From NCBI GenBank assembly GCA_907163375.1, contig CAJQUW010008587.1, positions 720,525 through 784,524 on the forward strand: a stretch of DNA of 64,000 nt. The letters are read 5' to 3'. Under the pieces are notes generated by a model that made no database searches, was not told the DNA's origin, and saw nothing but the letters and a program-made list of their open reading frames with translations. The translations under genes were made by a program, and so were the position numbers. Below are positions 1 through 64,000 of this stretch, piece after piece (the stretch's first letter is position 1; the number at the start of each line of letters is the position of its first letter). This DNA is from Prostheceraeus crozeri (Eukaryota > Platyhelminthes > Polycladida > Euryleptidae).

Positions 1-1926
1 TTTCAATTTATATAGCTCGATATTGTAAGTATGAATCATTTGTTGGTCTGTCATTGTAAAGATGTCATTCATTGAGTATACAGTACATATTCTCCCCGAG
101 TATTTATGCCGCTGATGATATTTGCTAAACTTTCTCTTTTTAATTACTATTATTCCGTTCCTGTGAATTCACTTAAAAGTTGCAGTATACGCAATATAGG
201 CCTCAAGCAAAATGTACTTATTTGCGCAAATGAGTGAATATAATGTCAAAATGCTTTAAATGAACGATATTCGGAAATTTGCAATTTAATTCAATGAGAG
301 ATGCTTTGTTTAAAGACGTAATTCATAAATTCATTGTGGGGGTGTCATTATATAAATCTAAGAAGTAGCAGCAATCGTTTGCTGCTGCATTCTATATTAG
401 AGATAATAGCTGCTACAGGATTGTTCATTAGGTCTCAGCAACATGGAGACAACAATGTAGAAATAGAAACGGTCAACCCGAGCAAGCAATACATGTAATG
501 CACATGTACATGACGCAGAGCTAATTTGTGCATTTCTTCATGGAGTAGCTTGCTTGCATAGCGCATTGATGTTGGTCAATGATTCCGACAATATAGCGAT
601 TTCTTCATATGTTATCACGTCATTGAATAATAGTGAGTTATATACCCCTTATTCATTAAGATCCAATCTTGTATTCTTCATTTGAAGTTTTAAGAAATAC
701 GCTGTAGTGGATTGTAGTAAGTTGTGTGGCTTGTAGTATGTCAGCCTAAACTTGCGAGATCTTGATTAAGAAACCACTGATAAAAGGGTAGTATTTGAAC
801 AGTGATGTGTTTTTGCGCGATTCCGAATCGCGCGACTTGGCGTACGATTAAAAGGAAATCTCGCGATTTTGAATATTTTGAGATTCATTTGTAAGAAGTT
901 TACAATTAATCTAGCTTGCATAACTTTTGGCTTCAAGACCATTTTTCATTAAAAGTTTGACAATTTGCCATTTGAATTGAGAGCATGTGACACTTATAGT
1001 CTATTTCGACTCACATTACTTTGTATGACTACCCTATTAATCAATGCGATGCTCTATTTGTATCAATGTTTCGGAAAGCATAATTTCTGAAATAATAAAT
1101 CAGAACACATAGAAATTCGCAAACAAGGCATGAAAAGTCTTGATAATCTAGTTTTGAGATTCTACTGCAAATCTGCTATCATAGAAGTATTCTACTGCAA
1201 ATGCTTCATGTATACATTTACAATGGAGTACATTATTAGCATTTTATTTCCAACTTTTGATTCTTTTGGTCTTTATCAATCATATTTGATGGAATATATC
1301 TGTAGGAGCAGACTTAACGTGGGACGACATTCCCACCCCATTCTCACAAGATTCCAATGGGAAATCCCATTGCCACAGAATTTTTCAAAATCCACACTTA
1401 TTTCCCTTAATAATTCCTATAAAACAAATCCATCTTTGATAAGCTTAGCCAACTGAGAGCCCTAAGCAGCTGGTAGGGAACATTCCGTTCCACTCTTAGT
1501 CTGCCATTCTGCACATTCACGACTTTCCTGCATGTACATCAAGTCTTAGTACCTCCATGGGAACTTGCCACTAATAGGTTCGTGTGTTATTAGATAATGT
1601 AAAGCAAATGACTCTACACATTCAGATATGTCTGCATTCCACAATATCAGATTATCGTGTAAACTTGCATTCTAGCTTTCTTTTCAGATTCATGGGTACC
1701 TGTTTTAAGTAGATGGGCACTAATAGACTTTACTGCAATAGGTAAAAAGAATATCGATGGATCAATCCTAAAATAGACATGATAGACCAAATACAGATAC
1801 TTCACTACATGAAACATTCCTACCAATCGTTCTGAAGGGATAACTACTTTTAGTTATTGCAGCTCTATTTAGTGGATCGTGTGAAACTCAGTCTACAGTC
1901 TACACATATTGGCACATGTGTAATTA
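1..1926. other. Intron of the ferlin gene, no feature seen
   Basis: AT-rich, with stops in all frames. A short palindrome-bearing stretch (GCGCGATTCCGAATCGCGCG, 815-834) recalls the GC-rich palindromes at 20.6-21.1 kb. No exon of C2A-C2D was found here. Confidence 0.6.
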
Positions 1927-3557
1927 CAGTCTGTTTCATAAAAAGTGGATCATCCTAAAATTTGACTAAATAAAACATAAGTATGATACAGAAAGAATTT
2001 TTTATGTTATTTCATGTCCGTAATATATTTAAATGTCCTTATATAATCTGATAAGCTATGATACAATAACGGTTCTTAACAAGCTAATATTTTGTGGCCC
2101 TACCCTTATTGTCAATGACATTACCAATTCGTCTAGGCATTGATTCGATGATATCGTTGATTTTTGACTGATCTAACTTTCTCCGCTCTCTTTTTAACAG
2201 TGACGTAAGTTGTGATACGCCATCTGTAGGTAGCAGTGAACGACGAACGTTACGTTCTATTCAGATAAGGAGAACGAGCTGGCCAAGATAATGTCCTAAG
2301 CCGTAATTGAGACTTGCATAAGTTGACTCTACTACTCCTGTGACACGTAGCATTATCATCCATAAATAACCAAGTCGATGGATCACCAAGTTGATCTGTC
2401 ATTTGGCCAATGTTCATTCGTAAAACATTCACATAGCGTTCAGAATTCATGGTTCCTTGCTGTATGTGAAGTTCAGAGCGGCCATTGGTCCAAATGCCAG
2501 CCCAAATCAGTAGAGTCGCACCACCTTGTACCCGGGGACGATGTAAATGTCTCGGAATTTCCTGATCAGATTTTATCCACAATCTCAATCGACCATCACT
2601 ATCCTTCAGACGGACTGATGCCTCATCAGACCAGACAACCCGATCCCATTGATTTCGCCAGTGACAATGACTCATTGCCCATCTGAGACGTCTTTTTGTA
2701 TGCTGATCTGATAATTCGATCTGAGAGGGCCTCTTACAGCTCTTGAAATTCGACTCAATAAGTCTTCTACGAATAGTGGACTTAGAAATAGACGAGACTA
2801 GTGCAGCCATCTCAGTTAACGAGAGACTTGGATCAACTTTAACAAATCTCAAAATTAGGCGGTCTCTACGTTTGGATGTTTTGCGTGGACGGCCAGAGCC
2901 CTCTTTACGACAGAGTCGAAGATCATCATTATGCCATCGATGCACATTTGTGTAAGGGACATTTAGTCGCTTGCTTGTAGCTCGCAAAGAAAACCCTAGT
3001 TCTAGCAAGCCTGACACTTTGCCTTTTGTGAATGTGATCTCGTTATTGTTCATTTGTGCTTTGTATTGTTTTCAACCGGTAAGAGATGGATTTCTAGCTG
3101 AAAGCAATCAGGAGTGCTGCCAACACCACCGCAACGAAGTCAGGAAGCTATGGAACATGAAGTCCAGTTAATCACATGTAGCAGTTACATTATTGTTGAT
3201 GAATAATGGTGCTATACTGGCTCTGATTGACCGATTTTCTTTATTTTTGTTTTGCTTGATAGCTTTTGGCTTGTAGAACAGCATATTACATAACAAAGGA
3301 AACAAATGTAATTTTATAAGAGTGAGGTATGATTTTGTGCAACATTGCTAAAGGAAGATCAAATTATCTGCTACTTTTTTTATCTATAACAGGAAAACAA
3401 CTCAATATTCATGCTTGAAATTTCCAACAATGATATTAGTAAGCACAACTGACAGGTCTTCCAAATTTCAGAGAAATTCGTTCAAGTTTGGCGGAGTTAG
3501 ACAAAATTGAAGTTAAGGCGATGTTTAAGGGTGATCCATTTTTTATGAAACAATCTG
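1927..3557 (-). mobile_element. Tc1-like DNA transposon with intact ends
   Basis: The two ends are inverted repeats of about 33 bp. The left end begins CAGTCTGTTTCATAAAAAGT, and the right end read on the minus strand begins CAGATTGTTTCATAAAAAAT. Each is flanked by TA (1925-1926 and 3558-3559), the Tc1/mariner target duplication. The interior holds one transposase on the minus strand, now broken (separate entry). The 1631-bp length is normal for the group. The ends look usable in trans even though the enzyme is dead. Confidence 0.92.
2084..3053 (-). pseudogene. Tc1-like transposase, broken at the third catalytic residue
   Basis: The enzyme would bind the element's end repeats and move it by cut and paste. 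From the ATG at 3053 it has an N-terminal helix-turn-helix region (FSLRATSKRLNVPYTNVHRW), a GRPRK AT-hook-like motif (GSGRPRKTS), and the first catalytic Asp in VVWSDEASV. The second catalytic Asp is in WLFMDDNATCH. The third motif should be SPDLNPIE but reads SPYLNRT and stops at 2250. The frame then resumes one register away as LPTDGVSQLTSLLKRERRK, then IIESMPRRIGNVI and GRATKY with a stop at 2084. That is the normal Tc1 C-terminus. A small lesion near 2245-2260 has thus removed the catalytic Glu of the DD34E triad. Confidence 0.9.
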
Positions 3558-3559
3558 TA

Positions 3560-5089
3560 TAATGTGTATTCAAGCATGTTGTTCATCCGACACCGGCCCC
3601 TAGTCAACCTGAATGTAATCGGGTCTGTTAGGTGCCTAAGTTTGAAGATAGACTACATGCATGCATGTGTGTGAGTATCAAATACGGAGATTTCAACTCT
3701 GCATATTTCACTACGTTGATGACATGTGCATTAAACCACACAGTCGGACTCTTACTCTGTTATTCTCTATTGTTCAATTTTATTTAGCGAAGTAATACCT
3801 CTGTTGCAGCAACGAGATAATAAAGATAAAACAATGTGAATGACTGTGTTGTGATCATTTCATGCAGCAATTTTTTTAGAAATCAAATGTCATGTTATTA
3901 TCGTACCTATGAAAACGTACATCAGAACTGTGAAAATGTTGTTCAGTTCTTCTGCAGCTTCTCAAATATTTAAGGGAATTCCCATTGCTGAAATTACTAT
4001 TCCCATCTCATGGGAATTCCTATAGGATGAGAATTCTCACTCCTGCGGCAAGGCTGATTAGCAGGCCATTGAATTGGCGAACATCAGAATTTAACATACA
4101 TGCTTGGTTTACATTTGCAACACCTTTGAATAAACTAGTAACTTGCAAGTTAATTCATTTTATTTCACGGCATAAATAGTCGCAAATAATGGTAGTTTGC
4201 TATGATTTCTCATCATAATTTTGTTTGTAGCAGTTGATGGTGAATTTCTCTGGAAGTCGTTTTTATAATATCCTTCTCGTCATCAATTCAACTATCCATT
4301 ATCCCCGTAGAGCGTCTGTTTGTATGTGATATTGAATTGGGCATGGGAACATCCCTGACTAACATTCATAGATCATCATTGTATCCTACGTGAAAAGATA
4401 CTGATTTACAGCAATTGTTTAGTCCTCGTAAAAAATATTGACAAAAGGAAAAAGGATGATAAATTCAACGATAACTTCAATTAACATTTTTACAGTAGCA
4501 CCAAGAAGTGAGTTTGTTACAATGCTTGAAAGTTCTCAGAGTACTTCATGTTTCAATAAGCTTCAAACTGTGCTTGCTGTGAAAAATTTATGTCGTTTTA
4601 AAAAGATATTCCAGTACTTAATCTCCCAATGTTATTCTCCTTTCAGCTTCTTTCACATTTGAATTAAAGAATTACTTTCTTGATCAATATTACGGTCAGC
4701 GATGTAAGAAATGTTTGATCTAACATAGTTTTGGCCATTGAGTAAGGTAATAGATGGCGCACAGAATTAGATTCATCTCCGCGTGTCTTCGGTTTCCTAG
4801 AAAGAAAGGATTGTATCTAACCTTGATATCGAAATAGTACATCACAAAATTAGATAACTTACTCCTCCCCGAATGGATAATTCGTGTATCGCTTGCTATT
4901 GGAAATGGCAAACAAAAAGCTGTCAGCAGAGGACAACAGAGCCAGTGAGAGATGCGTGCGTGCTGTGATATCACTTCGCACACACCAAAACACACACCGC
5001 TGTCTTGGCTAACATTCGATTCAGTGTGTGCACTAAACAGTAAGGAAAGGTGAGACAACGATGGTGAAATCATCAAGTGAACTAATTTT
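3560..5089. other. Intron, no gene seen
   Basis: Contains a small inverted pair GGGAATTCCCAT / ATGGGAATTCC (3973-4019) and low-complexity AT. Nothing else is supported. Confidence 0.6.
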
Positions 5090-5375
5090 CGTACGCCTGC
5101 TACTTTCCTTAATAATGATCGGAAGGGCCAACATTATGGGGAAAACTTGTGCGCAATGATCTGAATTCTTCGAATCTGAAGGAATTTTGGCAATCGAAGC
5201 ACTTTGCTGGAACTCAGAGTAATCCGCAAGCGACGCACGACTTTTTTTCCTATCTCTGTAAGGTATTAGGAATTCCTTTTTGTCCACTGAGTTCCGCGAT
5301 GTGTCGACGATTTTGAATAAATCACACTTCTAGCAAACCGAAGTAAATAAACAAAATATCTAATTCTGTGAGATG
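5090..5375. repeat. Unclassified interspersed repeat R, copy 1
   Basis: Shares long stretches with 19180-19452, for example TGCGCAATGATCTGAATTCT, TCGAATCTGAAGGA, ATCCGCAAGCGACGCACGAC and TCCTATCTCTGTAAGGTATT. Reading frames on the minus strand align between copies (FLIPYRDRK, SRASLAD, SDSKNSDHCA), but I recognise no protein, and stops differ. Confidence 0.8.
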
Positions 5376-5876
5376 GTGTGCACAAACGCTTTCTCTCAGT
5401 GCCATAGATCAGGCCATACAGATGGAGAACTGACAGTTTTTTGCGACTCATTGTGCGAGTCCTGTTCAGACTAGCTGCAGTCGGTTCTTTAAATTTTGAT
5501 TAAAAAACTATTATTAATTATGACTCATTTCACACGTGAAATATTGGATAAAACTGCATTATATCTATTGCAGCACACAGCAGCTTATGAAATTAGCTGA
5601 AAAAGCTAAGAAACTATAATTATTTCCTGCCACTCACTGCATTTTGAATTTTGCTGCAATAGGAAAATCATGAGAAACAAGATAAGAAAAATGACTTGAC
5701 AAGATTTTTATGAGCTTGGCCGTGACATTTCTGATGCACAAAGCTCAACGAAGAGTAAATGAGGAAATAAATATAACAACTATAAATTGTGTGTCATCAT
5801 TTTAAAGAAACTCCACGAATGTTTGCAGACAACTCGGGCAGTGAAAAACGGTGCTACAATGCGGATATTTTCAATT

Positions 5877-6178
5877 ATCCAAGAAACTTCAAAACCAAAG
5901 TATTCTCTCCCAAAGTATTTATGCCGCAATATTTGCAAATTAGATAAAGTAGATACAAGCTTCAAAGTTGCCAACGTTTCGGCTTCTGACCCTTTAGGGA
6001 GTTAATTATAATAATTAAATTGTTATATTATTAAATTATTATAATTGACTGCCTTGACAAAGGGTCAGGACCCAAAACGTTGGCACCTTTGAAGCTTGTA
6101 TCTGCTTTATCTAATTTGCAAATATTGTGGCATAAATACTTCGGGAGAGAATACTTTGGTTTTGAAAGTTTCTTGGAT
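5877..6178. repeat. Foldback element, ~302 bp
   Basis: The left arm opens ATCCAAGAAAC and contains CAAAGTATTCTCTCCC, TATTTATGCC and CAATATTTGC. The right arm is its reverse complement with scattered mismatches. The arms are about 145 bp and meet near 6027 in AT-rich sequence. Each arm carries a GGGTCAG...AAACGTTGGC motif. No coding capacity. It is a foldback MITE or an inverted dimer of one repeat. Confidence 0.9.
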
Positions 6179-6598
6179 ATGGTCCTCCCGCGCACTACCA
6201 TTACATATTTTCAATTCTACTCTTCTTATGTATGGCACAAATGAGGATTCTGTAAATTTTAGAAATTTATCACTTCATCAAGCCTTTAGCTCGGAAGCAC
6301 GGCGTTTCGCAGGGGAAGAAGTCGAACGTGAAGTAGCATTGTGCACCTCTTGACTACAAAGGTGCACCTCTGCCGTTTCAGATCGCTTGCCTTTGATAAA
6401 TCGCATGTGTCTCCAATGAAGAAATTGTGAAATTTGAGATGCAAATATGATCTTTTGAGTTATTGGCTGCAGATTCGATGCGAAAAGGCATTTCTTTAAT
6501 ATAACTAGTTCAGCATCTATGGACGATTGGTCGTTTTCGTTATTCAGAATTGCTTTTCTTTGACTTGCATAGCACTTAATGCAATGACTTTCACATTA

Positions 6599-6772
6599 AG
6601 CCACAGCCAATGCTTGGCCTAACGATCTTTCGCTCCAGAGGTCGAGCCCCATAAGTGTCATTGGAAGTCTACAGGAAGGGCATTCGGACTAAAAGATAAC
6701 GCTCCAGATTAAAGTCTGACCTTGTGAGTACCGTCCAAGCCCCTGTATGGGGAAGTAATGACGTTAAACCAT
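6599..6772 (+). mobile_element. tRNA-derived SINE (family 1), copy
   Basis: Eroded head AAGCCACAGCCAATGCTTGG, an eroded B box (AGGTCGAGCCCC), and the family body: GTGTCATTGGAAGTC, CAGGAAGGGCATTCGG, AACGCTCC, AAGTCTGAC, and CCCAAGCCCC-type text before AGTAATGACGTTAAA. The body matches the copies at 26.4, 36.7 and 38.6 kb. Confidence 0.8.
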
Positions 6773-9700
6773 TCACAATTTAGCCACAGCCACTTCAACA
6801 AATATTTGCCGCTTCCTCTGCGGATTACAGTGCGTCTCAAATTAATAGGGGATGGAAGAACAAATCCTTGAATAAAGATGATTCTGCATATAATGTCTGT
6901 ATTAATGTCTGTAATTATTTCATTGGATTTATCAATGAAAATATAATAGTTTATGACGTAATAAATGCCAAAACTGCACTTGTACGGGAAAAACGAAAAA
7001 GTACATGTGAGTTATGCTGATTCAATGATTCATGTAATAAAACGACTATCACATAATTTGCCTTCCTACACATAATCAGTCATTGCATGCTTTCAGTTGA
7101 AGCCACCACGTCACTCGGTCGAAGCTTCGTTGACGCTTTGTCATGGAGCGCTAGCATTGCTTCGATTGTCACGCTATAAGATTGCGAGCATTCTTATTGC
7201 GACCATGTCAAGAAGAATTGAGATTGTCATCAAGGCCAAAGATGGTCCCACGTACTACCAAAAAGTTGCCATTTTCATGTAATTAACATTACTTAGTACT
7301 TTATTTCACATGTAGGCCGACACATGTCTTCGCTTTTTATGTGAAATAGATAGATTATTCGACCACGTAGATTTTCATTATTGTCTTAGAATACACAAAT
7401 TCAATGAGGACACTGAATATCTGGTTGCTGGTGTGACAACTGGAGCAAAACATGGAATAGAGATGGTTCTTGTGAAAAAAGGGTTTGTCTCTAATAATTT
7501 GGAACGCATTTGTAGATGTCTGCATATACACAATTCGCTCATTTACCTCGAGCGACCACTCATATGAAAGAGCGGATGCACTCTGAACTATATGTAATTT
7601 TATTGAAGAAATATCTCTTCGGCATTCAAGAACTTCTGAAGTTCATGAACCTCAAACAACGCATTTTTTGTTGTTACTTTTCTATCCACGTTATTAATGA
7701 CAGACACATGCGATCTGGTCTGACAGACGTGGAGTTTCGCAGCAATTAAGAAGTGTACACTGATATGCGGCAGTTTCAGTTAAGACGTATCAAAATTTCG
7801 TTCTGGCTCTGGACTACTTATGAAATTAGCGTTAATCTTTTCATCATTCGCTCTGTATTACCCTACTCTCTGGCTTTAACTGTCTAACAAAACATGGATT
7901 GATGTGTCTTCCTTAACATTACTTGAACTGTTTGACCCAGAGGCTGGATTGTTAGCTATCTCTGGTATCTTGATGTTTATTTCCAACTCTATGGTTTGCT
8001 TTAACACGGCTTCCAATCTAGCAAATTGAAACAGCTGTTCAGTGTTCATAGACATCGGATAGGCTGAGAGATTGGATATCTGTGGTGGTTTGGCACAGTG
8101 TCAGCGAATATACTCGTACTTACTAACTTAAACATTCTTATTTTTATAGAATTGTGTGTTCTTTTTGTTTTTTTAATTTTACCTTAGAAAATAACCAACT
8201 ATAAAGTTTGATGTTAATTACATAGATAATTCTTCAGTACCATTATATGAGAAGTTGAATTGATGAAAACTGATCGTAAGTGATTCCATGATTTCTACAG
8301 GTTGGCGTTATTGGCAATCAAAGTGTAAGTATAATATTTAGCGCATGGTGCGATTTGTGATCCAAGTAGCAGAGTAGTCATTTATTTTTATGCGACGCCG
8401 CCATTTGCTCTAATGTCTTATTAGCATGTTGTGTACATTTGAGTTTATAGATGTAATTTCGTATGATTTACAAAGCGATCATTATTACTGACATTTTTGA
8501 AATCTAAGTAATTCATCTTTGACTGTCTGATGTCATTGTCACCAAAGATCAATCTACAGCTTGTGAAATATAAGACATTGCAATTGCTTACTCATTTATA
8601 CAAATAATCAATGAAAACAAAATTTAAGATCAAGAAATCTGAAGCAATTTTACATCCTTTAATGACTTAGTTGATAATTATGAAATCAAAGTTCCATGGA
8701 AAGTCAAAGCAAGGCATGGGCCTACTTTAATCTAGCATTTTTGTGTATGATTTTTAGAGGGAAATGGATTAAGGATATATATTGTTTGATATTCCGATAA
8801 TTATCTATTTGTCAGACATAGAAAATAGTCATAGAGTACAGCCTCTGACTAAAGAGTTCATTGAAGAGCATTAGCACTCTGCAGTACTTGTAGGTGAGCA
8901 TTACCTGCAAATCCAATGAGGCCGAACCCATCTCTCGGAGAGTTCGAAAATCTTAAAGGAAAGCTTCTCATCCCTGTCTGAGTGGACAGAAAACTTCTGC
9001 AAGACCGCAATTACTTGATATTTAATGATAATCTTCGTATTTCTCTATTTTTTCTTTTTCCCCAAATATGTAATTATTGTTCAAAAGTCTTCTTGACTAC
9101 TCCATGTCCTCAAGTGGAGTAAATAAAGTAGAATTCTGCATATGAAATTATTTTACGGTTTTATTTTACCCCTGTTAATTGACTGAATTCTCAAAGTTTG
9201 GTTTCGAATGCTTTCAAGCCTTTATTCAATATTCACAAGATTAAGTCATCTGTACCCAAGACTTTCTTGTTTTGAGATTTTTAAGAGATAATGATCGAAA
9301 TTTCAGAACATTTTAATAAACGTTTCTTTCTGAAAGTATCTGATGAAATACAACTCAAAATGTCATCCATAAGAAGCTGTCATAAAGATGGTGTCATTTC
9401 ATTTCATTTCGGTTTTGGCTATTGTATCAGACTATCAGAAAAATTCAAACTATTTGATCAAAGGTAGCTAAAATACTTAGAGATTTTAAGACCACATCCT
9501 ATTCTTCTGCCATTACACTTTCTTAGTTTAGAATCCTGTAGAACAATTGTTTCACATTTCCTCATGACTTTATTCGTGCATTGCCATAATTTCACACAAA
9601 AATTCATGTCGGCTTCTTTTTTAGTAAAACAGTTGAATCGATTTGCTCACATTTACATTATTTACTTCGTTTCTGTGCGTTTATCTAAAATATAGTGGAA

Positions 9701-12405
9701 ATATCACAATTTTAGTAGATGGATCGGCAATCGAACAGGTAGCATGAAAGAAGAATTGATTAAAAAACAATCAGACATCAGTCGACAAATAAATTTTCTG
9801 ATCAATGTGAGATTTGTGCTGCATGTATAAGTTAAAAAATTATTATCATGAAAATGTTTCACTAAAACGCATTTGGTTCGTCATTTCAGTAAATACTACG
9901 AATCAATGAATGAATGCGAAGTGAACTTTGAAAATTTCTGTTTTTATGTTTATGATACATCAATTATTTCAAGACAGTACCGAAGAAGTCATCCAAGAAT
10001 AGATGAATCGGAATTGAAATCTTATAGATGATGATGGCTTCATACAATCTCTACACTTTATTTATTTATGCATGCATCACCAATAAATTTCACAAACAAT
10101 ATAACCAGATGATCAGGATGTCCAATTTTTCTCCATTATTTGCATCATATATCAGAAACAATTATTCCATGTTTTGAATCCTTTATTCACTAAGTCTGCT
10201 ATTTCCCCATTGCATAGTTTCGATGACCATTAACCCAATAAACGCTAAACTCAGAAAACAAACGTCTTTCAAAATCTATTTAAGAATGATATTTTACTAG
10301 ATATTTCATGAATATTCTTAAGCTTCTCAACTGGTTAATTTGATATCAGATGATTTACTGTTGTCAATCTTCATCGGGAAGCTGAGAGAAGTTCTTGATA
10401 TCTCAATTTGAATAGAATGTGATATCTTGCATAGCATCAATCCTAAGTAGATTCAGAAAGACTTTCATTTTTTGCGCTGTCTTGATTATTCTGAATTGCT
10501 GATCGATCCGTCAACGAGCTGTCTACTTGTAAATGATAATCACATAATGTCTAGTAATAGAATTTTGAATGCTTAGTATATCTAGAGCACATCATAAATA
10601 CGGACTTCCTAAGTTATGCCGAAAATCGACCGATTCTCATGCCTTCCAATCGTGTCGCACATCAACGCACTATGCATTATTCGAAGCTTACATTCTCAGC
10701 TGTGATGAACTTGTTTCTATTATTGTGTTTGCTGAGCAGTGATCAGAACCTGAATCCATGAAATTTCGGCATACTAAGGTCGTTCGTTTTTATGATCAGC
10801 TCTGCATTAAGATTTCATTTATATTTGAGGATAGTCACTAGTTGTTGCACAGAAAGCCTTTTAGATATTTTAGATAATATAAGAGTAGCATTATTTCATT
10901 TGACTAAGATCTAGAATTTATCAAGGTGAAGGAGTTTTAATGGAAGTACGAAATTCGTCAATCCGCAGCATCTCATCTGCTATGCGTGTTTCATCTGAAT
11001 GACTGCAATAAACATCCATTAATTCTTTCATAAGGTGCTTTAATTTCTCATCGGTCGCTATTATTCTTGATGAATAAATCATTCATTTGGTGTATTTGCT
11101 TTCTGTTCAGAAATCTCAGTCATTCTAACAATGATGTTCTCTCAAGAATGAAGAGAACTATTGCAATTTGTAACCAAGTTAGTCTTTACTGCTGTTTTGG
11201 AAGATTGAATGAGTTGGAGACAAGGTAATAGTAGCGACATCTTTGTGAATGAACGGCAATTCATCGGAAATTTGATGAAAGACATAAGATCGATATCCAA
11301 GGGGAAATATCTCTTGTCTTCAGTGAGAGAGTTTTGAAGAAAGAAATTTGTCCTTTTTCTTAGGTGAGAAATGAAGATATCAGAAGTTGTCCTTGATTCG
11401 TAAAGAGCAAATTCATGTTATGATTTTACTTGTCAATTGGAAATCAAGTGAGCAATTCCCATCAGCATGCTCTTCATTAAGATATCATTTTACAGAACTA
11501 GGAATTCACTACCTCAACACGATAACGCGATTAATTTTTAACAACATATTTATTGGTAGTAAAACATGGTAGATACAAAAATAAGTAGGCATATCTCTCA
11601 GTCATACTGGAGGAGATTACACCAGATTCAGTGAGAAGTCATTATAGGTTACTAGTAATAATTGTTTCAAAGCATTTAATTCCAGAGTCGAATCCTACAA
11701 ACAATAGCATGCTTAAATTTTCAACCACGCTTCTAATTCAACCACATTCTCACATACATCACCGATCATAAGCATCATAATTTATTATGATGTCCTTATA
11801 AGTCCTTCACGTGATGGGCAATAACTCGGAAATTTCAAGCTAAAAGTTCTGGCTGCTATGACTTGCTGCTTTTAACGTAATCAGAAAAGGCATGAAAAAT
11901 CTCATTTTTGCCGAAAATTTCATTCTGTTTCTCATTGGATCTGTTTTTCATTGATCTAGTCAGACAAGAAGAGGAGCCGGGTAGAACTCGGCAGACGCGC
12001 AGATTCATTGTAGTCATGAAATAAACATCATTTTGTGATAGTTTCAACTTTGGCCTCTTTTGTTGCTGAAACTCGTGTTAGCGGCCGGACAGAGGTTCTG
12101 TCAAACAACCAAATGGATTTCGAATCACTTTTGAGTAAAGTTGAAGAATTTGGATTCTAAATTTTGTTGATTATAGACATGTTGCTTTTTTGGTGATTTG
12201 TTAACATCATATAAAGCTTGTTGCAAGATGAATACAGGATAGCAATATTTCAGAAGTTGGTTTAGAAAACACGATGAGAATGCTTTAATTACCATATTAC
12301 AAGGAAGAGGATTATGGCATATCGGTATAAGAATTTGACATGATTAAATGAGCGATCTATTTTCGTTCTCCATATTTGATGCGACAATGTGAATAACTAG
12401 AATTT
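6773..12405. other. Intron, no gene or repeat recognised
   Basis: 5.6 kb of AT-rich sequence. I looked for ferlin C2D signatures and for transposon motifs on both strands and found none. Confidence 0.6.
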
Positions 12406-12645
12406 GGGACTGTTTATTGACTAGAATTCTGCCGGCTGACTATGAAACCGATTTCATTTTCTACCGGTAAATAGTTTTTGAACGACAGTATAATACCGAA
12501 ACCGGCTGAAAATTCTGCCGGTAGATTAAATCGGCAAATTTTCAGTCGGTTTTGGTATTATGCTGTCGTTCAAAACTTTTTTACCAGTAGAAAATTAAAT
12601 CGGTTTACTATTCAGGCGGCAGAATTTTAGTTAACGAACAGCCCC
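12406..12645. repeat. Foldback element, ~240 bp
   Basis: This is a nearly complete palindrome. The left arm runs GGGACTGTTTATTGAC...CTGCCG, and the reverse complement of the right arm runs GGGGCTGTTCGTTAAC...TTGCCG. The repeated ACCGGTAAA and CCGGCTGAAAATTCTGCCGG blocks pair. Loop under 15 bp. No ORF. Confidence 0.92.
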
Positions 12646-13140
12646 TTTGTTTCAACTATTTGCCTCATCTATCGAATTGTATACTATTGCTATCGATCAA
12701 ATACCTGAATTAATTTGCTTGACTGAAAGTATAAATAGAAGTTAATAGCACTTTCATTGTAAGTTAGAAACACATTCATCTCATTATTTTGATCACTTAC
12801 TCACTGAAGTGCTTATGTTGCTTGATTTACATAAAGCTGGCTAGCATGTTGACATGACATTAAAGTTCGGCATATTGACTACACAATTTCACGCGTGAAA
12901 TACGGTATTTTTGAATGTGCAAATTGCTTGCTACATCATTGATTTTTTGTTTAAGTAGAGCTCGTTGAATTATTTAATTAGCTGTCTTTATCCTTTGCCA
13001 CGGCGTTGTTATTATTATATGCGCTGATATTTCGAATAAAACTCTGTATAAACGCGAACGCGAATAAATTTGCAAAACCTCCTCCTACAAACCATGATAT
13101 AAAGAGAACTATTTTATGACACGCTGTCTTTTATCTGCAG

Positions 13141-13293
13141 CAAGGTAAATCAGAATTTCTAGGACGCTGCTTCTGCAAGCCGGTGGTTACCTTGGCGAGT
13201 GAAGATTACAAATTTCCAAGGCTTGACTGGTGGGAGATTTATCGAGGACAAACGAATGCTGGAGAACTGTTAGCTGTCTTTGAGCTGATTCAG
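13141..13293 (+). CDS. otof: Otoferlin-like ferlin, exon a (end of C2D), partial gene
   Basis: First visible exon of a type II ferlin, a tail-anchored multi-C2 protein for Ca2+-dependent membrane fusion and exocytosis. The acceptor is ctgcag ending at 13140 and the donor is gtatgt at 13294. The exon is 153 bp, phase 0 in and out (51 codons, residues 1-51 of the visible protein). It reads GKSEFLGRCFCKPVVTLA and ends GELLAVFELIQ. This matches the end of C2D in otoferlin, where the family has GxxxFxGRxxxKP and GDLLAxFELxQ. The exon opens in the middle of C2D, so earlier exons lie upstream of the window and 1-13140 should be intron. I see no missing key residue. The assignment to otoferlin rather than its close relative Fer1L6 is probable, because invertebrates usually have a single type II ferlin. 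Confidence 0.85.
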
Positions 13294-13319
13294 GTATGTA
13301 AATTCATTCCAATATCTCG

Positions 13320-13893
13320 AACATAAAATACGCCGATGATATGATTGTCAGCGAAACAAATTTTGATAAAATGTACTAAATCTTTTCCTGATTCCACCAA
13401 TTTGAAGCGTGAAAATGTTAATTCAGTGAAAGTTTTAGGCGTTATTTTACATGATTCCATATCTTGGGATCATCAAATTTCTGATGTTCTGAAGAAAGCC
13501 TCCTCTCGTCTGTAAGTTATTTGAGTTCTAGGATCTATGTTAAATAAAAAAGACCTTATAAACGTCTATCACTCAGTAATTGGGAGTTTGATTATGTATA
13601 CATCAACTGTTTATGGCTGTTTACCTGTAAAGTTATTAACAAAGCTAGAGAGTTTCCGGAGGTGTAAACATAAGATCATTTGTGGTTCATATTGTCTTTG
13701 CGATAATTTCCCTCAAATTGTAAACCTTTTTGAACAGAGGGCTATTGATTTCCTTTTGAAATGTGAGAGTTCAACTTTGCATCCGCTGAACAACTTGATT
13801 CCTGAAAGACTGCGTTCCAGTAAACATTTTCTTGTTCCTTTTTACTACAAGGTACTTAAACTCATTTTTACCATGGTCATGTATTTTGTGTAA
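13320..13893 (+). pseudogene. 5'-truncated LINE reverse transcriptase relic (CR1/L2-like)
   Basis: This starts 27 bp after a ferlin exon. It opens with the RT catalytic motif YADD (13329-13340) in KYADDMIVSETNFD. A break follows, then KVLGVILHDSISWDHQISDV and LKKASSRL in a second frame. After a frameshift, a third frame from 13537 reads MLNKKDLINVYHSVIG, YTSTVYGCLPVKLLTKLES and so on to a stop at 13893. The order fits the end of RT and the thumb of Jockey/CR1-type non-LTR elements. The 3' untranslated part may run to about 14090. It is non-functional, with several frameshifts and no endonuclease. Confidence 0.8.
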
Positions 13894-14788
13894 TCAGCGA
13901 TTGTAGTGATGAAAGAATCGATTTGACACTGAATTAGAATGTTGATGCAAGTTTCTTACGAAGTGTCTTCATTATTTGCCGTAAAGCCGTCTTATTTCTT
14001 TTTTCACTTGAATATTGTATTCTTGATCATAACTTGTAATGTATACGATTATCAATTTATTGAATAAACATTTCTCACTTTCCTACTTAGGTATATAATT
14101 CATGCTGTCATATCAAAGTTGCAATCGACTTTCTGAGTAAACAGCTTGAAATCCATGAATTAGTTGAATATTTGGTTATAAAGGCAGAACATGGCTGTAA
14201 AATGTCCATGAAATTCACTTTACATTCTATATTCTGCATACTGAAATTTTCATCACAGAGCTACTTGCAGTAAGCAATGCTTGCATAATTGCTTCAATGA
14301 ATGCAAAAACCGGCATTCCAGACAATTTTTGAATAATTACTTGAAATATTATGTACATTCTAATCGCTAGTATATGTTCTATAAATGAAAAAATTATCGT
14401 TATCTCGTATATAATTGAGGCTTCTCCACAATCGAAAATATTAATTAAAACCAGAGGTGCAAATTAGAGTACTGATATTGAGAAAGAATATGATCAAGCT
14501 GTAAAGTATCAGCTGCTTCTGGTTTGATTATCGTCTGCGGAGCGTTGAGTGTATTGAAACTCCAAGTGCTGGAAATCTTGGAACCGCTTGCCGAAGTCTT
14601 CAGTCACGGCATCAAGGGTTTCAACAAGGCAATAGAAGTCATCAATATGAAATATAGTTTAGTAAAGAATGTGTAAAGTGAAATGATTTTTGAAATTATC
14701 TAGAAGAGGACGTGGGCTGCATGCGGCCACACTTTGGACAATCCTAAACTAGATAACTGACACCACATTAAACGCACAGTCAATCAAT

Positions 14789-15166
14789 TTAGATCGTGAA
14801 GAGTCGAACGATGTGACTAATATTTCCATTTGATGACTTTATCAAGGAGAAACATTGAGTCAATGATAGGTACTCTTCATTTGGCAGATGTTCAGTCTTC
14901 AAAGTGACATCGACAGCTCGTGTATTCATTAATGCAACTTTCCTTACGCTTGCGCGCGCTTGGCCAATCATGTAAGTGAAAGGGAGACGAATATCTCCAC
15001 TTCTGTCTACCATTGCATACAATAGCTGAGATAAAATCGCGTCAGTTCTAGAGTAACAGAGACAGACGGATCCATCTCTGTGATTGTCCGAGAATGTCCA
15101 TTCGTATCCTGTTGTGCTTTCTGAATTTCTTATAAACAGATCAACTAATGCTTTCGAGAATTTCAA
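14789..15166 (-). other. Unrecognised 125-codon open frame, possible retroelement relic
   Basis: The frame holds YEWTFSDNHRDGSVCLCYS, then YAMVDRSGDIRLPFTYMIGQ, ARASVRKVALMNTRAVD. The VDRSGxIxLxFxxxxGxARxxxxK pattern recalls the RNase H region of BEL/Pao retrotransposons (xLVDxxGxIxxxFVxGKARVAPLK), but the catalytic Asp motifs are not clear. It may be chance. It is not part of the ferlin gene. Confidence 0.25.
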
Positions 15167-16499
15167 CAGCTACATGCACATTCATGTTGATCAGCAGCTA
15201 TATCATGTTTTGCCAAATAGGACGCAATTGGCTCAGAACTTCATAGACAAATAGACCAAATCGTAGAAAAGGAACATTTAATTTAATTTATTGTGATTGA
15301 GTTTTCCGACCAAATATCGAACCCTCAACATTCGAGACAGCATGCCTAAGTCAACAATCATGAGCTGTCGGTTCAGTTGCCACCTCTGTGTTGATTACAT
15401 CATCTTATTTGTTGTATTGACAGATCTATTATCATCAATCCCTCCGTCCATAGGTGGGGTTTAAGTTAGGGCAAGACCAATGGGGTGGCTTTGGTTAAGG
15501 GATTCAGTGAGGCGAGAGACATGGGCCTCTGAATATCCTATGAAATCCTATGATCTTTGACACATGTATTAGATTGCTGCACCAACCTGCACCTTACCTT
15601 TCGTGATGAAGTTGCGACACTCACTTCGGACTGTGCATCAATTTTGATGATAACGAAGTTCCCCTACTTTCCGGCTTTCATCATGATTTTAATCAAATTG
15701 ATTGAATCGAAACAGTTGACCATCATCTTTGTAGTCAAATAGGCAGAATCAGTCATACTGGATGTATTCCACCATTATGATGTCAATCCCATGAACTGGA
15801 TGTGAGCTAGAATCATTTATCAATTGAAGACTCTTCAATTAATCAATTTGACTTTGAAATTCAGAGATAACTCGCAAAAATCTTTTCGTCATTTTCCGCT
15901 GGTTAAATAATTTCATTGCTTATATTAGCAAACCATTAATAGCGAAATAATGACTTTTATAGAATGTGAATGATTGTAGCATTGATTCTGTCATTGAGTA
16001 GAGCAGAGTTGAAGCGGTATCACAGAGTCCAAAAATGGTGTTCCGAGGCTAAATATGAGCTACTTAATGACCATAATCAACAATAAGCTTTTCCGGCATA
16101 GCTTTGATTTAACTTCATAGTCTGACAACATCGCATACAATAGTTAGACAAAACAGCAGATTATTAGGCATATTGCAAGAGCTTCTGTATCTCATTTCAC
16201 CTTTATACAGCATGTAGATGTATGATACACTGTTGAGAACAAAGCATTTCATACGGGCATTTTTGTAAATGCTATTTTCAACACCATACTTTGTTATGAA
16301 ATAGAGTGAATGTATTTTCATCATTGTATTTCAGCATACCGGTTTCAGTGCGTCATACACGTACCGTCATCAATGAGAAAAACAAAGAACAATGAATGTG
16401 CATTTTTATACATGGATGAATTACATGAACAGATGATGATGATGTAATGATAAAGACGAACAAAATGACAATATTTACAATAAAAAGATCGATTCTGAC

Positions 16500-16765
16500 T
16501 TTAAATTGCTGTTTATTAGTACTTTTGTGCTAGATTTATTTAGAAGTGTCTCTGCCATTTTTGTATGTCGTGTTTGTAATAATATTTCGAAGATTTGTTC
16601 TGTTGGCATGTGTCGATGTAATGATATTTCTGATGGTGGTCTGTCTTTTAGATGTTCTTTTATGCGGGTGTACTATAGATGTCTGCGAGTCCCTCCGATG
16701 TAGCATTCTTGGCAATGTTCACAGTCATATTGATAAGCAAGAGAAGAGCGATAAATACTGAAACT
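16500..16765 (-). pseudogene. Penelope-like element relic: GIY-YIG endonuclease
   Basis: On the minus strand the frame reads CEHCQECYIGGTRRHL, one in-frame TAG, then YTRIKEHLKDRPPSEISLHR and ETLLNKSSTKVLINSN. This is the VYxYxCxxCxxxYIGxTxRHLxxRxxEH signature of the GIY-YIG nicking endonuclease that ends Penelope-like (PLE) retroelement proteins. The RT domain is not seen upstream. A TTGATGA...GAAAC motif lies about 130 bp downstream (16342-16373 on the minus strand). Family assignment is confident at motif level; it is a dead fragment. Confidence 0.8.
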
Positions 16766-17547
16766 GGTATGTTGATATACAATGATGAAATCTGCAAGTG
16801 AATGCACTCTTTCACTAAAGTCTAAATGAAGAACAGAAAGAACAATGCTTCAGTGGTAAAGTGAATTTGTTTTGTCTGCTGGTTTGTGAAAATAAAAATG
16901 ATAGGTTTGTTGGCTCTGGAGTTGTAAAGTGTTCTACACAAAAACGTTGACAAAGTTCATTTGATGGCAACCTTTCAGCTACGTAGAACCCTTCAAGCGT
17001 CTGGTCTAGATGGCCTGTGGAACGTCAGCCGTGATTATAGGATACAGTAAAGGAATATGTTGTGAATTCCTCTTATTGAATCCTCTTGTGAACTAATTTG
17101 CTAAAAGGCAAATTAATTTTATAAAGCTATTATGTAATTAAGAATTATTCAGATAAGTAACGAAGTCGTCCCAAAAGCCCAGTCGACGTCGACAGTGATA
17201 TGTTCATTCCTATTGGATTATGTAATTGTCGATGATGGTAAACATAACAATTCTAGTAGCGGAACTAGTCAGCTTTCACGATGTTGATAGTATTGCGTGT
17301 GAATGAAATGAGAATCTAATAAAAGTTATTGTTATCGCAAAAATTTGACACCATAACATAAAAATTTCCACAGTAGACTTTGACGAATCAGCCATGACTC
17401 AACCACAAGGGAGTTTTATATAGAACTCAGAGCGAAGCATGGAACTTCAATGTCATAGTAATCTTCCACGATCTGAATGAGAATTTGTTTGGTCAGCAGT
17501 AATCTCATTTAAGTGAGAAAATTGTTACCAACCTGTGGACACAAAAT

Positions 17548-17619
17548 AGGGGGCACCCGGATTTGAACCGGGGACCTCTCGATCTGCAGTCGAATGCTCT
17601 ACCACTGAGCTATACCCCC
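17548..17619 (-). tRNA. tRNA-Cys (anticodon GCA)
   Basis: A complete 72-nt tRNA gene sits antisense inside a ferlin intron. On the minus strand the acceptor stem starts GGGGGTA and pairs with TGCCCCC, with one T-G wobble and discriminator T. The D stem is GCTC/GAGC. The anticodon arm is TTCGA, loop CTGCAGA, TCGAG. The variable loop is 5 nt and the T arm is CCCGG, TTCAAAT, CCGGG. The A box (TAGCTCAGTGG) and B box (GGTTCAAATCC) are perfect. A TTTT Pol III terminator follows two bases after the acceptor stem (17543-17546). No intron and no eroded base is seen, so it looks like a functional gene rather than a SINE head. Confidence 0.97.
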
Positions 17620-17995
17620 ACGCCGTGCAACAACATAAATTGCTTGCAGGACATGTTAACTGCACTACGCACATGCTGGCGGTTGACAATGTTGAATTCT
17701 CCTCTGATCTCGTCTCCTTAATGTTCGTCAGACAGAGAGAGGAGGAGAACTGACGACATTGTTTGCGAACATTGTGTGATAAGTATATTATAGATAGAAT
17801 TAGATGAACAGCAAGATTTTCCATGCTTCTCTACTTAGCTGTAAAAAATCGAGTTATTGATCATTTTCAGGTGGAGTTGAGCTCTTATTCAGAAGTCTGG
17901 AATATTCCTCGCTTCTACATTCGCCTCTGTGAACCTGCATTCCGGAAAGATACTAAACCAGACCCTCAAGGGTAAACCTAGCTGAAAAAGTTTTA

Positions 17996-18169
17996 GAAAG
18001 CAGTTAAGTAAAAGAAAAAACAGCCTCTCCCTTCATTTGCGACTTTTTATTGTAAAGTTAAGATTCAAATGCCAAAGTCTAAATTGACTTTGACATTTTA
18101 ATTTCAACTTCAACATAAAAGTCGCAATTGAAGGGAAAGGCTGTTATTCTCTTTTACTTAACTGCTTTC
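17996..18169. repeat. Foldback element, ~174 bp
   Basis: The arms start GAAAGCAGTTAAGTAAAAGA on the left and, as reverse complement, on the right. The palindrome runs to the centre near 18083. It lies just downstream of the tRNA-Cys gene. No ORF. Confidence 0.92.
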
Positions 18170-18301
18170 AAATGAGCCTCTCATATCGACAAACAACGAA
18201 CAAAAGTTTTAGAATTTAATGTATGTTGGTGAGTAGAATAATGTCTGAGGAATGAAGCGAACGTCTACCGGAGATTTGTTGGTGTGTTGGTCAATGCTTC
18301 A

Positions 18302-18747
18302 TTCATCATCGAACCTTTTATCTTTGACCAAACAGTGAATTCAACAAACTATCTCGAAATGCTGCAGAACCACGTTCGTCCCGAGTTGAGTAGAATAAGA
18401 AGAACAAGATCAACAATTTTCATGCAAGACAGGCTCCCGCTCATTATGTAACTGAAGTCCAGTGGAATTGTAAGCGACATTAGGTGCTGGCCACGTCATC
18501 TCCAGCAGGTGCAAGCGGAATTGGCCGTACAGTCGCCGGACCTCACATGAGTAGATTACTGGTTTTGGGGAACCGTGAAGGCCAGAGTTTTTCACTATCA
18601 AGTCCGAGAAGCCTGGAACATCTGCGACATCACATTCAAGAAGAATGCTCCCGGATAACTGTTAAAGAATTGAGAATTGCTTCTATTTAGCGAAGTGTGG
18701 ATTTGATGCTACAAGCTGGTCGACAACATTTTGAGAGCACTTTGTGA
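18302..18747 (+). pseudogene. Mariner/IS630-type transposase relic (C-terminal half)
   Basis: Fragments in shifted frames follow the usual order of a DDE transposase. They are FIIEPFIFDQTVNSTNYLEM, LQNHVRPEL, IFMQDRLPL (the catalytic FMQD with a small deletion in the GAPPHY that should follow), and QSPDLT-VDYWFWGTVKARVF (third motif, with TGA where Pro is expected). LRHHIQEECSRITVKELR and RSVDLMLQAGRQHFESTL then lead to a stop at 18747. Stops and frameshifts make it inactive. No terminal repeats were identified. Confidence 0.75.
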
Positions 18748-19179
18748 CTTAAAACTAAACTTTTTTAAAAAGTCATTCAAATTCAGCCATTTTTGTTTTG
18801 TAAAAAAATTAATCGCCTATTGTATAAAATCTCATGCTCCGAAGATTCAAAACAATGTACTTATCTTCGAAGCAGCTTGACTTTAAGTGCGTGTTTTTTT
18901 GCAAGAGACTTTTTTACTTCATTTGAGGCCACAGAATTAGACAGGTCGTCTCTTCTTCCGCTTGACTAGAAGGGAAACATTGGAACATGTAACGTTATTG
19001 AAATGGTACAATCTCCTGACTAAATACCATGGCCAATACCAATCGAACAATGAGCAGCCAGTTCAACATTAAACACGCCAAATTGTGCAAAGTTTCAGTG
19101 ACTGTTATCAACCGGATCACGCAGCAAAGAGACACAGTCGATGTCAAGTTCTGCAGAGAAGTTTGTGAACGTTTTTTCG

Positions 19180-19452
19180 TGCGCCTGCTAACTTTTTTTA
19201 AAATTATCTGAGGGCCCAACATTATCGAGAAAACTTTTGCGCAATGATCTGAATTCTTCGAATCTGAAGGAGTCGTGGCGATCGGAGCATTTTGAAGGAA
19301 TTGAGAGCAATCCGCAAGCGACGCACGACTATTTTTCCTATCTCTGTAAGGTATTAAAAAATTCTTTTTGCCCACTTATTAAGTTCCTGCATGTGTCATC
19401 GATTTGAATCAGTTTGCACTTTTAGCAAAGTGATAAGATTAAACAATCTAGT
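19180..19452. repeat. Unclassified interspersed repeat R, copy 2
   Basis: Partner of the copy at 5.1 kb, same orientation, ending about 150 bp before a ferlin exon. It lies 430 bp after the mariner-type relic and could be part of that element, but nothing in the sequence proves it. Confidence 0.8.
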
Positions 19453-19604
19453 TTGAGACACTCTGTGAAAAACCATATTCGCTAACGGATGGGTATTTGA
19501 ATGAGAAGCGCTTGTAAAAAGAAAGTTTATTATTTTCATACATAAGTTCTACTGTCATAAATACTTTATCCGCCATCATTGTTTGTATTTCTGTCTATTT
19601 TCAG

Positions 19605-19976
19605 ATCAAACCCGACGATGACTTTCAACTACCCGATGGTGTCCCTGACAACGATACAATACGTGAGGGAGTTCTTTCTTCACAAATGGGAAACATCCCA
19701 GAAGACAGGGAGACCCTGCCTGAAATGTATCGAGAAACGACGAGTAATAGACCGCCGAATCTATTGCCAGTGCCATACGAGATTCGACCTAAATTGGCTC
19801 CATTCAGAGTAGAAATAATGTTCTGGGGAGTGAGAGAACTTCAACGCATTCAGTTAATGGCTGTGGATCGACCGAAAGTCACCATTGAGTTCGGCGGAGA
19901 ACATGTTATGTCAGAAACAATTGCTAGTGCAAAAATGAAGCCGAATTTCCCGTGTCCGATCAAACACATTGACTTG
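19605..19976 (+). CDS. otof: Otoferlin-like ferlin, exon b (linker and first half of C2E)
   Basis: The acceptor is ttttcag ending at 19604 and the donor is gtaagt at 19977. The exon is 372 bp (124 codons, residues 52-175), phase 0 at both ends. It opens IKPDDDFQLPDG, so the joined protein reads FELIQ-IKP, as vertebrate otoferlin reads FELIQIGP. An acidic spacer follows, then LLPVPYEIRPKLAPFRVEI and MFWGVRELQRIQLMAVDRP, the family signature that opens C2E (otoferlin has [24 protein letters not shown]). The Asp of VDRP is kept. The exon ends KPNFPCPIKHIDL, where otoferlin has KNPNFNTLVKWFEVDL. The exact phase match with the exon ending at 13293 means no exon is needed in the 6.3-kb intron between them. 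Confidence 0.93.
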
Positions 19977-22114
19977 GTAAGTTGAATTGTATTGCCGAAA
20001 ACATGATGAATGACTTCGATGCTTTAGTTCACAAGTTTTTTTTTGCGCAGTGCTCGAGTGCAACGAATTCTGCACTTTAGCAATTAAATCAGGGCACGGT
20101 TGAAAAATTCGAAGAATCTAGGTAGCGAAGGAAAAGAAAATATAGCTACTACCCTAGAATTAAGTTATTTAAAGTCCAGAGCGCATAAATATGAATTAAT
20201 ACTTAAAACATAGAGATCCATGCCCTCATAGTGCAGAGTAGGATGGGAAATACACAACACGGCTATTCGACTCGACTTTTAAGGGGACGATAGACTAGTA
20301 ATTTAGTGTGAACTTAAATACAGCTAACAGCTGAGTCAAAATCTTTACAGGAAACGAGAGTTTCAGTGAGGATCTTTGTAGAATCTTTTTTCGAGACATA
20401 GGCTGTAAATGACTAGCCACGAACGCCGCCGCGAATTCGCTATGAAGCGAAGATTTTCCTCACTTTTGGTGCCTGCTCGTGTCAGGAAACTTGCCGCCAC
20501 CAGTCGCCACTAGCCCAAAACTTCGTCACTAGCAAGTACGAAATTCACCCTAAGTTCAAGCAATCAGAGGCTAGCGTTATTCAAACAGGGCTGAGTATCG
20601 CGGAGGAATGTAGATTGGCTTTTTGTCCGCGATCGCGGATTAAATTCAGACTTAAGTCCACGATTCCGCGAATTTTATTGGAAATCTACATCTTTCATAA
20701 CTTTAAAAGCATTCATAAGGTTTTCCTAGAAACAAGTTAAAAGTTTGAAAATAAACCTTCTTTAGCTAAATCTACGGTAGTGACATCAAAGTGTAAAATC
20801 TACTGCTCTTCCTAAATTTCTTTAAAGAGCGCCTACATATGCATTGGCGCATCCTCAAGTTCTCGAGTCCCTGTTAGCGTGACATGCGTAGTACTTGTAT
20901 TCGAATCACTATCACGATCCATGTAGGCGAACATGGGCCTAAGTCATATGACGCTATCATTCATTTCAACTTGGCAAACACGAGTAGACCTATATCTAAG
21001 CACAATTGTAGAAATTAAACGTTGCAGTAGGTATTAAACATCTATGCTTTCAGTTACTTTAAAAAATCATCAGATATAGTAACTGTCCGATCGCGATCGC
21101 GGAATCGCTGACTTACAGTATGAAATAGTCCGCGATCGCGGACCCATGATGTTTGGATCGCCTGTCCAGCTTTGTATTCTGATGGTCATAAAACCTCTCG
21201 TAGTTTGCGCTGCTTTTATTGCCATGTTTCGATGGAATTTATGACAACTTTGATGGCCATTCCTAAGAAATCGCTTCTGGCCAAAATTATGATGCTTTCT
21301 GGGCTTGTGCTTGATATTTCAAATCAAGTGATCCGATACTAGGTCCCAGTTTAATAAAAACGAGCAATTTAGAACTCTGATACATGAGAATATTCTTATA
21401 GGCGTCTGTCATTAAAGAAGATGACGGGATGTCCGTTAACAATCACTTCACTTGTCCTACCGTTTAGTCACGGACGAGGGAACTGTTTGTGTAGTTTGTG
21501 AGGAAGAGATTAGAAAGGATAATGTGAGAAAAGTTACCTCAGAACAGAAACTATCACATCAAAGTGAAGTGTAAAGATGAGCTGACTTTCATGCCTAAAC
21601 ACTGATGTCATGCTCATATACGTGGTGAACGATTCCTGATTTATGGCGTCTTTATTTCCGGCCGCACTTTGATGCTGTTTCTTTCTTTCTAGATAGCTCT
21701 GTCATTTCCAACTAAGACTGACAGCGATTCTCTGCAGAACGAGAATGGAGACAGATTGAAGTAAAATAAGAGTTCGTGGACGTTTTTCATAGCAACAATG
21801 AACGTCAGTTGATGAGGAATTCTTGATTTACATCACGCAATAATGTTCCTTGCACTTTGTTCTGAAAACCCTCGAACATGAAATCAATCCATGTAGCTAC
21901 TCGGAATTATTCTTCGACTTTTGATTTCTTTTTTCTGACGTCATCAAATAATCGTTGCACAGCTTGAGAAATGTAGCTTCCCTTCCATTTAGTGGATTAA
22001 GAATAATTTTACAACTTTCTGGGATATAGGGGAAAAATTATTGATAATTGCAACGGCTTCAGCCCTCGCGTTTTATTCCTTGTCGATAACAATGGTTTCC
22101 GATTATCTCTGCAG
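19977..22114. other. Intron with palindrome-rich repeat
   Basis: 2.1-kb intron. 20590-21150 contains CCGCGATCGCGG-type palindromes at about 20627, 21092 and 21131, unusual in this AT-rich DNA. Otherwise no feature. Confidence 0.6.
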
Positions 22115-22259
22115 AGACTTCCAGAAGACGAACACTTCTGGCCACCGCTCATGATCCAATGTGAAGATTGTCGGCAGTTTGGACGGCATGTCCTCGTTGG
22201 AAATCACGTCATTCCTACGGTTGTGAAATACATTTGGAGACCAAAGCCAGCCATTGCAG
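22115..22259 (+). CDS. otof: Otoferlin-like ferlin, exon c (second half of C2E)
   Basis: The acceptor is ctctgcag ending at 22114 and the donor is gtaagt at 22260. The exon is 145 bp, phase 0 in and phase 1 out (residues 176-223 plus one base). It reads LPEDEHFWPPLMIQCEDCR, then QFGRHVLVGNHVI, then KYIWRPKPAIA. Otoferlin has [32 protein letters not shown] at this point, so this is the second half of C2E. The top loops keep only part of the five-Asp Ca2+ set (Asp in EDCR and in the preceding VDRP), as is usual for ferlin C2E. Calcium binding here is therefore uncertain from sequence alone. Confidence 0.93.
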
Positions 22260-23149
22260 GTAAGTAGACATCAATGTAGATCACATGTGTTGTGAAGTTG
22301 TTACCTTTATTTTTCGTCTCTTTTTGACCGCTTCATATTTGGCCGTTTCTGATCGTTATTTCCCTAGTAAGCCTCGACCGTGCTTCTCAACGAAGATCTA
22401 AATATTAAAGGTTTTCCACTTAGCTTTTGAACATCACTATTAAAAAAGTGTTACAGATCTATCCAGTATCAACTTTACAGCAGATGTGTGCAGTTTATTC
22501 CGAATAGTCAACCTTGTGTATGAGCAGGACACTGTGATTGTGCACCCACAACGTGGGCTCACTTGGTTATCCTTGCTAAAAGTCAGGTTAATCTTCTATG
22601 TTGATTTTCTTTGGTTAGCTAATATCCGTCGTCGCCCTGTAGGCCTAAATGCCGCAGCATTCGTTGAACATGAATCGTCTATGATAAATACAAGAAACTC
22701 AAAATTCAGCATTAGAGAGATGCTATATAATTAAGTGGAAAATAGAGATGATCAAAAGAGAATTTCATGATAGATCTACTCATTTTTGTGACTGCTTTAC
22801 CCATGGAAATCCGTCGCTTGCTGATAGTAATTTCAGCTGCTCGTTTAGTTACCGATCTAGGTCAATGGTGCTTGATTTAACACGTTGTGCCACGTCAGTC
22901 AGATGTGTCTGACACCCAGTTGTTTCGTCAGCCATATATGGCTGACACTTAAAACAGCATAAAAATTAGAATTTTGTGAAAACACGTTCTTTTAATCGAA
23001 AATAGACTTTTAACACGTTTAAAAGTGAATTGAACAAGCAACTTGAACAAATGTGAAATTATGATTTTCATTGATGAGAAATATACACTATCATTATTAT
23101 CATTATTATTAAAAGTATGATTTCTTCAAAATTTGGGCCGTGGCCCCCA

Positions 23150-24240
23150 GGGCCATTTCATAAAAATCGTGTGGCATCTAATGTTTGGAGGAGCTGTATC
23201 GGTGAAGTGGGCCATCGAGTAGGCATATAGTTGGTATAGCAGTGACTCAAAAATATGTCAGCAGACAGTAAAAATTTCTATATTAAAAGATTGCGTTGAT
23301 GTGGTTCATATGGTTCATTATGTTCATATTTGACCAATTTCTAAAATGAGAAATTTTCACAAATTATTCCTGTGTTTGCATACTAGCGATTTGATGCATC
23401 AGACTCAATTATCAGTAGTATGAAACGGAATTGATATCAGAAAGAATGAAAACTTACCTAATTAAACGGAACTTGAGCTGATTATCATGGATAATTCATG
23501 AACTACATTATGGGTCTTCATAGAAACGTTGAACATCTTATTCTGCATTCCTGTGCATCTAGAACATTTGATATCTTTTTCCATCAGGCTAAATAGATCT
23601 GTCTGTGAAGTTAAGACTCATGTCCAGACAGTTAACTAGCAGACTGTATCCTACGGTCAATAGAAATCACTCTGCAAAATTTAGTTATAAATGACTTGAA
23701 TGGTAATGCTCTATGGATGCAGTTAGAATTCAAATATACGAGTATGTGGATTAATTCAATTTTCATAGACGCATGTTTTTGAGATTCACTAAATTTATCT
23801 TTAATTTCTTATCTGAATCAGAATAATATTGTAGACCTACTTGCATCTTTTAAAGTTAATTATGATCATTATCTCGGATCATGATGCATTGCTCTTTCAG
23901 TGGCAGGTAGTTTGTGACATGATCACATCTAAGAAAATGCTCGTATAAAATAGGCTGAGCATTAATAGTCAACTATCGATTTGCTAATTTAACAAACATT
24001 ACCTTTCCAAGGTTGTCATGACACGGAGGATTTGTAAAACACTATTATTTCTTCTATTTTGCCATCATGATCAGTCAAATCCGCGGTAATTTCTTCAAAA
24101 CTGCAAAACTTTATATATCTCATGTTTGGTACTGAGTCACAACTCGAGTTCATTTAATAAAATCAAAACTGCACATACATTGAAGATTTCGTTGATACTG
24201 AGCTGCTCCTCTACCTCATGTATTTGCATACATTCTTAGT
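23150..24240 (+). repeat. Diverged duplication, copy A (uninterrupted)
   Basis: About 1 kb aligns collinearly with 28355-28941 plus 29816-30040. Anchors include CAGTAAAAATTT, TTTGCATACTAGCGATTTG, GTGACATGATCA, and GAGTTCATTTAATAAAATC. Outer borders are approximate. No ORF is recognised. It could be a local segmental duplication or two copies of an old interspersed repeat. Confidence 0.75.
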
Positions 24241-26377
24241 AGTGCAGTGGTTGTTTATTGTTGTCGTTAGAGGATGTGTTGTTAGGTTATCAAAATGATA
24301 TTATCATTACTAAAGGTAGGTGACATTAATAGTGAATCTTTGCGAATTACACTGGCAAAGTGTCGGCACCTAACCGCTGTCAACTGGAAGCCGCCATTGT
24401 TTAGGAATCGCTGCTATGACATCTTTTGTCCACGGCGTGTCATTGTTTTCAATGTGCATGTCCGTTCTTGTCCTTTAACATTACATAATCTTTCTGCTAA
24501 AATTTGTTAAAGATCATTGAAGGGAGAGGTTCATGCATCCGGTATGCAAGGATATGAGAGGAGAAATCTCTCTTCGGAAGCTTGTTATATTAATAAACTT
24601 CCAACAATGCTTCGCTTCCGTCTTTGTCAAGGTAGATAACAAAACTGACAACAGACTGGCCACATTCATCGGAAAGATATAAAAATGTCTCATAAAATAA
24701 AACCTCAACTAAAAGCGTCATGAATTGTTTTTGTTGTTGAACTGGGCTATTGTCAACAATATCTTCACTTAACTGTATTCTAAGTATAGGCAGGCATTCA
24801 GAATTCAATGTGCTAGATAGGTAGGATGAGGTGCCCAGTTGTCCAGTGTTGAAGGAACGGAAAGTTGTCTTGCTTCTTTCTGCACGAGGATTTCCAGACA
24901 TTCGCTTTCATCATGATGATCATTAAACAGGAAGTTGATGATGATAGAAATGTATCATGAATGCATTTTCTAAATTGTTGGATTCATTTCACAATTGATT
25001 TTCAAATAGTTGTCAATTGATTTTCAGTGAGTCGTTTCAGAAGCCTGCTATGTAGAAAATTCAGCTTTAATCTCGAAATGTAGAAATTTATGTAACTGAA
25101 ATATTTTGAGAGCTGTTGAAATATGTTAATTTTAGCATGACGTGCATTTCCTGATTAAATGTTTTTCTATTCCGATTCCACTCATCAAATTTCAATTCAA
25201 TGAGCGATTTCCATTCTCTGAGCATGTTGAAATATTCCAGACAGACAACATGGAATGTAGGGTTGATTCTAGTTCATGAAGCGCAAGTAGCACAGAAAGA
25301 GATAGAAAACCTGACCAATGATTCGTTCAGAGTTCTGTCAGCATTTCCGTCCTTTTTTCTCCTCCTCTTTGATAACCGGTTGCATCGGACGGTGCACTAA
25401 AAACTTTGATAAGTATCAGAAGTACTTATTAATTAGTGTTATGCGGATAGTAAGTTAAATCCTAAAAATCTGCAAGGCAGGATCTGTCTTCTATCACGTG
25501 TACGAGTGATAATCCTTTGAATTAAAAAGAATTACGTCTATATAAAGTACCACGAAAACTGGAGAACACACCCTTGTGGAGGTGACTTGCCTCCAAAATG
25601 ATAAAGCCTTTATCATACGATGATTTCTGAGCGTGCAATTCATCATGAACTTGAATTATCTAATCAGTTTGATAGCTGTGTATTTACCACTATTATTAAA
25701 GATGCTATTTTGAAGCATCCAGTCTCGTTTTGTAGCCATCTATTGTCAAATGTCTCGAAAGCTGCATAGAAAGTGATGCATAATTCTTAATTTCCTCTTT
25801 GAGGAAATGTTTAAATGGCGTCAATTTACATGAAATTCATTGAACAGTTGTGAAGTTAGTTGAAAAGTTTTGTCTTGAGATGCATTAATAACACTCTTAC
25901 TAAGTTCAAACAATCAAAACACAGCCCAAGTCAGCGTCACGTCATCACAGTTATTCGCTATTTTTCGGCTGTGAAAATGAGGCGCTCTACCTAGCGTCGC
26001 GTTTTCTTTTTTTTTGTACTACTGTCTCCCGTCGAGAAAACTACCAATCGTCAGCTGCTGTCAAACAATAGGTCGAATTTGATTGGCGGTTGATAAAGTG
26101 GAAAGGGAATCAACAACAAAAGGCATCAGTTCCTGCCAACTTATTGGTCAAATTGCTTATCGGGCGATGATCGGTGATAATTAGAACGACAGATAACACC
26201 TACCGTGGTTCATAAAATAGCTAGCATTAGTCAGAGTACTACCGATGTTTATTACAATACTTAGCTGGGTGCTCACCGAATACCTTGCGCATTTTTACTG
26301 ACCACTCAGTCTATAGCCACACTGAAGAGAACAATTTGCAGCGAAAGAAATGAATTAAACGTCAGATCAAATTGAAG
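24241..26377. other. Intron, no gene; CCAAT-box cluster near 26040-26150
   Basis: Three CCAAT motifs (about 26044 on +, 26082 and 26143 on the other strand), a CAGCTG E-box (26053) and GATA-like sites fall within about 130 bp. They might mark an internal regulatory element. No coding sequence is supported. Confidence 0.35.
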
Positions 26378-26575
26378 CTTGAACGTCACTACTCTACAAT
26401 GGGGCTTGGACGGTGCTGACATTGTCAGACTTAAGATGGAGCGCTTAGATTCCTGCCCGCAGATGGTAGTAGGTGCTCGACACAAGATAGAATTCATTTC
26501 TGTTACAAACCAGGCTATCGAGACAGCTTCTGCTCTACCCAACTGAGCCACAGTTGCTTGCGTGCGACTGATATG
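26378..26575 (-). mobile_element. tRNA-derived SINE (family 1), copy with variant head
   Basis: On the minus strand the head is GTGGCTCAGTTGGGTAGAGC, close to a real tRNA D arm, and the B-box region is eroded. The body keeps GCGGGCAGGAATC, GCGCTCC, TAAGTCTGAC, CAGCACCGTCCAAGCCCC and TAGTGACGTT. Confidence 0.75.
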
Positions 26576-28354
26576 AATGTCCGTCAAAAGCAAGACTTGT
26601 CAAAATACATGTACATTATGAGCATGAGTTGAAAGTTTAGACGCATCTCGATTAGAATGTTTCAAATTTTTCCATTGACAGAACAAAACACAAACGAGAT
26701 GGACATTTGCCTCTCAAATCTCCTCTTCTGGAAATGTTGAATCTGAGAAGGGATCGCATTTCTGCAGTGATTGGCATAAAAGTTGAATAGCTACTATTCG
26801 TTCAATCATTCTTTGTCAACCGGATGACATGGAGTTCGTTACCTTCCATGACCTCATCAGACGAGAGATGATGTTCATGAGGTCAATCAGATGCTATCAT
26901 TGGTTTTTTAATGGATCATGATCAATTCATTTGAGAGAGAGATTTCCAACTGAAAACCTAATCAGGAAAATGCTTCCATGAAATGGAGATATAAATAAAC
27001 GACAATACGTTGTTTTCTTTATGGTTCATAATGATGAGAATGAAATCACATGACCGAGCACAATAACCGATTAACCAAACTGAATGGTACTCTATGACAT
27101 TCTATAACACTCAATGGGCATCCGATAGGAAACATTAGCATTCAATCGAACTCTATTGGATCCAATTGCACTTGAAATGGGAGAATATGAGTCCCATAGA
27201 TGTTGTCCGAAAGAAATAGAAAATGCGACTTTCATTGCTGACACGGACTCCGGCATCGTCCAATCATATTGCATCATTTGCATATTTGGTATCGCTCAAG
27301 GAGCATTTCACTATAATCGCAACAATTCCTGTTTACACGTAAATTGCCGAAGAATGTACAAAATACAGTAACCTGAAGATAATGATGAGGACTTGATGAA
27401 TTGCACAGCGGGATTTGAAAAGGATAGGAACTATGATTAAGTTAGAAGATCCAAGAGAAGAAATGGTACCGACGAACTTGACATAATTATTACGCATGTA
27501 AATTGACATAGTTCGCATTTGATCAACAAAATCATCAGAGTTCATGCCTACAAATCCAGTTTGATGATAATTGCGCGTTTAGTTCCGATATTTGTTATCA
27601 AGTACATGTATTAGTATAGTGCTCACTTCTCAAAACTCAGAAAATTATATTTTTCATAATATGAAGATGTGCATGAATTCTGATGACAAATAAAGGGGGC
27701 GGTGGCAAAATTCAAGAAATGACATGATAAAGTGGCAGCATGAAATGATTGACCTTACTAAAATAACATGATCCACTGGAAGGACAGGACCATGCACGTA
27801 AAATTAGCAATACCTGTAGTTTATTCCTGTTTTTTATCTGACAAATTCAACTATAATATCAAAATGATGAATATTTCGCACTAGTATCAGAAATAACGTT
27901 TGTATATTGAAATTTTGTAATTGAAATACACTTATAAATTTAGTAAAGCTTGAAAATAACTTAAAATCTGGCACCAGCAAGGAATATATATGTAGTGTAC
28001 CCTTTCTGCATTAAGAAATTATTTATTTGTTGAGATATATATTGTTATTTGTGTCTGAACAGAAGTTGCTACTGTTTGAAATTATTAAGATATAATTGAA
28101 TAAAATTTCAGAAAAATACTCAATTTTTCTGATGCTTATCATGCGGAAAAATATCTTAGGAGATCAGAGAGACTATGTGTTCACCATGTTCAATCTTCTT
28201 TCTAAACATGACACAAAGCAGATTTAGGGGTCTTGAGATTGCTCTAAAGTGCAATCATGCAACGTAGATGCACGATCTCTTGTCTTACTGATTGATTACG
28301 TGTCTTCATCATGCTGAAGAAACAAAGGGAATATATTACAATTTTAAAACGAGA

Positions 28355-30040
28355 ATGCCATGAAAACTTGTCACTGGGTTACAAAGACTGACAATGAACG
28401 CGATATATGAAACGTGTACAAGTCATAGAGCAAGTATGTATCAGGTAGAATGTTAACTCAAAAAATATTAGAATGCAGTAAAAATTTTTGTATCAAAAGA
28501 TTCAGTTATATGCGGAGATAATACTCTTGATGTCTAGAAATGATTGATCACTTTATGAAAAGGTTGACTTTTGAAAATTATTTGTGCTTGCATACTCGCG
28601 ATTTGGTTCTTCAGATTCTGTTAATTTAGACACTTGTTCATGTCATTAAATAGCTGACTGCATTCTGTGGACAGCAGAATTGATTTATAAATGGTTGGAA
28701 TTGAATGGTCATGCCTTTATTTGCTTTGTTTGAATATTGTTGCAGACATTTTATGTGTATATGTTAAAGTCAATTATAACCGTTGTCCTTGATTATGACA
28801 TTTTACTCGCCAGTGTTAAGTAACTTGTGACGTGATCAATCGCAAGAAAGTACTCATATTAACCAGGCTGTCTCATAGCAATAGTCACTTCCATCGAATT
28901 AATTAGGAATATTACCTCTCGAAGGTAATTAATGACTGGAAGCAAGGTTGAGAAAAAATCTGTATTATTGGGCATACCAGATACAAGTTTTGGGCCAAAA
29001 CTTGGGGTCAAACTCCAAAACCCAAGCTCTAAATGAATGAAATCAAGTAAACGAGGTGCATTCTTTGTATTTTGTGCTGACATAAAGATTCTTCTATGGG
29101 CCAGAATTCCTTTTGGGCCCATGTGAAGTGTGGTATTAGTGGGAAACGATTTATTATTGCAATAACTTTAATTAGTAGCCTAAGTACGTACATGTTTTCT
29201 TTTAATTTAGCTTACACTGATATAGTGACTAATTGAAGATCTTTGATTTAATTATGATTGAGTTGCACATTGCTCATAGCAAAGCAATTGTTTTCATTTT
29301 ATCATTCAGAAATATAAACAAACTTGATAAACTTGTAGCTGCGCAGTAAGTGCATGGTTAAACATGTTTAGAATTCGAAATCGGAATGAATTTATTTTTG
29401 GATAAATGACGGCTATCGCAGAAAGTTAAGGGTGCGAAGATAACTGCGAAGATATGAAAAATGCGGAATATATAAAAATTCAATGTGTACAAATGCAACA
29501 AAATACATGTAGGCCTACAGTAGATACAATATGTATGAACTGTCAATGCGCGGTATTGTCAAGCCCAGAATGAAATAGCTAATAATCACAAGTATTTCAT
29601 TTTTGAAATATTTTGTGAATCCAGTGGAAATTTGATAAAATATCAGAACTTTATGCTCTTATCCTGTGGCTCTCCTTAGATTCAGATCAAAAGATTAATT
29701 TTTGCAACTTGATATGTATATATTCAGCATTAATAGAAAACCCAAGTTTTGTATCTCTTACTCAAGGGTCCACCAAAAACCTAAGTTTGACCCAAAACCC
29801 AAGGTCCAACCTTGCTGGAAGGATTGCTAAAATATTGTTTTCTCTTCTGTATTGCTGTCATTGTCAATCAACTCCTTGATAATTTCTCCAAAACAGCAAA
29901 GAATTGCAAATCTCACATATGATGCTACGTAACAAGAGTTCATTTAATAAAATCGAAACTGTATTCAAATTGGGAATATAATTGATACTGGACTAACAAA
30001 TTTACTTACTCTATGGTGCAAGTGCTGTATAACAATTTTG
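28355..30040 (+). repeat. Diverged duplication, copy B (split by an insertion)
   Basis: Partner of copy A about 5 kb upstream, in the same orientation. It carries the 874-bp insertion between CTCGAAGG...GAC and the rest (GGATTGCTAAAATATTG, matching GGATTTGTAAAACACTA in copy A). Borders are approximate. Confidence 0.75.
28942..29815. mobile_element. 874-bp insertion with 5-bp target duplication
   Basis: It begins GCAAGGTTG and ends CAACCTTGC (a 9-bp inverted repeat) between two copies of TGGAA (28937-28941 and 29816-29820). It interrupts one copy of a diverged duplication whose other copy (near 24030) lacks it, so the empty site is known. Subterminal CCAAAACCCAAG/CTTGGGTTTTGG blocks recur near both ends. 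No protein is recognised, and I cannot place it in a superfamily. Confidence 0.82.
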
Positions 30041-31610
30041 CAGATAATGCTAGCAGCTATTATCAATTTTCAAGTGAGTCCGGAGGCGCATGTTCATTGC
30101 ATGATTTCGGGATTGCATTCACCATGTAGAAGTTTCATTTTTTCTCATATGAATGGTCAATATGGATCTGATTGGATGTGCATTTCAATTTCAGCATCAA
30201 TATTTAAACAATGATGTCAATTGACAAAAAATTAAAACACATGCAAAATACAAAATATTACGTAATACATTAATCATCGCCTCAACCAAATGAATATATT
30301 ATTCGTCGAACAACATTTATTTACTTAACAACATATCAACATATTTTAACCTGGAGGTATCAACATGTACATGTATTAGCAGCTCAAAAGTATCAGGAGT
30401 TTCATGGCTATTGACTGGTCATGCTCAACGAACTATATTCTACTAATAGAAAATTGAGTAATATCAAATTCTGCAAGAGAAACTGTCTCGAAATCCTCTT
30501 TATAGTTCGCAAATCGTATTACTTTGTCAACTATGAGAGCATTACTTCAAGTGTTCATAAATGCAGAAAATTAGAATAAAAGTAATTCCATTTGTCATGA
30601 ATATTGCTTTATAAGCATGCGCTATAGGTTACCTCAGTAGATCGAAGTACAATCTCAACAGTTACATGTCCACTATGAACAGTTCAACATATTTTGCATT
30701 CTTGGCGTCACCGGTAGTAGGCACATTTCAGCCAGTCGAGTTGAAGCTGCGTTTAGGGCATGCACACACAGGGCGCCTATTGACTCTAAGGTCATTGCAT
30801 GATCTTGAGAGACATTAGCCAATAAAGCTCATACAGAGCGGATGGTAATAATTCAATACTGTATTCAAATATTAATGAGCCTGTGCTACTCTTTCATAGT
30901 TTACTAGTAATATAGCTATTGATAGCTGTTGAGATTCTTAAAAAATATCCCTTTCAACATTCATAGCATCTACTTCTGATTTTCATGATGATGTCATCCT
31001 TTATTTACAATTCAGTGGATGGGACGGAGATTACATCAATTATCTCGGCAAGGCAGGAAATAACTGTGACACAGACATCGCCTACCAACACCAACAATTA
31101 TACAAACAAAGCCTTTACGAGTAAATTCCTGTGTGGATCAATAACTCTGTTATTTTTTATCCCCAGGGTTCGCCCAAATTTGACATTCAGAAATATTTTG
31201 TTACTTCTTCGAGTGAAGAAATGTAATTGTTAAGCCTTCTTTGGAATGCAAGTGTCTAAAAAACGAAGAAAAATGAACGGAATGTCTCAAGTCGTTGCTG
31301 AAAGGAGTCTAAGATATTTCTGAATTTCAAATTGGTGAAAGTACCGCAAATATTAATGCTGGTAGAAGTTTTATCTCTTCAGCCTTCGGTAGTGCTTTGC
31401 ATTGTTTATGGAATTTATTATTGGTGGCTGAAATGCAGTAATTTTATAACATTTAAGATAATAATTAGACAAAATAGAAGAACAAGTGAGTTGAATTTCA
31501 TACTCTTCAAAAACAATTCGCAGATCATTTGATTAATTAAATAATAAATGTTGGTTGAGAAATTTAACCAAGATGTAGATAAAGCAGCAAAGGGCCTTCA
31601 TTTGAATTCA

Positions 31611-32540
31611 TCATTTAAAGTAGGAAATTGAAGTAATGGTACTACTTTTATTATTCTAATTGATCTTTCGAAACAAACATATTACAACGACTAAGTGACG
31701 TTGTCATCCGGGCACATATCATAAAAGGAGATATTGGCTATTGAACAGCATGATGTCAAAATTTCAAAAGATGATAACTGTAACACTAGGCTGTGGCTTT
31801 GAGAAATTCATACGTATGCGATTATACGACAATAGAATGTGAATCGAATTCTTCTATAAGTAGAACGATGTAGAGTCGGATTTGCCACCGATCACAGTGA
31901 TGAGACATGTATTAACCGCATGCTTACACCGATTATAAAAAATATTGATCTGACTAAATAATTAATTAGAGAATTATGTATATCATCATGAAACCTATAG
32001 AAAGTGTAAAACATTTATAAAATATTTAAATCACGACATTATCAGAAGAGTAAAAAAGGAAAAATAAATAAAGGGATAACATTCTTTTTCCTTTTTACCC
32101 TTCTGATTATGTCGTGATTTAAAGATTTTATTAATGTTTTATACTTTTACAAGTCTCATGATGATATTTATAATTATGCAATTGATTATTTAGTCAGATC
32201 AATATTTTTTGAAATCGGTAGCATGTAGCCGGCTTCTAGTTGTCTCATGACCGTGATCGGCGATAAATCCAATCCTATATCTTTATATTTATGGAAACCT
32301 TCACATTCTATTGTCGTATAATCGTATAAGTATGGATTTCTCAAATCAACAGCCTAGTACTACCAACATCTAATTTTGTATCTTCACCCTTTCAAATTTT
32401 GAGCTCATGTTTTTGAATAGTTAGTATTTCCTTTTATGATATGTGCACTGATGATAACGACGCTTAGTCTTTGAAATAGATCGGCTATAAAAAAAGATGA
32501 AAAAAACAACACCATTGCTTCAATTTCCTACTTGACATTA
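31611..32540. repeat. Large foldback element, ~930 bp
   Basis: Two arms of about 455 bp are imperfect reverse complements, meeting near 32075. Outer arm: AAGTAGGAAATTGAAG. Inner arm blocks: CGATTATACGACAATAGAAT, AATATTGATCTGACTAAATA and AAATCACGACAT. By eye the arms are roughly three quarters identical. No protein is recognised. Confidence 0.92.
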
Positions 32541-33309
32541 CCAGATGTGGATTGCTTGACATAAAGCAAATGTTCTCTATGCGAATCATGAATGAAACCA
32601 CTCATGAGCATAAATATCAAATTGTTTTGACTTAAAATTAGAGTCAACATCCTCCTAGTCGGCAGTCGTCGTAAATTCAGAACACAGCTTATTTTCTTAA
32701 AGTTTCGTGTTTGTTAAATTACTAATAGGACGAAATTGTGAATGGGACATGTAGCGTCACTTACATTTCTATTATTCAGGAAAACATAGATATTTAAGAC
32801 ATCTGTAATTGGGCATTGACTATAAGCTCAAGTGATGAAATGAATTCTGGGCTCCCTGTGCTGTCAACGTTGAAGCAGAACACAAGTGGCTACTGTACAG
32901 ATAACTTGTGGACAAACTTAGGACATTATTTCCATTTGCTTCTCAAAAACAGTATATTTCAAGATAACCTTTCGCTTGGCAATGGAGACGTAGTTTCATA
33001 TGAGTCCGATATATAAACAAAAAAAAGCCTTGTGAGAAAATTCATTGATCATGGTCAGCTATTGCATCAGATTGCTATCCATATATCCTGAAGATTATCA
33101 TAGGTAGCGTTTTGTATCATAAAAGTATCGGCTGGTGTTTCTGTTCTTCATTGCACATGATCACATCAGCATTATAATGAATAATAAAGTTTGAACAGAG
33201 TTTATTCGCAAACATGTTTCTGTGGCGTCGTGTGCCCCACCACTCCAGTGTAGAGAAGATTTGCATAGTCAAAAAAATAAAAAAAAAAATAAAAAAGACG
33301 TTGACGAAT

Positions 33310-33705
33310 GCTCTGCTCTTTCCCTCGTATACAATACTCTTGTGAGCTATGCAATAAAAGCTAACTTCGGAGACTCGTCGCCACCACAAAAAGATTTAAA
33401 ACAACACTTAAAAAGGACGACCACATCCGAACTTCATCCGAACGAGCATATATACCAAAGAAAGAAAATTTCAAAATAATGATGAAAACGCCATACACTA
33501 AAATTGCTGAATCGCTATACATCAAATCTTTCACCAACAAGAATCAACTGATGAACAAACAACACAAATACATCCAACTTTTACTTTATTTTATTTATTG
33601 ATTTTGTTGTATTTGTATCAAAACTAAACTATTACTCTATCTCTATTCTATTATATCTGATGATGGATGGTGGACCGCCACAGAAACAGAAAACAAAACA
33701 TGTTT
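33310..33705 (+). pseudogene. Penelope-like element relic: GIY-YIG endonuclease and 3' end
   Basis: The + frame reads IQYSCELCNKS, a stop in place of the YIG segment, a basic stretch KRFKTTLKKDDHIRTSSERA, and then TPYTKIAESLYIKSFTNKNQ. It ends at TGA 33599-33601. The CxxC followed by a C-terminal AESLYIK block matches PLE GIY-YIG domains, where the family has IAESLxIxKLxP. CTGATGA (33657-33663) and GAAAC (33683-33687) follow, the same motif pair seen behind the relic at 16.5 kb. It is strongly decayed, and the call rests on the order of short motifs. Confidence 0.65.
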
Positions 33706-34595
33706 TAAAATTTAAACTCTGTTCTCTCTTCCCTCTCTCAAATAATAAAGTTCTTAGGTGATGATATCAAATAATAGAGGAATTGTCTCCGATGACGAAG
33801 AGGGAGTATCATTCCATTTTCATTGCTTTATCAAATGATCAATGGCTTTCCAGATTTGCGCAATTTAGTTATATAAGTCTGCTTTCCTACAGGTTGCGAC
33901 AAAGTTTGTGGATGATATGATGACTAATTTGATCTATTTGTTCTACTATCACGCACTGACTTATGCGTTTATAATACTTTGAACTACTGGCAACGGTGCG
34001 ACGACTAAAGTAGTCAGATGAATTATCATGAAATGTAGGCATGCATTTGTGTCGCCTACAAATTCGAGAAATATGTGCATTTGTATTGCTGCGACTCATA
34101 ACAATGTACAAAGTGCACGTATTACCTAGAAAATGTTACAAAAGATCTCCTGTAACTTCAATGAATTATTGACTAGTTGAACAAGTAAAACACAAATGAG
34201 ATTGAAGACAATTTGATTCTAATACAAGGCTGGTATCAACTTTTAAAAGAACATCAGGAATAATTGTCTTGGGGATTCATCTAAGTTTTGATGCTTGTTT
34301 ATGTTGTTCATGCCGACTCATTCTGTCCAAAGCTTTACCGACAGGATGATTCCCGAGCCACTTTTGAACTTGTCTTGGCACCTAACTTGATCATCATGGA
34401 GAAACTGTCTTTAACGCTAATTTTACAGGCAGAAGAGATAGAATATTATCATTGAAACTTTTGCTGAAGAGCCTTGTAGAACGTGTTTTTAGTCATTATA
34501 ACATCCACAGACCTTGGTTACGGGTTAGTAACTCCTCTCCACATGGTTATTACAGAAAACATTTATTGATTGAGATTTCGCGTTTGTGTTTTTAG

Positions 34596-34849
34596 ACGAT
34601 GAAGGGTACTCCGAAAACGACAGCTATCCGAAGACGTCAGTTGTTCAGATGCACACCAGTCAAGATGGCAGCAAGATTGACCTTCAGTCTACAGTGGCAA
34701 AGTCAGAATTCCTCGCAACGGGAGCCAAGAGTTTCTCAATGGCTTCGAAATCCCTCACGGGAGGGTCTCAAGGCGGATCACGACAAGGAACCCCTGTTGA
34801 TAACAGGAACATGCCTCATCGGGAATCAGTGTCAAGTCGATTGAGCAAG
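34596..34849 (+). CDS. otof: Otoferlin-like ferlin, exon d (disordered Ser/Thr/Gly linker)
   Basis: The acceptor is tgtttttag ending at 34595 and the donor is gtaaat at 34850. The exon is 254 bp and opens in phase 1. The G left by the previous exon plus AC makes a GAC codon, and the frame then stays open for 85 codons (residues 224-308). The protein is low-complexity and rich in Ser, Lys, Gly and Gln (DDEGYSENDSYPKTS, then SLTGGSQGGSRQGTPVD). No domain is visible. It sits between C2E and the DWW motif. Vertebrate otoferlin has a shorter, less Ser-rich linker here, so this looks like a lineage-specific extension. The phase match across a 12.3-kb intron is the main support. Confidence 0.85.
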
Positions 34850-34950
34850 GTAAATTACCTGCAGAGTTCAAAGTATTAAACATTTTGGGTTTAGAGTTGT
34901 TAAATTCGTTACACATGTTTGAACAGCCTTCATACGTGTACACTCGCAAC

Positions 34951-35015
34951 CCTCACTAGAGGTTAGGGTTGGCACCAGATTCGAACCCTTGATCTACTGG
35001 GCCACTGTGAACCTT
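34951..35015 (-). mobile_element. tRNA-like SINE fragment
   Basis: On the minus strand: CAGTGGCCCAGTAGATCAAG, then GGTTCGAATCTGG (B box) and TGCCAACCCTAACC. It is a short remnant just downstream of a ferlin exon. Confidence 0.45.
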
Positions 35016-36734
35016 TTCCACCTAACTTTTCCTACAACCGAACTTAAGTATCGCTTGTTATCATAAACACGTAATTTAGCAATAGGTATTACCATTATTA
35101 CTGTATGGTCCAGAAAAAATTAATCTGCGATGAGAATCTGTATAAACAACCATGAAGTCCAGAATAAGAGCTAAGTTTCTTAGTATTCTGCTCTGAGTAG
35201 GCCTACTGACCAGGTGTTAAACTTCTGACCGCTGCTCATCGATAGAAGTTGTACTAATCGTGCAAATAACATTGATTTAAGACTGATGCAATGCGCCCTT
35301 TTCTCTGTAGAAAATGTTATGATCCTCAAAAGAAGAACACTTAATCCAATTTTTAACTAAAAAGTATTCAATCAATTTAGCAACCAATGGCAGAGCTCCG
35401 TGATCGCAGCTCTGTACACAGTAAATAGCGCTGCTACTATATCCCTTAACTATTTTCACTATCAGTAGGCCTACATGTATTTGAACGGTTAACAAAAATC
35501 ACTGTCAGCGCCTGAGAACAACTGCTAAATACTCCAAAAGATATAAACCACAAATTTACACGATGCTCAACTGTTCATGATTTGTAAATATTTTTGCTAT
35601 ACCAAGTGATGCTGTCCAGTTATTAAATTGATATTTGTCACATTTTAATAACTAAATCTTGAAGTGCTTGTATTTAGGAAAGTAGGTTTAATCAACACAT
35701 AATTCTAATTCATTTGCCAAAGGATTAAGAAACTGGAAAATAATTCTTCTTTAACATTTTTTGTTCAATTTTATTTCTAATAATTACGGCTTCTGAGATT
35801 TGCCGCTCCATTGTGGTATTATGAGGCACTCCTGTAACGTTCATGTTTAAGTTTTATTAAATTCCTTCATGCTGGTTTTCATAGTGTCTCTATCACACAG
35901 ATTATTCTTGTTTTTCCTTTAATTGTTTGACGTGTTCATTACCTGTTTTTCTTGCATTTCTCTTAAGATGTCCCTTTCACTCATGATATTTTTGACACCA
36001 GACACTCACAGATTTGATTTTAAAATCATAGTCCTTGTTAGATGAGATCACTGTAGAATAAAAATCTGATTGAGAAGAGCGGTTCGCTGAAATATATTTT
36101 AGAAAAGCAAAAAAAAAATTATTGTCTGCGTGTCGAAATTGATTTTCTTCAATTAAAATGTTATCAAAATCTTTCTATAAAAATTCAGTCATTAAATTGT
36201 TCCTCACTTCATGTGTTCAAAACGTTTCCGAAAAGTTCATCTAAATATTCCCATTTTTCTTCTTCAAATGCTGATAATTTGAATTGAAACAGTCGATTAA
36301 AAGCTCGAAATTTTCTGCTCCCGTGATCTCAGTCTACTTCATGATGGCTACTCCTTCGCTTCTTTGAAGATTGAAAATTTCGTCGGTTTTATCAATGAAT
36401 CTCACGACTACAGCTTCAAGTCAATTGCTTGCAGACGTTTGTCATATCTAATGACATGAGACGACAGCCGAGTTGGATATGAATTTTTAATTGATGGATG
36501 ACGACGATTCATTCCTCGATAGCACAATCTTAATCTTCAATCATGAACAGATACTCACATGATATTTCCATTTACAATGGATTCAACGCGACGATGCTTA
36601 TGTAATACAAAGATTGGAGAATGAGATGTCAAAATAGGAAAATCAATAAGGATTCAATAAATTTGTTATGAAGGTTCCCTCTCAGTTTTGATTGGCTCTA
36701 TTGCAAAGCGTCTATGGAATTTCGAAATGCACTG

Positions 36735-36970
36735 TGTGTCTCCGTGGCACAGTGGTTAAATGCTTGGTCTAGCGATCTTTTGGTCCTGAGTTCGAGTCCC
36801 GAAAGTGTCATTGGAAGTCGGCAGGAAAGGCATCCGGAAAAAAATTCCCACAACGCTCCGGAAAGGTCTGACTGCGTGTAAGCCTCCAGTGTGGAGGAGC
36901 AGTGACGTCAAAACTTCCTTTACGTCCAACACTCAATGGGGTTAAATCGAGCAGTGAGAGTGAGTGAGTG
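36735..36970 (+). mobile_element. tRNA-derived SINE (family 1), best-preserved copy
   Basis: The head GTCTCCGTGGCACAGTGGTT is followed by B box GAGTTCGAGTCCC, then body GTGTCATTGGAAGTCGGCAG, CAACGCTCCGGAAAGG, TCTGACTGCGTG and CAGTGACGTCAAAAC. It ends in a GAGTGAGTGAG microsatellite tail. The head and internal promoter mark a Pol III-transcribed SINE. Confidence 0.88.
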
Positions 36971-37346
36971 ATTTCGTCGATACATGAAGAGGCTGATCAT
37001 GAAAGTAGTTGATGTTTCACGCATTGTGGTCTTCATTGCACTGTAGATCAAATTCCGGAAAATACCAGAGAAATTAGTGAGAAATAAGAAGATAGCCAAT
37101 ATACAACGAAGATGCGGTGCCAAAAACATTTTCAGATCAGAAAACATTTCAATTCATGAATTTGCAAACTTCAAGCAGAAAACTGATCAGAAATTATAAT
37201 CTTTGGACAGAAGTACGGCATTGTTCATTAAACATATTTGAACCGAGTACATCAAGCAGTATTTGAACAAAATGACTGTCTCTTCAAAATTTTTTTGTGC
37301 AACCAGTGAATTCTATAACAATAATATTATAATATATTATATTATA

Positions 37347-37560
37347 TATATACAAAAATTATTACGAGGAAAAGCCATAATTCCAACCGATTTCACCCTC
37401 TTGAACGAGGGCTACTCATGTCTGATATATTTATAAAATTCAAAGACCAAAAGAGATCTAAATATGTTAAAGCCATGAGTTATTCCATGACCAGCTCCAT
37501 GTTCAAGAGAGTGAAACGGCTGGAAGTATGGCTTTTCCTCGCAATAATTTTTGTATATAC
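37347..37560. repeat. Foldback element, ~214 bp
   Basis: The arms are TATATACAAAAATTATTACG and onward through GAGGAAAAGCCATAATTCCA to TCTTGAAC, with the reverse complement at 37501-37560. The loop is about 90 bp. Long AT alternations flank it. No ORF of note. Confidence 0.88.
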
Positions 37561-37794
37561 TTATAAAATTTTGTTGACATCTTATTACTTTACCTTTTCT
37601 TATATATCTAAGTTAGATTAGTTGGATGTATATGAAAGATATTTGATTCTGTGAATAAATCATTTATGCCCTTGATAAGCCTGCCACAGGCAGAAGCCGG
37701 TCGGGCTGTTTCAGTTATCTGGCTTGTTTTTCTTTTATCTTTTGGGTGTCGTATTACTTTACATTATTGAATACCATTTTTGATTTAAACCTTT

Positions 37795-37796
<2 letters not shown>

Positions 37797-37876
<80 letters not shown>
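37797..37876. repeat. (AT)n microsatellite, about 80 bp
   Basis: Uninterrupted alternating AT directly abuts the 3' tail of hammerhead copy 1. The Ile-Tyr reading frame across it is an artefact. Confidence 0.97.
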
Positions 37877-37879
<3 letters not shown>

Positions 37880-37880
37880 G

Positions 37881-38042
37881 ACAAGTAACCTGGCAATTGA
37901 TAAATTTACCAAATCTCAACTGATGTAACCACCACGAGACATGTTTCGGCCTGTTCGGCCTCATCAGTCGTGGGTAGGTTTGAACCAGCGACGTCGGAGG
38001 TAGAGGACGTGCAAGCATACCCTCTAACCACAAGGCCACCGG
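37881..38042 (-). mobile_element. tRNA-headed SINE-like unit with hammerhead ribozyme, copy 1
   Basis: Read on the minus strand from 38042, the head is CCGGTGGCCTTGTGGTTAGA, with a D-arm-like A-box region, and an exact B box GGTTCAAACC follows. The hammerhead core comes next, then a tail (GAGATTTGGTAAATTTATC, then CAATTGCCAGG) that runs into an (AT)n tract. Over the shared ~135 bp it differs from copy 2 at about five positions by eye, so both are young. No protein is encoded, so it would need a partner's reverse transcriptase. The Pol III head suggests SINE-type transcription (inference). Confidence 0.85.
37927..37980 (-). ncRNA. Type I hammerhead ribozyme (copy 1)
   Basis: This is a self-cleaving RNA. 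On the minus strand the order is stem I 5' side AACC and CCACGA; core CTGATGA; stem II GGCC, loop GAACA, GGCC; core GAAA; then C-AT-G as a 2-bp stem III (A-U and C-G) ending in the cleavage triplet GTC. Stem I 3' side follows as TCGTGG, T, GGTT. Every invariant residue of the hammerhead core is present and all stems pair. The very short stem III resembles the minimal hammerheads reported from metazoan Penelope-like elements, which work best as dimers. AACC of stem I is also the end of the B box. Confidence 0.9.
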
Positions 38043-38219
38043 ACCATCTGTTGAGAGCGTGAATTAGCCAGGAAGGCACTGCTTTAACGCAGGCACGTGG
38101 AGGGCGGACTGCTTTTTGCAATCACTTAATACCGCATCCGAGATTGAGGCGCTTCACGCAGGCGCTACTCATTACATGTTTAGACAAGTAACCTGGCAAT
38201 TGATAAATTTACCAAATCT

Positions 38220-38354
38220 CCGGTGGCCTTGTGGTTAGAGGGTATGCTTGCACGTCCTCTAGCTCCAACGTCGCTGGTTCAAACCTACCCACGACTGATG
38301 AGGTCCAACAGGCCGAAACATGTCTCGTGGTGGTTACATCTGTTGAGATTTGGT
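38220..38354 (+). mobile_element. tRNA-headed SINE-like unit with hammerhead ribozyme, copy 2
   Basis: This has the same head, B box (GGTTCAAACC) and ribozyme as copy 1, on the opposite strand. It ends ...TTGAGATTTGG followed by a short (TA)n. Directly upstream (38182-38219) is an inverted copy of the tail that copy 1 has at its own 3' end (ACAAGTAACCTGGCAATTG and onward). The pair therefore forms a complex head-to-head palindrome with a shared flank, separated by about 140 bp of other sequence (38043-38181). Confidence 0.85.
38282..38335 (+). ncRNA. Type I hammerhead ribozyme (copy 2)
   Basis: The architecture is the same on the + strand. Stem I is AACC (38282-38285) plus CCACGA (38289-38294), pairing with TCGTGG (38325-38330) and GGTT (38332-38335). 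The core is CTGATGA (38295-38301). Stem II is GGTC, loop CAACA, GGCC, with one T-G wobble in place of copy 1's C-G pair. GAAA is at 38315-38318 and the cleavage triplet GTC at 38322-38324. A substitution that keeps the helix is consistent with selection on, or recent descent from, an active ribozyme. Confidence 0.9.
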
Positions 38355-38616
38355 ATATATATATAATATACTAATATGTACATACTCGTGCATTAGCTGT
38401 AGTAAAATGCACTCGCATTATCTATCGCCGCAACGTACTACTAGTGCGATGAATAGTCTCTGAAATCACCATCAACTGAATTTAGTAGTTAGAAGTAAAT
38501 CTAAGTCTGAAGACTTGGACTAAAACTAAGTCTAAACTCAGTTTGTGAGTTCTTTAAATGAATAAATGCAGAAAGCTAAGCTCCATCCTGTCGCAATTGC
38601 ATATCAATTAGGCCTA

Positions 38617-38820
38617 CAGATCTTTTTGAAGCTTCAGCGTCACTACTCCTCCACACTGGGGCTTGGGCGTTGCCGACACAGTCAGACTTTTCTGGAGCGT
38701 TGTGGTACTTTAAGTTTCTTCCTGCCAACTTCCAGTGACACATGTGGGGCTCGACCTCTGGACCAAAAGATCGCTGGGTCAAGCACTTAACCACTGTGCC
38801 ACGGAGACCATGGGAATCAT
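38617..38820 (-). mobile_element. tRNA-derived SINE (family 1), copy
   Basis: Minus-strand head GGTCTCCGTGGCACAGTGGT, B-box region CAGAGGTCGAGCCCCAC, then body CACTGGAAGTTGGCAGGAAG, CAACGCTCCAGAAAAG, TCTGACTGTGTCGGCAACG, CCCAAGCCCCAGTGTGGAGG and AGTAGTGACGCT. It lies 130 bp before a ferlin exon. Confidence 0.87.
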
Positions 38821-38948
38821 CACGCTCATTTATTCTAATCATCTATTTGATCAATTCCATAACGATTTCATGTACATGTGCATGCAGCATTATAACACTT
38901 GTTTTTTTGACATTCAAAAATTATGACACTCAACTATTTATCTTACAG

Positions 38949-39266
38949 AACAGTCGGTTGAATACTCCAGCTCAAATAATTCCTTCCAATCAACCTGGCA
39001 GCCGCTCTCAAAGTCGAACCAGTACGCTGATGCCTGCCGTAGCCATAAAAACTCCAGGTGTCAGCCCAGTGCCTGGTGGAGGTACTCCTGATAGTCAGCG
39101 CATGGATACAATGGGTCCAAATGGACCTACCAGTCCTCCCGGTTCTCCGATGCACACCAATGACACAGCTCCATTGATGCCCATGGACAAACCTGGTGCT
39201 GATAATAATGCTGCGACATTATCGCGTCCACCACCCGCTCCTCCCATTGGTGCACAGCCTGGTGCG
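38949..39266 (+). CDS. otof: Otoferlin-like ferlin, exon e (Pro-rich linker)
   Basis: The acceptor is atcttacag ending at 38948 and the donor is gtgagt at 39267. The exon is 318 bp (106 codons, residues 309-414), phase 0 at both ends, so it could be skipped without a frame change. It is rich in Pro, Ser, Thr, Gly and Met, for example GVSPVPGGGTPDSQR, GPTSPPGSPMHTND and SRPPPAPPIGAQPGA. The PPPAPP stretch could bind SH3 or EVH1 domains (inference), and the SP/TP sites could be phosphorylated. Together with exon d it makes about 190 residues of predicted disorder between C2E and C2F. Confidence 0.82.
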
Positions 39267-42200
39267 GTGAGTCATCGGTGATTGGTGTCATATACAGTCA
39301 TGCGGATGCAAGCGCTTGCAGCCCGAATTGGGATGCTTTGAGTAGAAATGAACACCATGGGCATTGTAATAAATTTCGGGTCTCTCAGTAATAAGCAACC
39401 TGTAGAATTAGAGCTTGTAGTAGGGTTGGAATCGGCACGTTTTTTGTCACGTAACATGTAGTGAATATTAGTGCATAAATGCTCAATTAATGAGAATCAA
39501 ATCCATGCAAGCACCAGAGAATGACATTTTGAAAAGCTGGGAACATGCTATCAAAGCAAATATTTGTTGGTTTGCATAAATAACTCCTCTAGCGAACACT
39601 ATTATCTGTAAAAGTCCGAAAAGGTCCGAAGAGCCTTTGAGATGTAGGTCAAAGGTCATTGAGCCCTTGTTCAACAATTGCATTTGCTGGTGAAAAAAAC
39701 TTGTCTCTATACTACGAACAGATGAAAGAAAATTGCAAAAAATCGTTTAAAAAAGAGGCCATTTAAAACTCCATTTGCTTAATTGATCAGCATTTCAAGG
39801 ATCGTCTCACAAAATGCACACTTCAATTACAATAAGGACTTTTGTAGCATCAATTAGTATAGAACTTCAATGAGTAGGCCTACAGCAAATTTAAAATTAA
39901 GAGATTATGTGAAAAGTCAGATATGAAACAGATATAATAGCCAGCACGAATGCGAAATTTCAAAAATAGAAGCGAGCAACAAGAAATAAGAAAAAATAAT
40001 TCATTTTCTGTTTTGATATCAAATTTCATTATTGTATAATTAGAAATTGGAGTTGAAAGAATACACATTAAATGTTGCACTTTTTGAAGATGTTACTTGG
40101 AAAAGTTGGAATTACATATATCAATTTTTTCACTTCTCACATTTTGTAGATGCTTCACAATTTAAATCGTTTTATGACACGCAAAACGGTAAGTCAGATG
40201 CAGCAAGCTGGTCTGTTCACACTAATTCATGGATATTTTATGTCATCGACTTCTGATTTTCCCGAGTTCCCGCAAATGAATCATCTCAGTATCCTGAAGT
40301 CGAGCACCGTTGTAATTTGATTAGTACTAGCCATTATTTTAAAGCCGAAAATATCATTTACAGATTATTGTTACCGCATACACATCGATAGATATTTTCA
40401 TAATGCAACTGCCATTGTAAAAGGTAATATGACACTGAATGTCACAGGAAATATTTCAAATCAAATTATTCAAATTTCAATTCATGTGCAGATTAAGACC
40501 GGATGTGTGCTGAATGCGAATATGGAAGTGTAAACAAATCACAATCAATAGTAGCATTCAGTGAATCGAAAATATAGAGCGCAGCAAATGCTTCCATAGA
40601 TGTTTCGCAGGAAAATCGTATTAGAAATAAGATATTTACGCTATAACAAAAAAATGACAGTATTCTTTTATACTGAGGAAAATGATAGTAGTAAGACGCT
40701 AACTCACCTATTTATCAGAGGAACTATTTTTCAAGGGAAGTTGCTGTAGCGTTTCAAAAGCTCGCCGTACACTTCTTGTAATGCGACTAGTCATGCAAAT
40801 AATGATACATGCACTATGGTCGCATCATTGAATTCAATGATATCAAGATTCAAATATTCATACTGAAATTCTTTGGGATAAACCTTTTTATTTTCTTTCT
40901 TCTAATAGAAGAATAAATATGGAAAATGTGTTTTCGGCATTCAAATAATGCTTTATTGTCGGATGTTGTCATCCTACGTGTTAGTTACCTTACGACACCT
41001 GAAGACCGGCACACGTGAAATTTACAAATGACATGGATTATTGTAGTTGTAAGTTAATGAAATTAAGAAGGGCAGTTAATATCAGATATTTTGCTGAATA
41101 TACATGTATTTTGCCATAAGATTTTGATACTGAAACAGTTGTCGCCACCATATATCATTGTCATGACTATCACTGCTTAAATGTGCTATAACAGCTGGTC
41201 GTTTGTTTAGAGTGACTTGCATTAACGGTAAATGCTTGTAATTCTTTTAAAACAATGATTACAGATCTACTATGCTTTTCCGCTATGCTTTTTCGCAACT
41301 ACTAAAAGTGTGGTATATTGGTAGCATACTGTGCAGTGTTCGTGCGCAAGTTATTATCGATCCTCAGATATTTTATGACTAAATTTAGGTTGAAAGCAAA
41401 CAAATGAAAGAGTAAATAGTGTGTCTTCATTAGAAATCTATCAATGCCTAGAACAATAGTATTTGCGGGAATTTTGAATAAGTTTTGGACGTTGTGAGAG
41501 CAGTTTAGCGATACGGCAACATAATTTCCTTAGACTTCCTCCCTCTTCCAGAATAATTCTTGAAATAAGTAAAATTTCAACTTCTTGAAATGAAGCTGTT
41601 TTGATGAAAAGTTCGCTTTTTATGTAAATAATAATTTAAGCATATTAAATTTGCACCTGTACAAATTTGCCCATAAAGTGCGATACTTAAAATCAGTAAT
41701 GAATTTCAATTTAGCTGACAGTTTTCATGTTCATAAGCTCCCTTAATCCTGTGAAGAATGCCCGGACGATTCTAGCCATTTTGCAGCACATCAAAATACA
41801 TGTATATAAAATTTACAATTCTTGAAAGATTATGCTCCTGAGTAAAATAGATTCTACATTGGCAACAAAATTAATTTAATTTTCACCATCATTAAAGGCT
41901 GTCATGAATCGCTCAGCACAGCTGATGTTTACCTGATGAAAATATAAGCTCTACTCAAATATCCGTTTATAAGAAATTAAGAACTTTCACAAAGCCGAGC
42001 GGCTGGCATCAAGCAGTCGATGATACATCGGAGTTACAATTTCAAAATCACGAAACCGCACGACTTCGCAGCGATTGATTGCAATTTGCAGCATTACCAT
42101 GCTTCCATGTCCACCATAATTCCAAGAACAATCTCTGCTAATCAGAAGCCTTGTAATTCCGGCCAATCACAAACCGCAGATTTCTGAAAGTGATTCCACT

Positions 42201-43526
42201 GTTACTGACGACTGGTTGACATTGCACTTTATCACTTGCATCCACAGAATCAGATAGTTTAAGCGCATCCGCTTACTTAGAAGTCATTGAAATGCAAAAC
42301 GGTGGCACATGCAGGAACTTACAAGGTTGACAGAAAGAAAAATATGACGGATTCGTTGAATATCGAAAATAGTTTCATCATTAGTAAATTGCTGTGAATT
42401 CCTTCAAAATGCTCCGGTCTCTTCATTTCCTTCATATTCGAATAATGCAGATCATTGTACACACGTTTTGTCGGTGAAATTTTTCCTCTGATTGTTGTTT
42501 TAAGAGATAGCAGGTGCAAATAAAACAGTTTGCAAACTTTAGGAGAACTTCCCATCGTCTGTGTCCTTTGCTGTGCGATGCCGCTCTGATAAACACTCAC
42601 GGAAGCTTCGCATACATTTACTGCATGTACCTACGCTTGAAATCATTGAACTGGCTGCTTATTGTTCAATAACTATGGTACGATGTCAACTGAGTGTGCC
42701 AACCACAGAGATGCTGTCAGTCAGCCAACCACAGTCAGATTGCAGGCAGATTTGTCATATGAAAGTATCCATCTTTGCCTCAATTTTTCCCCGTGATAAA
42801 TTCGTTATATGGGAATATCATTCATACCGCTCGACTCTTCACGATCTAAATTTGCTGACTGTGTGGTACTTGGCGTGGTGTCAATTTTCTGGTCAGTCAG
42901 AATTCAATCTTGTACATGTACTTACATTACGTTCAATGAAAAATTGATCATCTTGCCCTCGAGGCTTGCTTTGGCTGTGACTATCAGTGTTGAGGAAAGT
43001 CATCTCTAGGCTCAGACACACACACAAAACAATTTATCTCTGTGTGGTGCCAACTCATTATCATTATAAAATACGAAACTTCCCTTCTAGACAAACAGAG
43101 GACAATGCGAACTGATTATCTAATTATGTACTTTTGCCTGGTGATGCTAGCCGCTCTACCGACAGAAGGTCCGGCTTCTAACCTTTTTACCGGACGATAT
43201 TCGGCTCTGAAAATCCGAGGGAGTTCCTGGAGCCCTCTCTCTGATTTTCATGTTCCTACGACTCAATCGTCCTCAAAATCACTGTAAAATACAATTGGCC
43301 TATGCTCCTTACAACGGTGGCATCAGTTTTGACCAACTCGGTCATCTTGTTACTATACATAACAATTCAAAATTTGAATTCCACTTAGTCAGACCTCATA
43401 GCTTCATTATCATCGTCCCCAAAAACATATGTGTATACTAATGCTTACAACATGTGCAGCTAATCCGCCTTTACCGGAAGTTCATCACATCTTCTCACAT
43501 TATTCCAAGTATTTCCATTTTCACAG
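39267..43526. other. Intron, no feature recognised
   Basis: 4.3 kb, phase 0. Short AT tracts only. The reading frames around 42.5-43.4 kb show no domain. Confidence 0.6.
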
Positions 43527-43628
43527 GCATTACAAGTGAAAAAGCGACCTAAGGTGCCAAAGAATGAGTTGGAGGAAGTTGATTGGTGGAGTCGATATTA
43601 CGCATCCATTGACGATCTCGAAGACCAG
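43527..43628 (+). CDS. otof: Otoferlin-like ferlin, exon f (DWWS motif)
   Basis: The acceptor is ttttcacag ending at 43526 and the donor is gttggt at 43629. The exon is 102 bp (34 codons, residues 415-448), phase 0 at both ends. It reads ALQVKKRPKVPKNELEE and then VDWWSRYYASIDDLEDQ. The DWWSKYFASID block is a hallmark of type II ferlins in the C2E-C2F linker, where otoferlin reads LDWWSKYFASIDTMKEQ. This short exon is therefore one of the strongest single pieces of evidence for the gene's identity. Confidence 0.93.
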
Positions 43629-44106
43629 GTTGGTATTCAGTTTGATCTTCTATTGAATCGTAATTATGATATTCAAGCATGGATGGTTGTTCAGTGAACG
43701 TATATTGTCTAACATCTCAACACTCTGATGACGCTTTGCATTCTAGAATGCTAAGAATGTCTACTAACCCGTTATAAGATGAAGAAGTGAATGAGTAGTG
43801 GGATGTGCTTTTTATCTGACCTTAAAATATCGCCGCGAACTAACCCATTCTGTCTAATCATTCATCTTATTGGTAAAGTGCATTTGCTTCACTGTCATCA
43901 TATAAACAAGAAAGTATTGAATGGTATTTGTCTCATGATTGATAATCTGACAATTTGGATTTTATGTATAGTAAAGGCAAAATTGAAGAAACTTTCCTGT
44001 TCACAAAATCCTTCCAAGAACTATTTAATATGTTCAGCTAGATGGCAAACAGTTCTCGTCGTCCCTCTGTCTCTCTTTCCCCCTTTCACTCTCATTCTCT
44101 CTCTCT

Positions 44107-44194
44107 CATCTTCTTATTCTCTCTTTCTCAAAACAAATGTCTAAGAGAATCATCTTCTTATTCTCTCTTTCTCAAAACAAATGCCTAAGAGAAT
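44107..44194 (+). repeat. Tandem duplication, 2 x 44 bp, CT-rich
   Basis: CATCTTCTTATTCTCTCTTT...AAGAGAAT occurs twice in a row with one T/C difference. A (CT)n tract precedes it at 44050-44106. Confidence 0.95.
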
Positions 44195-44562
44195 CATAGA
44201 CTGCTGGAAATATTCCAATATCAATGAAGGAAACTGCAAGTTGATGTGATGTACGAGCGCATTATGTAGCCATCAGCATTCAGCATGTCATCAATGAACA
44301 ACAATAAAGAACATTATAGGAGGAAGAAGATACAAGCCAACACATGGTGTCAATAAATTTTCAAAATTAAAATTTTGCTGATGATGTAAGTGTTCAGAAG
44401 TAAATCACATTATTGTCAAAACTTAGTTTTGCAGCATAGCAGTCGAGTACACTTTTATTGGGGAGATTGGTCAAAGGATAATGATTGAAAAAACATTTTA
44501 TACACAAATTTTACAAAAAGTACATTGCTTAATCTATCATATCACACATCGCTCTATCTATT

Positions 44563-45005
44563 CACTAGGTGACTTGCCACGCTCAATTACGCGTAATTCA
44601 TGCGCAAACTACGCGTAATTACACATGACCCTAAACATCCGTGGCTACGCGTGACATTGCTGCAACATCTGTCGGCAGTCCTGTTACAAAGACTTTGCGT
44701 CTCATGTGTCTGCATGTATCAGAGGCTAAACAATGTGATAGGACCTCAATGTCGTGCTCATGGAAGACAGAAATGCTTAGCGGTTCAAGCGGCAACGCAT
44801 ACAACTGTAGACGACGCGCAAACTATAAACGCTCGCCCGCGCGTATTCCTAAACATTCCCCATGTTCAAAAGCATCAGATTAAGTGATTTCTGACACTTA
44901 GTGCAGCGCGTATGTACGCGCGTAGAAGAATAGAATGTCTTTAACCACGGATGTTCGGGGTGTTCCGCAATTACGAGTGAATCACACGTGGCATGTCACC
45001 TAGTG
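44563..45005. mobile_element. Non-autonomous CACTA-like MITE, 443 bp
   Basis: The terminal inverted repeats are CACTAGGTGACTTGCCACG on the left and CACTAGGTGACATGCCACG as the reverse complement of the right end. A second shared block, AACATCCGTGG, lies about 75 bp in from both ends. The possible target duplication is TT (44561-44562 and 45006-45007). The interior is GC-richer than its surroundings, with repeated TACGCGTAATTA. There is no transposase. CACTA ends suggest the EnSpm/CMC superfamily, but short ends make this provisional. Confidence 0.8.
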
Positions 45006-47463
45006 TTTCACCCTCTCTTATCTCCATTTTCAACTTGTCTGTCTCTTTAAATTATGATGATTTGAGGGACATAAGTATGGTTTTGAGAAAATTTCCATCA
45101 CAAAGATATAATAATTGGTTAGGAATAAATGCACGTAAGTTTGTGAATCGTGTGCTTCATATTTCGGATCTGCGTTATTCATTAGTCTGCCCATTGCTTT
45201 TACAGGACAAGATGAAGGTGGGAGTTCAAATTTCAGTTGAAAAATATAATCTTTTTGATAGATAGATTTCTAGAAATCCGTAGTTTGAAAATGGTTGACG
45301 TTGTCACTTCTGCACAATTGCATGATTGGATCTACATGTACAGTATCATGAAACGAATGTTCTTTAGCCAGGATGAGGGATCTACATGTATTAGGAACTA
45401 CAACATTTCACTTGCTTATCATTTCATGCATTAATAATCGGGAGAACTCAAAAGTCCGTGAAACGAAGTGCGAAAGAGATATCTACCCGAAGCAAAATTG
45501 CAGCGGTTAAAATTGCAGTTTAAGCAGCTCGAAAATTGCCGCAGTTCAATGTACACGAATCTTGAAGTATCATGCACATAGTTTGTCACTCACCAATATA
45601 CCCTAAACCTAAAATCAGCGACCATTCAGCATGTAGAGGTCTGACGTATCTCATGCTTGAGAAGCGAAGTTGGGTTATTGCTCTCATACGGTCGCAGCAC
45701 GTGAATCTAAAGGAGACGTTGGGGGGGGGGGTTTACAGGAAGATAATGAAATGCTAAGACTGGGTCAGAAATATCACGATAAACCGGGCCCATTGCCGAG
45801 CAGGAAAATGCAGTTCCATGCACGTACAAGTATGAGTGCACTGTCGCAATTTCTCTTATGGGTAAGATATTGACTCGAACTCAGTATGTAAAGAAGTTTT
45901 ACTGCATAACTGACTTCTTGCATCGCTCAACTGAATAGAAAACTCCCTCAACAAAATGCAAAGGAAATATCTGTGAAAATAATTTGACGTTTTGGTGCTT
46001 GCATCATGATGTTACATAATCAAGGAGTAAGAGCATAAAAGTTTCCACAAAGCAGTAGAGCTGTGTTGCTGAAGGTGATAAAGCATGATTTCTGTTGGAG
46101 AGCAGTTTAGCACAATTTATGTAAGCAGTAAATAATTTGTTGAAAATTTGTTCAACAATTTCTGCTTGTCAATGTGCCGCTATCAACTTATTACGCTCAA
46201 ATAATTGAAATTAGTAATCGTTTAAACTCGATTAAATTAGATTAACTAATAAATAATTAATAATTAATTAATTAAACTAAATTAGATTTGACAATGTAAT
46301 CAAGTTTCGATTTTGCAAGGACCACTTGGACAAGATAAAATAGAAAAAGAGAATTAACTCACTCATGATCACATTGGTTCAATCCAAATACTGTCAGTGG
46401 AAGCCTTGTGTCATCAAATAATGTTTTCTTTTCAATTTTCTGAGTTTCAGAAAGTCCCGTTTTGGATAGGGCCAGCAGGAAATGGAAAATATTTGTAAGA
46501 TAAATAGGCTAGCCAGTGGGATGAAGGTAACCGGAATCACAGATGTGAGATTTACTAACACATTATCTACTTCAACAGAATTTATTGATGATAACTTTTT
46601 TTCAAGGAGATCTAAATTGCTAAAGGAGGGAAACTGATTTTCAGTACTTACATAAGTTGGCGGATAACCCTATTTTACGCATTCTTGGTTGTTGTTCAAA
46701 AAGTATAAAAGTTAGACGTTAATATATTGTGATAATTTTTACGAATTCCTGAGATCCAGCTTACATTTGGTCGACGCAAACATGAAAAATATGACCTTTA
46801 CTTGGAAGTACTTGTTTTTAGAAATTCGAAGGTTTTGCAAATTTTGAAGGAAATCAAACATCTTTATCCATTCCTATTGTTTATATATCACTCATTAAGT
46901 GTACTCATTAAGTCACAAGAAGCATACTCATTTATGTGCTAATGCAGCTGTGATGATACAGGGTGCTCGTGAAGTCTGTACTTGATGTTTTTTTTGCTAT
47001 ACCTGCTGTATTTTAATGAGTCGCTAAAAGTTTCAACAAGAAAATGAAGATACAGTCCTGAAGTTTTACTTGATATGATGATTAAAAAATCTTTCCTTGC
47101 TAGATTTCTACAGGAAACGAAACTTGCTTTGAACGTCTACATATGAATGTAAGCGAAGAGCTTTCATGGGAAAATGGCGGTTTACAGATCTATCAATGGA
47201 ATTACCTACCTTGTGCTCATAATTTTGCAATTAGGATATTCCGCCTACTTATGAAAAAAAATAAATGCGCCGAGTGCCATTTTCTCCCACTGTAGCAATC
47301 TAGATCTCCTTGATTTTTCTTTGGCTGAAATTCATACTACTCATATGATGAAGTGACAATAGTGACACTGTCTGTTAAATTCAGTCAGAGCCGGTGAGTC
47401 AATCATGTTCAATCATTTTTCGCATATATTTGTTGGCCATTGCGGAGCTACAGTTCAAAACTT
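45006..47463. other. Intron, no gene; 11-bp G run
   Basis: A run of eleven G (45721-45731) and an AT-only stretch near 46230-46290 stand out. Nothing coding is supported. Confidence 0.6.
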
Positions 47464-47656
47464 AATGTCTAGCCTAGGAACCATTTCTTCCGCAGAAAGA
47501 TGAAGTAAAACACAAATAGTTTACCTAAAGATTTGCTTCTTGCCTTGTTAAGGATGTTATGATGACATCCTTGACAAACAAGAAGCAAAAATTTGGGTAA
47601 AAATTGGTGTTTTAGTTTATCCTACTGCGGAAGAAAGGGCTCCTAGGCCAAACATT
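47464..47656. repeat. Foldback element, ~193 bp
   Basis: The arms begin AATGTCTAGCCTAGGA and, on the reverse complement, AATGTTTGGCCTAGGA. They share TTTCTTCCGCAG and TTTGCTTCTTG and meet near 47565. No ORF. Confidence 0.9.
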
Positions 47657-50344
47657 GACTTTTCAATCGTGTTCATACATCGCCTGTGTTGCTTCTGATG
47701 TGTTTTGTGAATAGAGCTTTCTTCGCTATATATAAGGATGGCTTCATCTATTGTGCGGCTGTTGTTCTGTCGGGATAATCATGAAGGAAAACTGTAATAT
47801 TGTAGATTTGTGTAATTCGATATCGATTATAGTATTACAGAAAATCTGATTGATTTTTGCCATATATGAACGTTTTTCATTATATTTCGTCATTTGAACG
47901 TGTTTTTCAAATTTGCTTATAAACTGTAGAATTTGATCAACATCGCAAAACGTCAGATGATTATGAATGATTGTATTTTCCACCTGCATGCAACATTTCA
48001 TGTAGACTGAATGATAACTTCGAGAATTGTGGTAGTTTATGTGAAGTGTAAAGGTCCAAAATGGCAATTATGTGATAAAGTCTCAACAAGAATGTTATTG
48101 GCAAAGATAAATGGCGCCGTTCTGAGAAGTGGTTGGATCATTTTAGATGGCAGGCGACGAAGTGGCTGACAATACAAAGCAATACAAGCACGGGCTTGAC
48201 AGGTTGAAAAGATAGCCATCCTTCTGATCATTAGCTCCTGATCACACCAACTCCTTTATTTACATGCTTAGTAGTAGGCTATTTTCCCGAAGTACATGAA
48301 ATTGTATGTTGATGGAAAATGCTATCACTTAAGCGACATTGCTGAGTTGATGAATTCTATGATTACCACCAAAAGTACCCAATACAATACTAAGAGTTCA
48401 CAATGCAATATTGGACCGTGCCGTTTTCGACATTGTCATTGACTTCCGTGACAGGAGACATAGACTAATGGTAATGCGTTGTTGTACTCAACATATTGTA
48501 TATCTTCTAATAGAACTCGGGTCAGACTCAGAAGCATCTTATGGACCCTATAGCCCATACATAAACATCCCGTTACTGCTGTACAATTGTCCATGTACCT
48601 ACCTTTTAACTGGTAGGTATTCATATGCAAGACATGACGATTTCACAATTAGTTGGCTAATAATGACACAGTGAATTCTACATGTAATTCCATCTTTGAT
48701 AATGTACTGATACGTACCGGTATACCCGTGCGCACCCACGTATCACACGTAGTCTTCCTTCATTCGCAATTCCTTGTAGCGCGTGGGTTTCTATGACTTG
48801 CGTATAGCACGGACACCAGAAACAAAAATTAGACAAACTTATGTGTTGAATAATTATGTTAGAGATAGTATGCTACAAGAATACCTCGGCTACTCAAGAT
48901 ATCAGGCGTATGTAAGAAAGATATAACGATATACTGTACTAGCAGCGAGAGCCGTCATATAATAGGCCGGTATTTTTATGTAGGTTCACCGAATGCTATG
49001 GTTGATATCGTGCTTTTGCTGATGCATTTTTAATGTAATTGAATAGTAGAACCCGGGCCTCTAATAAAACCCGGGTTCTATTAGAAGATATACGGTGGTT
49101 TCAGTGCTTTTCTATGGCAGGACAGAAATGAAGAGGGTGCAAAAACATATCTAGACCAATAACAATAGGTACTGGTGGCTTGTCAGTATACTTTGAAAAT
49201 ATTCAGCGTTATCGGATCTAGTGAAATACAAAATTATTTTGGTGCAGCAACTTGCATATTTCAGTAACTTGATTCTGAAGACTTCTAAAGATCTAATAAT
49301 CTGCGCGTAGTCGAGCAGCTGAGATTACCATCAACAAACAGCCGCTGTCCATTATGGTCTCACTAACTGAAACAAAGCGAAAAGTCAGATTTCCTTGAAA
49401 AAAACCTGCACGAAGTCTATAATAACATACTAACTTATGAGGGTCTTGCAAAAATTGGAAAAAGCGGGCGGAGTTACCTATTTTTACCGGCATATCTTCA
49501 TCAAAACTTACATATTGACCAACTGTCACATTCCAGCTCGTAACTACTGTACAATGTTGCTTATTTCCTTCAATTTTCTGTCATTAAAGCACGAACTGCG
49601 GCGATGTCGAATCGATCCGTATGACTGCGACGTGTTTTGGACTTTGGTATGACAACATTCTGACTTCTTAGTCGAAATTAAGATGTCTTTCGTTATATCT
49701 CAACAACAAAATTCGATTTGAGCATACTTTCTTGATCATTGATTCTGCTGGAATACTTCTAATCAGTTTTTCAGTTGTTGTATGACTGCTGATTTTCTGT
49801 TATGCTAAAACAATTAATTTTAGATATTTTCTAGCAAGTGGGAATCTAAAAAATTAGAATCAGGCATCTACAGCAGCAGACCTTTAACAAACTCTTGCAT
49901 AGAATGATAGAAGTTTTAAATTTCTTATGCTCAGAAAAGAGACAAATATTGATGGCCACAGTCATCACGATGAAGACCGATTCATGGTGCTCACCAACCG
50001 CCAGGTCGTTATGAAGATGATATTTAGCGGCATCAAAAATTTGTAAATTTAATAATTAGGAACATATCAACATAAACAGAATTTCTGGATGATATTAAAC
50101 TTTTGGCAATTTTAGAATCCAACTTTCTGTATAGCCGTAGAAATTATCAGGAATAATGTTTGCGTATAATTACTACATAGTTTCATAAACTAAAGCCCAT
50201 AGATTGCGGCGATAAGAGATAAAATGCTTAAGAACTGATTGATCAAAATACCCCTTTTCTTCGAAGTAGATTTAATCTTGGTTTTATAAATGGAAAACTG
50301 ACAAATTGATGAAGCATTGTCCGTTTTAAATTTGAAATAATTAT
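47657..50344. other. Intron, no gene recognised
   Basis: A short perfect palindromic pair AGAACCCGGG / CCCGGGTTCT lies at 49048-49079. No other structure. Confidence 0.55.
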
Positions 50345-50560
50345 TATTTACCACCGGAGCTGTGGCCTTGTGGTTGAGTGTTCGCTCTGCGTCCGGGAGA
50401 CCTTGGTCGGGCCAAACCTAAGACTTTTAAAATAGGTACATTCTGCATTCTTGCTAAGCAATCAGCACAAAAGGAATGAGAGTGGATGAATGACAACTCG
50501 GCCACATGGAAGAATGGCTCCTTGTCTAATGTCCTTTCGAGTATAAACAAGGTTCATTTA
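50345..50560 (+). mobile_element. tRNA-derived SINE-like element (family 2)
   Basis: The head GTGGCCTTGTGGTTGAGTGT matches the head of the hammerhead-bearing units for its first 16 bases. It continues GTCCGGGAGACCTTGGTCGG and GCCAAACC (an altered B box). The body after that is different and has no hammerhead. Confidence 0.6.
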
Positions 50561-51737
50561 TTTATTTTGTTTCGACTTGCATAATATGTGACTAGTGCAT
50601 TTGGTAGGATGTCCGCAAGTTTATGTGTTGAGATAGTGTCTTGGTTAAAGCAAGACCACATCGAGAGCTCCTACGTCTACTTGAAGTGCTACCGGTCATG
50701 ATTTTGAAAGGACTTATCTACATTTAAACTTGGGTGGAACAGAAGAGAATAAATAATAACTAAAGAAAATAATTAAGTAGTGGAAGTAAATAAATAATAT
50801 GTCATTTCAAAACATTCGGATTCAAATAAATGAAAAATAATCTGGAATACATTCAAATGAAACATCAATTTGGCTCTTAGAGAATTAAATCACGGGTTTC
50901 ATCACCATCAGAATTAATAGAAATTAATTCATCTCTGCATCGTGTCTTTATTTCAGTCAATAGACTCAAACCAGGTGACATTGACAATTTATTCATCAAA
51001 ATGTTCCAGAGAGGAATTCTTGTATGAATACTATCTTTAAAGCTTTAAGTAATTTATTATCTGTTGACATGTTACTGTCAGCGCAGCAGTATAAATTGAA
51101 ATCGTGTTTAGATTGATTGTTATTAAGTGTGACGAACAACTGATATTCAACAACAAAACTCGCAAAATTCAAAGATAGAATTCCTCTCTCGATCGTTGCC
51201 TCATGCTTGCATGTGACATTGTTGTGCTTTGTAAATTTAGGAATATTTTTCAATATTAGATGGTTTTCAGAAATTACTTGAAATGGTGACTTGGTGCTTT
51301 ACTGACAACTGAGTTTGTCGAAATGTGTATTTTATTAGAATTACTTATCAGACTGCATATTAATCAACTGGAAATGTCAATATTTCTGACCATGTAGTCA
51401 TGTGCTCATTTGTTAAAGTTAACAACAGAAGGAAATCAAGTGAATATTTTTCATTTCGTGTGGAAGTGAAAAGACAATTTTCCCATGTAAATTGTCGGGA
51501 GGTAAAATCAACTTTTCAGTCTCACGGGATGAGAAAGATAACTTTTCCTTACGCAGCTAACTTTTTCAATGAAAATTCCTATACAGAACAAATCATAGAA
51601 GTCTCTAAACAAGTCATGATTAGCCAGAGACTACCAAGATATCAATGTAGTCACAGGATTAGCTCATTCATAGATTTCGCGGTGTAACCATCAATCTTAT
51701 AATAAGCAAGTCACAAAATGAAAATCTACATTCTTTC

Positions 51738-51845
51738 GAGAAGAAATAAACGTTTCCTCCCTTAGATATCTGTCCATCCCTCGCTGCGCTCGAGATGGGT
51801 CGCTGTATAACAGAGCTGCAGGAGGAAAAGTTGATATTTCTTCTC
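51738..51845. repeat. Short inverted repeat, ~108 bp
   Basis: GAGAAGAAATAAACGTTTCC pairs with the reverse complement of sequence ending 51845, with a few mismatches. The loop holds a GC-richer stretch with CTCGCTGCGCTCGAG. Confidence 0.65.
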
Positions 51846-54335
51846 TCAAGAAAATAGCTATAGTGAACAAGTGAATATAATGCACAATCAGTGGCGTATT
51901 CTCCGTACCTGCGAGGCCTTCGGCGCATACTCAAAAAAAATTTCCCAACAATTATAAAAATGAAAAATGTCATCATTCATTTAAATTCGATAACTTCTCG
52001 TGACAGCTGTGCACAGCTTTCCGTCTCAAAAATCAGACGCTCAACCTCATTGAACAGTTTTGCAGCACGTGCTCGAATCACAGCTGTTTTCTTCGAACAA
52101 TTAGACACACAAGCTGGTCGTGTGTTCAGACGGAGCATTGATGTTCAGACAGCGAAAGAGAGTTGTGTGCGTGTGAGGCAGTAAGCGCACGCGCCCGAGC
52201 CAATATTGGCTTTCCCGATAGACATAAATGCTTTGCCTTCTCCAATTTTTGCAATGAAATTCTACGCAATTCTTGATCGAGTCGCGGTACCTAAATATAG
52301 TAAGGGAAGCGCAACCCAATTGTTCCTGGATTCGCTTAATGTAAGAGAGGCCACTATGTCAACAGTAGCAGATGGCTGAAGTTCAGACAAGACTGCGATC
52401 AGATGATGAGTGTTCTCCAATGAATGCAGAGTAATACATCTGACTCGAACACCCAGATTCGGTAGAATTCCATAACTTGTTTTTACGTTATTGATGTGAC
52501 GCTATCATTAGTACTGCAGATGAGATCATAACCACGCCTTTCGTCCGAAGAGAATATACTGAAAAGATGACAGTCGTCAAGCAAGGTGGGCCAACACCTG
52601 ATATAAAATGAAAGTAGTCACAGAGAAAGAAATACACAAGACATTTTAATGCATCAAAACTTCAAACAAGTGAGTGGCTGACCGGCCGTGAGAAACACAG
52701 GAAACTGTTGGCCTTGCCTTCTTTTTCTCGAGATAATGTGGTCTCAGCTCCTTGGGTAAGGCGGTTAAGCAACATGAGCAATCATTTCTCATGTGCACAT
52801 TCAGTTGGCCTTAAAAGTGTTCGGGATATTGTTATCAAAAATTCAGCTGTTATGAAAATTAATGTTGTAACATAAAAGTGTTTGGTATAGAAATAGTATT
52901 CCAATGCCGAGTGAAGGCCTATGGTCTCGGAGCACGCGACGCCACTGTGCACAATATATCTATATAATAGTGAAAGTATATAATTAGTGAAATATCTACA
53001 AATTATGCAAATCTATCATTTGACCGAAATAGGCATTTATATATCTAAATGACAATTCCTGTTTGTTGATGACTAAAATTCGGTCGAAACCTGAATAACA
53101 TTTCTGGTTACTTTAAATTGTATAAAGATAGCACACATTAGATGTACAATTAAATCATACTTTTTGCAGAATGTAGTAAAGTTCAAAGTAAATAAAAGTC
53201 AAAGCTTGTATATCAATCTGAATGATGGAAATTTTGTATGAAGGAAAATGTATATGGAGGGATGCTCATTCCTGTCATTTCGTAGACAATTTCGGAGCAT
53301 TGTGACTGATTGTCAAACAGTAAATTGCCTTCTAAGTTGAATTTTATTATTCTTAAAGCATTCTTCATATTGCTATGTATGAAATCTCAATTCACATAAT
53401 TTAGTAAAATTTGCTCGCAAGAACATTTCCTTTTTCAATTACTAACTCAAGCACACCAGCACAAAGAGCTTTAAAGAGTTCTGTTTACAAATTTACCGGC
53501 AATTGTATTCTGACGTCTCATGTATGATCGCTGCCTTTCTGCAAGAGACCATCAAATCGATTGTGAATATGTTTGTAATTTCACCACCTATTTTCATTAT
53601 TGATGTGTTAAGAATAGCTTATATTTCTGAATTAGCGAAATTTTATTTTCCTCTAATATAGGGATTTTCATGTATGCAGTAATGACAATATCTTCGATTA
53701 TTTGGATTAATAACCAATGGAATGTATGAATCAATGCATGTCATTCATCTCTTCTACACTATCTTTATTAGCCAGATATTAGTAATTGCTAAACGATGTT
53801 TGTAATTGTCAATGGCACTGTAGTTTCATAAAATCTTCCACACGGTCTTTGCTTCAAATCTTTCATTAGCAACTTTTCAGTAGATCCATAACATGTAATT
53901 TGATATATAATGCAATCATATTGTACAATTGTGAAGTTATCATAAGTAATGTTTTGAGTGATAGTTTGATACATACTGCAAATGAAAAATGGTAGAATTA
54001 GTATTTTTGTTTTAATCTATCTTAGCGTTGAAATGAGACTGTAACTGTATACTGCAATGCCTTCACGTTGATATATCTTATGATACGATCACGGAATTTA
54101 TGCTTTCAATCAGCGCTTTCACAAATGCACGTACCGTATGCGTCGTTTATGCTGCAGGGTTACACATGAACTTACTAGTAATTTGAAAACTCCATAAATA
54201 TAGACTTTTGAGTCTCATCTATTGGAAAAGAAATCATCGGGATAACTGGTTCCTAGGTAACTTACATGGACAAGAACTGCTCAGTATTTCCCATTTACAG
54301 ATAATTGTGTTTCCATGAAAAAGTCGGCCTGAGTT
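51846..54335. other. Intron, no gene recognised
   Basis: 51890-52330 is GC-richer than its surroundings, but no domain, splice-compatible ferlin exon or known repeat signature was seen. Confidence 0.55.
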
Positions 54336-55617
54336 TATCTTCATTTGTGTAGGAAGTAAGCACAAAGCCAGTTGATGTCTACGAAGTCGATTTTTATTGC
54401 GAGGCCCTTCAGCCACCACAGCCGTCTATCGTCTGGTAAGTGACAGGAACACGTCAGTAGATGATTAACGTCATTCATATTGCCGATGGTCAGACCACAG
54501 ATACAAATTGCTTTGTCTACGTTGCTTGGTCTAAAGATCACAATTTTTTAATGCTAATGGTCACGCTTAGAACTAGTCGTGAGGGGTCGCGACAGCCGAA
54601 TCCATCTCTGTGGGTCCGACACAACTTATACAAATATATAATATAATATAGAATATATAATGAGTATATAAATATATAGAAATAGGAACGAGCAGATAAC
54701 AAAATTACATGACTTCAAAATAAAAATAATGGCACAACGATACTACCTACAAATACTGGAAAGTAACAGTGAAGAAAATGAAGAAAATAATAATAAAAAA
54801 AACACAAATGTAGAGTCCACTAGGCCTCTTTAACATTCATTTCTCGCCAGTTGCACTCCTGATCAATAACTTTCATCCTTCGAGATTCACGCTGTGACCG
54901 GAGTCCCAGGCATGGTGGGCAACATTCGAACGCACGACGTCACAGTCACGAATGGTATATCGATGACACATTGGTTTATTGGCTAACTTCTTCAGACGAC
55001 TTGCTTGCATTTATGGAATTTTTGAACAGCCTGATTCTCAGCATCAGCGCTACAATAGAGAAGGAGATGGATGGCATTCTACCGCGTTCTTTTTCTTTCT
55101 TCCAAAGTTCGCCTTGACTCCCCGACATAGCTCCACTCACAGTCCTGATAGTCCTGCGGTAGCTGGTAAACCACGCCAAACTGTGTAGTAGGAGCAGGGC
55201 GTTTCCTCACCAACTGACTCCATAATATGGTCGTAGGCCTCATCCCAACACGAACATCCACTCTCCGTAAAGCACTCCTGATCCGCTCAGAAAATTTGTG
55301 GACTCTACATTTGTCTTCGTGCTATAGAACTAAGCACCGCATCAGTGTCTTTTGGTTTCTTTAGTATTTTGTTCATTTTCTTTACTGTTACTTTCCAGTA
55401 TTTGTAAGTAGTATCCTCGTGCCAACACTTTTATCTTGACATGTTATCTTATTATCTATTCGTTTCTATTTCTATTGTATAATTTGCGTCTGACAATTTG
55501 AAGTATGAGTGACGTTAATCATCCACGGATGTCTTCCTGTCATTTGCCTGACGACAGAAAAACGAAAATCAACTGGCTTTTGGCTTGCTCCCCACATAAA
55601 TGAAGATAATTATGTGC
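54336..55617. repeat. Long inverted repeat enclosing a Penelope-like endonuclease
   Basis: The left arm (about 54336-54830) and right arm (about 55297-55617) are reverse complements. Shared blocks include CAAATACTGGAAAGTAACAG, ACAAATGTAGAGTCCAC at the inner edges, GATGATTAACGTCA and CAGTTGAT. The left arm has roughly 160 bp extra. The space between is the minus-strand GIY-YIG relic. Penelope elements can carry LTR-like repeats in inverse orientation, which this layout resembles. Confidence 0.85.
54812..55300 (-). pseudogene. Penelope-like element relic: GIY-YIG endonuclease
   Basis: On the minus strand the frame reads RSALRRVDVRVGMRPTTILW, then FGVVYQLPQDYQDCEWSYVG, ESRRTLEERKR. After frameshifts it continues SNVAHHAWDSGHSVNLE and RMKVIDQECNWREMNVKEA. 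PLE proteins have LRRVGIKVYxKP, GVVYQIPCxDCxxxYVGETGRSLExRxxEH, SxxAEHAWxxxHxIxW and DRExxxxxRxxxEA in that order. The domain is complete in outline but broken by frameshifts. It lies exactly between the arms of a long inverted repeat (separate entry), which may be PLE pseudo-LTRs in inverse orientation. Confidence 0.82.
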
Positions 55618-56798
55618 ACAGCACACATAAATACATTATTTTTCATGCAAACCTGCTTGATGCAAGTCTAAATGACTTTATTTGACGTCCCATCTAGATA
55701 TTTTGTTCATTGAGTTGCTGCAATGATTTTCAATATATGAAAGCGATTTGCTAATATATACATAATATTTTTAAATAAATATCAAAAGTAATTCCTTTTC
55801 TTGCGAAGCTAGAATGTACGAAATTAAATGTATTCAGATTTACTTGCATCGAATCCATGTCCGACGAATTTCATATCTCTCTGGCATTTACGTGTTACCG
55901 AAAGATTTGTATGTACAATTTAGTTTTATGAAATTAATGTTTTTAGATTTTGTGCTTACTTATTCCTTGTTGGGCTTTAGATGTACCACAACATTTGAAT
56001 ATTCACTTCATTGCTTTTCTTCTCTCATGTAATTACAGAATAATGCGAGTATCATACATGAAACTATTAAGCTCAAACATCTTGGATGTTTCATTGAAAT
56101 ACTAAAGGCACAAATTCTAAGCATTTGCATAGCCTTTGATTTTAATAGATTGCTATTCCACTTGTTATTTAAACAATCCCTTAGGGATTTCTGATCAGGA
56201 TTTCTTGCTTTCATCCCATATGCCATTGATAAAGACGCAAGGCGCAAAGTTTGGTATTTCTTTATTTCTGCTAAAATGCCAACAGCATAATATAAGGAAG
56301 TTTTCAACACAACTGTATGATAAAAAATATCTAGAGGTATATAGAATTGTCAGGCTGCATGTACATGGTTCAAAATTATTTCTTAGAAACAAACCCAACA
56401 AAAATTCTAGAATCATATCCATCGAATACAAAATCAATTATCTATTTGATAGTTAATTACAAGTTATTGTGCTCGCTCTTTATACCTAGTGACTTCTGCT
56501 TCACCACTCCGCACTGATTTTACTTACATACATTTTATCAGTAGACAAGTATCTCAATATTAACTTGTTCATTGTTAGCTGCTCAACTTATGACTTTTTA
56601 AATAATAATCAAATACTAAACAGACATTTTGTATGTCATGGTTTAGATGTTTGGTAGCTCTTTAGATCCTACTAACGACATCAAATAACTCTCCAAGTAG
56701 CCAAAGAAAGCGGGCTCCTAAAATCGGATTACTTTGTGAATCTAAATTCTGAAATTTGACGTAAAGATGATCAATATTTATTAATTCGATTTTGGCAG

Positions 56799-56868
56799 GA
56801 CGATGATGATGACGATGGCTCAGATTTTGACGTTCTCAATGATATTGAAGTAGACATCAAGAGTGAAG
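56799..56868 (+). CDS. otof: Otoferlin-like ferlin, exon g (acidic linker)
   Basis: The acceptor is ttttggcag ending at 56798 and the donor is gtgagc at 56869. The exon is 70 bp, phase 0 in and phase 1 out (residues 449-471 plus one base). It encodes six Asp in a row followed by GSDFDVLNDIEVDIKSE. Composition alone would be weak evidence. The phase fits both neighbours, and vertebrate otoferlin has a similar acidic then Lys-rich stretch after the DWWS block. The 13.2-kb intron before it is the longest in the window. Confidence 0.8.
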
Positions 56869-57599
56869 GTGAGCTGATGATTATTGTATATTGGCTTTAA
56901 TGCTCTTATCATGTGGGAGAGGATTGCACAATTTTGAAAGTAATGAGTATTGCAAATTATATCTATCCTATATTATATCTATACATGCAGTTCATCTTCA
57001 TCATGTGACAGTTATTTGGTGAATGTGAAGCTGCAAGATCCTGCAAATATTGGTGCTTGTCAATAATCACAATTAATTGACAATTTTTTGTGATGATGGT
57101 GAAGTTGATGAAATCTACTCAAATTGTGATGATATCATGCAAATAAATGGCGGTCCGCTTCATCGATAGGTGTATGATCCTGGCTCATCAAGAGTATCAA
57201 GTCATGATTATGTGGTAACTCATATCTATACTATTCATTTTGTATGTGGCTAAAAAAGCCGCCGGCTTCAATAAATTGATCAATGAGTAGGCCTATATAT
57301 TACGTATGACGAAAGTTGACCGGTCATGGTGTGTAAACACCGCCAGGTTGAATGGCTGCGGAAGCGTAAGGCATGGCTATTTACTGAGAGGTATGTGATG
57401 AACGTTAATCTGAGTGCGTTCCTAGATAGACGTTAATGCAGCGTTGATATAATATTAAATAGGCCCATAACTTTAATATACTTGATGCTAGCTTGGGTGT
57501 TAACAGATTGCCTTGATAATTGAGTGCTTATACCGGCAACGCCGCCTGTTCAACCGTCACTATCAATGTGTTCAAAGAAAAAAGGCATGGTGCAGTCTT

Positions 57600-57685
57600 C
57601 GCTTTGATCCTACCAAGGTTTGAACCCTGGTCTCTCGATCACAGAGATAGCACTCTACAAAATGTCATGCTGAGCCGATGTCGTG
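57600..57685 (-). mobile_element. tRNA-derived SINE fragment
   Basis: On the minus strand: GTAGAGTGCTATCTCTGTGA, GAGAGACCAGGGTTCAAACC (exact B box) and TTGGTAGGATC. The T arm CCAGG...CCTTGG pairs. The D arm is disrupted by inserted bases, so it is not a working tRNA. Confidence 0.55.
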
Positions 57686-58858
57686 ATTGTAGACTTAATT
57701 AACGTGTATCATTTCTCCCATAGATATTGTTCCATGAATCCAAAGAATTAGAATCGAGAAACAATTGTTCAATTGAACAAAACTAAATCCCAGGGCGTTT
57801 CAAAAATAATTTCTACCATGTAAATGTGCTAATAAACTTGTCCACATATACAATGATCGATTGATGATTCACCATTGATTTGCCCTTTAAAATCTATCAT
57901 AAATATTCCAGATTCAGGTACTCTTTTGGTATCCTTCGTGACTTGATAGAATTTTGTGTGGTAGTAACTTCATATATCCAGGAGTGAACATGAGGTTTGA
58001 TCAGTATTATCCCTAATACATTCGATTCACATTTCTCGAGTAGACACTTATGCAATGCTGATTTATATTTACATCTCATTATCTATGTTTTGTAAGGAGG
58101 AAAGATTCTGAAGGCATTGTCGAGAAATTTTCATTTCTAAAAATATCTTTTGACCTTGTAAGTATGCACTGCTAAAAAGCTGCACTTCTCAGCCTTTGTT
58201 GGCAGGTTCTAATAATGTAACTGTACTACGAGTATCTTCCACTGCGTGATCGAAAAATTCGTCCAATGCGAATTTGTTATTTGAATTTGGGATGCTGGAC
58301 AGCATATAGAAACAAGGATTTCACACCAGTTCTACATTTCGTAACAGACATTTTAGAGGCGCTGCCTTCTCAATTGAAAAGCTATGTATGTCATCAACTC
58401 GCAGAACAATCAATAGTTGAATGCAAACAATATAAACCAGTTTTAAATGTCAAACAATTACATGCATTCATTTTTGTAGAAAGATCTTTTAATCCATGAG
58501 GTCAACACCTGTTTATTTTGTAAAAAGAAATGAATATAAGAAAATTTGCATCAGAAAAAGGTTCAAGTCAGAATAAAGAGGGTACTTAAAGTCCGATTAT
58601 ACTCTGTCTTGCATTCCCATTCCACAAGTGCGCCAACGAGTTCCGCGAATTCGCATATTTACGGCGCGAAAGATGGCAAATTGGGTTTGCACTTTGACCC
58701 ACATCATTAAGACAGAAGATGGTTTCTGCCATTTATTGGCAAGACAGCAAGTCAATCAATCAACTTTGTAAAAAAGTGGCTACAGAACAGGGTGGGATTT
58801 TGAAGCTACTGAAAGAACCACTTTGTAAATCCGAAAATACTACATTTCTTGAGATCCT

Positions 58859-59096
58859 ACACTGTAAACTGTAAATATCCGTTAAAATTAACAGCCTTTA
58901 AATTAGTCAATTAATTTAACATTATTTCACAGTCTGAACTGTAAATATCCGTAAAAGAAGGCGGATTTTATCTGTTACGTCATCACTCATCACGTTGTGA
59001 CGTCATCATTTTAAAAGATATTTGCGAATATTTTCTGTGAAGTTGAGCGGTTATCTTAGCCGTTTTTAACGGTGTACAGGTTACAGTATACAGTGT
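58859..59096. mobile_element. Short MITE, ~238 bp, copy 1
   Basis: The ends are inverted: ACACTGTAAACTGTAA on the left and ACACTGTATACTGTAA as the reverse complement of the right. Both ends share CCGTTAAAA a little further in. The interior repeats CTGTAAATATCCGT and has TGACGTCATC. A second, cut-off copy starts at about 63912. Confidence 0.75.
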
Positions 59097-59429
59097 CATG
59101 GGGTTATGAATTAGCAAAAAGACTTATAGCTTTCAATTCACAGTGCACAAAAAGTCTTCATGAAAATGTAATTTTTTAAAATGTACCAATACAATGTACC
59201 ACTTTGAAATGTAATCAATAGAGTGCTAGTAAATTCATTTGCAAAACTCTCAAGTGAAATTCATATAATTGAGTGTCAACTTTTGTTAAAGGCTAAATTG
59301 CTATCTGCTTTCAGTCCTTAAATCTGCTTATAATACGATGTCCAAATTAGTGGTCATTATTGATTTTGATATTATCAGAGTGATTCAAATGCTTCTTCAA
59401 AGAGATTTAAAATAATTTTGTTATTGCAG

Positions 59430-59560
59430 GAAATAAAGATGATGTCATCGATATCCCAGAGGGTGAAGAAGAAGATGACAAAAGGAAGAAGAAGAAAAAG
59501 AAAAAGAAGAAGAAGAAGGACAAAAAGAAGAAAAAGAAGTCTGGATTGCCATTTCGACGT
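59430..59560 (+). CDS. otof: Otoferlin-like ferlin, exon h (acidic then poly-Lys linker)
   Basis: The acceptor is ttattgcag ending at 59429 and the donor is gtaagt at 59561. The exon is 131 bp, phase 1 in and phase 0 out (residues 472-515). It reads GNKDDVIDIPEGEEEDD, then KR plus eleven Lys, Asp, six Lys, and SGLPFRR. Vertebrate type II ferlins also carry EEEKEKKKKKK-type runs in this linker. The run uses mixed AAA/AAG codons (59480-59539), which argues against simple slippage. Such a block could bind acidic lipids or act as a nuclear or ER sorting signal (inference). The antisense poly-Phe reading frame here is a shadow. Confidence 0.87.
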
Positions 59561-59913
59561 GTAAGTGAAGAAATTAACAAATTTGCATTGAATTTGATGA
59601 ATTTGAAAGTCATAAATTCATAACTGAAATTCGAAACTGTAATTTACATGTTGCAGATTTTGCGGGTACGTTTCATGTCCAAGAATAGTTGTCTTTTTAT
59701 CCTGCCTTAAACAACGCTTCGCTATTGCAGATAATTGTGTCCGTTAGCTTTTTACAGTTTCAACTTCATAGAGGCACCTTGTACGCTTTAATTGTGAAAC
59801 AATCGAACATGATAAATTGTCTTATTGAACTGAACACGTAGCAGAAAATGTGAAAACAAAGCCCCAGCTATTATCCTGAAGATATTAATTGTTATTTATT
59901 CTCTACAATGTAG

Positions 59914-60012
59914 GCGGATGCTTCCAAGGATTTCGCGAACGAAAAAGATGATGATGACATTGAATTTGAAGACAATGTCAAGGAGGACAACAGCTGGATT
60001 GAAAGGATTAAA
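59914..60012 (+). CDS. otof: Otoferlin-like ferlin, exon i (acidic linker)
   Basis: The acceptor is aatgtag ending at 59913 and the donor is gtaagt at 60013. The exon is 99 bp (33 codons, residues 516-548), phase 0 at both ends. It reads ADASKDFANEKDDDDIEFE and then DNVKEDNSWIERIK. The 353-bp intron before it is the shortest in the window. No domain is visible. Support comes from borders, phase and a position directly before the exon that leads into C2F. Confidence 0.82.
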
Positions 60013-61361
60013 GTAAGTTCTCAAATCACATCAACAATGAGATTTTCACTCTTATCATCCAATAAGAGGATTAAAGTATTCTTGAAAATTTAAAGAGAAT
60101 AATTGAAGAATCTCTGTGATTTTCAAATATCAAACAGCGATACACCACTAGAGGTATTATATTGCGAACATGGAATTCTATAGAAGTTCTTCGACTAGAA
60201 CAATCAGAAAACTCTGATACCTTGATTAGACCTAATTTCCTTGAAAATGTCATTATCACATTCAAAGCATTTCAACTTCTTCTTCATCTATGTATTCATG
60301 CACATGAATGCTCATGACAAAATGTAAAAATGCAAAAAAAGTGAAAGGTAGAGCTCTAAAAATGGATGTGACATGAAATTTACAGAATCAGATAGTTCAT
60401 TTAAAAGAATAGTAGTAACTTTGAAATGATAAAGTGAAGTTTATCACATATTGAACTACATACACCAGTTTGTCTCACAATATCATAATTTTCGCATGGA
60501 TTAGTCATAGGCATTATGCATTGAGGTCTCTTGCAAAAGCTTAAATGAAAAGGAATTATTCTTGAACCGACAGTGAAAAGCCATAAATACCAATACATAA
60601 TCAAAATTCAGCAAATTTGCTGCGTATAAAAATGTGCAAGTTCCGTAAATGTCTGGTTCAATTTCGAATCATGCTGAATTTCTATTTCTATATAACTAGA
60701 GATCGGGAAAATATATTTTTTAGATATTTTTATATTTTCTGGTTATTTCAAATATTTTGATCATCTCAAGCATTTTATAAAAATATTTCTATGGTTTGTG
60801 GACTCGAATGCATTTAGACTTATTCAAATACTTTGCATTTCGATAGAAACCCTTGATTTAATCTCATGTTAAAATTGAAATATTGAAAAAAGGGATACAT
60901 CGGCAGTCGCCATATTCAAGGACTATGAACTTACATTGTCTTTGACCAAATTATATAAAAGTTTTAAGTAGCACTATGCTAGTTGGTAAAGGCAACATTT
61001 TCGCAAGAAGGAAAGGCTGTATTATTGCATCTGACTGATGTCAGATACATCTTCATCTTGCGCTCAATTGAATTAGTGTTTTCAGGTGGCGAGAGCTCAC
61101 TCCCGTACTTCATGTCTCCTCAACAGGTTGCCACCTATAAGTTTGCGACGATCACGAGCGTCGAGAGTACGTTTTTTACATACAAGGCGATTTTATCTGA
61201 CTCCAGAAAATCTCTCTATAAAAATTGACTTAATTTTCTTCTGAACTCTGCGAAGTCATTGCTATAATTCACAGTATAATTTGATTTCTAAGCACATTTT
61301 TAAATAATAAGGCCATTTTGTATTTGTGCTGCAAAAGGTGCATTACTTTCTTTTCTCACAG
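60013..61361. other. Intron, no feature recognised
   Basis: 1.35 kb, phase 0, AT-rich. Nothing is supported beyond the splice sites. Confidence 0.6.
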
Positions 61362-61628
61362 ATCTTCAGTTCTCCGCTGGAGGAAGTCAAAGACTTTGGA
61401 GGTTTCGAAGCTTTTGTTAAAACTTATCCTTTATATAAAGGCAAACAGGAGGACGACGAAGAGCCTTCAGACAATCGCATTGCAGGATATTTCAAAGGCA
61501 ACTTCCTTATTTATCGCCTAGAAGATGAGGAGTTCGGGAGGGACGTGAATCCTAAAACACTGAAACTCCATTGCGACTTGCCCAGTAATGAGCCTGTGAC
61601 GATGTTGGTTCGACTTTACGTCATCCGG
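61362..61628 (+). CDS. otof: Otoferlin-like ferlin, exon j (pre-C2F and first C2F strand)
   Basis: The acceptor is ttctcacag ending at 61361 and the donor is gtaagt at 61629. The exon is 267 bp (89 codons, residues 549-637), phase 0 at both ends. It opens IFSSPLEEVKDFGGFEAFV and continues KTYPLYKGKQEDDEEPS, RIAGYFKGNFLIYRLEDE, and NEPVTMLVRLYVIR. This follows otoferlin's order: LESEFDNFEDW, FNLLRGKTGDDED, RIVGRFKGSLCVYKV, and DPINVLVRVYVVR, where the last block is strand 1 of C2F. Confidence 0.95.
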
Positions 61629-62609
61629 GTAAGTATTCTAATATTTCACAATCATGTCAGAAGTTCAACACATGGTCTGAATCGATTTTCAGTTTTGATC
61701 TATTTATGCAATCATCTCCACCACCACGCCCACGATGTATTGGTCCATTCATTCAATTTTTCTGATTGAAAACACCGTGCGATAGCAGCCCATTCATTTG
61801 AATGAAATACTTTTCTTGCATGATGTCAAATCTCTTCTCTTGGACTACTAAGCATTTCGTTGTTGTATACAATACATAGCTGCAGCGTAGCTCAAGTGAA
61901 CTTACAAATGGCTCCTATTTGAAGAATTGATGATGACTTATATGAATGATTGATAAGATGACTTATATAGAAGGAGATTTCATTTTGTAAGTCATTATGT
62001 TCTAATCGAGTTAAGACTCACAGATCATCAGCATTAGAAAGAGGGTAGCTATGTGTAGCCGCAGAGGAGACCGAATGCGTCAGGATCAGATGGAGTCGCC
62101 GAGGGTTTCACATTGATTTTCTTTTCTATTCATTTTTTCTCAACATGCTCTTTGAATGAGCCTGCTCATGTTCATCTTACCCCACTCAATATAAATACAG
62201 TTTTGTCGATTTTATTGACAGCTAAAGGCACGCCATACATTTAAGGGTGATTCATCAGGCTGAGGCATTTCACTGTTATGAATTTTCCAAACCGATGAGA
62301 AATGCATGTTGACCTTAGTAAAAAGGCACTCAAATTACACCGAACTGACGATAAACTGCGGTTACGACTCCAGGCGTGCACGTACATGCGGAATCAAGAA
62401 GTGATTCAGCTGTCAAGGCGTAGCGAGTGGTTGTTATTGTTAGCCAATCAGAGTTGAGTTGTCTCGTCATTCGATTTTGCAGATGCAAAACGATGTCTGC
62501 CTTACCCACCCTGTTCCTCTTGCACCACTCTCCCCTAACTGCGAAAATGCGGCACTTCAAATAGCCGATGTGCATGTAATACTTCAATCTGCCGTGATTT
62601 GTTTTTCAG

Positions 62610-62908
62610 GCCAGCGATCTTCACCCAACTGATCCAAATGGCAAATCGGATCCTTACTTACTTGTCAGATTGGGCAGTAAGACACAGAATGATAAAGAGA
62701 ATTATATTCCAAAGCAGCTGAATCCAGTGTTCGGTAAATGTTTTGAAATGGAAGTCAAATTCCCTCAAGAATCCATGCTGCTGATCCAAGTGATGGATTG
62801 GGACATGGTCAGCGGAGACGATCTAATCGGAGAGACAAAGATCGACCTGGAGAATCGATATTACAGCAAACATCGAGCAACATCTGGATTAGCGAATAAT
62901 TATGACAC
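62610..62908 (+). CDS. otof: Otoferlin-like ferlin, exon k (C2F core)
   Basis: The acceptor is gtttttcag ending at 62609 and the donor is gtaagt at 62909. The exon is 299 bp, phase 0 in and phase 2 out (residues 638-736 plus two bases). It reads [19 protein letters not shown], then [38 protein letters not shown] and [15 protein letters not shown]. All five loop Asp expected of a Ca2+-binding C2 domain are present: two in DPNGKSD, two in DWD, and one in the GDD of loop 3. C2F therefore looks competent for Ca2+ and phospholipid binding. [13 protein letters not shown] and [20 protein letters not shown] are nearly the vertebrate otoferlin text. The next exon lies beyond the window. Confidence 0.97.
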
Positions 62909-63911
62909 GTAAGTTCCTATTGTGACTTTGCCTTCTCACTCAACACAGCAATCTGGTGAAGGAAAATCGATCATCATAAACCGGGTGTTACTGTGATTTC
63001 CTGATCTATCAGCTTTGCAATCCTGTAGGTCTTTGGAAACATCATAGCAAGATGAATAAGTGTCATTTATTGTCATTTATTGCTGATACGTTTCTATTGT
63101 CTGTTGATAGACGCAAAAGAACAGCCTGTTTGTAAAATTTTGAACTCTCTCAGAGATTGTCTGGAAAATAGAGGGGAACTTGCTATTTGCTTTTGTCACA
63201 AAAGTGACTGTGATCTCTTGTTGTTTGGTAAGCCAATGAATTTTTGGTAGTTCATTTCTGTCAACATTTCCTTGCTTCTTACTCCTTACTCTAAGCTCTA
63301 AGTAATAATTAGAAAGATGTCCTCAGACTTAGCGAAAGAGGCACGAAAATTGCTTGGCAGGACAAATCCCTACAAGGCACCGAGGGCTCCCCTATTCCTA
63401 TGAGAAGGGCTTCCCATTTTATTCACCGGCGAACTGGCACTCTGCAATCATTGTGACTAAGTAATGATTGTTTTGATATAATGTTATAGAACTGTTACTA
63501 GTTCATAGCTACCTGAGAATTAAGGTTGAGTGCCTGGGAGAGGGCATTGGTATCTGGTAGTAGGATGTGTCTTTTGGACGTTTTGAATATGCTGTATACA
63601 GCACGAGAGTTAGATTTTAGTAATTAAAATAGTGATAATTAGCTGACTTCAGATCAGTAATGTTAATTAATGAATAGTACAACAAAACTTTTTTGATTAA
63701 ATGTTTCCTGATATGATACATTGGTGAATATGATTGTAACTGCATATATTCATTCATGCTTCAGTGGCATCATTAACGTGTGATGTTAAATCTGAAAACG
63801 CGATTGTTTTTAGGAAAATTTTTGGAAAAGAAAAATCTTGCACTTTACCGGCTATAAAATGCCTGATGCAAACATTTTGATGGATGACTATAAAATAGAC
63901 TACAGGTAAAC

Positions 63912-64000
63912 TGATAAACTGTAAATATCCGCTCAAATTATCAGCTAAAATTAGCTCCATTGTTTTTTACACTCTAAGCTGAAAACATCCGTAAGAGCAG
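63912..64000. mobile_element. Short MITE, copy 2, cut by the window end
   Basis: AAACTGTAAATATCCG, ATTATCAGC and a second AACATCCGTAAGAG match 58867-58965 in order and orientation. Confidence 0.7.

Follow-up and report, generated by a model that had tools for sequence, protein, structure and literature searches.

The window analysed here is a 64,000-nt stretch of the Prostheceraeus crozeri genome. It contains two short inverted units, which an earlier note had described as separate 135-nt copies, each with a tRNA-like head followed by a hammerhead ribozyme that might allow a Pol III transcript to process itself or circularise. The locus raises the question of what kind of element carries this ribozyme and how it came to be inserted in both orientations at one place. 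The observation was confirmed, and its interpretation is partly supported.

Pol III-type boxes and ribozyme in the window copy

The two inverted ribozyme units proved to be both arms of one head-to-head insertion at 37878-38362 (Table 1). They do belong to a repeat family, as had been proposed, but they are not separate copies and the real repeat measures 303 nt. For the analysis of copies, the window copy was fetched as locus L008, and a window position equals the L008 position + 36716. In both units the B box is followed at once by a type I hammerhead (38276-38335 on the plus strand and 37986-37927 on the minus strand), just as the earlier note had stated. Alignment of one unit with the other over 134 nt showed 96.3% identity with five differences, including a T/C difference in stem II, which agrees with the approximately five differences reported before.

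Table 1. Features of the insertion in the window (positions are those of the 64,000-nt stretch; cleavage sites are predicted).
Feature	Position	Strand	Remarks
Left arm	37878..38220	-	343 nt, more than one lap of 303 nt; L008 1162-1504
Left arm, outer 3′ end			site II type (CTTGTCTA); adjoins (TA)n
Tail (stretch between sites II and I)	37878..37904	-	left outer end only
Left-arm hammerhead core, CTGATGA to GTC	37938..37967	-	predicted cut between 37938 and 37937
Left-arm B box	37977..37986	-	
Left-arm A-box-like sequence	38028..38038	-	
Remainder of the 303-nt monomer	38044..38180	-	from left-arm head to tail of previous lap; borders approximate; viewed alone, resembles a spacer between two copies
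Right arm	38219..38362	+	144 nt; head-to-head junction, 2 nt common to both arms
Right-arm A-box-like sequence	38224..38234	+	8/9 constrained positions
Right-arm B box, GGTTCAAACC	38276..38285	+	final AACC is the 5′ strand of outer stem I
Right-arm type I hammerhead	38282..38335	+	predicted cut between 38324 and 38325
Right-arm hammerhead core, CTGATGA/GAAA/GTC	38295-38324	+	
Right arm, outer 3′ end			site I type (GATTTGGTA); adjoins (TA)n

The ribozyme has the conserved core and the stems I, II and III of a type I hammerhead, with an open stem I and a minimal stem III. Stem I consists of CCACGA/TCGTGG and AACC/GGTT around a UAC/U internal loop, and the 4-bp stem II reads GGTC/GGCC in the right unit and GGCC/GGCC in the left unit. 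Stem III, between GAA and GTC, is best read as one A-U pair closed by a palindromic CAUG loop (ACAUGU) instead of the 2-bp stem proposed earlier, since two base pairs would leave a loop of 2 nt. The ribozyme is predicted to cut after GUC.

Pair probabilities calculated with ViennaRNA were 0.62-0.99 for stems I and II and 0 for a cloverleaf T stem. AACC (38282-38285) paired with GGTT (38332-38335) with a probability of 0.77-0.92, and the claim that the outer stem I reuses the end of the B box was thereby borne out. When checked against the Rfam covariance models, both units matched RF02275 (Hammerhead_HH9) with 31.6 and 30.0 bits (E 6.7e-6 and 2.3e-5 in 801 bases), although neither reached the gathering score of 52; at gathering thresholds, tRNA was the sole match in the whole window. 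The stability of the 144-nt fold was unexceptional (z -1.71; 6/200 shuffles equally good), as was that of the 61-nt ribozyme part (z -0.59; 54/200 shuffles equally good), and the minimum-energy fold contains an extra 3-bp helix inside the core that is foreign to a hammerhead. Stem II varies mostly between U-G and C-G, in 17 and 8 of 26 sequences of the family respectively. No pair was changed on both sides among these 26 sequences, and covariation neither supports nor opposes the fold because the family is too young.

We searched the window for A boxes with at least 8/9 constrained positions followed at tRNA spacing by B boxes with at least 9/10. Four pairs were detected, namely a tRNA-Cys, a pair at 36745 and both units, whereas a Markov model predicts 0.03 per strand, which makes a chance origin unlikely. 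The head therefore has the A and B boxes at tRNA spacing that mark tRNA-derived SINEs. It does not show recognisable tRNA ancestry: ARAGORN found no cloverleaf in 11 loci of the element, Rfam detected no tRNA at E≤10 in 37700-38500 nor at E≤1 in L019, and the RNA is predicted to fold into a long hairpin. The description of the head as tRNA-like thus holds for the boxes and their spacing but not for a cloverleaf. The pair at 36745-36799 on the plus strand (9/9 and 9/10) is separate from the insertion and probably belongs to a different tRNA-type SINE. Just downstream of the insertion, at 38739-38812 on the minus strand, a tRNA-like SINE head was seen by eye and was called by none of the tools run.

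The overlap of B box and stem I looks like compact packing, with a DNA signal placed on an RNA helix. We found no published report of such an overlap in the open-licence literature searched. The combination of a tRNA head with a hammerhead is not new, as it is already described for schistosome repeats in the available sections of PMC4918200 and PMC2770079. The earlier suggestion of novelty can apply to the overlap and does not extend to the combination, and the choice of schistosome Sm-alpha as precedent was correct (PMC4918200, same sections). What appears to be new in the element is a predicted internal promoter that overlaps the ribozyme, probably as a variant on a known kind of retrozyme. 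The pattern of insertion ends is more informative than the box/stem overlap.

A 303-nt repeat family and the ends of its insertions

In the 2.05-Gb genome, the 135-nt unit is a portion of a 303-nt monomer that is repeated across the genome, often in near-identical tandem arrays. When 40 of 241 candidates were scored for a 136-nt unit query, at least 42 matches of 95-100% identity emerged, and 40 of these span nearly the whole unit. Many copies had the same junction of head and ribozyme, as the earlier note would lead one to expect; together with the covariance-model match below the gathering score, this puts the outcome of that note's refuting conditions mostly on its side. For the other half of the monomer, all 40 scored candidates out of 430 were 100% identical, many of them in arrays. 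Among 41 tandem monomers from four regions, 27 were exactly 303 nt long and 22 were identical to the majority sequence. The 13-position ribozyme core was intact in 39/44 full units (L008-L037), the A box in 39/44 and the B box in 39/44; these units are the best-scoring sample, which is biased toward young copies.

The monomer has a GC content of 50.5%, and TTTT is absent from the L019 monomer. In the predicted circle 63% of bases are paired, compared with 62% in shuffles (z -2.4). At 303 nt the monomer is far too short for a reverse transcriptase with a GIY-YIG endonuclease. As in retrozymes, a non-coding tandem repeat within approximately 170-400 nt carries one hammerhead per monomer. The retrozyme family is genuine and young, and the element is most appropriately classed with the non-LTR retrozymes, as a non-autonomous, non-coding retroelement with a 303-nt monomer. 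Classification as a MITE with terminal inverted repeats was dropped, given the tandem monomers and 5′-truncated copies. A pattern scan of viral contigs for head and core gave at least 120 stretches; the pattern was too loose, and these were taken as chance and not used. At L025:720-1309, five tandem pieces spaced approximately 130 nt apart consist of the head and its preceding stretch but lack the ribozyme; here a portion of the element has expanded into a satellite.

To locate the insertion ends, the monomer was rotated to begin after the ribozyme cut and 55 insertion blocks were mapped, four of which were excluded because a record boundary truncates them. The 51 blocks kept comprise 30 two-armed blocks, head-to-head with a 3′ end on both sides, and 21 blocks of one orientation (20 distinct, the flanks of L026 and L027 being identical). 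Of 81 outer 3′ ends, 43 fell at one site (site I) and 34 at another (site II), so that 77 are confined to two sites approximately 28 nt apart. Site I ends lie at monomer positions 28-38 (about 33 after the cut), following TTTGAT(AAA), and site II ends at positions 58-65 (about 61 after the cut), following CTTGTCT(AAA); these positions are good to approximately 5 nt, as the alignment can extend some bases into AT-rich flanks. Both sites are AU-rich. The remaining four ends were at positions 142, 185, 187 and 228, and none of the 81 was within 5 nt of the ribozyme cut.

The two sites are usually combined in one insertion. Twenty-six two-armed blocks have both ends at these sites: 23 pair I with II, two are I/I (L036 and L192) and one is II/II (L164). 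Independent ends would give approximately 13 I/II pairs (p ~3e-5, or 7e-6 without L164). Thus, 23/26 show inverted head-to-head arms with the tail on one side only, as in Penelope-type insertions. The flanks of the sole II/II insertion (L164:1316-2140) are mutual reverse complements, owing to a genuine palindrome or to an artefact of assembly.

By comparison, the inner junctions are scattered: 31 junctions had overlaps of 0-10 nt or gaps of up to 19 nt, and 3/62 of their ends were within 5 nt of the cut against approximately two expected. Arms reach 3483 nt (11.5 laps), and 40/99 mapped pieces are longer than 310 nt. In 6/20 distinct single-orientation blocks the insert starts near site I, which is consistent with a single trip round a circle. 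Because the sequence of site I is perfectly palindromic, these inserts may instead have a second arm of very short length.

A flank with (TA)5 or longer was present in 23/51 blocks, the window copy included, and these were left out of the duplication count because a duplication cannot be delimited there. Among the 28 blocks outside (TA)n, 14 had target duplications of 9-14 bp, 12 of them at least 10 bp long (L019, L020, L023, L028, L029, L031, L033, L036 (1495), L186, L193, L194, L196, L197 and L199), and the other 14 had none. When flanks were paired across insertions as a control, at least 9 bp was found in 17/752 and at least 10 bp in 8/752. The duplications exceed the 4 bp by which non-LTR retrozymes are recognised. 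Overall, no duplication was seen in 21/51 blocks, which weighs against the insertion model set out below.

Shared variants and the probable copying of one template

We compared the arms of 25 pairs with at least 60 common positions, masking positions 29-70 (which hides the L160 variant). Arms of the same insertion had 19 shared variants, compared with a mean of 4.7 on random re-pairing; the maximum in 2000 re-pairing trials was 14, and 0/2000 reached 19. It counts against copying from one template that 12/25 pairs had no shared variant, three of them because neither arm has one. The window's own arms, which differ at 5/134 positions, have no variant in common.

Laps were examined closely in nine loci. 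T59G was present in 6/6 laps of L160 and in 2/51 loci, A181G in 10/10 laps of L182 and in five loci, and C152T in 13/14 main-array laps of L185 and in four loci. T222G, found in 3/3 laps of L019, and A61G and G204A, found in both arms of L029, are each unique to their locus. No variant ran through the laps of L187, L188 and L189. Taken together, these patterns suggest that a single template gave rise to related arms and laps. Later homogenisation could also yield identical laps, and this counts against the model. A T/C difference in stem II (window 38304 and copies) recurs between the arms of several insertions, e.g. L018, L019 and L029, and looks as if the position had been read differently twice.

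We consider it likely, with a probability of roughly 0.7, that the element is a non-autonomous retrozyme inserted by Penelope-type copying of one RNA circle with priming at two sites. In a first step, the internal A and B boxes would recruit Pol III, and transcription would read through tandem monomers because the monomer has no TTTT. The hammerhead would then cut after GUC; as ACAUGU can pair with itself, the active form may be a dimer. A host tRNA ligase may close the products into 303-nt circles, for which the available sections of PMC7229834 offer a precedent. Finally, a Penelope-type enzyme would cut both strands of AT-rich DNA, and each broken end would prime cDNA on the same RNA circle, one at site I and the other at site II; two sites would be used because both ends prime on the same RNA and cannot share one site. 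Each cDNA would run for 0.1 to approximately 11 laps, several laps being possible because, in the simplest reading, the template RNA is a circle, and head-to-head joining would often leave a duplication of 9-14 bp. For this last step, the end sites, their pairing, the duplications, the shared variants and the laps come from sequence, while we infer the enzyme and the circular form. The window copy is a single event of the proposed process, in a (TA)n tract. The earlier idea of a self-processing or circularising transcript is in this way partly supported; we count it as right, with a putative circular form.

As a template for Penelope-type priming, a tandem locus could also have supplied a long multimeric transcript instead of a circle. 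Tandem arrays exist, and the anole Penelope-like element needed no ribozyme cleavage for insertion in vitro, where ribozyme mutants still inserted and uncut RNA was the main substrate (PMC11167929, available sections). However, in several insertions a rare variant is found in both arms and in almost all laps, so that a multimeric source would need an array already homogeneous for each variant. We regard such a source as unlikely, although a homogeneous multimeric transcript and a circle cannot be told apart for certain from genomic evidence.

Less probable by a clear step is a tRNA-type SINE with a hammerhead that a LINE moved from a linear Pol III transcript, its inversions being due to L1-like twin priming. 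Such an origin would account for the A and B boxes, the 5′ truncation and the duplications of 9-14 bp, but not for two fixed 3′ ends, usually one on each side, nor for arms of up to 11.5 laps, and the L019 monomer lacks a TTTT terminator. With L1-type twin priming a single class of 3′ end is produced and the other end is internal, a pattern unlike the two fixed ends seen here. A satellite spreading through DNA circles and recombination, with the hammerhead as a relic, would agree with the identical tandem monomers and the (TA)n flanks of 23/51 blocks but is very improbable in view of the precise end classes, the I/II pairing, target duplications above control and a core intact in 39/44 units.

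Two-site copying of one RNA circle may reach beyond this genome. By a narrow balance we favour the view that in animal retrozymes Penelope-type machinery primes both target ends at two fixed sites of one ribozyme-made circle, giving head-to-head rolling-circle arrays. If true, the tail signature would point to the missing partner of retrozymes, and the inverted copies of Penelope elements would gain a simple origin from two primers and one circle. The I/II end signature is a motif searchable in any sequenced animal with retrozymes and would allow the contribution of the ribozyme circle to transposition to be tested.

Comparable elements and candidate partners

The closest class is that of the non-LTR (metazoan) retrozymes (Cervera & de la Pena, 2020; PMC7229834, cited here from its available sections). 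Like the element, these are non-coding tandem repeats (approximately 170-400 nt) with a type I hammerhead, have target duplications of more than 4 bp and are predicted to form a circle of matching size. Their GC content is below 50% (below 45% in figure 1 of PMC7229834), compared with 50.5% here, and neither GC nor the paired share of the predicted circle distinguishes the element as it does the retrozymes of that report. The newt and axolotl hammerheads share the stem III of one pair with a palindromic tetraloop, and the axolotl ribozyme of this type cuts best as a dimer (PMC7229834); these retrozymes differ in sequence and repeat length, and the element has Pol III-type boxes. Pol III terms do not occur in the available text of PMC7229834, and the end sites and head-to-head twin arrays seen here are not described for retrozymes in it. 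Penelope-like elements are named there as a strong candidate only for moving animal retrozymes, and the available part of PMC7761336 reports that no conserved motif was seen in retrozyme repeats from which the autonomous partner could be deduced. The I/II end signature is a motif of this kind.

The schistosome Sm-alpha/Sj-alpha repeats are similar in joining a hammerhead to tRNA-derived sequence in a SINE-like, high-copy form (PMC4918200, PMC2770079 and PMC8490949, available sections). They contain a recognisable tRNA-Gln, whereas the element has boxes A and B only.

The insertions resemble those of Penelope-like elements. According to the available sections of PMC11167929, the anole protein favours AT-rich DNA, in which it cuts both strands and extends each of them, and it begins reverse transcription within the RNA, at two neighbouring sites separated by the length of the genomic tail. 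Both sites are in an AC-rich stem loop and no difference in start site between the strands was observed there, two points that count against the model proposed here. Rotifer Penelope copies are mostly head-to-head; of their two inverted pLTRs one bears a 31-bp tail, and duplications, where present, measure 8-10 bp (PMC3846280, available sections). Shared with the element are head-to-head arms, a tail of approximately 30 nt on one side, AT-rich targets, similar duplication lengths and a hammerhead near the priming sites (same sections of PMC11167929 and PMC3846280). Unlike Penelope-like elements, the 303-nt monomer has no room for a protein gene. Its ribozyme is full, with an internal loop in stem I, whereas Penelope hammerheads are usually minimal, and its start sites are AU-rich compared with AC-rich in the anole element (PMC11167929). 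We found no published report of Penelope-type ends in retrozymes in the open-licence literature searched. The sequence footprint suggests a link between retrozymes and Penelope-type priming and carries more weight than the promoter overlap.

GIY-YIG frames are frequent in the genome: a first look gave 11,858 candidates, and all 150 that were scored passed the cut-off. Some are 723-741 codons long in tandems of 3.1-4.0 kb. None of six GIY-YIG element regions compared with the monomer yielded an autonomous partner with sequence in common with sites I/II, which counts against the model. The best match of the six inter-frame regions to the monomer was at chance level (31 nt, 81%, E 2.6, in L205 inside a long frame); neither a string resembling the tail, with up to 8 edits allowed, nor an Rfam match at E≤1 was detected in them, and their two core-like strings are both within coding sequence. 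Head-to-tail GIY-YIG tandems were seen in G000 C7452, C7099, C6593, C1740, C1889 and C961. A long frame lies between two GIY-YIG frames and begins with MTRTF or similar in 5/6 regions; upstream frames gave no Pfam match in four regions and no PDB match in one.

The window also holds a Tc1/mariner-type transposase fragment of 273 codons (2250-3071, minus strand), with Pfam HTH_Tnp_Tc3_2 above the cut-off and DDE_3 just below it. The RF00163 matches at L001-L007 were considered as members of the same family and ruled out, as they have no blastn match to the monomer at E≤1. L001-L005 (G000 C2063, C6453, C8550, C11748 and C12005) form a second hammerhead family above the RF00163 cut-off, with a repeat of approximately 3 kb or more and an inverted 69-bp partial copy near the ribozyme, and L006 and L007 are its diverged relatives.
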